DNA of 64,000 nt from Dehalococcoidia bacterium. GTDB taxonomy: Bacteria > Chloroflexota > Dehalococcoidia > Lucifugimonadales > SHYT01. Location of the stretch: assembly GCA_009693045.1 (NCBI GenBank), contig SHXZ01000007.1, positions 1-64,000 on the forward strand, in the 5' to 3' direction. The translations under genes were made by a program, and so were the position numbers. The notes beneath the pieces were generated by a model, which saw only the letters and a program-made list of their open reading frames with translations, was not told the DNA's origin and did no database searches. This document shows positions 1 through 64,000 of the stretch, one piece after another (the first letter of the stretch is position 1; each line of letters begins with the position of its first letter).

Positions 1-441
1 GACGCTGAGGGTCAGGCGGGTGTTGTCCTTGGTGAGGTCCAGGGCGCGCTTGATGGCCTTCTGGAGCGAGGGGGAGAGGCGGTCAAGCCGGCCCAGGTGC
101 AGCAGCCGCACGCCTTCGTGGTGGAGGGCCTGGGCCTGCTCGTCGATGACCTGTTCCAGGATGGAGAGGAGGGCCTCGACCTCCCTGCTGGGGCGCGACC
201 AGTTCTCGGTTGAGAAGGCGTACAACGTGAGGTAGGGGATGCCGCGGAGGGCGAACTCCTCTACAATTTTGCGGATGTTCCTCGTTCCGGCGCGGTGCCC
301 CGCGTGGCGTGGGAGATGACGCTGGACAGCCCACCGGCCGTTGCCGTCCATGATGATGGCGACGTGCCGTGGCAGGTCCTTGAGCCCAGGGGGAACTTCG
401 TGAGCGCCGTTGACGTGGGTGACGGGAGTTGTGCGCTTCAT
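1..441 (-). CDS. uppS: undecaprenyl diphosphate synthase (isoprenyl transferase), 3' end off window
   Basis: Reverse-strand translation MKRTTPVTHVNGAHEVPPGLKDLPRHVAIIMDGNGRWAVQRHLPRHAGHRAG...YLTLYAFSTENWSRP; HVAIIMDGNGRWA signature; runs off the left edge so absent from the ORF track. Confidence 0.93.
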   Translation of the reverse strand, partial: MKRTTPVTHVNGAHEVPPGLKDLPRHVAIIMDGNGRWAVQRHLPRHAGHRAGTRNIRKIVEEFALRGIPYLTLYAFSTENWSRPSREVEALLSILEQVIDEQAQALHHEGVRLLHLGRLDRLSPSLQKAIKRALDLTKDNTRLTLSV

Positions 442-1004
442 GCGGCGCCGAGGACTTCCCGCTCTTTGGCCTTGCCGATGGCGTCAACCTGAGCGACAAG
501 CGCCTCCGTCAGCTTCTGGACCTGCTCCTGGGCGCGGCGGCTCTCGTCCTGGGACATCTCCTTCTCGCGCTCGCTGGTGCGGAACTTGTCTATGGCGTCG
601 CGCCTGATGCTCCTGACCGCGATCCGTGCGTCCTCGGTGCGCTTGGAGACCATGCGGGCCAGTTCGTGGCGGCGCTCCTCCGTCAAAGGCGGCAGTGTGA
701 GGCGGACGACGGCGCCATCGTTGTTGGGGGTTAGCCCCAACTCGGAGCGGAGAATCGCTTTTTCAATCATACCGATGACGCCCTTGTCCCACGGCTGAAT
801 GATGAGCATCCGCGCGTCGGGCGCGGTGATGGACGCGATCTGGTTGAGCGGGGTTGGCGTGCCGTAGTACTCAACCAGCAGGTGCTCCACCAGCGCGGGG
901 TTTGACCTTCCCGTGCGGATGGTCACCAGCTCGCGGCTGAGGGCCTCAATGGCCTTTTTCATGCGGCCATCGGCGTCGGAGAGGACTGCGTTGACGGTGA
1001 CCAT
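438..1004 (-). CDS. frr: ribosome recycling factor
   Basis: MVTVNAVLSDADGRMKKAIEALSRELVTIRTGRSNPALVEHLLVEYYGTPTPLNQIASI; 4-nt overlap with uppS; internal ATG chosen over the longer track ORF. Confidence 0.97.
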   Translation of the reverse strand: MVTVNAVLSDADGRMKKAIEALSRELVTIRTGRSNPALVEHLLVEYYGTPTPLNQIASITAPDARMLIIQPWDKGVIGMIEKAILRSELGLTPNNDGAVVRLTLPPLTEERRHELARMVSKRTEDARIAVRSIRRDAIDKFRTSEREKEMSQDESRRAQEQVQKLTEALVAQVDAIGKAKEREVLGAA

Positions 1005-1014
1005 GTGGACCTCC

Positions 1015-2272
<1,258 letters not shown>

Positions 2273-2392
2273 TGGTGACCCTCCTGGCGTCGCGGGGGTT
2301 GCCGGCCCGCGACGTATTGTGGTGGCGACGATGTGCACAAAAAGGCCCGGTGCGACGTTGGTGCCGCGCCCGGGCCGCCCTGGGTGCGCCTG

Positions 2393-3241
2393 TTAAGAAG
2401 GCGAAACCCTTCCCTCGACTTGGCCGTTCCCGTTCGGAGAGCTTGCGGCGGCGCCAGTCCCGTTGGATTCGGCGGCGGCTTCGGCGTCCTTGTCGGCCAT
2501 CTGCAGTTGCTGGCGCTTGTCCGTGCCCGCGAGGATGGCGTCGGCGACGCGCCCCGTGACCAGACGGATGGAGCGGATGGCGTCGTCGTTGCCGGGGATG
2601 GTGTAGTCAATGAGGTTGGGGTCGCAGTCGGTGTCGACCAGGGCGACGATGGGAATGCCCATCTTGCGCGCCTCCTTGACCCCGATGTGTTCCTTGGTGA
2701 CGTCCACAACGAAGAGCATGGTGGGGAGCTGTTTGAGGTCCTTGACGCCGCCAAGGTATTTGGTGAGGCGGCGCTTCTCGTCCTGGAGGTGCAGGGCCTC
2801 GCGCTTGGGGAGGTAGTTGAAGAAGCCGGAGGCCTCTTGCTCCTCAAGCTGGATCAACCGCTGGACTCGGGTGCGGAGGGTCTGCCAGTTGGTGAGGGTG
2901 CCGCCGAGCCACCGCTGGTTGATGAACGACATGCCGCAGCGTTTGGACTCGGCCTCAATCGCCTCTTGGGCCTGCTTCTTAGTCCCCACGAAGAGGACCC
3001 TGCCGCCGTTCGCGACGTGCTCGGTGACGACGCGGCAAATCTTCTCCAAGAGCACGAGGGTCTGCTGGAGGTCTATGATGTGGATGCCGTTCCTCTGGGT
3101 GAAGATGAACGGCTTCATGCGCGGGTTCCAGCGCCACGTTTGGTGGCCGAAATGCACGCCCGCTTCAAGCAGGGTCTTCATGCTGAGTTGCTCGCGGGCT
3201 TCGGGTGGCCGAACCCGCTCTGCTGTTGTTTGTTCCACCAT
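2393..3241 (-). CDS. rpsB: 30S ribosomal protein S2
   Basis: [41 protein letters not shown]...[14 protein letters not shown]. Confidence 0.97.
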
Positions 3242-3296
3242 ACGGCTTGCTTTTCCTCCGCCCTCGTGATTTCGCGCTCGCGTCGCAATTGTGGGG

Positions 3297-3326
3297 AGTA
3301 TAGCACATTCGCTCAGCGGGTCACAA
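3297..3326 (-). promoter_or_regulatory. candidate sigma70-type promoter for rpsB-tsf-pyrH-frr
   Basis: Minus strand TTGTGA-N18-TATACT about 55 nt upstream of the rpsB start. Confidence 0.45.
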
Positions 3327-3445
3327 CGGCGCGCGGGGATGCGCGGCGCGGTTGTGTCCCGTATAATGGACAGCGATACGTTCTTGCCGGTAGGGCTGAC
3401 GGCGCTTCAGCGCCTTCAACCCACCGGCGTTCTTGTGGAGGGGCC

Positions 3446-5275
3446 TTGCTGCGTGATACGAACTGCGGTGAGCTTCGGAAGGAGCACGCCGCGCGGACGG
3501 TTCGCCTGGCCGGATGGGTCAACCGCCGCCGCGACCACGGCGGGCTGATCTTCGTGGATTTGCGCGACCGCTCCGGCTTGGTGCAGGTGGTGATCAACCC
3601 CCAGACCGCGCCGGACGCGTACCGCGTCGCCGACCAACTCCGTAACGAGTGGGTGGTGGCTATCAACGGCACGGTGGGCGTGCGCCCGGCGGGCACCGAG
3701 AACCCTAGGCTTCCCACCGGCGGCGTTGAGGTGTACGCCCAGCAGGTTGAGGTCCTGAACGCCAGCAAGACGCCGCCGTTTGCCATCGCCGACGAGGCCG
3801 AGGTTGAGGAGTCGCTCCGGCTCCGGTACCGCTACCTGTACCTGCGGCGCTCGCGGATGCTGCGGAACCTGACGCTGCGGCACGAGGTCGTCCAGTACAT
3901 ACGGCGCTTCCTGGATGCGCGGGGCTTTCTGGACGTGGAGACGCCCATTCTGACCAGGAGCACGCCGGAAGGCGCGCGCGACTACCTGGTGCCCAGCCGG
4001 GTGAACCCAGGGCAGTTCTACGCGCTGCCGCAGTCGCCGCAGCAACTCAAGCAGCTCCTCATGGTTGCCGGCGTGGAGCGGTATTACCAGATCGCGCGCT
4101 GCTTCCGCGACGAGGACCTCCGCGCGGACCGCCAGCCGGAGTTCACGCAGCTTGACCTTGAGATGAGCTTTGTGGAGCAGAAGGACATTCTTGACCTCAT
4201 AGAGGCGATGTACACCGGTATGATTGAGGAGCTCTGCCCCGCCAAGCGCGTGGTGAAGCCGTTCCCACGCATCACCTACCGCGAGGCTATGGACCGGTAC
4301 GGCTCCGACAAGCCGGACATGCGCTTTGGCCTGCCGCTGACCGACCTGAGCGCGGAGATGGCGGAGACGCAGTTCCAGGTGCTCCGCCAAGCGCTGGCGC
4401 AGGGTGGTGTGGTGAAGGGCGTGCTGGCGCCGGGCTCCGCGGACTACTCCCGAAAGCAGCTTGACGACCTGGCGCAGCTAGCGCGTGACAGGGGCGCGCG
4501 GGGACTCGTGACGATTGCGCTTCGCGGCGGAGCGCAGAGCCTGGATGCCCTGACGATGGAGGACGTGCACTCCGTCGCCGCGCGCTTTTTTGCGTTGCCG
4601 CAGGTCAAGGCCATGGCCCGGCGGCTTGAGGCCAAGCCCGGCGACCTGCTGCTTTTGGTGGCCGGGCCGCGCGAGGTCGTGAACGCGTCGCTGGGGGCGC
4701 TGCGGCTGGAGGTGGGGCATCGCATGGGATTGGCTGACCCCAGCATGATGGCGTGGGGCTTCGTGACGGACTTTCCGCTGTTTGAGTGGAACGCGCAGGA
4801 GAAGCGCTGGAACGCGGCGCACCACCCGTTCACCGCGCCGCACCCGGAGGACATGGAACGCTTGGAGAGCGACCCGGCCTCCATGCGCTCGCAGGCCTAC
4901 GACCTGGTGTGCAACGGCAACGAGATCGCCAGCGGGAGCATCCGCATCCACCAGCCAGAGCTGCAGGAGCGGGTGTTCCGGGTGCTCGGCTACAGCAGAG
5001 AGGACGCGCAGGAGCGGTTCGGGCACTTGCTGGAGGCGTTCTCGTACGGCGCGCCGCCGCACGGGGGCATCGCGCCGGGGATAGACCGCACCGTGATGCT
5101 GCTGGCGGACGAGGAGTCGCTGCGCGAGGTCATCGCGTTCCCCAAGACTCAGAACGCGACAGACCTGCTGTTCGGCGCGCCGTCGACTGTAAGGCCCGAG
5201 CAGCTTCGAGAGGTGCACCTCAGGGTTGTGGAGGCCACGCCGCAGTCAGCCAAGGAGCCACAAAGTTCTGCTTGA
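3446..5275 (+). CDS. aspS: aspartyl-tRNA synthetase
   Basis: ELRKEHAARTVRLAGWVNRRRDHGGLIFVDLRDRSGLVQVV...FPKTQNATDLLFGAPS; TTG start inferred at 3446; upstream part of the 980-aa track ORF is antisense to rpsB. Confidence 0.94.
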   Translation: MLRDTNCGELRKEHAARTVRLAGWVNRRRDHGGLIFVDLRDRSGLVQVVINPQTAPDAYRVADQLRNEWVVAINGTVGVRPAGTENPRLPTGGVEVYAQQVEVLNASKTPPFAIADEAEVEESLRLRYRYLYLRRSRMLRNLTLRHEVVQYIRRFLDARGFLDVETPILTRSTPEGARDYLVPSRVNPGQFYALPQSPQQLKQLLMVAGVERYYQIARCFRDEDLRADRQPEFTQLDLEMSFVEQKDILDLIEAMYTGMIEELCPAKRVVKPFPRITYREAMDRYGSDKPDMRFGLPLTDLSAEMAETQFQVLRQALAQGGVVKGVLAPGSADYSRKQLDDLAQLARDRGARGLVTIALRGGAQSLDALTMEDVHSVAARFFALPQVKAMARRLEAKPGDLLLLVAGPREVVNASLGALRLEVGHRMGLADPSMMAWGFVTDFPLFEWNAQEKRWNAAHHPFTAPHPEDMERLESDPASMRSQAYDLVCNGNEIASGSIRIHQPELQERVFRVLGYSREDAQERFGHLLEAFSYGAPPHGGIAPGIDRTVMLLADEESLREVIAFPKTQNATDLLFGAPSTVRPEQLREVHLRVVEATPQSAKEPQSSA

Positions 5276-5377
5276 GCAGCGGTGGGCTGAAACGATGTGG
5301 GGGATTGTCCTTAAGGGTGCAAAGCGCGCCCTCGAAAACCGTGAGTCTGCGCTATAATCGTTGCTAAGGGTGGATAC

Positions 5378-6742
5378 GTGAAGGTCACGCAAGAACCGCA
5401 AGAACAGCAGCAGACGCTCCTCAATATTGAGGTGGAGCCGCCCGAGTTGGAGCGGCACCTTGAGCAGGCATCCCGCCGCCTGGCCCAGCGCCTCAAGGTC
5501 CCCGGCTTTCGCCCTGGGAAAGCCCCGCGCTGGATGGTGGAGCGGATTGTGGGCAAGGAAGGGCTGTTGGACGAGGCCATTGAGTCGCTTGTCCCAGAGG
5601 TCACGCAGCAGGCGATAACCCAGGAGAAGCTGGAGTGGTCCGCGCCGCCGACGATAGAGGTGGCGCAACGCGAGCCGCTCGTGCTCAAGGCAACCGTTCC
5701 TCTCACACCGGTGCTGGAGCTTGGCGACTACCGATCTCTGCGCGTGCTGGAAGAGCCGGTCAAAGCCGACGAGGCTCAACTGGACCGCGCGCTGGAAAGC
5801 CTGCGCCGCGAGCAGGCGCCGTGGGAGCCGGTTGACCGCCCCGTGGAGTTCAACGACTTGGTGGTGCTGGACTTAGCCGGCGCGGTGGATGGGGAGCAGT
5901 TCTTCAAGCAAGAGGGCATGCCCTTCATCGTGAACGAGGATTCGGACGTGCCGCTACCGGGGTTCGGGAAAGAACTCGTGGGCATCGCGCCGCAGCAGTC
6001 AAGGGAGTTTGACCTGTTGCTCCCCAGAGACTACGCGGAGCCGAAGGTCGCGGGCCAGCCGTGCCACGTCACGGTGAAGGTCGGGGAGGTCAAGGCGCAG
6101 CGTTTGCCGGAGTTGAACGACGAGTTCGCCAAGGGCGTGGGCCAGGGCTTTGAGAGCCTGGAGGCGTTGAAAGACCAGCTCCGCAAGAATATCGGCGCGT
6201 TGGAACAGGAGCGGACGAAGCGCGAGTACGAGGAGAAGGTCGTGCAGGCCGCGCTTGACCAGGCGAAGGTGGTTGTCCCGCCGCTCACGGTCAAGCACCA
6301 GGCCGAGCACGCCTTGCAGGAGCGCGCCGAAGCACTCGCCCGGCAGGGGCTCAAGATTGAGGAGGTGCTGGCTCGCGGCGGCAAGACGCTGGACCAGTAC
6401 CGTGAGGAGCTTGAAACCGAGTCACGCAAGGTGCTGTTGACATCGCTGCTGCTCCGCAAGATTGCGGACGTGGAGAGCATCCAGGTGGACGACGCCGCGG
6501 TTTCGGAGTCGCTTGCCGGCCTGATGCGCCAGGTGCAAGAGCAGAGCGGCGGGCGGCAGCGCTTGCGTGAGGACGACCAGAACCGGGAGGCGCTTGGCCG
6601 GATGCAGCGCTCGCGCAAGGCCCTTGAGCGGCTCGTGGCGATAGCACGCGGTACAGGTGACGAGCCCCTCGCGCCAGCAGAGGCCACGGCGACCACGGCC
6701 GTCGAGCTGGCCGCGCAGCCATCAACGGAGACGAACGCGTAG
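5378..6742 (+). CDS. tig: trigger factor
   Basis: NIEVEPPELERHLEQASRRLAQRLKVPGFRPGKAPRWMVERIVG; upstream of clpP-clpX; TATAAT at 5353-5358. Confidence 0.93.
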   Translation: MKVTQEPQEQQQTLLNIEVEPPELERHLEQASRRLAQRLKVPGFRPGKAPRWMVERIVGKEGLLDEAIESLVPEVTQQAITQEKLEWSAPPTIEVAQREPLVLKATVPLTPVLELGDYRSLRVLEEPVKADEAQLDRALESLRREQAPWEPVDRPVEFNDLVVLDLAGAVDGEQFFKQEGMPFIVNEDSDVPLPGFGKELVGIAPQQSREFDLLLPRDYAEPKVAGQPCHVTVKVGEVKAQRLPELNDEFAKGVGQGFESLEALKDQLRKNIGALEQERTKREYEEKVVQAALDQAKVVVPPLTVKHQAEHALQERAEALARQGLKIEEVLARGGKTLDQYREELETESRKVLLTSLLLRKIADVESIQVDDAAVSESLAGLMRQVQEQSGGRQRLREDDQNREALGRMQRSRKALERLVAIARGTGDEPLAPAEATATTAVELAAQPSTETNA

Positions 6743-6778
6743 TTGAGAAGACCTAGCGTAGCCTAAGGAGAACGATCC

Positions 6779-7465
6779 ATGCCGGACTTCAGCAAGGCCC
6801 TTAGCAAAGAGCCGTGGTTCAAGTTTCAGGAAGCCCAGGTCCAGCAGCTCGCGGCCACCAAGCCCTCCAACATCATTCCGATGGTCATTGAAAGCGGCCC
6901 CCGCGGCGAGCGCGCATTTGACATCTACTCCCTCCTTCTCAAGGAGCGCATCGTCTTCCTGGGCAGCCCCATCCAGGACCACATCGCCAACCTCATCATC
7001 GCCCAGCTTCTGTTCTTGGAGCGGGAGGACCCGGACCGGGACATCAGCTTGTACGTCAACTCGCCGGGCGGCGTCATCAGCTCCGGCCTGGCGATCTACG
7101 ACACGATGAACTTGATCCGTTCCAACGTTTCCACCATCTGCGTTGGGATGGCGGCGAGCATGGCGACGGTGCTGCTGTGCTCGGGCGCGAAGGGGAAGCG
7201 GTTTGCGCTGCCCAGCGCCACCATCCACATGCACCAGGCTATGGGCGGCGCCCAGGGCCAGGCGTCGGACATTGAGATCGCCGCCCGCGAGATCATCCGC
7301 ATGCAGGACAAGATCCGGCAGATCATCTCCACCCAGACCGGCCAGCCCTACGACCGCGTCGTCCGCGACACGGACCGCGACTTCTACCTTAGCGCGGAGG
7401 GTGCGAAGGACTACGGCCTGGTGGACGAGGTGCTCACCAAGCAGGTCGCAGCAGCCAAGGGTTAG
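6779..7465 (+). CDS. clpP: ATP-dependent Clp protease proteolytic subunit
   Basis: [48 protein letters not shown]. Confidence 0.97.
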
Positions 7466-7537
7466 CCCGCGCAACCCGGCAACTCCACGCATACGACTGG
7501 GCGGCCCGAGCGGCGAGCAATACGGTGAGGGGAGTCT

Positions 7538-8842
7538 ATGGCGCCGAAGAACGTGAGCATGGTCGACTACCGGTGCTCTTTCTGCGGGAAGGTGCAGACC
7601 CAGGTCAAGCGTTTGGTGGCCGGCCCCGGCAGCGTGTTCATCTGTGATGAGTGCGTGGTGCTGTGCGAGCAGATCATCTCGGAGGACCGGGTTGCGCCCG
7701 CGCAAAAAACGCCTCAGGCTGGGTCTGCCACGCTCACTCCCGACGCGATCTACAGCAAGCTGGACGAGTACGTTGTGGGGCAGGAGCGGGCCAAGCGTGC
7801 CCTGAGCGTTGCGGTGTACAACCACTACAAGCGGATCAATGCCCACGCCAAGCTCAAGGCGGGGGCGGAGCAGGTGGAGCTTCAGAAGAGCAACATTCTG
7901 CTCATCGGGCCTACGGGAAGCGGCAAGACGCTGCTGGCGCAGACCCTCGCACGCATCTTGGACGTGCCCTTCGCCATCTCCGATGCCACCTCGCTCACGG
8001 AAGCCGGGTACGTCGGCGAGGACGTTGAGCACATCCTCCTGCGCCTGATCCAGGCCGCGGACTGGGACATTCCGAAGGCCGAGCGCGGGATGGCCTACAT
8101 TGACGAGGTGGACAAGATCGCCCGCAAGAGCTCCAATCCGTCAATTACCAGGGATGTCTCCGGCGAGGGCGTCCAGCAGGGGCTGCTCAAGATTCTGGAA
8201 GGCACCATCGCCAACGTGCCGCCGTCCGGCGGGCGGAAGCATCCTCACCAGGAGTTCCTCCAGATCCACACCGACAACATCCTCTTCATCTGCGGCGGGA
8301 CGTTTGAGGGCCTGGAGCAGGTGGTGGAGAAGCGGGCGTTCAAGGACAAGCACTCCATGGGGTTCGTCCGCAAAGCGGCGGCGCCTGGCGGTGACGGGGC
8401 GAGGGCCAGCCTCCTTCGGTTCACCACGCCTGACGACCTCATGGCCTATGGGTTCATACCGGAGTTCGTCGGACGCCTCCCGGTGATCGTGCCGCTGGAG
8501 CCGTTGGAGATGGGCGACCTGGTCAAGATATTGACCGAGCCCAAGAACGCGGTGGTCAAGCAGTACCAGTCGCTGTTCAGCATGGATAACGTGGAGCTGA
8601 CGTTCACGAAGGACGGGCTGGAAGCGGCTGCGCGCGAGGCGCTTAAGAATAAGACGGGCGCCCGCGGCCTGCGCGGCGTGGTGGAAAACGTGCTGATGGA
8701 AGTGATGTACGAGCTGCCGTCGCTGAAGGACGTGCGGCGGTGCATCGTGGACGGGGACATCATCGCGAACCGCAAGCGGCCAATTCTGCTGAACGTCGCG
8801 GGCACCGTGGTGGAGCCGAAGCAGGACCGGCAGTCGGCGTAG
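7538..8842 (+). CDS. clpX: ATP-dependent Clp protease ATP-binding subunit ClpX
   Basis: [30 protein letters not shown] zinc domain, [36 protein letters not shown]. Confidence 0.98.
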
Positions 8843-8871
8843 GCTCGTTTCCCCCCGCCAGAATGCAGCAA

Positions 8872-8900
8872 GAAAGGTCCTGTGCGGAACAGGGCCTTTC
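8872..8900 (+). terminator. hairpin downstream of clpX
   Basis: GAAAGGTCCTGT-gcgga-ACAGGGCCTTTC; no strong T tract. Confidence 0.5.
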
Positions 8901-8973
8901 ACCGTTCAAGAGCCTCTGAAGGAAGCCGCCGGTGGTTCCACTGGCTCTCATCCCAAAGGCTTTCGCCGAACGC

Positions 8974-9783
8974 CTATTGCGACCCAATGCGCTGGGAAAG
9001 GCACCGCTCCACCTGGGCGTTGAGGCACAGTGGAGGCAGCGGCGCGCCCTGGCCGTCAACCACCCGCTGTCCTTCCACGTTGATCCGCCTCTGCGCCAAA
9101 GAGACTAACGTCTCCAGCAGCAGCGGCCGCTCGCGGCGGACGCCCTCGGCGCGAATGGCCTTGAAGAGCGGCAGCTCCTCGCCCTCGGTGGCCTTGAGGG
9201 CGTCCACGCTCTGCCCATTTACCGAGGCCCAGAGGGGATCGTAGGCCGGGCCGGTGATGGGGAATGACGAGTAGGTGATGGCGGGGCCTTGGTCCAGCGA
9301 CTCAGTCACTAGGTGGACCATCGCGCCCGTCTCCGCTGCACGCTGCTCAATGAGTTTCCAGATGACCTCTTGCCACGCGCCGGTCGGGCCGCCGGGCAGC
9401 GCGGGGTGGAGGTTGATCATGGGCAGGCGCGAGCACATCTCGCCGCTGACGATGAGCATGTAGCCTGCGAGGACGCACAGGTCCACGCGGTAGGGGGCGA
9501 GGCGATCCAGGATTTCGCGGTCGCGCTCGGTGCGGAGTTGCGACACGCGCGCGCCGCGCTCCCGGCGGAAGCGGTTGGTGGAGAACGTGACGAGGGGGAG
9601 GCCGTACCCGCGGGCGAGGGCCATGAACTGGTCGCTACCCGTGTGTTCGCCCGGCTCGCGGTTGCAGAAGACGTAGGCGATGCGCGCGTCTAATTCGCCG
9701 CGGTGGATGGCGTCCATGGCGTAGCTCAGCAGGCCGCGAGAGCCGGGGCCGCGCCCGGTGGAGAACCAGCCGAGGCTCAGCAT
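8974..9783 (-). CDS. phosphoribosylglycinamide formyltransferase-like protein
   Basis: LDRLAPYRVDLCVLAGYMLIVSGEMCSRLPMINLHPALPGGPTGAWQEVIWKLIEQRAAETGAMVHLVTESLDQGP, a PurN-type formyltransferase core. Confidence 0.8.
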   Translation of the reverse strand: MLSLGWFSTGRGPGSRGLLSYAMDAIHRGELDARIAYVFCNREPGEHTGSDQFMALARGYGLPLVTFSTNRFRRERGARVSQLRTERDREILDRLAPYRVDLCVLAGYMLIVSGEMCSRLPMINLHPALPGGPTGAWQEVIWKLIEQRAAETGAMVHLVTESLDQGPAITYSSFPITGPAYDPLWASVNGQSVDALKATEGEELPLFKAIRAEGVRRERPLLLETLVSLAQRRINVEGQRVVDGQGAPLPPLCLNAQVERCLSQRIGSQ

Positions 9784-9788
9784 TCGCG

Positions 9789-9826
9789 ACCTAACCCCTG
9801 GCCCCTTCCCTACAGGGAAGGGGAAC
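9789..9826. repeat. C-rich palindromic dispersed repeat (family A)
   Basis: acctaacccctggccccttccctacagggaaggggaac. Confidence 0.75.
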
Positions 9827-9875
9827 GGCTTCACCTTGCGGACTCGCGGCTCGCTCAGAGCGAAATAGGGCTGTG

Positions 9876-10202
9876 CTAGTTTTTGGCATCGTCAGCATCG
9901 TCGCCGTCGTCCGAATCGGCGTCATCGTTGACCATTTGCATCTGCTGTCCGTAGGAGGTCTGGAGCCGCGTGACCTTCATCTCGGTGGCGCTGAGCAGCT
10001 CGTTGCACTGGCGCGCCAGCCGCATTCCCTCCTCGTAGAGGCGCGTGGCCTCATCCAGCGTCAGGCCGCCGGACTCCAGCTTCTGCACCGTCTCCTCCAG
10101 GCGCGTGAACGCCGCTTCAAAGGACGGGCGTTGCCGCCTGGACTTGGGGCGTTCCGATTCGTCCGGCACTGCCGCCTCGCTGGCTTTTTCGTGCGAGCGC
10201 AT
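9876..10202 (-). CDS. xseB: exodeoxyribonuclease VII small subunit
   Basis: RPSFEAAFTRLEETVQKLESGGLTLDEATRLYEEGMRLARQCNELLSATEMKVTRL. Confidence 0.94.
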   Translation of the reverse strand: MRSHEKASEAAVPDESERPKSRRQRPSFEAAFTRLEETVQKLESGGLTLDEATRLYEEGMRLARQCNELLSATEMKVTRLQTSYGQQMQMVNDDADSDDGDDADDAKN

Positions 10203-10248
10203 TATACCATCCGCGTCGATAGTACGCGGTGGCCGCGTGCGGAACGGT

Positions 10249-10287
10249 CTCACCCCCAGCCCCTCTCCAATGATTTGGAGAGGGGAG
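10249..10287. repeat. family A repeat
   Basis: ctcacccccagcccctctccaatgatttggagaggggag. Confidence 0.75.
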
Positions 10288-10362
10288 ACGTCGGCTCAGG
10301 GCAAGGCAGTGGCCGGTTGCAGAGGCGCCGGCTTTTCTGCCGGGCCGCGCTCGCGACGAGGG

Positions 10363-11073
10363 CTAGCCGAGCGACGCGACAAGACCCGCGAGAGCCGCGC
10401 AATTGGGGCAGCCGTCCTTGCCTGGAGGACACCTGGGCGTCGCGAAGAGCTGGCGGGCGCGCTCCAGCAGCGGCGGGATGAGCGTGTCCGGCTGGAGCGG
10501 CACGGGCACGACGGTGGCGGAGAGGTTGAGCCGGAAGCCCGCTTCATCCACAACCTCGGCCTGCTGGACCGGCTCTCCTGTCGTGACCGGCTCCATATAC
10601 ACGAGCGCGAGCTTGGAGACGGGCCCAAGCCCCAGGCGGTTTCCAATGAAGGCGTAGCCGTTGAGCTGGGCGTGGTACTGGGGCAGCATCCTCTCCTGGC
10701 CGGGCGTGTACCGCGCGGTCTTGTAGTCCACGATGGCGTAGGAGCCGTCGCGCAGGCGAAAGATGCCGTCCGCCTCGCCGCGCAGCGTGACGCCCGTCTC
10801 CTGGTGGACGACGGAGAACTTGTGGTAGGTTGGCGGATCCACGGTCTCGGCGATGTCGCCCACGGACGCTAGCCACGCGGGCGGTTTGCCCTCGCGCAGG
10901 AAGAAGCGGCTTACGACCAGCTTGTTGTACCGATCAATGCTGCTGAAGATGCCGGGGAAGGTCTGGTACGGGAGTTTCTTGACGTGGAGCTGGACCCAGA
11001 GGCAGCGCGGGCAGGGGTCTGCGTAGGCGAATGCGCCGAGGTCTTTTGCCGAGATGGTGAGCTGCTGAGGCAT
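10363..11073 (-). CDS. PD-(D/E)XK nuclease-superfamily protein (RecB/Cas4-like) with Cys clusters
   Basis: GEADGIFRLRDGSYAIVDYKTARY (E/D...D-Y-K core), N-terminal PCPRC and C-terminal CPPGKDGCPNC. Confidence 0.8.
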   Translation of the reverse strand: MPQQLTISAKDLGAFAYADPCPRCLWVQLHVKKLPYQTFPGIFSSIDRYNKLVVSRFFLREGKPPAWLASVGDIAETVDPPTYHKFSVVHQETGVTLRGEADGIFRLRDGSYAIVDYKTARYTPGQERMLPQYHAQLNGYAFIGNRLGLGPVSKLALVYMEPVTTGEPVQQAEVVDEAGFRLNLSATVVPVPLQPDTLIPPLLERARQLFATPRCPPGKDGCPNCAALAGLVASLG

Positions 11074-11362
11074 TGCTGACGCTCCTGTTGTCCGCTAGGC
11101 AAGAGTTTAGCAGGATGCTCAAGGCCTGTAAGGAAATGGTCTTCCGAGCCTTTGGCCCTTCCGTCGACCCCTGGTGTCCATAAATCAACCTGGGGGACGC
11201 CCGCCGCCTCACCACCCACCTCTCCGGGAGCCAGGGTACACCCCATTGTTTTTGTTTCAAGCCATTTCCCGTTCACGCCGGTGTGTCACCGTATCTTTCA
11301 TGTTCGTCAATTTTTACTGCTGTTTTCGTTTGAAAAATGTGAAGGAACGAATCCGATTTTAG

Positions 11363-11556
11363 CCTCACCCCCGACCTCACCCTCAATCCCTCTCCATTTA
11401 CATGGAGAGGGAGGAAGTGACGAAGGCGCGGCGCGAGTGGGTGGCGATGGCGGTGGTCATAGACGTAGGATAGGCGTTCTGTATCGTGCAAGGGGCGGAT
11501 GGCAGAGAGCAGGGGAAACCTCACCCCTGACCCCTCTCCATACGATGGAGAGGGGG
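11363..11556. repeat. cluster of two family A copies plus a locally duplicated 'gaggaagtgacgarggcgcg' segment
   Basis: cctcacccccgacctcaccctcaatccctctcc...ggagaggg and cctcacccctgacccctctccatacgatggagaggggg. Confidence 0.7.
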
Positions 11557-11770
11557 AATGTAGCCACAATTGAGGTGGAGGAAGTGACGAGGGCGCGAAG
11601 TACACCGCGGGGCTGGCACCTTCTTCGGCTGAGCCTTGCTGTGCGGCGGAAGGGACGCGCGGGCACGGATTCTGAGCCGCAGCGAAGAATGACAGGGGGG
11701 CGCTCAGCATGACAGGGGGGCGCTCGGAATGACAGAACCGAGAAGGTCGCGAGGAGGAATCTGAGGTGGT

Positions 11771-12946
11771 TTACTCTACCTGCGCGGCGAAGGCGCCGTC
11801 GGCGACGCTGACGTGAAGCCGGTCTCCGGGCGCGACCTGGGCCTGGCCAGTGACGACCGCGCCGGTGTCCCGCCGCTGCACCACGGCATAGCCGCGATGC
11901 AGAACGGCCTTGGGGTCCAGGGCCCCGAGGCTGAACGAGAGCCCGTTGAGCCGCTCCCTGAGGAGCAGCACGGTCTGGTCCAACTGTTGCCTCGCGGATT
12001 TGAGGAGGTCGTCAACGCGGAGACGGTGTGCCGTGATGTCGGGCGCGCGGTGCAGCAGCCGCGCGGCGAGCGCCTGGGCGTCGCGCTGGCGGCGCTCCAT
12101 CAACGCTGCCACGACGTCGTCCAGGGCCTGCCCGTGGGCGGCGACCTGGGTCCGGAGCTCGCGCGCGTCCGGCACCGCCAGCTCGGCTGCGGCTGAGGGC
12201 GTGGGCGCTCGGACATCGGCGACCTGGTCGCAGATGGTGGTGTCGGTCTCGTGCCCCACGCCGCTGATGATGGGCACGGGGCAAGCGAAGACGGCGCGGG
12301 CGACGGACTCTTCGTTGAAGGGCCACAGCTCTTCCAGCGAGCCGCCTCCTCTGGCCACGATCACCGTATCCAGTCCCGGCTCGGCGGCCAGCGTTTCCAG
12401 CGCCTCCACGATGGTGGCTGCCGCGGCGTCTCCCTGCACCTGGCAGGGCGCGAGCACCAGCTCCACGAGCGGGAACCTGCGGCGGATGACGTTCTGGATA
12501 TCCTGCCATGCGGCGCTGGATGGCGATGTCGCCACGCCGACGCGCTGCGGGAAACGTGGTAGGGACCGCTTGCGGGACGGGTCAAACAGCCCCTCGCGCT
12601 CCAGCTTTTGGCGCAACAGCTCGAGCTTGAGGGCCAGCTCGCCCACGCCCTCGGGCTGGACGAGGTCAACGTACAGCTGAAGCTCGCCACGGGCTTCGTA
12701 AAAGCTCACGCGGCCGTGCGCGTTGACCTTGGCGCCGTTCTGGATGAAGCGCCCGCCGCCGCCGTTGCGGAACATGACGCCTCGGAGCTGGGCGCGGTCG
12801 TCCTTGAGGGTGAAGTACCAGTGCCCGGCGGCGGAGTGGGAGGCGTTGGAGACCTCGCCCTGGACCCAGAGGTCGGCGAGGAAGGCGTCGCTATCCAGCG
12901 AGTCCTTCAGGTAGCGGGCGAGCTGCGAAACGGCGTAGATTGGCAT
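11771..12946 (-). CDS. xseA: exodeoxyribonuclease VII large subunit
   Basis: AVSQLARYLKDSLDSDAFLADLWVQGEVSNASHSAAGHWYFTLKDDRAQLRGVMF; ARGGGSLEELWPFNEE. Confidence 0.97.
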   Translation of the reverse strand: MPIYAVSQLARYLKDSLDSDAFLADLWVQGEVSNASHSAAGHWYFTLKDDRAQLRGVMFRNGGGGRFIQNGAKVNAHGRVSFYEARGELQLYVDLVQPEGVGELALKLELLRQKLEREGLFDPSRKRSLPRFPQRVGVATSPSSAAWQDIQNVIRRRFPLVELVLAPCQVQGDAAAATIVEALETLAAEPGLDTVIVARGGGSLEELWPFNEESVARAVFACPVPIISGVGHETDTTICDQVADVRAPTPSAAAELAVPDARELRTQVAAHGQALDDVVAALMERRQRDAQALAARLLHRAPDITAHRLRVDDLLKSARQQLDQTVLLLRERLNGLSFSLGALDPKAVLHRGYAVVQRRDTGAVVTGQAQVAPGDRLHVSVADGAFAAQVE

Positions 12947-12950
12947 AGCG

Positions 12951-12971
12951 ACCTAACCCCCGGCGCCTTCC

Positions 12972-12988
<17 letters not shown>
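12951..12988. repeat. family A repeat, directly upstream of the xseA start
   Basis: acctaacccccggcgccttccctaagagggaaggggag. Confidence 0.75.
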
Positions 12989-16511
<3,523 letters not shown>

Positions 16512-16522
16512 GGCTAGGGACT

Positions 16523-17257
16523 ATGGTAACAGGGTGGGCGGGATGGGGCAACGGAAAACGTAAGAACCCCATGCGTTCGGTTGGGCGGCTTTCGGAATCG
16601 CTAGGCAAAACTCCCACAAGCCAATTCGTTCTCCTTAGGATGGAGACAGGTCAAAAAAAGAGGGCTTTGATGAGTCCTGGTGACGATTGGGTCAAGAAGA
16701 GCATTGATAGCCGAACACCGGAGGAGTTCAGCCAGGCTCTGGTTGAAGACCTTTGTGTCTGCTACGAAAGGGCTGCTGCAGGAAGGGCGTGCGTGGCCTG
16801 GTACGAAAAGAACTTTTCCTTCACATTCTCTGGAGATGACCGCGCCCTTAAACGGCTCCGAGCCTATGGTATGACGGGTCAGTGGCAATGGAGCACGGAG
16901 CGCGCTTTAGCAATGCATTTAGCTGAGTTTGCCGAGGAAATGGAGGCTGTGATGCAGCAAGCAAACCAGCGCAAAATGCTGTGGCTTGCTGCGCTATATG
17001 AGCTGGTTTTGGCTGTAGAGGATATACGTAGCGGTCAGGGAATGCTGCGAGCGCTTGATGAAGCCGAAGGCCCGGAAAGGGCCAAACTATTTGAGAAAAT
17101 GCGAGAGGACATTTCTAAAGCGTGGCAGTCGGCGTCTCAGCGTGGCCAGAAATACTTAGCGCTTTTCAAAGACGATCCGTTAGCAAGGTACAAAGTGGGT
17201 GCGAACTTTGACCTTGGCACAGAGAGGTTTATCCACCCTCCTGAATCACAAGCTTGA
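16523..17257 (+). CDS. hypothetical protein (start uncertain; could begin near 16640-16670)
   Basis: Long ORF in a locally lower-GC segment; no family recognised. Confidence 0.5.
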   Translation: MVTGWAGWGNGKRKNPMRSVGRLSESLGKTPTSQFVLLRMETGQKKRALMSPGDDWVKKSIDSRTPEEFSQALVEDLCVCYERAAAGRACVAWYEKNFSFTFSGDDRALKRLRAYGMTGQWQWSTERALAMHLAEFAEEMEAVMQQANQRKMLWLAALYELVLAVEDIRSGQGMLRALDEAEGPERAKLFEKMREDISKAWQSASQRGQKYLALFKDDPLARYKVGANFDLGTERFIHPPESQA

Positions 17258-17280
17258 GAGCGACTAACTCAGTACCTCGC

Positions 17281-17409
17281 TTACCCAAACACCAAGTCGG
17301 GGAAGTAGCTCGCGTAGTATCCGCGGTCTCTGGTCAGCAGCCGATCGGCGTGGACCGTGGCGTTGGCCCCGATGAGGAAGTCGGCGAGGCCGTGCTGGCA
17401 GGAGATCAT
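17281..17409 (-). pseudogene. VapC PIN-domain toxin remnant, 42 codons, C-terminal part only
   Basis: [42 protein letters not shown]; start overlaps the antitoxin stop (ATGA). Confidence 0.75.
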
Positions 17410-17636
17410 TGCTCGCGCGAAGCCACTACGAGGTGGTCGGGGTCTTGACCGGCAAACTCTTTCAGATAGCCACGGTATTTGTTGAACGGAGACTCCGAAA
17501 CGAGCTTTCTGATGCGAACACCAGCAGTGTCTTCCACGAACTCAACCGCGTCCCAAGGTTGCAGTCCGAGGCGCACTCTCACCGCTTTCGGGATGGTAAC
17601 CTGTCCCCTTCTTGTCACTCTGCTCGTGGTTACCAT
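17406..17636 (-). CDS. AbrB/MazE-fold antitoxin (VapB-like)
   Basis: [43 protein letters not shown]. Confidence 0.85.
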
Positions 17637-17712
17637 GCTGCCTCTAGAAAATCCACCTGTCGGGTAACGGATTCTTCGTTGCGGCTCAGAATGACGCTAG
17701 GGCTAGGTTTCC

Positions 17713-18516
17713 TTACCTTAGGATGAACTCCTTGCCCTGCTGGTAGAGAAGCTGCTCAAAGTGCTGGAGGGTCTGCGCCAGGCTCTCTTGCGCTTTCTCG
17801 GCGGTCTCGCCTTTGCAGACCACGTCCACGGGCAGGTGCTGGGTGTCGCCGACGCGCTGGGCCTGGGTGAGCGCGCCCTTCAGGTAGCTGCCCGGGTGCG
17901 CCAGGATGAGCTGCTGGAGCAGCGGGCCGACCTCGGCCTCAAGCATGTTGATGACGACGCGGTGCGAGGCGACCTTGAATGGCGAGAGCTTCTGGATGAA
18001 CGGCTTGACGTGCGCCTCAAAGACGCCCTGGACCTCGCGCGGCGGGCCGGGCATGAGGAAGAGGTGGGTCTTCTTGATCTTCACGTGGACGCACGGGGCG
18101 ATACCGACGGGGTTGGGGTAGGCCCTGGCGCCCTCGGGCGTCTTGGACATGGCGAGCAGGGCGGGGCGGACCTGATTGCGGTCGGTGATGTTGCGGCGGG
18201 CCATGAGGTCCTGGACGATGGCCTCGTTGACGACGGGCTTGACGCTCAGGAGGTCGGAGACGACGGCGACGGTGAGGTCGTCGGGGGTGGGGCCGAGGCC
18301 GCCGCTGGTGAGGACGACGTCGGTGCCGCGGTCCACGGCGCCGGTGAGGGCGTGCTTCATGTCCGGGGGGTCGTCGGCGACGACGGTGATGCGGCGGATG
18401 GTGCAGCCGAGGAGCGCGACCTCCTTAGTCATCCAGTAGGAGTTGCTGTCCTGCACCAAGCCGTTGAGCAGCTCGGTGCCGATGCAGAAGATTTCAACAG
18501 TCAGGTCTTTGGGCAT
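17713..18516 (-). CDS. CinA-like / molybdopterin-binding domain protein
   Basis: EIFCIGTELLNGLVQDSNSYWMTKEVALLGCTIRRITVVADD; TSGGLGPTPDDLT; LMPGPPREVQGVF. Confidence 0.88.
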   Translation of the reverse strand: MPKDLTVEIFCIGTELLNGLVQDSNSYWMTKEVALLGCTIRRITVVADDPPDMKHALTGAVDRGTDVVLTSGGLGPTPDDLTVAVVSDLLSVKPVVNEAIVQDLMARRNITDRNQVRPALLAMSKTPEGARAYPNPVGIAPCVHVKIKKTHLFLMPGPPREVQGVFEAHVKPFIQKLSPFKVASHRVVINMLEAEVGPLLQQLILAHPGSYLKGALTQAQRVGDTQHLPVDVVCKGETAEKAQESLAQTLQHFEQLLYQQGKEFILR

Positions 18517-18533
18517 GGGTACCCCTCTTTATC

Positions 18534-18602
18534 CGCAGATTACGCAGATTTCCGCAGATGGATATTTGACGTACATCTGTGTCATCTGCGCAATCTGCGG
18601 AT
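18534..18602. repeat. inverted repeat of the 'ATCCGCAGATTACGCAGAT' type
   Basis: atccgcagattacgcagat ... atctgcgcaatctgcggat; related truncated copy near 30952. Confidence 0.65.
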
Positions 18603-18611
18603 TGGCGTCTC

Positions 18612-19682
18612 CTACGGCTTGGCGAACTCCATGATGCTGCGGCCGAAGATGCGGCCACGCTCCAGGTCGTGGACGCCTTCGTTGATTTGGTCCAGGGTGT
18701 ACTTCTTGGTGACGAGGTCGTTGAGCTTGAGCTGGCCGCGCTTGTACCAGTCCAGGAAGATTGGGAAGTCGCGGTCGGGCCGGGAGGAGCCGCCCAGGGA
18801 GCTGCGGTAGATGCGGGCCTGGGCGACGAGGGTGCGCCAGAGGTCCACGGTGACTTCGGTCTGGGGGATGCCGACGAGGACGGCGGTGCCGCCCTCGCGC
18901 ACGCCGCCGATGCCCGGCCTGGTTGCCTGGGCGATCTGGACCTGGGTCTTGGGCGCGCCGATGGTGTCAAAGGCGAAGTCCACGCCGCCGCTAGTGAGCT
19001 TCCTTATGGCTTCCACGGGGTCGCCGGAGGAGGCGTTGACGCCGTGGGTGGCGCCGAACTTGCGCGCGAACTCCAGCTTGGCCTCGTCCAGGTCAACGGC
19101 GATGACGGGGTTGGCGCCCAGGGCTGCCGCGGCGGCGACGGAGCTGAGGCCAACGCCGCCGACGCCGATGACGGCGACGGAGTCGCCGCGCTTGACTTTG
19201 GCGGTGTTCATAACGGCGCCTGCGCCGGTCATTACCGCGCAGCCGATGATGGCGGTGACGTCGGTGGGGAACTCATTGGGCATCTTGACGACGTATTGGT
19301 GATGCGCCTGAGTCGCCTCGGCCCAGGTGTAGACGTTGGTGCTTTTGGCCTGCTGGCCGCGCCAGTTGACGTACACGCCCTGCGGGCGGATCTTGGGCCA
19401 GTTCTCATCGCCGTCGCGGGGGATCCAGGTGACCATGACGTGGTCGCCCTCCTTGACGTGGGTGACGTTGCGGCCCTTGGCGACGACGACGCCGGTGGAC
19501 TCGTGGCCCATGATCATGGGCATGGGGTTGGTGGGGTTGAGGATCTGGTGGAGCTGGGAGTGGCAGATGCCGGAGGAGAACTGTTTGACGAGCACCTCGT
19601 CAGGGCCGATGGGGGGCGATTCCACTTCTTCAACGGCAAGGGGCTTGCCCTTCTCATAAAAGACGGCGGCGCGGAACTTCAT
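18612..19682 (-). CDS. zinc-dependent alcohol dehydrogenase (NDMA/class III-like)
   Basis: MKFRAAVFYEKGKPLAVEEVESPPIGPDEVLVK...MGHESTGVV...VAVIGVGGVGLSSVAAAAALGANPVIAVDLDEAKLE. Confidence 0.88.
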   Translation of the reverse strand: MKFRAAVFYEKGKPLAVEEVESPPIGPDEVLVKQFSSGICHSQLHQILNPTNPMPMIMGHESTGVVVAKGRNVTHVKEGDHVMVTWIPRDGDENWPKIRPQGVYVNWRGQQAKSTNVYTWAEATQAHHQYVVKMPNEFPTDVTAIIGCAVMTGAGAVMNTAKVKRGDSVAVIGVGGVGLSSVAAAAALGANPVIAVDLDEAKLEFARKFGATHGVNASSGDPVEAIRKLTSGGVDFAFDTIGAPKTQVQIAQATRPGIGGVREGGTAVLVGIPQTEVTVDLWRTLVAQARIYRSSLGGSSRPDRDFPIFLDWYKRGQLKLNDLVTKKYTLDQINEGVHDLERGRIFGRSIMEFAKP

Positions 19683-19775
19683 GGTGGACTCCTCCTGTTG
19701 CGGAACGTGGCTGCGGATGCTCGCTGACGGTAGCAGACGGGGGTGGGGGGTGTCAAACGTGCTTGGTGCGGAATG

Positions 19776-19812
19776 CCCCCATCCTAACCTTCCCCCGCGA
19801 CGGGGGAAGGGA
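19776..19812. repeat. family A repeat
   Basis: atcctaaccttcccccgcgacgggggaaggg core. Confidence 0.65.
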
Positions 19813-19851
19813 TTGGGGAGTGTTTTCCTCAAGTCATCCCCCAAAGTGCCC

Positions 19852-19927
19852 AGCCAAGAAAGCGATATCTGGTCCCGCCGGCAGGCCCGACCTCTCCCCC
19901 CGACCCCTCTCCTGAAGGGGGAGGGGC
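19852..19927. repeat. composite element: 'ccaagaaagcgatatctggtc' module plus family A hairpin
   Basis: Shares its left module with 48246-48280. Confidence 0.65.
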
Positions 19928-19957
19928 GATTCTGTGTTTCCTGCCAAAGAAGGTGGA

Positions 19958-21217
19958 CTAGAGGAGCAGTCCGACGGGCTGCTCCAGGAGGGACTTGAGC
20001 TCAACGAGGAACTGGGCGGCCTGAAGCCCGTCGGTGAGGCGGTGATCCGCGGAGAGCGTTGCCTTCATGGTCTGGCCGACGACGACCTGGTCGTTCTTGA
20101 CGATGGGTTGCTTGCGGACCGCGCCGACGGCCAGGACGGCGCACTGGGGCGGGTGGATGATGGCGGCGAAGCTGTCGACGTCTAGGGCGCCGAGGTTGCT
20201 GATGCCGAAGGTGGCGCCGGTGTACTCGTGTTCGCGGAGGCGCTGGGCCTGGGTGCGCTCAATGAGGTCTTTGGTGGCGCGGGCGATGTCCACGAGGGAC
20301 TTGTTGCCGCAGTCCAGAACGGCGGGCACGACGAGGCCGCCGCTTTGCACGGCGATGGCGATGCCGACGTTGATGTCCGCGTGCTGTAAGACCTTGTCCT
20401 GGACGTAGGAGGTGTTGAACTCGGGGTGCTTGACGAGGGCGAGCGCGCAGCCCTTGACCAGAAGGTCGTTGACGCTGATGCGCACGCCCTGGGGGTCGAG
20501 CCGCTGGTTGAGCTTGCGCCGCAGCTCCATGGCCTCGCCCATGTCAATCTCAACGGTCACGTAGTAGTGGGGGACCTCGCGCTTGGAGCGGGTGGTGAGC
20601 CTGGCGATGGCCTGGCGCATGCGCGAAAGCTCGGTGAGGCCATCGGCGGGCCGTGGAGCGGCTGTGGGGGCGGGCGCCGGGGGCCGGGCGAGAGCGCCGT
20701 CGCGGGCGGGCGGGCGCTCCAGGTAGGCCTGGACGTCGCGCTCGGTGACGCGGCCACGGGGGCCTGAGCCTTGCAGCTGGGAGATGTCCACGCCGCGTTC
20801 CTGAGCGATGCGCCGGGCGATGGGAGAGGCTCGGAGCTCGCCGGAGGGCTGAGGATCGGACGCGGGAGGCGGGGCGTCCGTGGCCTGGCGACCGGCGGGG
20901 GCTGGAGATGGTGCAGACCGAGCGCTTGCTGCCGTGGAGGGTTTTGTGGGACGGGTGGAAGCGTCGGGAAGGGCCTCGTTGGCGGCGCCGATGTAGCCGA
21001 GAAGCGTGCCGACGGGGACGGTCTCGCCTTCGGGGACGACGATCTTGCGAAGGAGGCCGCCGGCGAACGCCTCCATCTCAATGGTGGCTTTGTCGGTCTC
21101 AATTTCGGCGAGGGGGTCGCCTCGGTTGACCTGCTGGCCTTCGTTGACGAGCCACTTGAGGACCTTGCCCTCTTTCATGTCGTAGCCCATCTGCGGCATG
21201 ACGACTTCGGTTGCCAT
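19958..21217 (-). CDS. pdhC: dihydrolipoamide acetyltransferase (E2), 2-oxo acid dehydrogenase complex
   Basis: Lipoyl domain EIETDKATIEMEAFAGG; E3-binding SPIARRIAQERGVDISQLQGSGPRGRVTERDV; catalytic SADHRLTDG. Confidence 0.94.
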   Translation of the reverse strand: MATEVVMPQMGYDMKEGKVLKWLVNEGQQVNRGDPLAEIETDKATIEMEAFAGGLLRKIVVPEGETVPVGTLLGYIGAANEALPDASTRPTKPSTAASARSAPSPAPAGRQATDAPPPASDPQPSGELRASPIARRIAQERGVDISQLQGSGPRGRVTERDVQAYLERPPARDGALARPPAPAPTAAPRPADGLTELSRMRQAIARLTTRSKREVPHYYVTVEIDMGEAMELRRKLNQRLDPQGVRISVNDLLVKGCALALVKHPEFNTSYVQDKVLQHADINVGIAIAVQSGGLVVPAVLDCGNKSLVDIARATKDLIERTQAQRLREHEYTGATFGISNLGALDVDSFAAIIHPPQCAVLAVGAVRKQPIVKNDQVVVGQTMKATLSADHRLTDGLQAAQFLVELKSLLEQPVGLLL

Positions 21218-21309
21218 GGTTCCTCCTAGACTCGGTGAGTCAGGATTCCTTCCTGTATGTAGCCAGCGACGCCCTCGGCGATGAAGAAGGCGTCGCTATT
21301 GGGTTGTGG

Positions 21310-21336
21310 GCGGGCGGGTCGAGACCCGCCCCTACG
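21310..21336. repeat. palindromic repeat 'ggcgggtcgagacccgcccctac'
   Basis: Self-complementary GGCGGGTCGAGACCCGCC. Confidence 0.6.
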
Positions 21337-21534
21337 CGGCTTGATGAGGTCATCCCAAGATGCGTGGCGGTATGAAGGCGATTCGTGGTCGCCTCGGCAC
21401 GCCTGACCTCTCCCCAACCTCTCCCCCGTTCGCTTCGCTCAGGGCAAGCTCTGAATGGGGAGGGGCGAGGGCCGTTTCCCTGGTAAGAAAACGGACCGAG
21501 GGAAAGCACTCGGCCAATTCTTGGGACTGGTTTC

Positions 21535-22512
21535 TTAGAGGCCAAAGTTTTCCTTCAGCGCCTGGATCACGCGCTCGGCGTTTGGGATGGCGAGCAGCTC
21601 TAGGTTGCGGGCGTAGGGCATCGGCACGTCTTCGCCGCCGACGTGGACGACTGGCCCGTCCAGGGAGTCAAACGCCTCCTGCTGGATGCGGTACGCCAGG
21701 TAGGCGCCGAACGCGCCGGTCTTCCAAGCCTCCTCAACGACGATGCAGCGGTGGGTCTTGGTGACCGACTCGGCGACGGTGGCGACGTCCAGGGGCCTGA
21801 GGCAGCGAAGGTCAATCACCTCGGCGTCCACGCCGCGCTTGGCGAGCTCGTCCGCGGCCTGCATGGCGACGTGGGCCATGCGGCTGTAGCCGACGAGGGT
21901 GACGTCCTTGCCGGGCCGGGCGATGCGGGCCTTGCCGAGCGGGATGGCGTACGGCTCGTCGGGCACCGCGCCGCGCAGCCCGTAGAGCAGCGCGTGCTCG
22001 CAGAAGAGGACGGGGTCTTGCTGTTTGAGGCAGGTGCGGAGTAGGCCGAGCGCGTCGGCGGGTGTTGACGGGTTGACGACGTAGAGGCCGGGCACGGAGG
22101 CGTACCAGCCCTCAAGGCTCTGGGAGTGGGTCGCGGCGAGGCCCGCGCCGCCGCCGGTGACGGTGCGGATGAGGAGCGGGACGTGGGATGCGCCCGCGGA
22201 CATGGTGCGGACCTTGACGGCGTGGTTGACGATCTGGTCCATGGCGAGGAGGCTGAAGTTGATGGTCATGAGCTCCACGATGGGCCGGAGGCCGCCCATG
22301 GCCGCGCCCACGCCCGCGCCGACGATGACGGACTCGGAGATGGGCGTGTCGCGGATGCGGTCCGGGCCGTACTTCTGGAGGAACCCCCGCGTGACGGCGT
22401 ACGCCCCGCCGTAGGCGCCGATGTCCTCGCCCATCATGAACACCTTGGGGTCGGCGTCCAGGGCCTCCTGAAGGCCCTGGGTGATCGCGTCGCGGAAGGT
22501 CATCTCAGGCAT
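21535..22512 (-). CDS. pdhB: pyruvate dehydrogenase E1 beta
   Basis: TFRDAITQGLQEALDADPKVFMMGEDIGAYGGAYAVTRGFLQKYGPDRIRDTPISE. Confidence 0.95.
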   Translation of the reverse strand: MPEMTFRDAITQGLQEALDADPKVFMMGEDIGAYGGAYAVTRGFLQKYGPDRIRDTPISESVIVGAGVGAAMGGLRPIVELMTINFSLLAMDQIVNHAVKVRTMSAGASHVPLLIRTVTGGGAGLAATHSQSLEGWYASVPGLYVVNPSTPADALGLLRTCLKQQDPVLFCEHALLYGLRGAVPDEPYAIPLGKARIARPGKDVTLVGYSRMAHVAMQAADELAKRGVDAEVIDLRCLRPLDVATVAESVTKTHRCIVVEEAWKTGAFGAYLAYRIQQEAFDSLDGPVVHVGGEDVPMPYARNLELLAIPNAERVIQALKENFGL

Positions 22513-22630
22513 CGCTTCTCTCCGACTGGGGGATGTTGCCCTGAATCTTTGCGCTGGGTGGTAACCGCCTGAACATGTTCTTGCTTGAGAAACTGTGGGT
22601 CAGGCGGAACGTCCCCCGCCCACCGCCAAC

Positions 22631-22668
22631 TTAACCCCCTGGCCCCCTTCCCTGAATGGAAGGGGGAA
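22631..22668. repeat. family A repeat
   Basis: ttaaccccctggcccccttccctgaatggaaggggg. Confidence 0.7.
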
Positions 22669-22882
22669 ACCATTTTGAGAGAGGGGCGGAGCCCCTCCCT
22701 TTGGGATCCTTCGACTCTGCTCAGGGCAGGCAGTGACCTCCCCTTGTGGCCGAAGCCCAACAACGTGGCCACAAAGCCGTGGGGATTGTCGGGGTAAGGC
22801 CGATCAGGTGCGAGACAAGGGTTGCGGAGCGCAGACCTTAGAGCGCCTAACAAAACTGTAATGTAGCTGGGGAAGACGCGTT

Positions 22883-22922
22883 TCACCTCTATCCTAACCT
22901 TCCCCCTCAAGGGGGAAGGGGC
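22883..22922. repeat. family A repeat
   Basis: tcacctctatcctaaccttccccctcaagggggaaggggc. Confidence 0.7.
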
Positions 22923-23022
22923 CTGTTCGGTCAATGATGAAGGTGTGGGCTTTTAGACGCCACGCACCTGCAGCGCTGGTTTTGTTATACCAATTTTGAT
23001 GAATGGCGGCGGTGAAGCCTCT

Positions 23023-23062
23023 AACCTCACCCCCTGCCCCACTCCATAAAATGGAGAGGGGT
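23023..23062. repeat. family A repeat
   Basis: aacctcaccccctgccccactccataaaatggagaggggt. Confidence 0.7.
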
Positions 23063-23150
23063 GCTGGTTCTCGCCGCACGCAGTAGCGTGATAGGACGCG
23101 GTGACTGTACGTATGCCGCCACCTTGTCTCGGAGTAGGTATTAGACGCTC

Positions 23151-24221
23151 TTATCGGTCTCCGGTTGCTTCTACGTCGCGGTAGAGGTCTGCGGGGTCTG
23201 GGTCGGGGCTTTGCTCGGCGAAGTCGACAGCCTGCTGCACGATTGCTTCCACGTCGTCCTCAATGCGCTTCAGATCGGCCTTGGGCGTCTTCGCTTCAAG
23301 CAACTGGGCTTTGAGGGCCGGGATGGGGTCCTTCTTCTCCCACTCTTTGAGCTCGTCCTGGGAGCGGTAGTTGACGGGGTCGGCCATGGAGTGGCCGCGG
23401 AAGCGGTAGGTGAGGGCTTCAAGGAGGAAGGGGCCGCGACCGCTGCGAACGATGCCGGCGGCCTCGCGCACCTGGCGATAGACCTCTTGGACGTTCATGC
23501 CGTCAATGTTCTTGGCCTGGATGCGGTAGTGCGCGGCGGTGGGGAAGACGTCGCGCCCGCCCGCGTAGGTCTGGTCAATGTGGCTGCCCATGCCGTAGAG
23601 GTTGTTCTCCAGGTAGAAGAGGACGGGGAGCTTCCAGAGCGCGGCGAGGTTGAGGGACTCGTGGAACTCGCCCTCGTTCAGGGCGCCGTCGCCGAAGAAG
23701 ACGACGGCAATGCGAGGCTGCTTGAGGTACTTGGCGGCGAGGGCGAGGCCGGTGGCGATGGGGAGCTGACCGCCGACGATGGCCCAGCCGCCCATGAAGC
23801 TCTTGGCGACGTCGAAGATGTGCATGGAGCCGCCCTTGCCTCGGCTGGTGCCGGTGGCCTTGCCGTAGAGCTCGGCCATGATGGCGTTGGGGTCGACGCC
23901 TCGGGCGAGGGCGTGGCCGTGGTCGCGGTAGTGGGTGACGATGTAGTCGTCAGGCTGGAGGGCGGCCATGGCGCCGACGGCGATGGCCTCCTCGCCGATG
24001 TAGAGGTGCAGGAAGCCGCGAATCTTGCCCTTGGTGTACTGCTCGGCGCTCCGCTCTTCAAAGCGCCGGATGAGGAGCATCTGGCGGTAGAAGTCTAGGA
24101 GCTGCTTGTGGGAGGGCTGTCCGTTAGCAATGATTGCGGCGGCCTCGGACGCGCGGAGCAGGCGGGAGGGGGCCTTGCCGTTCTGTGCGCTCTTGGCGCT
24201 CCGTGTTTGGTGCCTGGGCAT
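23151..24221 (-). CDS. pdhA: pyruvate dehydrogenase E1 alpha
   Basis: LIRRFEERSAEQYTKGKIRGFLHLYIGEEAIAVG; TGTSRGKGGSMHIFD; FFGDGALNEGEFHESLN. Confidence 0.96.
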   Translation of the reverse strand: MPRHQTRSAKSAQNGKAPSRLLRASEAAAIIANGQPSHKQLLDFYRQMLLIRRFEERSAEQYTKGKIRGFLHLYIGEEAIAVGAMAALQPDDYIVTHYRDHGHALARGVDPNAIMAELYGKATGTSRGKGGSMHIFDVAKSFMGGWAIVGGQLPIATGLALAAKYLKQPRIAVVFFGDGALNEGEFHESLNLAALWKLPVLFYLENNLYGMGSHIDQTYAGGRDVFPTAAHYRIQAKNIDGMNVQEVYRQVREAAGIVRSGRGPFLLEALTYRFRGHSMADPVNYRSQDELKEWEKKDPIPALKAQLLEAKTPKADLKRIEDDVEAIVQQAVDFAEQSPDPDPADLYRDVEATGDR

Positions 24222-24280
24222 GTCAGGTTCTCCTTAGAGTGCTTAACAAAACTGGCATGAGGCTGAGAATGACACGTTTC

Positions 24281-24318
24281 ACCCCCATCCTAACCTTCCC
24301 CTTCAAGGGGGGAAGGGA
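24281..24318. repeat. family A repeat
   Basis: acccccatcctaaccttccccttcaaggggggaaggg. Confidence 0.65.
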
Positions 24319-24445
24319 CTTGCTTGCCGACCTATGAAGGTGTTACTTCGTGAAACGCGATGCATGAATCTATCCCAGAAATCGGCTGTGCAGCGGACAA
24401 GCCTCGGGTTCGGATGACTGGAAGCTGGTAGATCAGCGCTCTCCC

Positions 24446-24480
24446 CCTCATCCTAACCTTCTCCCACCAGGGGAGAAGGA
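24446..24480. repeat. family A repeat
   Basis: ccctcatcctaaccttctcccaccaggggagaagga. Confidence 0.65.
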
Positions 24481-24715
24481 ATTTTTGGACTGCTTCAGGT
24501 CTCCTTAGCGGCCACGATGTCGGCGGAAGCGTGCGAGGGGCTCGTAGCAGTTCGCTTTGACAATCCCATACATTGTACTGAAGCATCACGTCATCCGCGT
24601 GCCAGGCCCTTTCGCTCCACAGGCCCTTCGCTCCGCTCAAGGGCAGGCTCTAACCCCTAAGCGCCTACGCTAAGGGGTTAGAGGCCTCAGCAAACCACAC
24701 CCTTCCTGCCCCACC

Positions 24716-24760
24716 GACCTAACCCTTAACCCCTAGCCCCTTCCCTAAAGGGAAGGGGAC
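24716..24760. repeat. family A repeat
   Basis: gacctaacccttaacccctagccccttccctaaagggaaggggac. Confidence 0.7.
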
Positions 24761-24803
24761 ATCTCTGCTTTGGAGTTTGCAGCTCCTTCACGGCGAATTG
24801 GTC

Positions 24804-26180
24804 TTAGATGTGGATGGCCTCGCCGAACGCGGCCAGCGCGGCCTCCTTGACGGTCTCGGAGAGGGTGGGATGCGCGTGGGTGAGCCAGCCGACCTCGCGG
24901 GCAGTGCCTTCCAGCATCTTGGCCATGGAGAGCTCGGCGAGGAGCTCCGTGACCTCGGCGCCGATGAGGTGGGCGCCGATGATCTCGCCGTACTGCGCGT
25001 CCACGAGCACTTTGGCGAAGCCCTGCCGGTCGCCCAGGGCGAGGGCCTTGCCGCTGGCGAGCATGGGGAACTTTCCGACCTTGTAGGGACGCCCGGTCTG
25101 CTTGGCTTCCTCCTCGGTGAGGCCCCAGCTGGCGACTTGGGGCTGGCAGTAGACGGCGCGCGGCATGAGGGAGTAGTTCAGGGCCGGGACTTCTTTGCCG
25201 GCGAGGCGATCGGCCACTGCCACACCCTGCGCCGAGGCGACGTGGGCGAGGGCGAGCTTGCCGGTGACGTCGCCGATGGCGTAGATTTCCTTGGCGGACG
25301 TGCGCATGGCGTCATCCACTGCGATGAACCCGCGCTCCGCGGCCACGCCCGCGCTCTCCAGTCCGATTCCGTCGGTGTTGCCCTGGATGCCCACGCACAC
25401 GAGGACGAGGTCGCTGGTGAGGTCCTGCGCGCCCTTCGGCCCCTCAAGTGACAGCTTGACCGGCTGGCCTGCCGTGGACTTGGTGACCTTGGCGCCGGTC
25501 ATGACGGTGATGCCCTGCTGGGTGAAGGACTGCTCAAGGGCCTGGCTGACCTCGGCGTCGGCGGTGGGGAGCAGGCGCGGGAGCAGCTCGACGACGGTGA
25601 CCTTGACGCCGTAGGCGGCGTAGAGGTACGCGAACTCGCAGCCGGTTGCGCCGCCGCCGACGATGACGACGGACGAGGGGAGCTGCTTGAGTTCCAGGGC
25701 CTCGCGGCTGGTGATGATGGACTTGCCGTCCACGGCGAGCGATGGCAGGCCGCGGAAGCGGGCACCGGTGGCGATGATGATGGACTTTGCGCCGAGGGTG
25801 CCGCCGCCCTTCACCTCAACCCGGCCGTTGCCTTTGAGTAGCGCCGTGCCTTTGACGAGCGTGACCTTGTTCTTTTTCAGGAGGGATTCCACGCCTCGGG
25901 TGAGACGTTGGGCGATGTTGCGACTGCGGTCAATGGCCTTGCCGAAGTCAACGCGGAGGTTGTCGTAGGAGACGCCGTAGTCGGCGGCGTGCTTGAAGAG
26001 CGAGACGACCTCGGCGTTGCGGAGGAGGGCCTTGGAGGGGATGCAACCCCAGTTGAGGCAGACGCCGCCAACCTGGTCGCGCTCAACGACGGCGGTGCTG
26101 AGGCCAAGCTGGGCGGCGCGGATGGCGGCGACATAGCCGCCGGGCCCGGCGCCGACAATCACCAGGTCATAATCGGGCAT
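24804..26180 (-). CDS. lpdA: dihydrolipoamide dehydrogenase (E3)
   Basis: MPDYDLVIVGAGPGGYVAAIRAAQLGLSTAVVERDQVGGVCLNWGCIPSKALLRNAE. Confidence 0.96.
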   Translation of the reverse strand: MPDYDLVIVGAGPGGYVAAIRAAQLGLSTAVVERDQVGGVCLNWGCIPSKALLRNAEVVSLFKHAADYGVSYDNLRVDFGKAIDRSRNIAQRLTRGVESLLKKNKVTLVKGTALLKGNGRVEVKGGGTLGAKSIIIATGARFRGLPSLAVDGKSIITSREALELKQLPSSVVIVGGGATGCEFAYLYAAYGVKVTVVELLPRLLPTADAEVSQALEQSFTQQGITVMTGAKVTKSTAGQPVKLSLEGPKGAQDLTSDLVLVCVGIQGNTDGIGLESAGVAAERGFIAVDDAMRTSAKEIYAIGDVTGKLALAHVASAQGVAVADRLAGKEVPALNYSLMPRAVYCQPQVASWGLTEEEAKQTGRPYKVGKFPMLASGKALALGDRQGFAKVLVDAQYGEIIGAHLIGAEVTELLAELSMAKMLEGTAREVGWLTHAHPTLSETVKEAALAAFGEAIHI

Positions 26181-26529
26181 GGGACGAACTGACTCCTGAG
26201 GGGTGACTGTCTGAGACTTATCTAAGGCGCTTATTCGGCGATTGTCAAGACGAATGGGGCGCAGGGCCATAGGGGATTGCCCTGCTCTGCTGATGCCTTG
26301 ACTGAGGGGCCGGCGCCCGCAGGGCCGGAAGGACTCGGATGACGGTGTTTCTCAACGCAAGTCCACGGAGGAGTCATGACTCCCGCTCATGGTTATTCAA
26401 GCTAGGCATGTTAGGCAATGTCGCCTGCCAAATGGATCAACGTTGGAGGCGGACAAACCGAGGATACCGGACGTTTTTCACAGGGACTGAATACCGCATC
26501 AAAGTGACCGGCGCGCTATGGAAGATGAA

Positions 26530-26557
26530 GAGGGCGGCCCCATACGAGACCGCCCTC
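26530..26557 (-). terminator. candidate intrinsic terminator
   Basis: GAGGGCGG-N12-CCGCCCTC followed on the minus strand by TTCATCTTCC; lies after the 26612 stop. Confidence 0.45.
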
Positions 26558-26611
26558 ATTGGTCCGACCAGCTGGTCAGTTTCTACCTATTCGTCGCTGT
26601 TGTTGTAGGCG

Positions 26612-26866
26612 TCACGGCAAGACATCCCAGAATACCTTGTTTGCGCTGTTCTGAGCTGCTTTCGGCACCGCCTTTCCCTGATCAACCCCAGTGGGTAGCG
26701 CCTGAGCATCACCCGATAGGTTATATGCCTCCAACGCGCTCTTTGCACTCAGCATCGTGGCAACGTTCGTGCCGGAGAATGCCGCCTTGCCAGCTGCGAT
26801 CGCTCCGTTGTCGTTGGTGCCGAAGCTCTGCCGATTGAGCATGGTCGCCAGCAGTGGCTGTAGCAA
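26612..26866 (-). CDS. short hypothetical protein or gene fragment
   Basis: MLQPLLATMLNRQSFGTNDNGAIAAGKAAFSGTNVATMLSAKSALEAYNLSGD...; start abuts a C-rich repeat at about 26871. Confidence 0.35.
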   Translation of the reverse strand: MLQPLLATMLNRQSFGTNDNGAIAAGKAAFSGTNVATMLSAKSALEAYNLSGDAQALPTGVDQGKAVPKAAQNSANKVFWDVLP

Positions 26867-26952
26867 CTGTATCCTTAATCCTCCCCCTCCAGGGGGAGGA
26901 GATTGCTTCCCAGCACCACTTCCAAAACTAACGGAATGTCAGAGGCACGACA

Positions 26953-27342
26953 CTACCGCTGCGCAGGGCGGAACCTGGGCAGGGAGATTTCCGGGGAGGC
27001 GTCTTCAAAGGTGGCTTCAAGGGGCATGTCAACGGGGAGCTTTGCCGGGTCGGGGTCGACGCCGATCAGGTTGCTCATCATGCGGACGCCGCCGTCCAGC
27101 TCGACGATGGCGATGACGTAGGGGGCCTGGCTTTCAAAGCATGGGGCCGGCCGGTGGTTGATGACATAACTATAAAGGTTGCCGCGTCCGTTGGCCTTGA
27201 CCCATTCCAGGCTGGATGACCAGCAGTTGGGGCAGACGGCGCGGGAGTAGAAGTGGAAGCGGCCGCAGTCCTTGCAGCGTGGGAGCATGAGCTCGTGGCG
27301 CTTGCAGGCGCTCAGTAGGGCTTGGTCTCGGGCGGTGGGCAC
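26953..27342 (-). CDS. DUF35-type OB-fold/zinc-ribbon protein
   Basis: LPRCKDCGRFHFYSRAVCPNCWSSSLEWVKANGRGNLYSYVINHRPA; CxxC...CxxC; start uncertain. Confidence 0.82.
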   Translation of the reverse strand: MPTARDQALLSACKRHELMLPRCKDCGRFHFYSRAVCPNCWSSSLEWVKANGRGNLYSYVINHRPAPCFESQAPYVIAIVELDGGVRMMSNLIGVDPDPAKLPVDMPLEATFEDASPEISLPRFRPAQR

Positions 27343-27513
27343 GGAGATGGGCTTGCTGGGGGGCGCTGCTGGACCACGGCGGCCTCCTTGGGGGAGGCGT
27401 TGGGCGCAGTCTAGTGGGTAGGAGTGTAGGGAGTCGGCAAGGCTTTTGCAGCATTGGTCCTCTTGCGTTGGTGTTGAGGGACGGTGGGACGCCCCGCCGA
27501 ACCCCGCCGACCT

Positions 27514-27556
27514 CACCCCTAACCGCTCTCCATGTGATGGAGAGCGGTTAGGGGTG
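27514..27556. repeat. perfect 20-bp-stem hairpin (family A, fully symmetric copy)
   Basis: CACCCCTAACCGCTCTCCAT-gtg-ATGGAGAGCGGTTAGGGGTG. Confidence 0.85.
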
Positions 27557-27650
27557 GACGACTGCTGCACCAGGAACGTGTATCCACATCAACGGAAGAG
27601 AACCCTCAGGACGAACGGGCGGCGGAACTGGCGGGTGCTATAGTAAACGT

Positions 27651-29591
27651 ATGACGACGCAGCAGCGCGGCACTGGAGTCGTTTGGCCCCTGGAACGCGG
27701 ACAGCGCTTGACGCTGAGTCTCGGGGCGATGGATGCGCTGGGGGAGTGCACGGCGGAGGTGGATGGCTTTCCGGTCCACGTGTTTGGCGGGATTCCGGGC
27801 GAGCAGGTGGTGGCGGAGGTCGTGCGGTGCTTCCGCGAGCGGGTGGAGGCGCGGGTGGTGGAGGTGCTGGCGCCGTCGCGGGACCGGGTAGATGCTCCCT
27901 GTCAGTATTTTTGGCCGTGCACGGGTTGCCAGTGGCAGCACGTCCGGTACGACCGACAGCTCGCGCTGAAGCAAGAGCTGCTGGCGCGCGCGCTTGCGGT
28001 TCACGAGCTTCCCGGTGGTTTGGGCAGCCTGCCGCTTTGGCCGACGCTGCCGTCTCCGCAGGGCCTTGGCTATCGGAACCACGCGCGGTTCACGATCGGG
28101 CCGGGCGGGAGCGTTGGGTACGTCAACCGGGCGACGCGGAGCTTCGTGAAGATTGACGAGTGCTTGCTGATGCACCCCGCGATCAACGGTGCGCTGGGCG
28201 CGTTGCAGGGCAACAGCGCGGAGACGAGCCAGATGGCGGTGCGGTACGGCGTGAGTACGGGCGAGGTGCTGGTGCAGCCGCGGATGCGGAATCCCGCGGT
28301 CGCCATCGCGACGGGGCAGGGCTCGTACAACGAGGCGGTGCTGGGACGCCGGTTCAGGGTGGCGTCGCCGTCGTTCTTCCAGGTGAACACGCGGCAGCTT
28401 GAGCGCGTGGTCACGCTGTTGCGGGCTCTTGTTCAGGCGACGGGGGTAGGGGCGAGGCATACTGAGGTAGGGGTGAGGCATGCCTCACCCCTACTGGTGG
28501 ACGCGTACGCGGGGGTGGGCACGTTTAGCGTGCTGCTGGCGGAACAGGTGGGGCGCGTGATCGGGATTGAGGAGTCATCGTCGGCGGTGAAGGACGCGCA
28601 GGAGAACGCGGCGGGGCTCGACAACGTGCGGTTCGTCCTGGGAAAGACGGAGGTCGTGCTGGCGCAGCTAACCGAGCGGCCCGACGTGCTGGTGCTGGAC
28701 CCTCCGAGGGCGGGGTGCCATCCGGACGCGCTGGCGGCGGTCAACCGGCTGGCGCCGGAGACGGTGCTGTACGTCTCGTGCGAGCCGGAGACGCTGGGGC
28801 GGGACCTGAAGGCGCTGCTGGCGGGCCCGTTTCGGCTGGCGGCGTTGTACCCGGTGGACATGTTCCCGCAGACGCACCACGTGGAGTGCCTGGCCGTGCT
28901 GAAGCGCGCGGCGGAGGGCACGAACGGGGCTACGAAGGCGCTGACCCTTGCGTCGGCGTCACCGAGGAGGCGGGAGCTGCTGCAGGCGTTCGGCGTGCGG
29001 TTCACGGTGGCGCCGTCGGCGGTGGACGAGGACGAGATGGACGACGCGGACGGGGCGGAGGCGTACGTTGGGGCGCTGGCGCTGGCGAAGGCGATGGACG
29101 TGGCCGTGTCCCAGGGCGGCGATGTGGTCGTCCTCGGCGCGGACACCACGGTGGTGGTTGACGGGAGGCGGCTCGGCAAGCCGGGATCCGCGGACGAGGC
29201 GCGGGCGATGCTGGTTGAGCTTCGCGGGAGGCGGCACGAGGTGCTGACGGGCGTGGCGCTGGTGGACGCTCGGAGCGGACGGCACAGGGTCCACGTTGAG
29301 CGGAGCCAGGTGTGGATGCGGGAGTATACGGACGCGGAGCTTGAGGCGTACGTGGCGACGGGCGGGCCGCTGGACAAGGCGGGCGGGTACGCGGTGCAGG
29401 ACAGGGTGTTCCATCCCGCCGAGCGGGTTGAGGGTTGTTACTTCAACGTGATGGGCCTGCCGGTGTGCCGCCTTGGGCCGCTGCTCGGCGAGTTTGGGGT
29501 GGCGTCGCCGACGGGCGCGTTGCAGACGGGCGACGGGGCGTGCAGGGTGTGCCATCTGTGGGCGCCTGGCGCAGTTGGGGAGTCTGTGTGA
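27651..29591 (+). CDS. fusion protein: TrmA/RlmD-type RNA (uracil-5-)-methyltransferase + Maf nucleotide pyrophosphatase
   Basis: Methyltransferase: DAPCQYFWPCTGCQWQHVRYDRQLALKQELL, DAYAGVGTFSVLLA, LDPPRAGCHPDAL, YVSCEPETLGRDL. Maf: LTLASASPRRRELLQAFGVRFTVAPSAVDED, VLGADTTVVVDGRRLGKP. One uninterrupted ORF. Confidence 0.9.
   Translation: MTTQQRGTGVVWPLERGQRLTLSLGAMDALGECTAEVDGFPVHVFGGIPGEQVVAEVVRCFRERVEARVVEVLAPSRDRVDAPCQYFWPCTGCQWQHVRYDRQLALKQELLARALAVHELPGGLGSLPLWPTLPSPQGLGYRNHARFTIGPGGSVGYVNRATRSFVKIDECLLMHPAINGALGALQGNSAETSQMAVRYGVSTGEVLVQPRMRNPAVAIATGQGSYNEAVLGRRFRVASPSFFQVNTRQLERVVTLLRALVQATGVGARHTEVGVRHASPLLVDAYAGVGTFSVLLAEQVGRVIGIEESSSAVKDAQENAAGLDNVRFVLGKTEVVLAQLTERPDVLVLDPPRAGCHPDALAAVNRLAPETVLYVSCEPETLGRDLKALLAGPFRLAALYPVDMFPQTHHVECLAVLKRAAEGTNGATKALTLASASPRRRELLQAFGVRFTVAPSAVDEDEMDDADGAEAYVGALALAKAMDVAVSQGGDVVVLGADTTVVVDGRRLGKPGSADEARAMLVELRGRRHEVLTGVALVDARSGRHRVHVERSQVWMREYTDAELEAYVATGGPLDKAGGYAVQDRVFHPAERVEGCYFNVMGLPVCRLGPLLGEFGVASPTGALQTGDGACRVCHLWAPGAVGESV
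28446..28494. repeat. palindromic repeat inside the methyltransferase CDS: half copy plus full 28-nt palindrome
   Basis: gtaggggcgaggcat actgag GTAGGGGTGAGGCATGCCTCACCCCTAC (28467-28494, exact palindrome). Confidence 0.9.
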
Positions 29592-29592
29592 C

Positions 29593-29916
29593 GTGAACAT
29601 CTTTGGTATCGGCCCGATGGAGCTGCTGATCGTCTTTGCGCTCGCTTTTCTGTTGCTGGGGCCCGCGCGGATGGGGAGCACGGCGCGCAAGCTGGGCGGC
29701 TTCGTGAAGGAGGCGCGGAAGGTGACGGAAGGGCTGCCGAAGACGCTGGACGACCTGGCGCGCTCGGCAGAGGCGCCGGAGAAGAGCGATCCGAGGGCGC
29801 TGGCGAAGCGACCGGACTCGCCGGACGAGGGGCCCGCGCCCTGGCGGCCCGGTGGGTCTGAGCCTGAGGGGAAGGCATCGCCGCCGCTGTCGCCCAAGAA
29901 GCCGGACGATGCCTGA
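29593..29916 (+). CDS. TatA/TatB-type Sec-independent translocase subunit
   Basis: VNIFGIGPMELLIVFALAFLLLGPARMGSTARKLGGFVKEARKVTEG; GTG start. Confidence 0.85.
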   Translation: MNIFGIGPMELLIVFALAFLLLGPARMGSTARKLGGFVKEARKVTEGLPKTLDDLARSAEAPEKSDPRALAKRPDSPDEGPAPWRPGGSEPEGKASPPLSPKKPDDA

Positions 29917-30667
29917 CCAGCCACGCCCGCTGACCAGCCATCTTGAGGAGTTTCGGGGGCGGCTTCTGTGGTCGGTGATCGCGATCGTGGCCGGGGCCGT
30001 GCTGGGGGGTGTCTTCTACGAAGAGATCATCGCCGCGCTCATCCGGCCCGCCAGGGAGTACCTGTCGGTCACAGGCAAGCCCGTCTTCACGGAGGTCACC
30101 GAGCTGCTTGGCGTGGTGGTGCGGATCGCGGTGCTGTGCGGGCTGGTGGTGGCCTTTCCGGTGCTGGCGTACCAGATCATGCTGTTTGTGGCGCCCGCGC
30201 TGAACCCCCCTGAGCGGCGCCTGGCGCTGATGTTCGTACCGGTGGCCTCGCTGCTGTTCGCGGGAGGCGTGGCGTTCGCGTACTTTGTGCTGCTGCCGCC
30301 GTCGCTGCGGTTCCTGCTGACCTTCGGGCAGGAAGTGGCGACGCCGATGGTCCGCATTAGCAGCTACGTGAGCTTGGTGGTGACGCTGCTGTTCTGGATC
30401 GGCATCGTGTTTGAGACGCCGTTGCTGATGTTCCTGCTGGCGAAGCTGGGGATCGTGTCGCATCGGGGGTTCGCCCGCGCACAGCGATACATGGTGGTGG
30501 TGGCGTTTCTGCTGGGGGCGATCATTACGCCGACGTTTGACCCGCTGAACCAGATGCTGGTGGCGATGCCGCTGATCGTGCTGTACGAGGTGGGGATTGG
30601 CGTGGCGTGGCTGGCGCGGGCGCGGGAGAAGAAGGCGTCGCAGCCGGCGCAGGCCGCCGAGGGGTAG
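29909..30667 (+). CDS. tatC: Sec-independent translocase TatC
   Basis: PLTSHLEEFRGRLLWSVIAIVAG...FGQEVATPMVRISSYVSLVVTLLFWIGIVFETPL. Confidence 0.96.
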   Translation: MPDQPRPLTSHLEEFRGRLLWSVIAIVAGAVLGGVFYEEIIAALIRPAREYLSVTGKPVFTEVTELLGVVVRIAVLCGLVVAFPVLAYQIMLFVAPALNPPERRLALMFVPVASLLFAGGVAFAYFVLLPPSLRFLLTFGQEVATPMVRISSYVSLVVTLLFWIGIVFETPLLMFLLAKLGIVSHRGFARAQRYMVVVAFLLGAIITPTFDPLNQMLVAMPLIVLYEVGIGVAWLARAREKKASQPAQAAEG

Positions 30668-30745
30668 GGGCTGATGGTCCGCCCTTCGCTTGAGGGCAGG
30701 CCCTAATAACTTAGTACCATCCTTCGCAGGGATGGTGGACAATCC

Positions 30746-30907
30746 TCAACTAGGCGGGGGCTGCTCATTGGGTTCGCCGCGAAAGCCGTGCTTGAAGGCG
30801 TGGACGGTCTTGCGGAGGGAGGAGGCGACGACGGGGAGGCGTCCGGCGCCGAAGATGAGGAGGATGACGAAGACGATGATGAGGATTTCCAGCCAGCCGA
30901 GGCGCAT
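30746..30907 (-). CDS. tatA: TatA-type Sec-independent translocase subunit, 53 aa
   Basis: Manual reverse-strand translation MRLGWLEILIIVFVILLIFGAGRLPVVASSLRKTVHAFKHGFRGEPNEQPPPS*; below the ORF-track length cutoff. Confidence 0.85.
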   Translation of the reverse strand: MRLGWLEILIIVFVILLIFGAGRLPVVASSLRKTVHAFKHGFRGEPNEQPPPS

Positions 30908-31479
30908 ACGAACCTCCACGTCGCAGGTCTATGATAGCAGACGGGGAACGATCCGCAGATTACACCAATTACAGGGATGAAGAGGCGCTGGTTCCCCGCC
31001 GTGTGCGTCTATCGAAGCCCTCCTTTCAAAGCTACCACGCCCTTCGACAGGCCCTTTGCTTCGCTCGAGGGCGCTTCGCGGCTCAGGGCGAACGGGGTTG
31101 TTAGGCGCTCTGAGGAAGGCGCGTGTGGCGGGAGCAGGACAGATTCCTGGACGTCGCCTTACTCTTCGCCGGAATCAAGGGGCACCGTGGTCGAGGAGTG
31201 CGATAGGACCTTCGCATTGGAACCACGCCCTTCGACAGGCTCAGGGCGAGCGGATTCTCACGCCGCCTGTCGCGCCGTGAAGCCGCGCGACGGGCGGCGT
31301 GACCATTGTTTTCGTTGCAACGGCAGTGGGGATTGAAGCGTGGACAGGGGGAGAAGGATTATTTGGACTTCTGCGTGACAAGACGCGGGTGTTGGCCGTG
31401 GATTTAGCGCCTCGTGGCCGGTGAGAGCAGTCCAGAACATGTGAGCGTTGCATCGCCGGGGGGAAGGGTGCTCTGCGGC

Positions 31480-31509
31480 TTGACAGCGCGATTTCAGGCA
31501 GAATACACT
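31480..31509 (+). promoter_or_regulatory. candidate promoter for rpsU
   Basis: TTGACA-N18-TACACT. Confidence 0.5.
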
Positions 31510-31563
31510 ATCCAGGATGCCGCCGGAGATGTCGGCGTCCTTATGCTGTTAGGGGTGAGAACA

Positions 31564-31746
31564 GTGTCGGAAGTCAGTTTGATGGAGGGCGAGACCTTTG
31601 AGAGCCTGCTGAAGCGGTTCAACCGCAAGGTGCAGCAGGAAGGGATCCTCTCGCGGGCTCGCCGCCACGAGCATTTTGAGCCTCCGAGCGTGCGGCGGAA
31701 GAAGAAGGAAGCCGCAAAGCGCCGCAAGAGCCGAAAGAACGCTTAG
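31564..31746 (+). CDS. rpsU: 30S ribosomal protein S21
   Basis: GETFESLLKRFNRKVQQEGILSRARRHEHFEPPSVRRKKKEAAKRRKSRK. Confidence 0.93.
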   Translation: MSEVSLMEGETFESLLKRFNRKVQQEGILSRARRHEHFEPPSVRRKKKEAAKRRKSRKNA

Positions 31747-31760
31747 GCGCGGAGCTTAGG

Positions 31761-32219
31761 ATGGCGCTGCTGGACAAGCTGGACGCGGATCTGAAAGAGG
31801 CCATGCGGCAACAAGATGTTGTTCGCCGCGAGACGTTGCGGCTTGTTCGAACCGCCATTCGGTATGAAGAGATCGGGAAGGCCACGCCGCTGACGGAGGA
31901 GGATCTGAACGCCGTCCTCCAGAAGCAGGCGAAGCAGCGCCGCGACAGTATCACCGAGTTCCGGAAGGGCAACCGCGCGGACCTGGTGCAGCGCGAAGAG
32001 GCGGAGTTGGCGATCATCACTGCCTATCTTCCGCAGCAGATGGGCCGGGACGCGATTGCTGACATAGCGCGTGCGGTGGCGCAGGAAGTGGGGGCGCGCG
32101 GGCCGGGCGACAAAGGCAAGGTGATGGGCCGGCTGATGCCGCAGGTGCGCGGGAAGGCGGACGGCGGGCTGGTGAATACGGTGGTGACGGAGCTGCTGGA
32201 CGCGTTGGCGAAGGGGTAA
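31761..32219 (+). CDS. GatB/YqeY domain protein
   Basis: LLDKLDADLKEAMRQQDVVRRETLRLVRTAIRYEEIG...AYLPQQM...GKVMGRLMPQVRGKADGGLVN. Confidence 0.93.
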   Translation: MALLDKLDADLKEAMRQQDVVRRETLRLVRTAIRYEEIGKATPLTEEDLNAVLQKQAKQRRDSITEFRKGNRADLVQREEAELAIITAYLPQQMGRDAIADIARAVAQEVGARGPGDKGKVMGRLMPQVRGKADGGLVNTVVTELLDALAKG

Positions 32220-32527
32220 GCGCGACCCTCTCCTAAGGGGGGAGGGTATTTTTGTGTCCGACATGGAAGAGCGCAGTTGCGTTTACGACCGCTTCGGGCG
32301 AGAGAGGTTTCACCCCCATTCCTTCGCTTCACTTAGGACAGGCTCCGACCTTCCCCCATCAAGGGGAAGGGATAGGAATGGAACGTTTCCCGTTGATGGG
32401 GGGAAGGGTTGCACCGGTGCGAGCTTCATTTCTGAGAAGAGATGGGGTCCTACTGACGAGAAAGATTACGTGGCATGTTGGGTGCTGGACTCTCGCTGCG
32501 AGTCGTAGAAATACGGTGAGGTAAGCG

Positions 32528-33232
32528 ATGCGGTTTGGCGTTGTGGTGTACCCTGGGACGTGGAGCGACCAAGATTGCGCGCACGCGCTGCGGGACGTGC
32601 TGGAGCAGGACGTGGAGATGCTGTGGCACAAGGACCGGGATCTCTCGCGGGTTGACTGCGTGATCGTGCCGGGCGGGTTCTCGTACGGCGACTACCTGCG
32701 GACGGGGGCCATCGCGCGGCTCTCTCCGGTGACGGAGGCGATCCGGGAGTTCGCGGCTAACGGTCGCCCGGTCATCGGCATCTGCAACGGGTTCCAGATC
32801 CTTTGTGAGGCGGGGCTGCTCCCCGGCGCGCTGTTGCGGAACGAGTGCCTGGAGTTCCGGTGCCAGTGGGTAAATCTCCGCGTTGATAACGCGCAGACGC
32901 CGTTCACGAACGCGGCCGCGCCTGGGCAGGTGCTGCGCATCCCGATCTCGCACGGTGAGGGGCGGTATTGGGCGCCACCGGAGGTGCTGGCGGAGCTGGA
33001 GCTGAACCGGCAGGTAGCGTTCCGGTACTGCGACGCACAGGGGCGCGTGACGCCTGAGGACAACCCGAACGGGTCGCTGAACAACATCGCCGGCGTAGTG
33101 AATCGTCAGGGGAACGTGCTGGGGATGATGCCGCACCCGGAGCGGGCGGTGGAGGGGATCCTGGGCGGCACGGACGGGTTGCCGGTGTTCTTTTCCATGC
33201 TGCGCTCCGTCGTCCCGACGCTGGGGCGATAG
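32528..33232 (+). CDS. purQ: phosphoribosylformylglycinamidine synthase subunit I
   Basis: VIVPGGFSYGDYLRTGAIA; VIGICNGFQILCEAGLLPGALLRNE; MPHPERAVE. Confidence 0.96.
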   Translation: MRFGVVVYPGTWSDQDCAHALRDVLEQDVEMLWHKDRDLSRVDCVIVPGGFSYGDYLRTGAIARLSPVTEAIREFAANGRPVIGICNGFQILCEAGLLPGALLRNECLEFRCQWVNLRVDNAQTPFTNAAAPGQVLRIPISHGEGRYWAPPEVLAELELNRQVAFRYCDAQGRVTPEDNPNGSLNNIAGVVNRQGNVLGMMPHPERAVEGILGGTDGLPVFFSMLRSVVPTLGR

Positions 33233-33238
33233 CGACGC

Positions 33239-34177
33239 ATGGTTATTGTCCTCTCTGTACTGGCCGCGGTCGTGTTTGGGGCCGCGTCGGTCTTTGTGCG
33301 CATAAGCACGCGGCACCTGAACGCGTCCAAGGTGGCGGTGGTCTCGTTGCTGGCCGGGTTGGCGCTGTTTGCGCCCATCACGCTGGGCTTGCAGTGGTCG
33401 GTGCTGTCGGGCCTGGGCCTGCGGACGTTCGGGTGGCTGGCGTTTGTGGGGGCGCTGCAATTCGCCGTCGGCAGGCAGCTCAACTACACGGGCGTGCAGC
33501 TGGCGGGGGTGAGCCGCGCGACGCCGTTCTTTGGGACGGTGCCGGTGTTCGCTTCTATCCTGGCGGTCAGTCTGACTGACGAGCACGTTGGCGCAGCGCT
33601 TGGCGTTGGGATAGGGGCGGTGGTGGCGGGGTCGCTGCTGGTGGCGCGCGCGGGCGCATCGGCTGCGACGCCACGAGCGTCAGGGAGCGGGGCCGGGCCT
33701 GGCGCGGCGCTTGGGGTGGCGAGCGCGACCGCTCGACGGCGGGTGTTGCTGGGCATGGGCGCGGCGCTGCTCGCTTCGGCGTGCTACGGGAGCATCCAGT
33801 TCCTGGGACGGCAGGTGGTGGGCGACGTGCCGCCGCTGACGGCGATGACGGTTGCCCTGGCTGCGGGGACGGTGGCGACGCTGCTCGTGGGTGCGCCCCT
33901 TGGCCTGACGCGGCGGCAAGAGGCGCCGGCGTCGGCGTACGGGATGGCGGTGCTGGCGGGGGTGGCGTCGGCGGTGGGCGTGCTGTGCATGTTCCTGGCG
34001 CTGGAGCGCGGTGCGGTAGTGAAGGTGTCGCCGGTGGTGGCGCTCAACCCGCTGGTGTCGGTGGTGCTGGGGCAGGTGTTCATCCGGCACCTGGAGCGGC
34101 TGAGCTGGCTGCTGGCGGTCGGGATCGTGGTGATGGTGGGCGGGGTGGTGGTGGTGACGCTGAGCGCGGGCGGGTAG
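33239..34177 (+). CDS. EamA/DMT-family permease
   Basis: Two hydrophobic repeats; RATPFFGTVPVFASILAV, VVKVSPVVALNPLVSVVLGQVF. Confidence 0.85.
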   Translation: MVIVLSVLAAVVFGAASVFVRISTRHLNASKVAVVSLLAGLALFAPITLGLQWSVLSGLGLRTFGWLAFVGALQFAVGRQLNYTGVQLAGVSRATPFFGTVPVFASILAVSLTDEHVGAALGVGIGAVVAGSLLVARAGASAATPRASGSGAGPGAALGVASATARRRVLLGMGAALLASACYGSIQFLGRQVVGDVPPLTAMTVALAAGTVATLLVGAPLGLTRRQEAPASAYGMAVLAGVASAVGVLCMFLALERGAVVKVSPVVALNPLVSVVLGQVFIRHLERLSWLLAVGIVVMVGGVVVVTLSAGG

Positions 34178-34263
34178 GTTTTACCCCTCTATGTTCTTTC
34201 CGACGCGTTTTCGCCTAGCAGCCTTGGCTGGAACCTGCTAGCCGTCCCATTCCCCCCGCACAG

Positions 34264-34482
34264 ATGCACGCAAAAGTTGCGTGGCTTGAAGACCAGCTCC
34301 GTAAGATACAGGTTGAGCGTGACGTTGTGTTAACTGCCTTGAAACGCGAGACTGAGCGCGCTGACCGCCTGGCACGAACCCTCGCAGCTGCATCTTTAGA
34401 CCATCCAACGCGACCTTACGAATGGGACGAAGATTCGCTTCCATTTCAAGACCCTGAATGGCCGGCACCTTCCGACTCCTAG
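34264..34482 (+). CDS. small hypothetical coiled-coil protein
   Basis: VAWLEDQLRKIQVERDVVLTALKRETERADRLARTL. Confidence 0.35.
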   Translation: MHAKVAWLEDQLRKIQVERDVVLTALKRETERADRLARTLAAASLDHPTRPYEWDEDSLPFQDPEWPAPSDS

Positions 34483-34832
34483 AATGGCGCACCCTTACTT
34501 TCACAGGCTTTGTGCGCTTGTCTTCGCCACAACATCGCAAACCAAAGCAGATGCGGCAGAAGTTACACTTGTGTACCTTGTACGGGCCTTTTGTATGTAT
34601 CACTTCTCCATCTCCTTTCTCTGGCAGCTCACCCTTTATTGGTGCAATCGGACTCGTCGGGCGAAGGCTCCTTTGATAAAAGCCTGTACCATGTGGGCAT
34701 ATCCCCAGACGCCCCGGCCCTGCATCCGCGGACGACTGCCTGGCGGCGCGAACGGGGCAGAGTCATGGTGACAGGCGAAGGGCAGTGTTAGCGGGTGAAC
34801 TGGTCGGAGGGCTTACGGGCTGCGGATATTGG

Positions 34833-34838
34833 TATAAT
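34833..34838 (+). promoter_or_regulatory. candidate -10 (TATAAT) upstream of htpX
   Basis: tattggTATAATagatg, about 48 nt before the ATG. Confidence 0.35.
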
Positions 34839-34885
34839 AGATGTGCGGGGGTCTGTGAGCAGGCTCCGAGTGAGGTGCACTGCGT

Positions 34886-35803
34886 ATGGTGATGCGAAGC
34901 AGGGTGTCCAGGAGAGACTGGGGCTTGACCTGGCGCATGTGGTTTGTCATGGCCATGCTCGCGGTGGTCTACCTGGCGTTCGTGGCGATCCTGAGCGGGC
35001 TGGGGGTGCCGTGGATCGGGGTGGGGATCGTCGCGGGGATCATGCTGTTCGTGCAGTTCTTCTTCTCGGATCGGCTGGTGCTGTGGTCCATGGGCGCGAA
35101 GGTGGTGACGCCGGAGCAGGAGCCGAAGCTGCACGCGATGGTGGACCGGCTGGTGGAGCAGGCGGGTATGCGGAAGCCGAAGGTGGCTGTCGCCAACTCT
35201 GAGGTGCCGAACGCGTTCGCGACGGGCCGAGGGCCGCGGAACGCCGTCATCTGTGTGACGACGGGCATACGGCGGCGGCTGACGGACGAGGAGCTGGAGG
35301 GGGTGCTGGGGCACGAGCTGACGCACGTGGTGAACCGGGACGTGCTGGTGATCACGCTGGCGAGTTTCTTTGCCACGGTGGCGGCGATGCTGATGCAGAT
35401 GCTGTTCTGGATGGGGCTGTTCGGCGGGATGGGCCGGAGCCGCGACCGCGAGGGCGGCGGCGGCGGCGCGATCATGATCGCCTATGTCGCCTCGGTGGCG
35501 GTGTACTTCATTGCGAACCTGCTCATCCTGGCGCTGTCGCGGTACCGGGAGTACGCGGCGGACCGGGGCGGCGCGATTCTGACGGGCGCGCCGTCGCGGC
35601 TGGCGTCGGCGCTGGAGAAGATCAGCGGGGCCATCGCGCGGATCCCGACGGAGGACCTGCGGAAGGTGGAGGGCGCGAACGCGTTCTTCATCGTCTCGGC
35701 TCTGAAGGGCGATTCGCTGGCCGGGCTGTTCTCGTCTCACCCGCCCGTTCACAAGCGGGTGGAGCGGCTTCGCAAGCTGGAGCGCGAGCTGGAGGGGTTC
35801 TAG
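34886..35803 (+). CDS. htpX: M48-family zinc metalloprotease HtpX
   Basis: LEGVLGHELTHVVNRDVLVITLAS; SRYREYAADRGGA. Confidence 0.92.
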   Translation: MVMRSRVSRRDWGLTWRMWFVMAMLAVVYLAFVAILSGLGVPWIGVGIVAGIMLFVQFFFSDRLVLWSMGAKVVTPEQEPKLHAMVDRLVEQAGMRKPKVAVANSEVPNAFATGRGPRNAVICVTTGIRRRLTDEELEGVLGHELTHVVNRDVLVITLASFFATVAAMLMQMLFWMGLFGGMGRSRDREGGGGGAIMIAYVASVAVYFIANLLILALSRYREYAADRGGAILTGAPSRLASALEKISGAIARIPTEDLRKVEGANAFFIVSALKGDSLAGLFSSHPPVHKRVERLRKLERELEGF

Positions 35804-36388
35804 GTGTGGCCTTTCCGCGGAGGCGGGAACGGGGCTGCATCTGGGATCGCTGACCGGCTGGGCACGCTGGCGACGGCGTTGCCCGCGCTCACGGAGCAGT
35901 TGGATCTCCACCACCAGGGGACGGCGGGCGTATGCCTGCGCCCTGGCTCTATGAACCGACGCAAGAAGGACGGGGCGCTGACGCTGGCGGACGTGGAGTT
36001 GTGGGTGACGGACGCGCTGGTGTGGGGGGGCGAGGGGGCGGGGGCGTCGTTCAGGACGGCGCAGGACTCGTACGGGTACCTGTGGGTCGTGATGAAGAGC
36101 CCCGACTTTGCGGGGCTGGTGTCGGCGGCGGGCAAAGTGGCGGAGGCGGCGGGGAGGAAGGGGTGGCGGGACCGCCTGGTGGTGGCGATGTTCCCGTTCA
36201 AGCACGGGCAACAGGCGGCCTTCTGGATTTTCAGCTTTCCCAGCGCGCGGTTCTATCCGTTTGCGCCCCTGGAGGAGCCGCAGCGCGACAACCGCCTTGA
36301 GCTGCACATGGCGAAGACGATGGAGAAGGCGCTGCCTGTGGACCAAGTCCTGGAGCGCTGGAAGGGGTTGTGGGGGGTGCCGGTGTAG
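35804..36388 (+). CDS. PspAB-like (PspA-associated) protein
   Basis: GIADRLGTLATALPALTEQLDLHHQGTAGVCLRP...FRTAQDSYGYLWVVMKSPDFAGLVSA; follows htpX directly. Confidence 0.7.
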   Translation: MWPFRGGGNGAASGIADRLGTLATALPALTEQLDLHHQGTAGVCLRPGSMNRRKKDGALTLADVELWVTDALVWGGEGAGASFRTAQDSYGYLWVVMKSPDFAGLVSAAGKVAEAAGRKGWRDRLVVAMFPFKHGQQAAFWIFSFPSARFYPFAPLEEPQRDNRLELHMAKTMEKALPVDQVLERWKGLWGVPV

Positions 36389-36412
36389 GGGTGGCCCGAT
36401 ATCTTTTGATAT

Positions 36413-36442
36413 GGGGAACCCTCTTTTACAAGAGGGTTCCCC
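36413..36442. repeat. hairpin repeat (family B) downstream of the pspAB-like gene
   Basis: GGGGAACCCTCT-tttaca-AGAGGGTTCCCC followed by gcacccccccaagaaaattttggca. Confidence 0.75.
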
Positions 36443-36751
36443 GCACCCCCCCAAGAAAATTTTGGCACTGGTTCTTTAGACAGGAAAGGTATGCCTTAGT
36501 ATCGGTGAGGTTGTCGGATCACCCCAAGAGGGCACGAATCCGGCGGTTGGAGTCGAAGGGCAAACGGGGTTAGAAGCACAGTACCCAATAGCACCTTGTT
36601 CTTTACCGCAGCCTGAAGTCTGCGGCACCGACCCTCGAGTAACGGGCAAGGAGGAGTCCCAGAGATTTCATATGTTTTGGTTGGGCAATGTATTAGAATA
36701 GTCTCAACGCCGCCGGCGCACGCCGGAACGGCTCGTCAGGAGAATCTTGCT

Positions 36752-37348
36752 ATGACCGCCGCCTTTCTTGTCGCGCCTCTAACCGTCCTCTTTAGCGCCA
36801 TCGGCCTCACGTTCTTGTTCAAGACGTACCTGGAGAACCTGGTTTCCGGGTTCATCATCCGGCGAGCCGGGGACATCCGGCCGGGGACGAGGGTGAAGCT
36901 GCTGATCTCGCCGCAGGTGGTCAAGGGCGACGTGGTGAGCGTTGGCCCGGTACGGACGACGCTGATTGAGGTGGGGGACGGGGAGCACCTGCCGAGCATC
37001 CAGACGGGCCGGTTTGTGAAGATTCCGAACACGATGCTGGTGAGCGGGGCGATTATTTTGTATCGGGACACGATGGTGGACGAGGTGATCGCGGAGGTGA
37101 AGCTGGGTGGGGTGACGGTGGAGGACGCGATCAGGACGATGCGGAAGGCGATTGAGGAGGTGGGCCACACGCCGCTGGACGTGGGGATTTATCAGAAGTC
37201 GGAGCGGTTGGTCGTGCACGGGGTGTTTGAGGTAAAGACGAGGACGGCGTCTGACGAGCGAGGGAAGGTGCTGAAGCGGTTTTTGGAGTCGGTGCCGGTT
37301 GCGGCGACCGCTGCGCCGGTGGCGAATGGCGTCAACGGCGTGGGTTAG
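36752..37348 (+). CDS. MscS-type beta-domain membrane protein
   Basis: FKTYLENLVSGFIIRRAGDIRPGTRVKLL...GDVVSVGPVRTTLIEVGDGEHLPSIQTGRFVKIPNTMLVSGAI. Confidence 0.7.
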   Translation: MTAAFLVAPLTVLFSAIGLTFLFKTYLENLVSGFIIRRAGDIRPGTRVKLLISPQVVKGDVVSVGPVRTTLIEVGDGEHLPSIQTGRFVKIPNTMLVSGAIILYRDTMVDEVIAEVKLGGVTVEDAIRTMRKAIEEVGHTPLDVGIYQKSERLVVHGVFEVKTRTASDERGKVLKRFLESVPVAATAAPVANGVNGVG

Positions 37349-37477
37349 GCGGGGCTCTGCCATTTCTGCGAGAACGTGCCGCCATTGATCTACGCCTCAC
37401 CTCCACCGCTCTCCACGCCACTCTGAGCGCTGCGAAGAATCACCACCGACCCGTGGGCGGGTGACGATACGTGGGGA

Positions 37478-37510
37478 GATTCCTCGGTCGCTTGGCTCCC
37501 TCAGAATGGC
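37478..37510. repeat. 'GATTCCTCGGTCGC..CTCAGAATGGC' dispersed repeat (family D)
   Basis: gattcctcggtcgcttggctccctcagaatggc. Confidence 0.75.
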
Positions 37511-37572
37511 ATGGTTGCGGCGTCGCCGCCTTGACCAATGGTGGGTGTTATAGCGCCAATGTTGCTCACTGA

Positions 37573-37602
37573 GGAGCGGCGCAGGGCCGCCCCTTTCTGT
37601 TT
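37573..37602 (+). terminator. candidate intrinsic terminator
   Basis: ggagcggcgcagggccgcccctttctgttttt. Confidence 0.5.
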
Positions 37603-37646
37603 TTGGTGCGCCGGGCGGGAGCAGCGGGTGGCAGGGTGCGAAACGG

Positions 37647-37674
37647 AGGAGTGAGGCATGCCTTGCCCCTCCGT
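37647..37674. repeat. palindromic repeat (family C)
   Basis: GGAGGAGTGAGGCATGCCTTGCCCCTCC. Confidence 0.7.
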
Positions 37675-37740
37675 GTGCCGGTAGGCGCGGGACGGACAGG
37701 GCACGTGTGGTCGGAGGCACTTGGGCCGACGTCCGGCTCG

Positions 37741-37770
37741 TTGTGGCGGGTGGGGGGAGTTCGATATACT
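37741..37770 (+). promoter_or_regulatory. candidate promoter for ccmE
   Basis: TTGTGG-N18-TATACT. Confidence 0.5.
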
Positions 37771-37828
37771 GGACCAGACGTGTTTGTGAGAAAAGATGCA
37801 CGTCACGAGGAAGGCGTAGGAGCAGGGT

Positions 37829-38284
37829 ATGAGCGAGGTCACGCCGGTGGAGCGGCGGCAAGCGGCTCTGGAATCTGAGGGGGGCATTGCGCGGTTCCGG
37901 GGGCGGCTGTTCATCGGGGGGGCGCTGCTGGTGGGGGCGCTGGTGTACTTTTCGTACACGGCGTTCCAGGGCTCGACGGTGTACTACTACACGGTGGGCG
38001 AGCTTGGGGCGCAACAGGCGTCGCTGACCGGGAAGCCGGTGCGGGTGAGCGGGAGGCTGGTGGCGGCGAGCTTCAGCCGGGAGCCGGGGAGCACGCTAGC
38101 GCGCTTTTCGGTGACGGACGGCCAGAAGACGCTGCCCGCGGAGTACCAGGGCGTGGTGCCGGACCTGTTCTTCAACGAGCATTCGGACATTGTGCTGCAG
38201 GGGACGTATCATCAGGATGGTGTGTTCCACACGGAGAACGTGATCGTGAAGTGCCCGTCTAAGTACGTGGCGGCGGTGGAGTAG
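37829..38284 (+). CDS. ccmE: cytochrome c maturation protein CcmE
   Basis: YYYTVGELGAQQASLTGKPVRVSGRLVAAS...FSVTDGQKTLPAEYQGVVPDLFFNEHSDIVLQGTY. Confidence 0.85.
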   Translation: MSEVTPVERRQAALESEGGIARFRGRLFIGGALLVGALVYFSYTAFQGSTVYYYTVGELGAQQASLTGKPVRVSGRLVAASFSREPGSTLARFSVTDGQKTLPAEYQGVVPDLFFNEHSDIVLQGTYHQDGVFHTENVIVKCPSKYVAAVE

Positions 38285-38441
38285 CGTCCTGAGTCAGGGG
38301 ACCGCTGTATGTAGGGACCTTGCCCTTCGCCAAGCCAGGGCGAACTGACGACGCTTGTCCTCGTTCGTGGTGAGCCTGTCGAACCACCGAGGCGGCGCTA
38401 GGGCCACCGCGAGTTCTTCAATGAACTTCTAAACCAGGACA

Positions 38442-38717
38442 CTAGCGGCCGTCGTTTGGTGGGGAGCGGAGCGCGCGGCGGAGGGATTCGGGGACCTGCT
38501 GGGATGGCATGGACTGGAGGGTGCGGACGGTGGCCTTGAGGGTGTCCATGAACGCGCCGCAGGGGGGACATGCTTCCAGGTGCCGCTGGATGTGGTGGAG
38601 GAGGTCGGGGGTGAGGAGGGGCGTCTCTTCAAGAAGCTCGGACAGGTTCTTGCGCGCCTCCTGACATTTCAGGACGTGCTCGTCTCCTGGACCGAACCGC
38701 AAGAACTTCATCGCCAT
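38442..38717 (-). CDS. zinc-finger anti-sigma factor-like protein
   Basis: CQEARKNLSELLEE...LLHHIQRHLEACPPCGAFMDTLKATV (HxxxCxxC). Confidence 0.8.
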   Translation of the reverse strand: MAMKFLRFGPGDEHVLKCQEARKNLSELLEETPLLTPDLLHHIQRHLEACPPCGAFMDTLKATVRTLQSMPSQQVPESLRRALRSPPNDGR

Positions 38718-38857
38718 CTCTCTCAGCGGGTGCCGGTTGGCTTGCCACGGGTACTGTAGTAGCCACCCGCCTTTGGGTCAAGCCCCTGTCTCCGCCTTCG
38801 TCTATACTATCTGATGCGAGGGGCTTGGATTCGGTGCATAAGAGCGACAGGGGCGCC

Positions 38858-39382
38858 ATGACGGGGCAGGACTTTGAGCGTGCGGTGGAGCCTCACCTGG
38901 GCTTCATGTACAACGTGGCGTACCGCATGCTGGGGAACGCGCAGGACGCGGAGGACGCGGCCCAAGAGGCGCTGGTCTCGGCGTTCAAGAACTGGGGCAG
39001 GTTCCGCGGCGATTCGAAGCTGACGACCTGGCTGTACCGGATCACGGTGAATGCGTGCTTGATGCGGCTGCGGAAGGAGAAGAACTCGCGGTACCTCACG
39101 GTGATGGGAGACGATGACCGGGAGGTGCAGGACTGGTCGGAGGACCCGGAGCGCGCGGCGATGAACAGCGAGCTGCGGGGGAAGCTGGAGGAGGGGGTCT
39201 CCCGACTGCCGCCTGATCTCCGAGCGGCGGTGGTGCTGCGGGACGTGCAGGGCCTTGACAACGAGGAGGCGGCGGAGGCGCTGAGCACGACGGTTTCGGC
39301 GTTTAAGGCGCGGCTGCACCGGGGGCGGGTGCTACTGAGGCAGCACCTGTCGTCGTACGTGAAGGAGCGGGCGAAGGGGTAG
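38858..39382 (+). CDS. ECF-type RNA polymerase sigma factor
   Basis: MYNVAYRMLGNAQDAEDAAQEALVSAFKNWGRFRGDSKLTTWLYRITVNACLMRLRKEK; LPPDLRAAVVLRDVQGLDNEEAAEALSTTVSAFKARLHRGRVLLRQ. Confidence 0.93.
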   Translation: MTGQDFERAVEPHLGFMYNVAYRMLGNAQDAEDAAQEALVSAFKNWGRFRGDSKLTTWLYRITVNACLMRLRKEKNSRYLTVMGDDDREVQDWSEDPERAAMNSELRGKLEEGVSRLPPDLRAAVVLRDVQGLDNEEAAEALSTTVSAFKARLHRGRVLLRQHLSSYVKERAKG

Positions 39383-39570
39383 GGGGCGTGGGTTGGCGGA
39401 ATGAATGGATTGATGGAGGGGCGTCTCGACACCGTTGGGACGCGCCTGCGAGTTAATAGTGCGGTTCCGACGGCGGCCATGGGTGCAAGCGGGAGCTCGG
39501 GGGAGGTGGATGGCGGGGAGCGAAGGTATGGGAACGTGTGAGGTTTTGGAGGGACGTGGGAGGGGCGCAC

Positions 39571-39600
39571 TGTGGGGGCGAGGCATGCTTCGCCCCTACG
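39571..39600. repeat. palindromic repeat (family C)
   Basis: tgtgggggcgaggcatgcttcgcccctacg. Confidence 0.7.
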
Positions 39601-39884
39601 CGTTTGGGGTGCGAGGCCTGCGCGGAGGCCCCGTTGAGAGTTGGGGACGCGTGGGGGAGATTCCTCGCGCGGCGCTCGGAATGACAGGGGGGCGGTCGGA
39701 ATGACAGCTACCGGGTGGTCTTTTTAGGAGCGAAGACATGGGAACGTGTGGGGATTTTGGAGGGACGTGGGTGAGGCGGACTGTAGGGGCGTCCGGACGC
39801 CGTGCTGATCCTCCCTTTGGATAAACGGGTGATGCAAATTACTTTGGAGCAGGCCCGGAGGAAGCTACCACCCCCTTCCCTGCC

Positions 39885-39927
39885 GACCTAACCCCCCTGG
39901 CCCTCTTCCCTGAATGGGAAGGGGGGA
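39885..39927. repeat. family A repeat
   Basis: gacctaacccccctggccctcttccctgaatgggaagggggg. Confidence 0.7.
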
Positions 39928-40052
39928 ACATGCACCTCACGCACCGGGGAGGTTAGGAGGCGTAGAGACCTCTCGCGGGAGGGACTTTTCGACCTCCCCT
40001 AGCCCTTCCTTACGAAGGAGGAAAAATGCGGGAGCCCTTCTCGTCATGAACG

Positions 40053-40090
40053 AAGAGAGGCCGCTTTTCCGTGGAAGGGCGGCCTCTCTT
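40053..40090 (-). terminator. hairpin downstream of the thiolase gene
   Basis: AAGAGAGGCCGC-N14-GCGGCCTCTCTT, perfect 12-bp stem. Confidence 0.6.
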
Positions 40091-40112
40091 GCTACATCCT
40101 GCTGAGGGCGGG

Positions 40113-41351
40113 TTACTTCTTGCCGACGACGAAGGAGACGGTGGTGGTGCCGCTGCCGCCGATGTTGACGGTGAGAACCTTGTTGTTCTTGCGGGTAACC
40201 TGGTAGTCGCCGGCCTGGCCGGTGGTGAGCTTGGCGGCGTCCAGCAGCTGGCGGACGCCGGTGGCGCCGACGGGGTGGCCTGTGCCGATGAGGCCGCCGC
40301 TGGGGTTGAGCGGCAGGCGTCCGTTCATCTCCAGCCAGCCGCCTTCAATGGCCTTCTGGTTCTCGCCGGGCTTGGTGAGGCCCACCAGGTCAATGGAGGA
40401 GTAAGCGGTGGTGGTGAAGCAGTCGTGGAACTCGTAGGCGTCAAGCTGGCCGGGGCCCTGGATGCCCGCGCGGGCGTAGGCGCTGGTGATGGCGCGGCGC
40501 GCGTGGGGCAGAACGTATTCCTGGTCACGGCTCTCGGCGAGCTTGTCGGAGAGCTGGATGGGGGCCGTGGTGTGGCCCCAGCCCAGGATGGACGGTATGG
40601 AGTCGAGCGAGATGCCGTGGCGGCGCGCGTACTCGGCGGCGTACTCGTCGGAGGCGAGGACGACGCCGACGGCGCCGTCGGTGACCTGGGAGCAGTCGCT
40701 GAGCTTGATCTCCGGGGAGATGCGCATGTTGAACTTGTCTTCGCCTCGGGCCTGGGCCTGGTCCATGGCCCACTCGCGGGTCTGCGCGTTGGGATTGTGG
40801 CGCGCGTTCTTGTACATGAGCGCGGCGAGGTAGGCCTGATAGTCCATGTAGTCTTCCATGGGGATGTCAAAGCGGCGAACGTACTCGGCGCCAAGCTGGC
40901 CGAAGAGGCGGGGGAATGGGAAGTCCTTGCCCTTAGCCTCGCGCTCGTACCAGGAGGCGGTACCCAGGTAGTCGCCGCCCTGCGCGGCGTTGACGGTCTT
41001 CATCTGCTCAATGCCCAAGACGAGGGCGGTCTTGTAGCGGCCAGCCTCAATCTCGGCAGTGGCGGCGAGGATGGAGATGCCGCCGGAGGCGCAGGCGGCC
41101 TCGTGGCGACCGGTGGGCTTGCCTCGGAACTTTGGGTCAATCTCCAGCGCCATGGCGCCCAAGTGGCCTTGCATGGAGTAGAGCTCCGCCGCGAAGTTGC
41201 CAACGTGGATGGTGTCAATGTCCGCCGCGTCCAGCCTCGTGGCCGCGAGGGCACCCTGCCCTGCCTCTTTCATGGGAGCGACGATGTGCTTGCCTTCCCG
41301 GGTCCAGTTTCGGGCGAAGTCAGTCTGAAAACCACCAAGGATTCGGACCAT
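40113..41351 (-). CDS. thiolase (acetyl-CoA acetyltransferase/SCP2-type)
   Basis: EAACASGGISILAATAEIEAG; DAYEFHDCFTTTAY; NPSGGLIGTGHPVGATGVRQL. Confidence 0.92.
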   Translation of the reverse strand: MVRILGGFQTDFARNWTREGKHIVAPMKEAGQGALAATRLDAADIDTIHVGNFAAELYSMQGHLGAMALEIDPKFRGKPTGRHEAACASGGISILAATAEIEAGRYKTALVLGIEQMKTVNAAQGGDYLGTASWYEREAKGKDFPFPRLFGQLGAEYVRRFDIPMEDYMDYQAYLAALMYKNARHNPNAQTREWAMDQAQARGEDKFNMRISPEIKLSDCSQVTDGAVGVVLASDEYAAEYARRHGISLDSIPSILGWGHTTAPIQLSDKLAESRDQEYVLPHARRAITSAYARAGIQGPGQLDAYEFHDCFTTTAYSSIDLVGLTKPGENQKAIEGGWLEMNGRLPLNPSGGLIGTGHPVGATGVRQLLDAAKLTTGQAGDYQVTRKNNKVLTVNIGGSGTTTVSFVVGKK

Positions 41352-41356
41352 TGGTC

Positions 41357-42631
41357 TTACCTCCCACCGAGATAACGCGCCATGTCGTCCACTTCGTTAT
41401 ACAGTTTACCACCTTTGTGCGCCTCAAGGTGCTTGGGGACGGGCAGGCCCTCCTTGCGGAGAAGACGCTTTGTCTCATCCACGCCGATGAAGTCCGCGAA
41501 GGCGTCGGCAGGCGTCCAGTTGAAGCCCCATCCCATGACGCGGTTGATACCCTTCATGTCGGCAACTTCGCCGTTGCGCATGCCGGCGTAGCTGATGTAG
41601 CCGAGGATGCCGCGGCGGACGATGGCGGCCTCCGGCTCGTTGGCGTTCAGGAGCGTGTGCATGGCCTCGGTATAACTGCCGTACCGGATGAGCTGTTTGA
41701 CGTTCTCAATGATCGGCACGCTGATGACGGGAGGATCCACGTACTGGCGGGTCTTGGCGTCCAGCACGAGGGTCTTGGCGCCTTGACGCTTGTAGAAGCC
41801 GCCCTTGTCGGGGGTTTTGTCGCCCTGGTGGCCGGCGGCGATGAGCTGGTCCATGTAGGCGGGCATCTTGAAGGACTCGTGGGCCTCGTCGCGGGTGTTC
41901 TGATAGACGTTGTCCACGATGGCTTTGTGGGTATCCCAGCCGACCAGGTCAATGGTTGCGAGCGGCGCGAGGAGACGCCCGGTGTAGGGGCCGAGGAGGT
42001 AGTCCAGCATGGCCACGCCGTACTGGGGCACCATGGTGGCGACCTCATTGAGGACCTTGAAGCCGATGCGGTTGCCGGCGAAGGCCGGCACGTCGTTGGC
42101 GGAGAGGACGACGCGCCGGAAGGTCTTTTCCATAACCCGGGCCATGTCTTTCACGAGCTCGGGCCGGGTCTCAGGCCCGGGGACGATCTCCATGGCGACG
42201 AGGCGGGTCGGCGGGTTGTACAGGTGGAGGCAGAGGAAGTTCTTGCGGAAGTCATCGCTCATGCCCTTGGCCATGGTGGCGACGGAGAGGCCGGATGAGC
42301 CGGTGGCGACGATGGAGCCGGGCTTCCGGTACTTGTCCACCATTTGGAAGTAACGGCGCTTTAACTCCATGTCCTCGCCCAGCGTCTCGTAAATGAGGTC
42401 GGAGTCGTGGACGAAGCGCTCCATGTCGTCCTCGTAGGTGCCGGTGGTGACGTTCCGGCGGAGCGAACTGCTGCGCGCGGCGTTGACCGCAGCTTCCAGG
42501 CCGCGCTCGGCGCGTTCCTTGGGCGCGCGGTTGAGGAGGTAGACAGGGACCTCCTGGGCGAAGACGGCGGTGGCGCCGGCGCCCATCTGGCCTGCGCCGA
42601 TGACGGTGATGCGCTTGATGTTTGTAGCCAT
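41357..42631 (-). CDS. 3-hydroxyacyl-CoA dehydrogenase
   Basis: IKRITVIGAGQMGAGATAVFAQE...HLYNPPTRLVAMEIVPGPETRPELV...FAGNRIGFKVLNE. Confidence 0.92.
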   Translation of the reverse strand: MATNIKRITVIGAGQMGAGATAVFAQEVPVYLLNRAPKERAERGLEAAVNAARSSSLRRNVTTGTYEDDMERFVHDSDLIYETLGEDMELKRRYFQMVDKYRKPGSIVATGSSGLSVATMAKGMSDDFRKNFLCLHLYNPPTRLVAMEIVPGPETRPELVKDMARVMEKTFRRVVLSANDVPAFAGNRIGFKVLNEVATMVPQYGVAMLDYLLGPYTGRLLAPLATIDLVGWDTHKAIVDNVYQNTRDEAHESFKMPAYMDQLIAAGHQGDKTPDKGGFYKRQGAKTLVLDAKTRQYVDPPVISVPIIENVKQLIRYGSYTEAMHTLLNANEPEAAIVRRGILGYISYAGMRNGEVADMKGINRVMGWGFNWTPADAFADFIGVDETKRLLRKEGLPVPKHLEAHKGGKLYNEVDDMARYLGGR

Positions 42632-42734
42632 GCGACGCTCCACGCACGTATTGGCTGGGGAGAAACCCTGGACAGCTTAACGTGAATGTGTGGGAAGAGC
42701 AAGATACGGGGCGGGGTTGGTGTGAGGGGCAACG

Positions 42735-42768
42735 CTGGGAACCCCTTTCTGCAGAAAGGGGTTCCCAG
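42735..42768. repeat. exact 34-nt palindrome (family B)
   Basis: CTGGGAACCCCTTTCTGCAGAAAGGGGTTCCCAG followed by cccctccccaaagaacttttgcca. Confidence 0.85.
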
Positions 42769-42789
42769 CCCCTCCCCAAAGAACTTTTG

Positions 42790-42855
42790 CCAAGCAGAGA
42801 TTTTCTGGGAAGGGTGTGGGAAATCCGCTTTGCAAAGAGGGCCTCCCACCGTCAT
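42790..42855. repeat. second family B copy, inverted
   Basis: Reverse complement gacggtgggaggccctctttgcaaagcggatttcccacacccttcccagaaaatctctgcttggca. Confidence 0.65.
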
Positions 42856-42858
42856 TTC

Positions 42859-43239
42859 TCACGGCAGCGTTTGACGCACCTCGGCGCCTCGGGCGTAGGC
42901 GGCGGCTTCCATGGGGTGTTCCCAGCCTCGGCTGATGTGCTTGGGCCGCCAGCGCCACAGGTAGCGGGCGAGGTAGCGCCACCAGCCGATTTCGCGTTGC
43001 TGGACGACGTGGAACAGCTCGTGGGCGAGGAGCGCGGCACCTGGGACGGAGTCCAGGCCGCCGGCCTTGGGCGTGAGGTGGACGGCGCCGTTGACGGTGA
43101 CGGCGGCCTGGCCGAAGCGGCCGAATACGGCGCCGACCAACGAACCGCGGTAGACGCGGGCACTGTCTAGAAGCGCGCGGTCGTACCACGGTTCCAGGCG
43201 ATGCTTGACATGCTCGGTCAGCTGCACGCGCGTTTTCAC
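42859..43239 (-). CDS. short zincin-like (DUF4157-like) protein
   Basis: GAVHLTPKAGGLDSVPGAALLAHELFHVVQQREIGWWRYLARYLWRW; HExxH. Confidence 0.65.
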   Translation of the reverse strand: MKTRVQLTEHVKHRLEPWYDRALLDSARVYRGSLVGAVFGRFGQAAVTVNGAVHLTPKAGGLDSVPGAALLAHELFHVVQQREIGWWRYLARYLWRWRPKHISRGWEHPMEAAAYARGAEVRQTLP

Positions 43240-43538
43240 GGGACGATTGTAGCAACAAGTGGCGAAATGCTGTGGGGTGGTTGACGGTGTTGATGAGAGT
43301 GCGGCGAGGAGTCCGCTGCGCCATTCCTCGCGTGGGGAGCGCAGAGAGATTCCGAAGTCGCGGAGTTTACTCGGAGCGCAGCGAATGGGCCTCTTCGGAT
43401 TGACATGTCGGTTGCGACTTTTCCCAAGACAAACGAGAGCGCGGCCCATGCACAAAAGCACCGTTGCCCGCTTGTGAGGCGCCGTAGGCTGGTGTGGGCA
43501 GGAGGTGCTAGCCGGGCGTGGCTCCTCGCCGGAGAGGG

Positions 43539-43982
43539 CTAGGACGCAACTGGGGTGGCCTCGGGCTGGGTGGGATGCTCCCCGGCTGGAGTCTCGGCGT
43601 GAGGCGCAGCCGGTGGGGCTCCGGGCGCGGAGAGGCCGGCGACGCGGCGCTCCTTGACCCTGGCGGCGCGTCCGGAGAGGCCGCGAAGGTAGTAGAGTTT
43701 GGCGCGGCGCGCGCGCCCGTAACGCGTGACGCTCACGGAGTCAATGAGGGGCGAGTGGATGGGGAAGGTGCGCTCAATGCCGATTTCAAAGGCGATGCGG
43801 CGCACGGTGAAGGCGGCGGCGGGGCCTGCGCCGCCCTTGCGGATGACGACGCCCTGGAAGGTCTGGGTGCGGGTGCGTTCGCCTTCCTGTATCTTGAAGG
43901 CAACGCGGACGGTGTCGCCCTCTCGGAACTCGCCGACGGCGGCGTTGGGGGTGAAGTTGGAGAGGTGGTGGGCATCGGCCAT
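43539..43982 (-). CDS. rplS: 50S ribosomal protein L19
   Basis: [68 protein letters not shown]. Confidence 0.97.
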
Positions 43983-44196
43983 GGCGTTTCCTCGTTTCGT
44001 TTTCGTCTGGCGCGTAGCCAGGGGGGCAACATTAAGACTCGCCGCGCAAGGAATCGGCCCTTTGCGCCTCAGCGGAGGCCGTCAAGGACCGACGTTTAGT
44101 GTACCGCAGAGTGTGGTGGTTGTTCAAGTGCGAAGAAGGTCAGATCCTTTGCGTTGGTGTTGAGGGATGGAGCGACGGCACCTCCACGCCCGACCA

Positions 44197-44236
44197 ACCT
44201 TACCCCTAACCCCTCTCCATCCATATGGAGAGGGGG
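44197..44236. repeat. family A repeat
   Basis: aaccttacccctaacccctctccatccatatggagaggggg. Confidence 0.7.
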
Positions 44237-44372
44237 AATGAACGGGAGGGCGGCATGGCATTCGGTGCTATCAATGGCAATGCAAGAGAACTGGTGGCGC
44301 CGCTGTCTTGACGGGCGTTGAAGCGGCCACGCATACTGGAGGGGCTGCTGCGCTGGCGGCAGGCACGTTTAC

Positions 44373-44448
44373 CCGCCCGTAGCTCAGCGGATAGAGCATT
44401 GGGCTTCGGACCCAAGGGTCGGGGGTTCGAATCCCTCCGGGCGGACCA
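44373..44448 (+). tRNA. tRNA-Arg (anticodon UCG), CCA encoded
   Basis: CCGCCCG acceptor pairs with CGGGCGG; D arm GCTC..GAGC; anticodon stem TTGGG/CCCAA with loop CTTCGGA; T arm GGGGG-TTCGAAT-CCCTC; ACCA. Confidence 0.96.
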
Positions 44449-44484
44449 TAAGATAGGCTGTAACGAAGCCATCTCGAGTAAAGC

Positions 44485-44519
44485 AACGCCTCTGGTGAAA
44501 AACTCACCAGGGGCGTTTT
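44485..44519 (+). terminator. intrinsic terminator after tRNA-Arg
   Basis: AACGCCtCTGGTGA-aaaac-TCACCAGgGGCGTTTT. Confidence 0.75.
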
Positions 44520-44551
44520 GCTAATCCTTTGCTAATCCGCTGAGTTTGAAG

Positions 44552-44864
44552 CTAGTTGCGCCCTACCGATTCGGGAGCGGGAGCGGGCGCTGCAACGATG
44601 GGCTTGTCAAACCTATCAGCGGCCCGGCGCTGCATGGACGGAACCACGTGGGAGTACACGTCCAATGTGATTGCGGCGCTGCTGTGTCCGAGGCGTTCCT
44701 GGACCACCTTTGGGATGCTCGCCCATGCGGAGCAGCCGCGTTGCGTGCGTGTGACGGGCATCGTGTAGTCGGATGCCCTTGAATCCTGTCCGGTGTACAA
44801 GTTTGATCCAGGCGTGCGTCACGGAGTTGGGCAAGAGCGGGTGTCCGTCCGCCTGACAGAACAC
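44552..44864 (-). pseudogene. tyrosine recombinase/phage integrase C-terminal remnant, frameshifted
   Basis: Frame 1: MFCQADGHPLLPNSVTHAWIKLVHRTGFKGIRLHDARHTHATRLLRMGEHPK; frame 2: VVQERLGHSSAAITLDVYSHVVPSMQRRAADRF. Confidence 0.88.
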
Positions 44865-45025
44865 CAGGCTATATGAGGGTGAATGAGGGCGTTAGACGGG
44901 TGCAAGGAAGTTTGTTACACGGAGCTTACAAAGGGACTTGCATCGGTGGCTGTTGAGGGATACCATCCCTCAGGCGGCACTATGGCTGCGGCATACGCCG
45001 TTTGACAGTGCGAGAGGGGTAGTCT

Positions 45026-45877
45026 GTGAAACTTGGAAGGTTGCGCGTTAACGTCGTGAGCGATGGGACGTGGCGTTTGGACGGGGGGATTCTTTTTGGG
45101 CAGGTGCCCAAGGCGCTCTGGCAGAAGCAGGTGAAGGCGGATGGGCGGAACCGCGTGCGCCTGGGGCTCAACTGCCTGGTCATCCAGTCGCCGCAAGGGA
45201 ACGTGTTGGTTGAAGCGGGGGTGGGGAAGAAGTGTGACGAGCGACGGAAGGAAAACTACGCGCTGAACACCGGCAAGCTCGTGAGCGGGTTGCGCACGCT
45301 GGGTTTGAAGACTACTGATGTGCAGTACGTGACGTTTAGCCACTTGCACTTTGACCACGCGGGCGGGGCGACGAAGTACAACCGGAAGCGGGAGGCTGTG
45401 CCGACGTTCCCCAAAGCGCGGTACTTGGTGCAGGAAAGCTGCTGGAACGACGCTACGCACACGAACGAGCGCAGCCGCGCCGCGTACGAATCTCTGGACT
45501 ACCTGCCCCTTCAGGAACGGGAGCAGCTTGACCTGATAAACGGCGATAAAGAGATTGTGAATGGCGTCTGGATCAAGGAGACGGGGGGTCACTGCCGCGG
45601 GCATCAGATGGTGGTGGTGAACGGCGCCTCGCGGACGGTGGCGTTTGTGGGAGACCTTGTGCCTACGCCGTACCACATTTCGCTGCCTTACATCACGGCG
45701 GGTGACCAGTTTCCTGAGGAGACGCTGGAGAAGAAACGGCAGATTCTGAAGCAGGCGGAAGAGGAGCAGTGGATCCTCGTATTTTCCCACGGCTACGATG
45801 TTCACGCAGGGATGCTGGAGCGGCATAACGGACGTTTGAGCGTGAAGCCTGTGGACCTGAGCAAGCCAGACCCTTAG
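45026..45877 (+). CDS. MBL-fold metallo-hydrolase
   Basis: VTFSHLHFDHAGGATKYN; HCRGHQMVVV; FVGDLVPTPYH. Confidence 0.88.
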   Translation: MKLGRLRVNVVSDGTWRLDGGILFGQVPKALWQKQVKADGRNRVRLGLNCLVIQSPQGNVLVEAGVGKKCDERRKENYALNTGKLVSGLRTLGLKTTDVQYVTFSHLHFDHAGGATKYNRKREAVPTFPKARYLVQESCWNDATHTNERSRAAYESLDYLPLQEREQLDLINGDKEIVNGVWIKETGGHCRGHQMVVVNGASRTVAFVGDLVPTPYHISLPYITAGDQFPEETLEKKRQILKQAEEEQWILVFSHGYDVHAGMLERHNGRLSVKPVDLSKPDP

Positions 45878-45936
45878 GGTGGGGATTCAAGAGGCTGGCT
45901 GAAAGGGCTGGGCTTTGGCGGTTTTCCGGGCATAGA

Positions 45937-45990
45937 GCAAAACAACAGCGGACGGCGGGTAAAAAAGACCGCCGTCCGCTGTTGTTTTGC
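45937..45990. terminator. perfect 22-bp inverted repeat, bidirectional terminator-like hairpin
   Basis: GCAAAACAACAGCGGACGGCGG-gtaaaaaaga-CCGCCGTCCGCTGTTGTTTTGC. Confidence 0.85.
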
Positions 45991-46138
45991 TGGCGGATTG
46001 AATTGCAGACATTTGCCTTGAGGTCACTGTCATTATTCTCGCGTCGATGACAGAGTGGGTTGGCGCTGGACACGGGTGCGGGCCTCTCGGTGCGTGTGAT
46101 CCCATGGCGGCCAGGCGACAGGGGAAGAGGGCAAGGGG

Positions 46139-46171
46139 GATTCCTCGGTCGCTTCACTCCCTCGGAATGAC
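46139..46171. repeat. family D repeat
   Basis: gattcctcggtcgcttcactccctcggaatgac. Confidence 0.75.
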
Positions 46172-46371
46172 AGAGGCGGGTGCGTCGCCCCTTGGAATGA
46201 CCGGGGCGGGCACTTATGCGAACGGTACGAGAACTGTCTTCATGTCACGTAGGTAATTCGCGGCATTGTGGGTCATCTGCATCTCATTGGCGTGAAATTG
46301 CCGGCTATTTTCCCACCATGGAAGCGCTGATTTCGCCTGCTACGAGCCGAGACTTTGTGGCGGAATGGGGC

Positions 46372-48093
46372 CTAAGGTGACGGGCGGGCGTCTAGGAGAA
46401 GGAGCCGCGTGGAATCGTGGGGGCCGCGGCTGTCCCGGCTGATGGAGTACACGATGTCCAGCGTTGAGCCGACGGTGAAGTCAGGCCCGGTCTGCTGACC
46501 GTTGCGAGAGGCGAACCAGATGGCGTTCCACAGGGCGTTTCCGTGGCGGAGCTTGAGCGAGGCATGCTGGCCGCCAGCGCCCATGCGGCGTACGTCGGCG
46601 ACTTCGACGCCGCGAGTGAGGAAGGCGGGTTCCGTGTTGCCCGCGCCGAAGGGGGAGAGGCGTTCAAGAAACTGGAAGGTTTGGCCGAGGAGGTCGCGGG
46701 GGGAGACCTCGGCGTCTACGGTGAGCGATGGCGTCATGTCGGCGTCCGCGAGCTGACGGTCGGCATCGGCGCGAAGCCCGTCGGCCACGGCGGGGAGGCT
46801 GGCCTGACGCGCCACGAAGCCCGCCGCCGCCGCGTGGCCGCCGAACCGCACCAGACTCCCGCCAATGCGTTCGAGGGCATTAGCGACGTGGAATCCGGGA
46901 ACGCTCCGGGCGCTGGCCGAAGCGAGGCCGTCGGCGAGTGAGGCGACGACCGACGGACGCTGGAAACGGTCAACCAGGCGGCTTGCGACGAGGCCGTTGA
47001 CGCCGGGGACGAACTGCTCTCCCGCGACGAAGAGCAGGTGGTGGTCGCGCGCTTGACGCTCCGCCTCGGGCAGGGCCGAGCTGAACAGCTCCTCAGTAAG
47101 GGACCGGCGCTCGCGGTTGAGGCGCTCAAGCTCGCTTGCCAGGTCCAGCGCTTCGTCGGGCGATTGGGTGGTGAGGAGGTTGAAGCTGGTGTTCGGCGAG
47201 CCGAGCCGCCCCGCGGCGTTGATGCGGGGAACGATGCCGAAGCTGAGCGCCTCCGCGCCCAGGGCGTCGGGGCGCAGGCGGGCGACCTCGCAGAGGGCGC
47301 GGATGCCTGGGCTCTGGCTGCGGCGGAGCGCCTGAATACCCTGCGTCACGAGCACGCGGTTTTCGCCGATGAGCGGCGTCAAGTCGGCCACGGTGCCGAT
47401 GGCGGCAAGCTCCAGCAGACGGTCCGGCACGGTTTCGCCTGCGCCGGCGTAGAGGGCCTGAGCGAGTTTGAACGCGAGTCCGGCACCGGCGAGGTGGCGC
47501 AGGGGCGAAGCCTCGTCGCCGATGGGGGAGGTGACGACGGCGACGGCGGGCGGCGTGGGGCCGAGGGCGACGTGGTGGTCGGTGACGATGGTGTCGATGC
47601 CGAGGTCGCGGGCGGCTTGCACCTCGGCGACGGCGGTGACACCGGTGTCCACGGTGACGATGAGCGAGACGCCCTGGCGGCGCAGCTCCTGGACGGCGGT
47701 GAGGTTGAGGCCGTGGCCTTCGCGCGTCCGGTGCGGCAGGTAGGGCACGGGCGACGCGCCGAGCAACCCTAGGGCCGTGAAGAGGAGCGCGGTGGCGGTG
47801 ACGCCGTCCGCGTCAAAGTCGCCGTAGACCGCGATGCGCTCGCCTCCGCGGACGGCGCGCTGGATGCGGGCGACGGCGGTGTCCATGCCGGAAAGCGTGA
47901 AGGGGTCGGTTAGGGTTGTGGCGCCTGTGGTGCCAAGGAAGCTCTTGGCGTGGGCCGGCGTGCCGATGCCGCGATGGAACAGCAGCGAGGCCCACAGTGG
48001 CGGCACGCCCATGGCGTGCACGACATCGGGCGGCGCGGGAGGGAGGACGAGCCAGCGTTTGGCGCCGCCTGGAAGAACGGTCTGTTGAGTCAC
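46372..48093 (-). CDS. recJ: single-stranded-DNA-specific exonuclease RecJ
   Basis: GERIAVYGDFDADGVTATALLFTAL; IVTVDTGVTAVAEV; TDHHVALG; PRINAAGRLG; FGGHAAAAGF. Confidence 0.95.
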   Translation of the reverse strand: MTQQTVLPGGAKRWLVLPPAPPDVVHAMGVPPLWASLLFHRGIGTPAHAKSFLGTTGATTLTDPFTLSGMDTAVARIQRAVRGGERIAVYGDFDADGVTATALLFTALGLLGASPVPYLPHRTREGHGLNLTAVQELRRQGVSLIVTVDTGVTAVAEVQAARDLGIDTIVTDHHVALGPTPPAVAVVTSPIGDEASPLRHLAGAGLAFKLAQALYAGAGETVPDRLLELAAIGTVADLTPLIGENRVLVTQGIQALRRSQSPGIRALCEVARLRPDALGAEALSFGIVPRINAAGRLGSPNTSFNLLTTQSPDEALDLASELERLNRERRSLTEELFSSALPEAERQARDHHLLFVAGEQFVPGVNGLVASRLVDRFQRPSVVASLADGLASASARSVPGFHVANALERIGGSLVRFGGHAAAAGFVARQASLPAVADGLRADADRQLADADMTPSLTVDAEVSPRDLLGQTFQFLERLSPFGAGNTEPAFLTRGVEVADVRRMGAGGQHASLKLRHGNALWNAIWFASRNGQQTGPDFTVGSTLDIVYSISRDSRGPHDSTRLLLLDARPSP

Positions 48094-48245
48094 GATGCAC
48101 TCCGCATTGATTGAACCGATGCTGCTTAGAAAACTGCCATTACACTCGCCAATCCCAACCAGATCCCAATGCACAGGGGACACCCGAACGTCCTAGCCGT
48201 CGATGCCTGTAGTGGCAATTCATCAAGGCATCCCAAAATGCGCCC

Positions 48246-48338
48246 TACCAAGAAAGCGATATGTGGTCTCGTCGGTGCGCCTGACCTCTCCCCTGCCCCT
48301 CCCCTGAATGGGGAGGGGGAATGCCTCTTTCCTTGGTA
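48246..48338. repeat. MITE-like composite element with imperfect terminal inverted repeats around a family A hairpin
   Basis: TACCAAGAAAG ... gacctctcccctgcccctcccctgaatggggaggggg ... CTTTCCTTGGTA. Confidence 0.6.
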
Positions 48339-48468
48339 ACGAGGCTGGCGAAGGAAAGATGTAGGACGATTCTTGGGATATGCTCATGAATTTCCTCTAC
48401 ATTTCGTGCCTGCGGCGCTACTGCTTTGGCGGTTCGCATCAGTCGTTCTAGAGGACGAATCTGGGTGA

Positions 48469-49713
48469 TTACGCCAGGTAGCGCCGAAAGATAAGCGTGG
48501 CGTTGTGGCCACCGAAGCCGAGGGAGTTGCTGAGCGCCGCTCGAACAGATCCTCGCCGAGGAGTCCAGGGCGTGTAGTCCAGGTCGCAGTCGGGGTCAGG
48601 GTTTTCCAGGTTGATGGTGGGCGGGATAGCGCCCTCTTTGATGGCGAGCACGGCGATGCCCGCCTCAACAGAGCCCGCGGCACCCAGCAAATGTCCGGTC
48701 ATGGACTTGGTGGAGCTGATGCGGATCTTGTGGGCCTCGTCGCCGAAGACGGCTTTGATGGCCTCGGTCTCGGCCTTGTCGTTGAGAAGCGTGGAGGTGC
48801 CGTGGGCGTTGATGTAATCAATGTCGGCGGGCGCGAGGCCGGACTGCTTGAGGGCGAGGCTCATGGCACGCGCGCCGCCCTCGCCGAAGGGGGCGGGGCT
48901 GGTGATGTGGTGGGCGTCGGAGGTGGCGCCGTAGCCGACGAGCTCGGCCAGCGGAACCGCGCCACGGGCGAGGGCGTGGTCAAGCCCCTCTATGAGCAGG
49001 ACGCCCGCGCCCTCGGCCATGACGAAGCCGTCGCGCTGGGCGTCAAAGGGGCGGCTGGCGCGCTCCGGCTCCTCGTTGCGTTTGGAGAGGGCCATGCAGG
49101 CGTTGAAGCCGGCGACGCCGATGGGGCAGATGGGGGCCTCGGCGCCGCCGCAGAGGGCGGCGTCGGCCTCGCCGCGACGGAGCATCTCGTAGGCCTGGCC
49201 GACGGAGTCGGCGCCGCTGGCGCAGGCGGAGACGACGCCGAAGTTGGGCCCCTTGGCGCCGAGGGCGATGGAGACCTGGCCGGGCGCCATGTCCGCGAGC
49301 ATCATGGGCATGAGGAAGGGGCTGACGCGCGTGGGGCCTTTCTCTCGGAGCACGTCGTACTGCTGGGAGAGGGTGACGATGCCGCCGACGCCGCTGCCGA
49401 TGACGACGGCGACGCGCTCGGCGTTGGCCTGGGTGATCTTGAGGCTGGCCTGGCCCAGGGCCTGACGGCTGGCGGCGATGGCGAACTGGGTGAAGCGGTC
49501 GGTACGGCGCGCTTCCTTGCGGTCCATGACGGTTGTTGGGTCAAAGCCTTTGACCTCGCCGGCGATGCGGGTTTCAAAGCCGGACGGGTCAAACGCGGTG
49601 ATGGGCGCGATGCCGGACTTGCCCGCGAGCAGCGCGTGCCAGGTGGACGGCGTGTCCAGGCCGAGCGGGGTGACCATGCCGATGCCGGTGACCACCACAC
49701 GTCTGGTCGTCAA
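48469..49713 (-). CDS. fabF: beta-ketoacyl-ACP synthase II
   Basis: RRVVVTGIGMVTPLGLDTPSTWHALLAGKSGIAPITAFD; SACASGADSVGQAYEMLRRG; INAHGTSTLLND; KSMTGHLLGAAGSVEA. Confidence 0.96.
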   Translation of the reverse strand: MTTRRVVVTGIGMVTPLGLDTPSTWHALLAGKSGIAPITAFDPSGFETRIAGEVKGFDPTTVMDRKEARRTDRFTQFAIAASRQALGQASLKITQANAERVAVVIGSGVGGIVTLSQQYDVLREKGPTRVSPFLMPMMLADMAPGQVSIALGAKGPNFGVVSACASGADSVGQAYEMLRRGEADAALCGGAEAPICPIGVAGFNACMALSKRNEEPERASRPFDAQRDGFVMAEGAGVLLIEGLDHALARGAVPLAELVGYGATSDAHHITSPAPFGEGGARAMSLALKQSGLAPADIDYINAHGTSTLLNDKAETEAIKAVFGDEAHKIRISSTKSMTGHLLGAAGSVEAGIAVLAIKEGAIPPTINLENPDPDCDLDYTPWTPRRGSVRAALSNSLGFGGHNATLIFRRYLA

Positions 49714-49822
49714 AGGGCGCCTCCTTGATGCGTCTGGGTGCGGGCACGGGCCAGCGGTGCGCGCCGCTGGGCGTGCGGCCGTTTCCAGGCATTATAGCAG
49801 GCTGACCTCTGCCCGGCCCTTC

Positions 49823-49862
49823 CAACCTAACACCCTCGCCCGCTTCCCTAAAGGGAAGGGGG
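49823..49862. repeat. family A repeat
   Basis: aacctaacaccctcgcccgcttccctaaagggaaggggg. Confidence 0.7.
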
Positions 49863-49921
49863 AAGCTACTCCGGCTGTCCCCGACACGGGAAGGGGCGGA
49901 GGGAGAGGTTTCCACACCCTT

Positions 49922-50170
49922 TTACGGGAGCTTGATGCCCACCTTCTTGGCGAGCTGCTCGTCGGAAGGCTCCACGAGGACGGCGCCGTCGTCAAAGACG
50001 ATGGTGGGCGTGTTGAGCTTGCCGTTGTTCTTCTCCGCGGCGATGCGGCGGCCCTCGGCGCTTAGCTCCACGTCCACCCAGTCGTAGGCGATGCGCTTGG
50101 CGTCAAGGAGCTTGCGGGAGCGGATGGTGTCCTCGCAGGTGACCTTGCCGTAGACGGTAATACGGGCCAT
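49922..50170 (-). CDS. glutaredoxin-like protein
   Basis: MARITVYGKVTCEDTIRSRKLLDAKRIAYDWVDVE...NGKLNTPTIVFDDGAVLVEPSDEQL; trailing part of a longer track ORF. Confidence 0.85.
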   Translation of the reverse strand: MARITVYGKVTCEDTIRSRKLLDAKRIAYDWVDVELSAEGRRIAAEKNNGKLNTPTIVFDDGAVLVEPSDEQLAKKVGIKLP

Positions 50171-50189
50171 GCGTTCCTCCGGTGATTGA

Positions 50190-50909
50190 CTAGCGGCTGA
50201 GTTTGGCCTTGGCGGCGCGCTTCTTGGCCTTGCTGGGGAGTGGCGCAGGTTTGGCGGGCGTCTTGCGCACCCGGGTCTTCGGCGCCTCGTCCGCGAGCCG
50301 CTCGGCGACGTAGGCGGCGGCGAGGGCGGCCTGGACGGACTCTTCGGGGACAGGGTAGCAGAGATGCTGCTGGTTGTGGGAGCGTTCGCCGAGGACGCGC
50401 AGGGACAGCCGCCCCTCGTCCGCGGTGATACCCAGGTCCAGCGTGACGGCGCGGCTGCTGTCCCACCGCAGCGACCAGGTGCAGTTGTAGACCAGCTCCT
50501 CCTCGGCCGTCGGCGGCGCGGCTTGGAGGGCGTTGACGGCGGGCGGCTGCGCCCTGAGGAACGGTGACTGCGGGAAGCCGATGGCCTGCCAGTCAATGTC
50601 CGGGAGCGACGGAGCGCCCATCTCGGCGGGCTTGCCGGTCGCGGCTGGCTCGAGGACGTAGCCGCCGCGCGAGACGTCAATCTCTCCCTTGCCGCGCAGC
50701 AGCTCGCGGTTCATGCCTTCCAGCAGGCAGTGCATGAGCGGATCAGCGTCTTCGGCGGCGAGCCAGAGGCGCGCGACGAGGGGGAAGTGGTCTCGTGACG
50801 CGGCGGCGAAGCGCTGTGCTGCGCGCTCGAGGAAACCAGCGGCCTCGTCGCGGAGGGCGAGGACGCGCTCGGTGGCCTGGCGCCAGGGAGCGGAGCGTTT
50901 CAACCTCAC
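50190..50909 (-). CDS. hypothetical protein
   Basis: Co-oriented ORF between glutaredoxin and dienelactone hydrolase; Lys/Ala-rich basic C-terminus; no family recognised. Confidence 0.6.
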   Translation of the reverse strand: MRLKRSAPWRQATERVLALRDEAAGFLERAAQRFAAASRDHFPLVARLWLAAEDADPLMHCLLEGMNRELLRGKGEIDVSRGGYVLEPAATGKPAEMGAPSLPDIDWQAIGFPQSPFLRAQPPAVNALQAAPPTAEEELVYNCTWSLRWDSSRAVTLDLGITADEGRLSLRVLGERSHNQQHLCYPVPEESVQAALAAAYVAERLADEAPKTRVRKTPAKPAPLPSKAKKRAAKAKLSR

Positions 50910-50975
50910 CCCCCTTCGGCAGGCTCAGGGCAGGCTCTAGTGGGCAGGGCGAACGTTGCCCTTCCTCTCCCCGCC

Positions 50976-51011
50976 CACCTAACCCCTAGCCCCTTCCCTA
51001 AAAGGAAGGGG
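50976..51011. repeat. family A repeat
   Basis: acctaacccctagccccttccctaaaaggaaggggt. Confidence 0.7.
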
Positions 51012-51053
51012 TAGGCTGTCGCGTTTGTTTGCGGCATTTTCACAACGGCCCAG

Positions 51054-51824
51054 CTAGACGGCGACGCGTTCGCGTGTCGGCGTTTTGAGGTGCTTCTCGT
51101 AGAAGGCGAAGACTTTCTGCCAGCCGTCGTTGGCCTGCTCCACGCGGTAGCTGACGCGGTCGGTGGAAAAAAAGCCGTGGCCCGCGCCTTTGTACATGTG
51201 GAACTCATAGGTCTTGTTGTGGTGCTTCAGGGCTTCTTCGTGCTTCGCGACGTCGGCGACGGTGGGGCTGCGGTCCTCCTCGCCGAAGATGCCGAGGAGC
51301 GGGCAGGACAGGCTGGCGGTGAGGTCAACGGGCGCGACGGGCCGCTTGGGGGTGAGCTGCTCGGGCGTGGCGACGACCTGGCCGCCCCAGCAGTCCACGG
51401 CGGCGTCAAAGCCTTTGACGCGGCAGGCGGCTAGATACGTCTGGCGGCCGCCGGAGCAGAAGCCGATGACGCCGACGCGGCCGTTGGCGTACGGCAGGGT
51501 GTGGAGAAAGCGCATGGCGCCTTCCACGTCGCCCATGGCCTGGTCGTCGGAGATGTTGCCGTCGGCGCGGGCCTTGGCGGCCGCGTCCTCCGGGCTGCCG
51601 GGGCCGAAGCGGTGGTACAGGTGTGGGGAGACGGCGACGTAGCCGTGCTGGGTGAATTTGCGCACCACCTCGCGCGTCCATTCGTCCCAGCCGGGGCCGT
51701 GGTGGATGACGACGACGCCACCGTAGGGGCCGGGGCCGAGCGGCCGGGCGACATAGGCCTCAATCTCGTCGTTGTTGTAGCCTCGGATGCGGGTTGTCTC
51801 GGCGAGCATGGCTTCGTAGGGCAT
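51054..51824 (-). CDS. dienelactone hydrolase family protein
   Basis: GGVVVIHHGPGWDEWTREVVRKFTQHGYVAVSPHLYHR; VGVIGFCSGGRQTYLAAC; GAGHGF. Confidence 0.92.
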   Translation of the reverse strand: MPYEAMLAETTRIRGYNNDEIEAYVARPLGPGPYGGVVVIHHGPGWDEWTREVVRKFTQHGYVAVSPHLYHRFGPGSPEDAAAKARADGNISDDQAMGDVEGAMRFLHTLPYANGRVGVIGFCSGGRQTYLAACRVKGFDAAVDCWGGQVVATPEQLTPKRPVAPVDLTASLSCPLLGIFGEEDRSPTVADVAKHEEALKHHNKTYEFHMYKGAGHGFFSTDRVSYRVEQANDGWQKVFAFYEKHLKTPTRERVAV

Positions 51825-52028
51825 TTTGGCCTTCTTCCCTGATGGTTAGCGTTGAGAAGCGCGGGCACTTTATTGTTGAGAGGATAGCACGAAAGGGTTG
51901 TGGTGATAACCTCACCCCCAATCCTTCTCTAATGACCTTTCGCTTGGCTGAGGGGCAGGTGTGGAGATGGGAGATGTGGACTCGGAACAAGGTGTTGACA
52001 GGTTGCGTAGCATGTTTTGGTGCGGGGC

Positions 52029-52763
52029 CTACAGCGGCGGGCCGCCCGGCCGCCTGGACAGCTCGGCCAGGTGCTCCCAGTAGTGCTCCAGCGTGCGGCG
52101 GAGCGCCTTGCGGAGCGTCCTGACCTCCTTGGGGTGCTGCGGGGGGGGGCGCTGGCGCACGAAGGTGCGCTCCTCCGGCGTGGTGGCGCGGACGCGCTCG
52201 GCGGCCATGGCGTCCAGCAGGCGCAGGGCGTCCACGACGGGCATTTCGCCGCGCTCCGCCGCACCCGCGACCCTGGAGAAGCCGGTCGCGCCGCCCAGGG
52301 CCGCGGACAGCACACCGCCGACGGGAGCGAGCACGTGCAGGAGGATGGCCCTCGCGGTGCGCCCGCCGTCCTCCGGCGGCGCGTCGAGTTGCTTCGGCGT
52401 CTGCGCGGCGGCCCAGGAGGCCAGCTCCTCGGTGAGGCCGTGGAAGCGGCGCAGGAGGGTCTCAATCTCCGCGTCTGTGACGGGTTTGAGGTCCGGGGCG
52501 AACACCAGGTACGGCGAGCCGTTGCCGAGCCACTCACCCTGGGTAATGTGCTCCGCGACGGCGGTGGTGAAGGGCGCGTCCGGGTCCGCAGGCTCGTTGT
52601 ACCGCCGGAGGAAGCGGAGGTGCGCGCGGATGGTGTCGGGCGTGGCCTCCAGGGCGGCATCGGTGGTCGGCCCGGTGGCGACGCAGCCCAGCAGGTCCAG
52701 CACGTGGACCATGGTCTTGCGGCGCTTGGGGCCGGACTCAAGGTAGAGGGGGTAGTGGGGCAT
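52029..52763 (-). CDS. HicB-like N-terminal segment + DinB-like domain protein
   Basis: MPHYPLYLESGPKRRKTMVHVLDLLGCVATGPTTDAALEATPDTIRAHLRFLRR (HicB-like); C-terminal helical segment with TARAILLHVLAPVGG...LEHYWEHLAEL (DinB-like). Confidence 0.7.
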   Translation of the reverse strand: MPHYPLYLESGPKRRKTMVHVLDLLGCVATGPTTDAALEATPDTIRAHLRFLRRYNEPADPDAPFTTAVAEHITQGEWLGNGSPYLVFAPDLKPVTDAEIETLLRRFHGLTEELASWAAAQTPKQLDAPPEDGGRTARAILLHVLAPVGGVLSAALGGATGFSRVAGAAERGEMPVVDALRLLDAMAAERVRATTPEERTFVRQRPPPQHPKEVRTLRKALRRTLEHYWEHLAELSRRPGGPPL

Positions 52764-52907
52764 GGGGTCTTTCCTACTCATACCAGCTCGTTCGTGAAAA
52801 CCCCGAATGGAGGCCATTCTGAGCGCAGCGAGGAATCTCCCTGCGCCTCGCCTTGTGGCGGGGGTGCTACCTAGGCAGCCACGTCACGATGAGCACAATC
52901 CTCAGGA

Positions 52908-52953
52908 GATTCCTCGGTCGTCCCGACTGCGGTCGGGACTCCCTCAGAATGGC
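52908..52953. repeat. family D repeat with inner palindrome
   Basis: gattcctcggtcgTCCCGACTGCGGTCGGGActccctcagaatggc. Confidence 0.75.
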
Positions 52954-52980
52954 GTTCACGTGCGCTCCGACTGGACCGTA

Positions 52981-53442
52981 TTAAAACAACCCGCCCCGCC
53001 GGACCATGAATGCGGCCAGCAGGATGATGATGACCGCCACGGCGATGTTGAAGTGCTGCACCCTGGTCCGGCGGGCCTGGAACCAGCGGAGCTGTTTGAA
53101 CGGCAGGGTGATGGAGAGGGCGCCGAGGAACAGCACAATGGCGAGGATGGACTTGACGAGCAGCGTTCGGCCGTAGGTGTTGCCCACCAGCTCCTCGCCG
53201 GTGGTGATGCCCCGGAAGGATGTTGCCAGCCACAGCCCGGTGATCACCCAGATGGCGATGGCGATCCAGATGACCCACCGGAACCGCAGCTCAATGGCCC
53301 CCATGAGCCTCTGCACCACGGGAGGCTCCAGCGACTTAAGCGCCGCCGGGCGGAGGAAGAAGAGGCCGAAGACCGCACCGCCGACGGTCAGCACCGCCGC
53401 TACGATGTGGAGCCACGACATGATGCTTGCTGCGACTGGCAT
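52981..53442 (-). CDS. integral membrane protein (CopD/DUF2269-like)
   Basis: Four hydrophobic segments; MSWLHIVAAVLTVGGAVFGLFFLRPAAL. Confidence 0.65.
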   Translation of the reverse strand: MPVAASIMSWLHIVAAVLTVGGAVFGLFFLRPAALKSLEPPVVQRLMGAIELRFRWVIWIAIAIWVITGLWLATSFRGITTGEELVGNTYGRTLLVKSILAIVLFLGALSITLPFKQLRWFQARRTRVQHFNIAVAVIIILLAAFMVRRGGLF

Positions 53443-53570
53443 GCGGACCTCCCACGGGGCGTTCGCTCCTGGACACGCAACCGCTCACCGAGCGCGCCAC
53501 CGGCGGCGGTTGTACCACAGGTGGCGGCAGAGCGCAAGTTAGTCGGGTTGCTGATTCCAGCGCCGCCCCC

Positions 53571-53644
53571 GTGGTCGGCCCGGTGGCAACGCAGCCCAGC
53601 AGGTCCAGTACGTGAACTATGGTCTTGCGCCGCTTGGGGCCGGA
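53571..53644 (-). pseudogene. partial copy of the HicB-like segment of 52029-52763
   Basis: 74 nt matching 52663-52736 with 5 mismatches by eye; encodes SGPKRRKTIVHVLDLLGCVATGPTT. Confidence 0.85.
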
Positions 53645-53701
53645 CGCATGGGGAGCAGGCGGATTGTCAACTTGGTTATGGCGAGCTTTTCGGACGGGCC
53701 G

Positions 53702-55363
53702 CTACCCGAATAGCTCCTCGCCCTTGCCCCCGCGCCCCGCCGCACGGGGCTGCAGCAGCTCGCGGTAGGACTGCTCCGTACCGTAGTCGCGGACGCGGAC
53801 GGCGATGGGCATGGGCAGCGCGTGGCCGAACAGCAGCGCCTGCTGCTTGGACTCCAGACGCGAGAGCACCTCGCGGAGGGCGCGAGAGCCGGAGACGCCG
53901 GCGAGGGCGGCGTCAACGTCCTTGTCGTTGTCCAGCAGGCACACGACCTTAGTGCCGATCTGGCTCATGACCTCCTGGTCAATGGCGCTGGGGCGCTGGT
54001 CAATGACCAGCAGCGTGACGTTGTACTTGCGCAGCTCGCGGGCGATGGCGCCGAAGATGGTCTGCGAGGCGACCTGCGGGTTGAGGAACTTGTGCGCCTC
54101 CTCAATGACGATGACGAGCGGGCGCGGCTCCTTGGCTGGGTCGCCGAGGGCCTGCTCCACACGGCGGACGTACCGGTCGTGGATGCGGCGGGTAAGCACG
54201 TTGGCGACGAGGATGTACGCTTCCAGGGAGCGCCCAAAGCCGCCGAACTCCAGCACGACGTGGTGGCCGCGCTCCAGGTGCTCCAGGATGGCCTGGAGGG
54301 ATCGGTCGTCCGGAAAGCGGCCGATGAAGGGGAAGCGTTTGAGTATTTGGAGGCGGCGGTAGAGCGCGCCTAGCGTGTGCTGGTGCTCGCCGAGTGCGGT
54401 GACGACGTGGTCAAGGTCGCCGGGCGTGAGGGCGAGGAAGCGCTCCAGCCAGTCGTCGCCCCAGCGCACCCCGTCCTCGCCGACGTAGCTGGGCAGGCGG
54501 AACGCGGCCTGGGCGGCGAGGTCGGTGAGGTTCAGCGTCTCGCGCAGGAGGGCGATGTCCTCCGGCTCCACCTGGTCGTAGCCGATGCGGACGACGCCGT
54601 CGGGGGAGATGTTGCGGCGGCGGGCGCTCTCCTCGTCCAGCGTGAACACGGCGACGCGGGCCGGGAAGAGCTGCTTGAGTCCCTTGACCTCATGCCTTCC
54701 GCCCTCGGTGGCGCGGCCCGACCAGCCGTACTCGCTGTGCATGTCAAAGACGAGGACGGAGGCGTCGGTCTTCTGGATGACGCCCACGAGGAGCAGGCGG
54801 GTGAGGAAGCTCTTGCCGGTGCCGCTCTTGCCGAAGACGGCGCTGCTGCGCTCCACGAGGCGGCGGAGGTCCAGGCAGACCTTCTCCTCCAGATCCAGGG
54901 GCGTGCCGATGGAGAAGTGGCGTTCGTCCTCGCGGCCGAAGACCTGGGCGATGTCGGCGCCGGAGGAGCGGAAGGCGGGGGCGAAGTGGGCTGGGATGCT
55001 CTTGGCGGGGAGGAGGTCGGCGGCGCCCTCGCCCGCGACGGCGGGCAGGAGGAGCTGCGGCATCACTGTGACGAGTCCGTACGCGGCGGTGCCCGCGAGG
55101 ACCTGGGCGACGAATGGGTCGTCGGCGTCGGGGGCGCTGGCGGCGAGGTCGCGGTCGGCGGAGGCGAGGGCGACGTCGGAGACGAGGCCGAGGAAGCGCT
55201 GTTTTTCTCCGACGATGGTGACGAAGCTGCCGACGCGCACGTCCTCCACGGAAGCGTGCTGTGAGAGCTTGATCTCCACGCCTTTGGAGAGGGAGCCGCC
55301 AACGACGGCGCCGAGGAGGCTGCTCTGGTCGGAGCCGTTGGAGGAAGGAACGTTGGTGGTCAT
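53702..55363 (-). CDS. herA: HerA-type hexameric DNA translocase ATPase
   Basis: SSAVFGKSGTGKSFLTRLLL Walker A; PLVIVIEEAHKFLNP Walker B; VTLLVIDQRPSAIDQEVMSQIGTKVV; N-terminal HAS-barrel. Confidence 0.93.
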   Translation of the reverse strand: MTTNVPSSNGSDQSSLLGAVVGGSLSKGVEIKLSQHASVEDVRVGSFVTIVGEKQRFLGLVSDVALASADRDLAASAPDADDPFVAQVLAGTAAYGLVTVMPQLLLPAVAGEGAADLLPAKSIPAHFAPAFRSSGADIAQVFGREDERHFSIGTPLDLEEKVCLDLRRLVERSSAVFGKSGTGKSFLTRLLLVGVIQKTDASVLVFDMHSEYGWSGRATEGGRHEVKGLKQLFPARVAVFTLDEESARRRNISPDGVVRIGYDQVEPEDIALLRETLNLTDLAAQAAFRLPSYVGEDGVRWGDDWLERFLALTPGDLDHVVTALGEHQHTLGALYRRLQILKRFPFIGRFPDDRSLQAILEHLERGHHVVLEFGGFGRSLEAYILVANVLTRRIHDRYVRRVEQALGDPAKEPRPLVIVIEEAHKFLNPQVASQTIFGAIARELRKYNVTLLVIDQRPSAIDQEVMSQIGTKVVCLLDNDKDVDAALAGVSGSRALREVLSRLESKQQALLFGHALPMPIAVRVRDYGTEQSYRELLQPRAAGRGGKGEELFG

Positions 55364-56034
55364 ACGTTCAGCGCCTTGAGCAGGGTGGTGAGGCGGTGGG
55401 TGTCGCCGCCAAGCTCGGCGGCCAGGAAGCGGCCCGCTTGCAGGAGGTACGCTCGGTCGGTGGTGGCGGCGCCGCCGGAGGCGGCGCGGGCGCGGCGCGC
55501 CGCGCCCGCCTGCCGGAGGCAGGCCGCCACCACCTCGTCGGCGGCGCTGAGCGGAGCGCGTAGCAGGAGACGGAGGAAGTCAAAGCGTTGCGCAAACCGC
55601 GCGGTCTCTTCGTGCGAGCAGACGGAGACAAAGGCGTGGACGCGCGGCGGCAGCGGCGGCAGGCCGTGGCGTGGCTGCGCCACAGACCTACCCCCCTCGC
55701 CCCCTTCCCTGAAGGGGAAGGGGGAACCCGCTTCCTCGTAACCAACGATCACCGCCTCAAGTGTCGTTGCCAGCAGGTGCTCAAGCTGCGGGTTGGAGTC
55801 GTACACCTCGTCCTCGCTCTCCTCGGCCTCGCCACGCGGCAGGACACGGCGTCCGGGGTCCAGCGGCCCCGTGGCGACGTTGCCCACGACGGCGTACACG
55901 CACGACGTCTCGCCTGCCCGAACCAGCGCGCCCAGCGGCGGCGCATCGTACAGGCGGTAGCACTGCGCCGTGAAGGCGGTGGACGTGGCGGCGATGACCT
56001 CGGCGAGCTTGGCGGTGGCGGGTTCAGATGGCAC
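55360..56034 (-). CDS. stand-alone HAS-barrel-like protein, coupled to herA
   Basis: AQCYRLYDAPPLGALVRAGETSCVYAVVGNVATGPLDPGRRVLPRG; 4-nt ATGA overlap with herA. Confidence 0.75.
   Translation of the reverse strand: MPSEPATAKLAEVIAATSTAFTAQCYRLYDAPPLGALVRAGETSCVYAVVGNVATGPLDPGRRVLPRGEAEESEDEVYDSNPQLEHLLATTLEAVIVGYEEAGSPFPFREGGEGGRSVAQPRHGLPPLPPRVHAFVSVCSHEETARFAQRFDFLRLLLRAPLSAADEVVAACLRQAGAARRARAASGGAATTDRAYLLQAGRFLAAELGGDTHRLTTLLKALNV
55684..55730. repeat. family A repeat inside the HAS-barrel CDS
   Basis: gacctacccccctcgcccccttccctgaaggggaagggggaacccgc; encodes GSPFPFREGGEGGRSV. Confidence 0.8.
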
Positions 56035-56167
56035 GTCGTCCCTTTAGGCTCCACAAACTACGATCCAGTTGCCAATCCGTGAGTGCGGCGTTGCGCGGAT
56101 AGACAGTGAGAGGAGGCGGCCGCTCTTCGTGATCTCCCTCTTTGGGGGACGCCAGCCTCCTCTCACC

Positions 56168-57400
56168 CTACACCCACCGGCCACGCTTGGACTCCTGCTT
56201 CTGTGAAGTGTACGTCGGCAGGCGCTCGCCTTCCAGCGTTTCCTCTAAGAGACAGCGAAACTCCTGGCGGTCCGCGGCGGATATGACGGCCTGCTCGTGG
56301 GCCTCCTGGATGACGGGCGGGTAGCCGTTGCCTCGGCGGCACTGGTCCAGCGCGACGGCGTGCACGAGGCCGACCAGCTCCGCGTCGTCGGCGACCCATT
56401 GAGGCACCTCAACCCGCGCGATCTCCCGGCCCACGTTCAGGTAGAAGAAGCAGACCGCGTGCTCGCCGTACTCCCGAACGACGGACGAGCGTGTGCGGAA
56501 GAGGCTGGACCGCTCGTCAGGCGACAGCAGCCGCCCGAACAGGTCGCGGTCAACGAAGTCGTGGAGGCCGCTGCACGGGCACGGGTCTGACCTACCATGC
56601 TGACAAAAGGCACGGCGGTCGCCCGGCGGGTACGCGCAAAGCGCCAGCCGCAAGGCGTTCACCACCTCGGTGGCGCCGGGCAGGCTAATGTACGACGCGA
56701 GGGCCATGCGACGGCGCTGCGCCACCGCGCGGAGCCGGTCAAACGCCGGCAGCAGGCCATGCTTAGGGTCTTTCAGCAAATGTTCCCGCACGTAGGACGG
56801 GTAGCGGCCACCCGGCGGGGCCTGGCCGCCCAGTTCCCACAGGATGAGCGTGCCGTCTATCAACGCCACCGCGGGCAGATCAGGCGGCAAGTCCTGGGCG
56901 CGCGCGGCCAGCTCCACCACCTCGTCTACCGAGCGTTTGAGGCCCAGGAGCGCGCCCTGGAGCGACGTCCCGTCGCCAGGCGATTCCGGGTCGGGCAGTG
57001 AAAGGCCGTCGTCCGCCGAGTAGAGCCGCGGGCGGCTGAAGAACCGCGCGTCCGGCTTGGCGCCGTAGGTGAGGACGCACCCGCCGAGGTTGATGAGGGC
57101 GCAGCGGACGGGCAGGTGGCGGTCCACGTCAATGTGGGAGCCGTCCACGGAGAGGGCGCTGTACGACGCGGGCGCAGGCGGCGTGGCGTGTCGCTCTCCG
57201 GGAGGGCCGAGCGGGTCGGCGGCGAGGAAGGAGACGCAGCCCTCGGCCTCGCTGGCGCGGCGGCGCATGGCGACCGCGTCGGCGCGCTCCAGGGCGCGGA
57301 GGGCGTCGGCGAGGCGCTTCGCGCGGCCCTCCCGTTCGCCGCGCATGTGCGCGACAAGGGCGCGGACTTGGGTGATTGTCTGGGAGAGGTCAAGGGACAT
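56168..57400 (-). CDS. nurA: NurA-domain nuclease
   Basis: YSALSVDGSHIDVDRH; ALIDGTLILWEL; VHAVALDQCRRGNGYPPVIQEAHEQAVIS; same strand and operon as herA. Confidence 0.88.
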   Translation of the reverse strand: MSLDLSQTITQVRALVAHMRGEREGRAKRLADALRALERADAVAMRRRASEAEGCVSFLAADPLGPPGERHATPPAPASYSALSVDGSHIDVDRHLPVRCALINLGGCVLTYGAKPDARFFSRPRLYSADDGLSLPDPESPGDGTSLQGALLGLKRSVDEVVELAARAQDLPPDLPAVALIDGTLILWELGGQAPPGGRYPSYVREHLLKDPKHGLLPAFDRLRAVAQRRRMALASYISLPGATEVVNALRLALCAYPPGDRRAFCQHGRSDPCPCSGLHDFVDRDLFGRLLSPDERSSLFRTRSSVVREYGEHAVCFFYLNVGREIARVEVPQWVADDAELVGLVHAVALDQCRRGNGYPPVIQEAHEQAVISAADRQEFRCLLEETLEGERLPTYTSQKQESKRGRWV

Positions 57401-57402
57401 TA

Positions 57403-58232
57403 TTAAAGCTCAACTTTTCGCCCCTTGTTCCAATACCCTTCGAGGGCACTACTGACGGCATGCTTCATGACCGGGTCTTGATGCTCAATAAAACTGGACA
57501 TTTTTTTGTCCAGCATCCTTAATTGAGGCTCCAACGTGTAAGACTGTTGAAGCATCCAATACAAGGTATCGGTCATGTATCTCTTCGTTGACGCGCACTT
57601 CAAGACTGCCGGCTTGAGGGTCGCGAGACCTCTGTTGCTGGAGGCGCTTGGCTTGCGCTCTGAAGTCCCCCTGGATTTGACGAGTCAAGACTCGAATAAC
57701 GACAGTTCCTTTTGGCTGATATAAGGAGCTCAACAATGTCACTATCGACAAAGTTATCAACAAGCAAAATGGATGTTCGAGCTGATTGAATGATGTCCCG
57801 GAACGCTTTGTAGGCGTCAAGAGGTGTTCCAGCAGGAAAAACTTGCTCTCTAGGTGGCATCGGGTTTCGATTCGGTTTGTTTTGATTTGGGACAAAGATG
57901 TTAATGGACGAGCTAGTCTGTCGAGATGGTTGGTCGCTGATGGTTTTGGTTCCTTCTGCGAGTTGTTTCAGCCTCAGCTTAAATTTTTCTACCAAGTCAA
58001 CGAGCCAGTCTTTATATTCTTCTTCATAGCCGTCGAATTTGCTGAGACCAAAATTGAGAAGAAAGGCGTCTTGAGGCCGCAGGAAAATAGCCGCGTTAAG
58101 ATAACCGCGAAACTCGTCTTCAAGCTGCTCAAGTCGTTCTTCATCACTCTTCGGGATTCTCTTTGCGCGGCTAGCAACTCGGTTAACGAACGCCAAAAGG
58201 TGTTCCAAGCTAAGAGGATCAGGGTGAGTCAT
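57403..58232 (-). pseudogene. phospholipase D-like nuclease-domain gene with two apparent frameshifts
   Basis: FPAGTPLDAYKAFRDIIQSARTSILLVDNFVDSDIVELL | TVVIRVLTRQIQGDFRAQAKRLQQQ...VNEEIHDRYLVLDASTVLHVGASIKDAG | KKMSSFIEHQDPVMKHAVSSALEGYWNKGRKVEL in three successive frames. Confidence 0.82.
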
Positions 58233-58243
58233 CTTTTCTTTAC

Positions 58244-58338
58244 CTACCTTCCCGCCAGCACCCGCTCGTCGCCCATGCGGCAGGTGAGGTGGCTGCTGAT
58301 CCAACTCTTCCGTGTGGGCCAGCGCTTCCCGCACTTCG
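58244..58338 (-). pseudogene. degenerate copy of the selB 3' end
   Basis: REALAHTEELDQQ | [15 protein letters not shown] (1-nt frameshift) versus sel[29 protein letters not shown]. Confidence 0.75.
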
Positions 58339-58407
58339 TTTTCTCACCATTCTGAGGGAGCCCGCCCTATGGCTGCAGGTTAGGTTCCCTTCAAAGCCTC
58401 CGCCATG

Positions 58408-58761
58408 TCAACGCTGGCGGGCGACCGAGGAATCTCTCTCGCTTGGAGTCGCGGCCACAACAGGCGGTCGTCTGCCACCAAACCATTCGGCACTCAAGTC
58501 CAGCCAAGAAGGGTTCATTGATTCCGCCAGCGCTATCTTCCTCGCCTGGAGCCACCGCTTCAATTGCTTCTCCCTGCCGATGGCTCCTTCATAGGATTCC
58601 GCGACCTCGTAGTAGGCAAGCATGGTGATGTTGTACTGCTTAGTGAAGCCCTCAACGAGCTTCTGCTTGTGCTCCAAAATACGTCGTTCAAGGTTCGTGG
58701 TCACCCCGATATAGAGGGTGCGGGACACGTTGGTCATGATATAGACGTAGTATTGGGGCAT
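58408..58761 (-). CDS. GIY-YIG nuclease-domain protein
   Basis: YYVYIMTNVSRTLYIGVTTNLERRILEHKQKLVEGFTKQYNITMLAYYE...REKQLKRWLQARKIALAESMNPSWLDLS. Confidence 0.93.
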   Translation of the reverse strand: MPQYYVYIMTNVSRTLYIGVTTNLERRILEHKQKLVEGFTKQYNITMLAYYEVAESYEGAIGREKQLKRWLQARKIALAESMNPSWLDLSAEWFGGRRPPVVAATPSERDSSVARQR

Positions 58762-58823
58762 TGGTCCCTCAACGTTAGGTGCTCACTCGCGCTAAGCAAC
58801 AATGTTTGCGAGAAACCAGGGGA

Positions 58824-58855
58824 GATTCCTCGGTCGCTCCGCTCCCTCAGAATGG
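58824..58855. repeat. family D repeat
   Basis: gattcctcggtcgctccgctccctcagaatgg. Confidence 0.75.
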
Positions 58856-58862
58856 TAATACA

Positions 58863-60749
58863 TCACCGCCCCACGAGCACGCGTTCGTCACCCATGCGGC
58901 GGGTGACGTGCTGCTGGTCCAGGTATTCCATGAGCGCGAGGGCATACTTGCGGGAGGTACCAAGTACGTCTCGCACCTCTGACACGGCAATCTTGCCGTT
59001 CTGCCGCAGCCGCGCCAGCACGCGGTCTCGGGCCTGGGCGTAGGCCTGCGCGCCGAAGACTACCTCCTGGGTGAAGCGCACGACACGGCCCTCGTCGGCC
59101 ATGAACGCCAGAACCTCGGCGTCAGGGTAGCGGTCGGTGGGCGGGGAGAAGGGTGCCGCTTCCAGCGCCTGCACGTATGCGTCGGCGAGGCGCTGCTGCT
59201 CGGGGCTGAGGCGCGGCTGGTGATCGGGCAGGCGCACGGCAGCGCCGTCCTCGGCGAGCGTGCCCTGCCCGGTCATCCTGGCGACCACCTCGCCGAATAC
59301 AGCGGAGGGCACGTTAAGCCGGCTTCGGAGGTCTTCCTTGGGCAGGCCGCGACGCAGCGGGTACTGCGCGTGGAATGCTCGCGCTTCGGTCTGAGCGCTT
59401 CCCTTGAGGCGGGCCCAATCGCCCTGCGCGATGAGATAGGCGCCTTTGGTTATCGTCATCGCCCGCTCGTCCTTCGACAAGCTCAGGACGAGCGGAGGGT
59501 CTTCGGTGGCCATCGCCTTCAGCTCCGTTGCGGCCTGCGCCTCGGAGAGATCCGCCGTTTTGACCAGAGCCTGGAACTGCACCAGGCCGCGGCCATCCAG
59601 CGCGTTGAGAAGCAGCGCGCGTGGCGAACCGCTGCCAACGGCCTCCAGCCGCGCGAGGGCATCCTCCTGGAAGCGGCGGTGGCGCGACGGCGCTGGGTCG
59701 GCGACGGTGCCACCTCCCAGCGTCTGGTCGGAGGCGCGGATGACAAAGAAGTCGCCCTTGACGACGGGCAAGGCGTGCTCCAGGTGGACCTGGGCCCAGC
59801 CCTCGGAGCCGGGCTTCAACTCCTGGGCGTCCAGGAGGCGGACGCGGGCCTGGGTTTCGCTGGTTCCGGTGTGGAACGTGACGCCCATGTTGTGCTTGAC
59901 GCTCAGCGGCGAGGAGGGCGCCACGCGGAGCGAGACGTCCAGCAGGTCGGTGGCATGGAGCCAGCCGGGCGTCGTGAGCACGTCGCCGCGCTGAACCTCG
60001 GCGTGCTCCACGCCGCTCAGGTTGACAGCGGTGCGGCGCCCAGGCTCCGCGCGGCCCAGCCGCTTCTGATGGCTCTGGAGGCCGCGGATGCGCGCTCGCA
60101 GGCCGGAGGGCGCCAGCTCCACCTCCTGGCCCAGGCTGAACGCGCCGTCTATCAGCGTGCCCGTGACGACGGGGCCGAAGCCGGTCATCACGAAGGCGCG
60201 GTCAACCGGCAGGCGCGGGCGGCCCACGTCGCGGCGAGGCGTGGCGTCGTCCAGCAGCTTGTCCAGGAGCGTCTTGAGCTCGGCGATGCCGTCGCCGGTG
60301 ACTGACGAGACGGCGACGACGGGCGCGCCGGCGAGGGTCGTGCCGCTGAGCGTCTGCTCCACCTCGGCGCGCACCAACTCCAGCCAGTCGGCGTCAACTA
60401 GGTCTTTCTTCGAGAGGACGACGAGGCCGCGCTGCACGCGCAGCAGGTCCAGGATGGCGAGGTGCTCGCGCGTCTGGGGCATGACGGACTCGTCGGCGGC
60501 GACGACGAGCATGGCGAGGTCTAGGCCGTGGACGCCGGCGAGCATGTTCTTGATGAACCGCTCGTGGCCGGGCACGTCCACGACGCTGACCTCACGGCCG
60601 CTGGGGAGGGTGAGCCATGCGAAGCCGAGGTCAATGGTCATCTCCCGGTCCTTCTCCTCCTGGAGCCGGTCCGGGTCAATGCCGGTGAGGGCCTTGACGA
60701 GGGTGGACTTGCCGTGGTCCACGTGGCCCGCGGTGCCGATGACGAACAC
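58863..60749 (-). CDS. selB: selenocysteine-specific translation elongation factor SelB
   Basis: [51 protein letters not shown]-terminal winged-helix region; GTG start. Confidence 0.95.
59464..59494. repeat. 'TTCGACAAGCTCAGGACGAGCGG'-type repeat inside selB
   Basis: CGCTCGTCC-ttcgacaagctca-GGACGAGCG; encodes [11 protein letters not shown]. Confidence 0.85.
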
Positions 60750-60750
60750 G

Positions 60751-60791
60751 CCTCACCCCCAACCCCTCTCCATTTCACGATGGAGAGGGGG
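60751..60791. repeat. family A repeat abutting the selB start
   Basis: cctcacccccaacccctctccatttcacgatggagaggggg. Confidence 0.75.
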
Positions 60792-61168
60792 GACAAAAGG
60801 ATGTGGCGCGGCTGACATGATGAGCACTCGGGGCCTCCGAACGGGTGTTTCACATAACGATAGCATGTCGGAGAGGAGGTGGGGAGATGGGTGAGTGGGC
60901 GATGGACGGCGGCGCGGCGGGTGGGGCGTGGAGGAGGAGAGGGTTCGCCGCGCCGGGCGCGCGGGGCGCGCCTACCAACGTCGCGCACGTTGACGCGCTC
61001 CGAACGAAGCGGTAGCATCGGCTCGAATAGCCAAGCACCTGGACCAGATCCGTGCGATGAGGCCGCCGCAGCGAGCGTAGCAGTCATAGAGTTGGGTGTA
61101 TCTAGGGACTGTGGTACGCTTGATGAGTTCCTACCAAAGTAAGAAACTGGTATGAAAGCCATGAGGCC

Positions 61169-61435
61169 ATGAAACGTGTAGGGAAGATTGCAGTCAGCCT
61201 GCCCCATTTTCTCCTCAAGTCTGTCGAGGATGCTCGCACAATGACAGGGGAGAGTCGGAGCGCGTTTGTTGCCCGTGCCCTGCAAGCCCTGATCGCGCAA
61301 CAACAGGAGAAAGAAGAAGTGCGCCGATACGTTGAAGGGTATCGACGCATGCCTGACACCGGGCCGGAGATTGCAGGAGCCCGCGCGTCGGCCCGCCAGG
61401 CTGTGCGGTACGAGGAGTGGGATGAAGCGCGGTGA
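61169..61435 (+). CDS. ribbon-helix-helix/MazE-like antitoxin
   Basis: KRVGKIAVSLPHFLLKSVEDARTMTGESRSAFVARALQALIAQ; overlaps the MazF-like gene. Confidence 0.82.
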   Translation: MKRVGKIAVSLPHFLLKSVEDARTMTGESRSAFVARALQALIAQQQEKEEVRRYVEGYRRMPDTGPEIAGARASARQAVRYEEWDEAR

Positions 61436-61739
61436 GGTCTGGTGGGCTCACATGGGGCCGGATGCGGGTGTCCGTCTTGTACTGCTCGTTTCGCGAGACG
61501 AGGCATATCTGACTCGTGAACTGGTGATGGTGGCGCCGATCAGCACCCGCGTACGCGACATTCCGTCAGAGGTGCTTCTGCGGCCTGGCGATGGGATTCC
61601 TCGCTGGTGTGCAGCAAATCTGGACTCCTTGGAGACGGTCCCGAGAGCGGATCTGCAACAGTACCTTACGATGCTCGACGATGCGAAGATGGAAGAAGTT
61701 GAGCGAGCGTTGCACTTCGCTCTGGAATTGAAGATGTAG
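61422..61739 (+). CDS. MazF/PemK-family toxin
   Basis: MKRGEVWWAHMGPDAGVRLVLLVSRDEAYLTRELVMVAPISTRVRDIPSEVLL...CAANLDSLETVPRADL. Confidence 0.88.
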   Translation: MKRGEVWWAHMGPDAGVRLVLLVSRDEAYLTRELVMVAPISTRVRDIPSEVLLRPGDGIPRWCAANLDSLETVPRADLQQYLTMLDDAKMEEVERALHFALELKM

Positions 61740-61878
61740 TTCCGCGCCCAACGGAGTACCCGCTCTTTGCTCCTAACCGTTGCTTTGCCTATACTGAGCG
61801 ACGGCTTGCAATCGCCGTCTTGCGGTTTAGTCCAGCCCACGTGGCGGCCACCAAACTGATCGCTGGAAAGGAGCACGC

Positions 61879-62247
61879 ATGAACACGGAAGTCGGCATCG
61901 TCACCCTGCGAGTGAATAATTGGAGCCAGATGCTGGCGTACTACCGAGACAAGGTAGGCCTGAAGCCCCGCATGGTGGCCGAGGACGTGCAATATGCCAT
62001 GTTTGACACGGGCACGGTGCGATTTGCCATTGAAGGTCCGGCCAAGCCCGCCTTTGCCAAGCAGCCCGGCAAGGGCGCGCTGATGACCAACTTCAAGGTT
62101 GAGGACATCAAGGGCGCGCTGTCAGAACTGAAGAAGAACGGCGTGAAGGTGCTGACGGACATCAAGCAGGGGCCGAATTACGACTACGTGGTGATTGAGG
62201 ACCCCGAGGGCAACGAGCAGATCGTCTATCAGCGGGTGCAACGCTAA
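61879..62247 (+). CDS. VOC-superfamily (glyoxalase-like) protein
   Basis: VTLRVNNWSQMLAYYRDKVGLKPRMVAEDVQYAMFD...YDYVVIEDPEGNEQIVYQR. Confidence 0.9.
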   Translation: MNTEVGIVTLRVNNWSQMLAYYRDKVGLKPRMVAEDVQYAMFDTGTVRFAIEGPAKPAFAKQPGKGALMTNFKVEDIKGALSELKKNGVKVLTDIKQGPNYDYVVIEDPEGNEQIVYQRVQR

Positions 62248-62339
62248 GTCTGTCGGACCCCCCCCCGTTGTGCTTGCAGCCGGAAAGACCCGTCCTGGCC
62301 TGCGAAGAGGCGCGTCAGAACCTCGGCTAGGAGCAGCGC

Positions 62340-62711
62340 ATGGTCGGCAACATTGGCATCGTGGCGCTGAAGGTCAAGGACTGGAAGAATATGGTGGCGT
62401 ACTACCGCGACACCATCGGCCTCTCGCCACGCGTGCTCGATGAAGAGCACCAATACGCCATGTTTGACACGGGTCCAGTCCGCTTCGCCATTGAAGCGGG
62501 TGGTGTGGCGTCCACCTTTCCGAAGGGCGCGGGGCAAAATCCGGTGCAGGTGAACTTTCAGACCAAGTCGCTGGAGCAAGCCGTTGAGGGCCTCAAGAAA
62601 AAGGGCGTGAATTTTGTCACGCCGGTCAAGTCAGGGCCGGGTTACAACTACATCGTCTTCGCGGACCCTGAGGGCAATCAGCAGGTGCTTTACCAGCGGC
62701 TTCCCCGATAA
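62340..62711 (+). CDS. VOC-superfamily (glyoxalase-like) protein, paralog of the preceding gene
   Basis: VALKVKDWKNMVAYYRDTIGLSPRVLDEEHQYAMFD...YNYIVFADPEGNQQVLYQR. Confidence 0.9.
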   Translation: MVGNIGIVALKVKDWKNMVAYYRDTIGLSPRVLDEEHQYAMFDTGPVRFAIEAGGVASTFPKGAGQNPVQVNFQTKSLEQAVEGLKKKGVNFVTPVKSGPGYNYIVFADPEGNQQVLYQRLPR

Positions 62712-62872
62712 GTGCCGCAAAAAGCGCTGCAAAGGTCGGTCGCCGCTCTCGGCGCGGGTTATGGAGGCCTCCGAATGGCGTGAGACCTGCCGGGACTTCC
62801 AGGGCGCGAGTCAGTGTTTTGGTGTTGCGAACTGGCTGGCAAGCCGACCGAAATGGCGGTCCAGGAGACGCT

Positions 62873-63966
62873 ATGACGCTCAAGATTACGGAGACCATGA
62901 CAGAGCTGGACTACGAAGAGCTCCTCGCCTGCGTGGACCGCGGGAGCGGCCTGAAAGCGTTCATCGCGATCCACGACACGACGCTTGGCCTATCGCTCGG
63001 CGGGTGCCGCATCTGACTCAACAAGACGGAAGAGGAGGCCATCACTGACGTGCTGAGGCTGTCGCGCGGCATGACGTACAAGAGCGCGGCGGCGGGCCTG
63101 CACCTCGGCGGCGGCAAGGCGCTCATCTGGGCCGACCCGCGCACACAGAAGACGGAGGCGATGTTGCGCGCGTTCGGGCGGTTTATGGACTCGTTGGGAT
63201 GGCTTTACATAACGACCGAAGACGTTGGCTCCTTGCCGGACGACATGATCGTCATCCGGCAAATGACTTCCCACGTTACGGGTCTGTCGAGGGCGATGGG
63301 CGGAGTGGCGACCCTTCCGAGGCGACGGGTCTGGGCATCTACCGGGGAATGCGCGCTTGCGTGAAAGAAGCGTTCACGACTGACTCGCTACGGGGAATGA
63401 CGGTGGCGATTCAGGGCTTCGGCAAGGTTGCCAGCTACCTGGGATCGCACCGGAAGCAAGCCGGCGCTCGCATCGTCGCGACCGACGTGAGCAAGGACGC
63501 CCTCAAGCGCGCCGCCGCGATGGGCTGCGAGGTGCTGGAAGACCCGGACGCCATCTACGACGTGCCGTGTCAGGTGTTTTCGCCCTGCGCGCTGGGCGGC
63601 ACGCTGAACAGCGGGACCATCCCGCGGCTCAAGTGCAGGGTCGTGGCGGGGAGCGCCAACAACCAGCTTTTGACCGAGGAGGACGGCGCGGAGCTGCACC
63701 GTCGCGGCATCCTGTACGCGCCCGACTACGTGATCAACTCGGGTGGAGTCATCAACCTGTCGTACGAGATCGGCCGGCCCTATTCAGAGGAGGCGGCGCG
63801 CGCCCACGTTGAGCGGATCTACGACGCCGTGGACAAGGTGATCCAAACGGCGAAGCGAGAGGGCATATCAACCGCGAAGGCTGCGGACCGGGTTGCCCAG
63901 GAGCGAATCGTCGCCGTCCGCAAGATGAAACCGATGCGTCCGCCGCTCCACGGGAGCAACGGGTAA
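62873..63966 (+). pseudogene. Leu/Phe/Glu/Val-type amino-acid dehydrogenase, internal TGA plus frameshift
   Basis: [83 protein letters not shown] | frame change near 63300 | [24 protein letters not shown]...YDVPCQVFSPCALGGTLN. Confidence 0.88.
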
Positions 63967-64000
63967 CAAGGGACACCCCACAGACACCACGGTGCTGCGA

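Follow-up and report, generated by a model that had tools for sequence, protein, structure and literature searches.

The window analysed here, a 64,000-nucleotide stretch of a Dehalococcoidia genome, carries on its plus strand an open reading frame that extends without interruption from the ATG at 27651 to the TGA at 29589-29591 (27651-29591, 646 codons, 646 aa), as the preliminary description had reported. Two protein families lie one behind the other in this frame. The first part is a predicted RlmD/RumA-type 23S rRNA m5U methyltransferase (27651-28907, residues 1-419, of which about 14-419 are covered by the RlmD/RumA match), and after a linker of about 11 residues (28908-28940) it is followed by a Maf nucleotide pyrophosphatase domain of the YhdE type (28941-29492), the match to which spans residues 431-614, and by a C-terminal tail containing cysteines (29493-29588). 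The next gene downstream, also on the plus strand, is TatA-like (29593-29916) and starts 1 bp past the stop codon of the fusion. It is followed by tatC (29909-30667, plus strand), and 29593-30667 is the tat part of an rlmD-maf-tatA-tatC cluster that is conserved across the order. A perfect 20-bp inverted repeat (27514-27556, CACCCCTAACCGCTCTCCAT / ATGGAGAGCGGTTAGGGGTG) lies in the space that separates the fusion from the divergent gene upstream of it, and a similar sequence is found near 11519. The source genome comprises 1.85 Mb in 15 contigs and is 82.8% complete; the Pfam search of this genome gave no other match to PF02545 or PF05958, and second, unfused copies of the two genes were not found by it.

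The first half had been described as a TrmA/RlmD-type m5U methyltransferase, of which the RlmD assignment held and the TrmA assignment did not. The score with the curated equivalog model TIGR00479 (rumA) was 243.5 bits, above the cut-off of 183.55, and PF05958 gave 57 bits against a cut-off of 23, whereas the fused ORF scored far under the cut-offs of the RlmC and TrmA models. Because of this pattern, 23S rRNA and not tRNA is the expected substrate of the RlmD-like half, and specificity of the TrmA type for tRNA was rejected by the model scores. The target would be U1939, with U747 or dual specificity as further possibilities. In the window, this part has a TRAM-like N-terminus, the 4Fe-4S cysteines C84, C90, C93 and C171, the SAM motif DAYAGVGTF, the DPPR motif (D350/R353), the nucleophile C377 and the general base E412. 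The four Fe-S cysteines, the Q/E/D of the SAM site, DPxR, C377 and E412 are kept in all 76 fused copies (one Q was unreadable), and the Asn of FFQVN is substituted in two of them. Sequence matches of the fused ORF in the PDB were Maf proteins and enzymes of the RumA/RlmCD type; RlmCD is devoid of the Fe-S cysteines (PMC5614603).

A palindromic repeat is inserted in frame in the RlmD part (28446-28493, no strand assigned). It consists of the core TAGGGGTGAGGCATGCCTCACCCCTA at 28468-28493 and a degenerate half copy upstream, adds 13-14 residues directly before DAYAGVGTF, and is missing in the two nearest relatives. The palindrome TAGGGG[T/C]GAGGCATGCCTC[A/G]CCCCTA occurs at 14 sites of the genome when up to 3 mismatches are allowed, compared with 0 for the control, and it is possibly a REP-like or small mobile element through which proteins can become longer. 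Neither this insertion nor the C-terminal Cys tail figures in the preliminary description.

The second half matched PF02545 (Maf) with 190.4 bits against a cut-off of 27 and TIGR00172 (maf) with 151.6 bits against 117.15, in agreement with the earlier view that a complete Maf domain follows the methyltransferase. The domain search proposed at that stage thus places both families over their cut-offs in one ORF, and the motifs quoted for both halves were recovered at their positions. The S-R-E-K-D-K signature of Maf proteins is present in the window as S437, R440, E460, K480, D498 and K510, and the residues R439, T499 and Q583 correspond to R-T-Q, and not W-Q-E, of the YhdE subfamily pattern as defined in PMC3899018. 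Among the 76 fused copies, S, R, R, K, D, K and Q are invariant and the equivalent of E33 is Glu in 75, while the equivalent of T71 is Thr in 54, including the window, and Ser in 22. Members of the YhdE subfamily hydrolyse m5UTP, pseudo-UTP, m5CTP, dTTP and UTP (Tchigvintsev 2013, PMC3899018), and m5UTP, pseudo-UTP, m5CTP and dTTP/UTP are the substrates predicted from these motifs for the Maf half, the copies with Ser being a point against the prediction. Judged from their residues, both halves look active. In addition, C596 and C606 together with the tail form the cysteine pattern GCY..NVxGLPxC...CxxC (29436-29588, residues 596-646). An automatic pattern, which failed to catch some rows, counted cysteines at GC(Y)..NVxGLPxC and in the tail in 73 of the 75 fused, 26 of the 39 split and 16 of the 20 other Chloroflexota Mafs sampled. 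The solved Maf structures in the alignment have no Cys at the first two pattern positions, and the C-terminal pattern of Chloroflexota Mafs is a possible metal or Fe-S site.

The whole chain was modelled by AlphaFold2 with 48 fused sequences (pLDDT 89.7, pTM 0.88); confidence was low around the palindromic insertion (pLDDT 63-69, residues 261-280). The best PDB matches by Foldseek were RlmCD/RumA for one half and Maf for the other.

The same fusion was then sought in 59 relatives and subsequently across the order (247 genomes), the class (294) and the phylum (301), with a further scan of the contigs of named genomes, and the loci were classified as fused or split at the sequence level. By this classification, 80 loci were fused (76 distinct RlmD parts) and 40-41 were split. 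The fused loci span at least 21 family-level groups of Dehalococcoidia, with 14 codes in the own order (f1, f4, f6, f7, f12, f14, f18, f20, f21, f25, f29, f32, f35 and f41) and 7 elsewhere in the class (f47, f54, f59, f69, f84, f93 and f99). Two of them lie on single-contig chromosomes of 1,686,510 bp (G365) and 1,772,240 bp (G385), which appear to be Dehalogenimonas lykanthroporepellens BL-DC-9 (PMC4918011) and 'Candidatus Dehalogenimonas loeffleri' W (PMC11737167), respectively. The sister genus code g110 is split, with the genes about 626 bp apart in L183 and L223; its 1,469,720-bp genome is apparently that of Dehalococcoides mccartyi 195, and for such Dehalococcoides-like relatives separate genes suffice. 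Outside the class, no fusion was found in the phylum sample or among the best 80 named-genome loci, and adjacent unfused rlmD-maf pairs occur there. For RlmD loci of other phyla in the named-genome set, the flanks that were fetched contained no match to Maf. One fused locus titled Acidobacteria groups inside Dehalococcoidia in the RlmD tree. This locus, L034, comes from the MAG 'Acidobacteria bacterium SP213', and its fusion sits deep within Dehalococcoidia; the genome is probably mislabelled or contaminated.

These results indicate that the fusion is genuine and widespread in Dehalococcoidia. That an assembly or annotation artefact joined two genes is hardly credible: the multi-contig, 83% complete state of the source genome speaks for it, but the same fusion is seen in 80 loci, many of them in independent assemblies, complete chromosomes included, which refutes an assembly join. 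Neither a missed stop nor a frameshift was seen near residues 420-430, where either would, by the preliminary description, have refuted the fusion, and its alternative that homologs would always be separate genes failed on the fused loci.

In the split relatives the pair is mostly adjacent and on the same strand, with 60 nt or less from the rlmD stop to the Maf domain in 31 of 40; in 11 of the 40, stop and start overlap as NTGA in the frame of Maf. The fusion thus derives from an ancestral neighbouring rlmD-maf gene pair. In the RlmD tree the fused label required 8 changes, compared with 33.6 when the labels were shuffled, and at least 3 of them were forced by well supported branches; the corresponding numbers were 10 changes with at least 3 forced for the combined tree, and 12 with 1 forced for the Maf tree. 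The fused state is therefore old and mostly vertically inherited, with few gains or losses. Within the linkers, Met is present in only 3 of 48 aligned fused sequences, so that Maf is unlikely to have an internal ATG start of its own, although GTG or TTG starts are possible.

Considering these features, it is probable that the locus encodes a bifunctional housekeeping protein, formed by in-frame fusion of rlmD and maf, whose domains work independently on a tether and are produced 1:1. The RlmD half would methylate U1939 of 23S rRNA during ribosome assembly, in a SAM-dependent reaction that forms m5U and involves an Fe-S cluster, and the Maf half would release NMP and pyrophosphate from pyrimidine NTPs (m5UTP, pseudo-UTP, m5CTP, dTTP/UTP). 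The domains would remain independent, the fusion setting only the equal production of both. This reading is favoured by the source genome, in which the sole Pfam matches to both families are in this ORF. The benefit, which is plausible, would be that RlmD, which makes m5U, never comes without the enzyme that prevents m5U nucleotides from rRNA turnover entering new RNA. Such a writer/cleaner relation fits the motifs and the published chemistry of Maf, for which a model has been proposed where modified bases from RNA decay are kept out of new RNA (PMC3899018). The preliminary description had already suggested a link between m5U synthesis and clearance, and the m5U writer, the six Maf signature residues and R-T-Q agree with it, while its mention of tRNA and of dUTP-like nucleotides is unsupported.

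The data are explained about equally well by simple co-expression and nearly as well by neutral fusion. In the latter, which is a reasonable but less likely account, two genes of an operon that were coupled in translation lost the stop codon separating them, and the joined form persisted because both domains tolerate it, joining bringing no benefit. Several split pairs are in the same frame, with a stop codon plus a few bases in between, and in L162, L167, L169 and L220 little beyond one stop separates the pair from a fusion. The linker of the fused relatives is short and variable in both length and sequence (7-31 residues, A2 count), and the state changes several times on the trees. Moreover, tatA and tatC, usually found after the pair in the own order (tatC in 72 of 116 loci), belong to the cluster as well, and adjacency alone is therefore weak evidence of a shared pathway. 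Given the separate genes of close relatives, a short, variable linker and a cluster that extends to the tat genes, plain co-expression would be a sufficient account. Against neutrality, the fused state is clustered and kept across whole families, as seen from the 8 changes versus 33.6, and the pair persists while other neighbours turn over. In other orders it is flanked by genes for FBPase, a P-loop ATPase, a translational GTPase and NAD synthase, enoyl-CoA hydratase, a SIS-domain protein, UvrD, a nucleoside phosphorylase or an amidohydrolase, and since these flanks differ, the pair outlives its surroundings.

Two stronger forms of coupling were also considered. It is rather doubtful that the protein is a selected combination in which the m5U maker carries its own domain for the clearance of m5U nucleotides, the cysteine site perhaps binding a metal or Fe-S cluster and affecting the Maf half. 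Still more doubtful is metabolic coupling, in which the tether, perhaps together with RNA binding by RlmD, would bring Maf to sites of ribosome assembly or decay for the local removal of m5U nucleotides, or the domains would regulate each other. The matching chemistries of the halves, the long inheritance of the fused state and the confident model of the whole chain (pTM 0.88) are in its favour, but the source of m5UTP is RNA turnover and kinases rather than RlmD, and relatives manage with separate genes. RlmD makes m5U inside rRNA and not as a free nucleotide, and m5UTP arises only via RNA turnover and rephosphorylation by kinases, so that no direct channel from product to substrate is implied. 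The bifunctional protein with independent domains does not call for such a channel.

The physiological role of Maf is debated between cell-division arrest and cleaning of modified nucleotides. A widely inherited covalent link of a YhdE-type Maf to the writer of m5U, the base of one of the proposed Maf substrates, supports the cleaning role independently, from genomic data, and a natural single protein, found in what would be cultivated Dehalogenimonas, offers a test case for it.

In the literature searched, no description of an RlmD-Maf fusion was found, and the association of Maf with methyltransferases is known from an archaeal gene association and from human ASMTL, in which a YhdE-type Maf is covalently joined to an ASMT-like methyltransferase domain (PMC3899018). 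The present fusion extends this known theme: a Maf joined to a methyltransferase is not new, and what appears new against the papers searched is RlmD as the partner, the reversed order and the spread through Dehalococcoidia. Both ASMTL and RlmD-Maf join a YhdE-type Maf to a methyltransferase, but in ASMTL the Maf comes first and the partner is of the N-acetylserotonin O-methyltransferase-like family rather than an RNA m5U enzyme; the fusion described here does not have Maf at the N-terminus with an ASMT-like domain behind it. E. coli RlmD (RumA), the 23S rRNA m5U1939 methyltransferase (PDB 1uwv, 2bh2), shares with the fusion the TIGR00479 score above cut-off, the fold match, the Fe-S cysteines, DPxR, the nucleophile Cys and the base Glu, but has no Maf domain. 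E. coli YhdE and B. subtilis Maf have the same S-R-E-K-D-K and R-T-Q signatures, and the Maf half of the window is 38% identical to YhdE in the fold alignment; these two, however, are stand-alone proteins that lack the Cys at GCY..NVxGLPxC and the CxxC tail. Closest in organization is the separate rlmD-maf pair of other Chloroflexota, in which the same two families occur in the same order and on the same strand but as two polypeptides instead of one.
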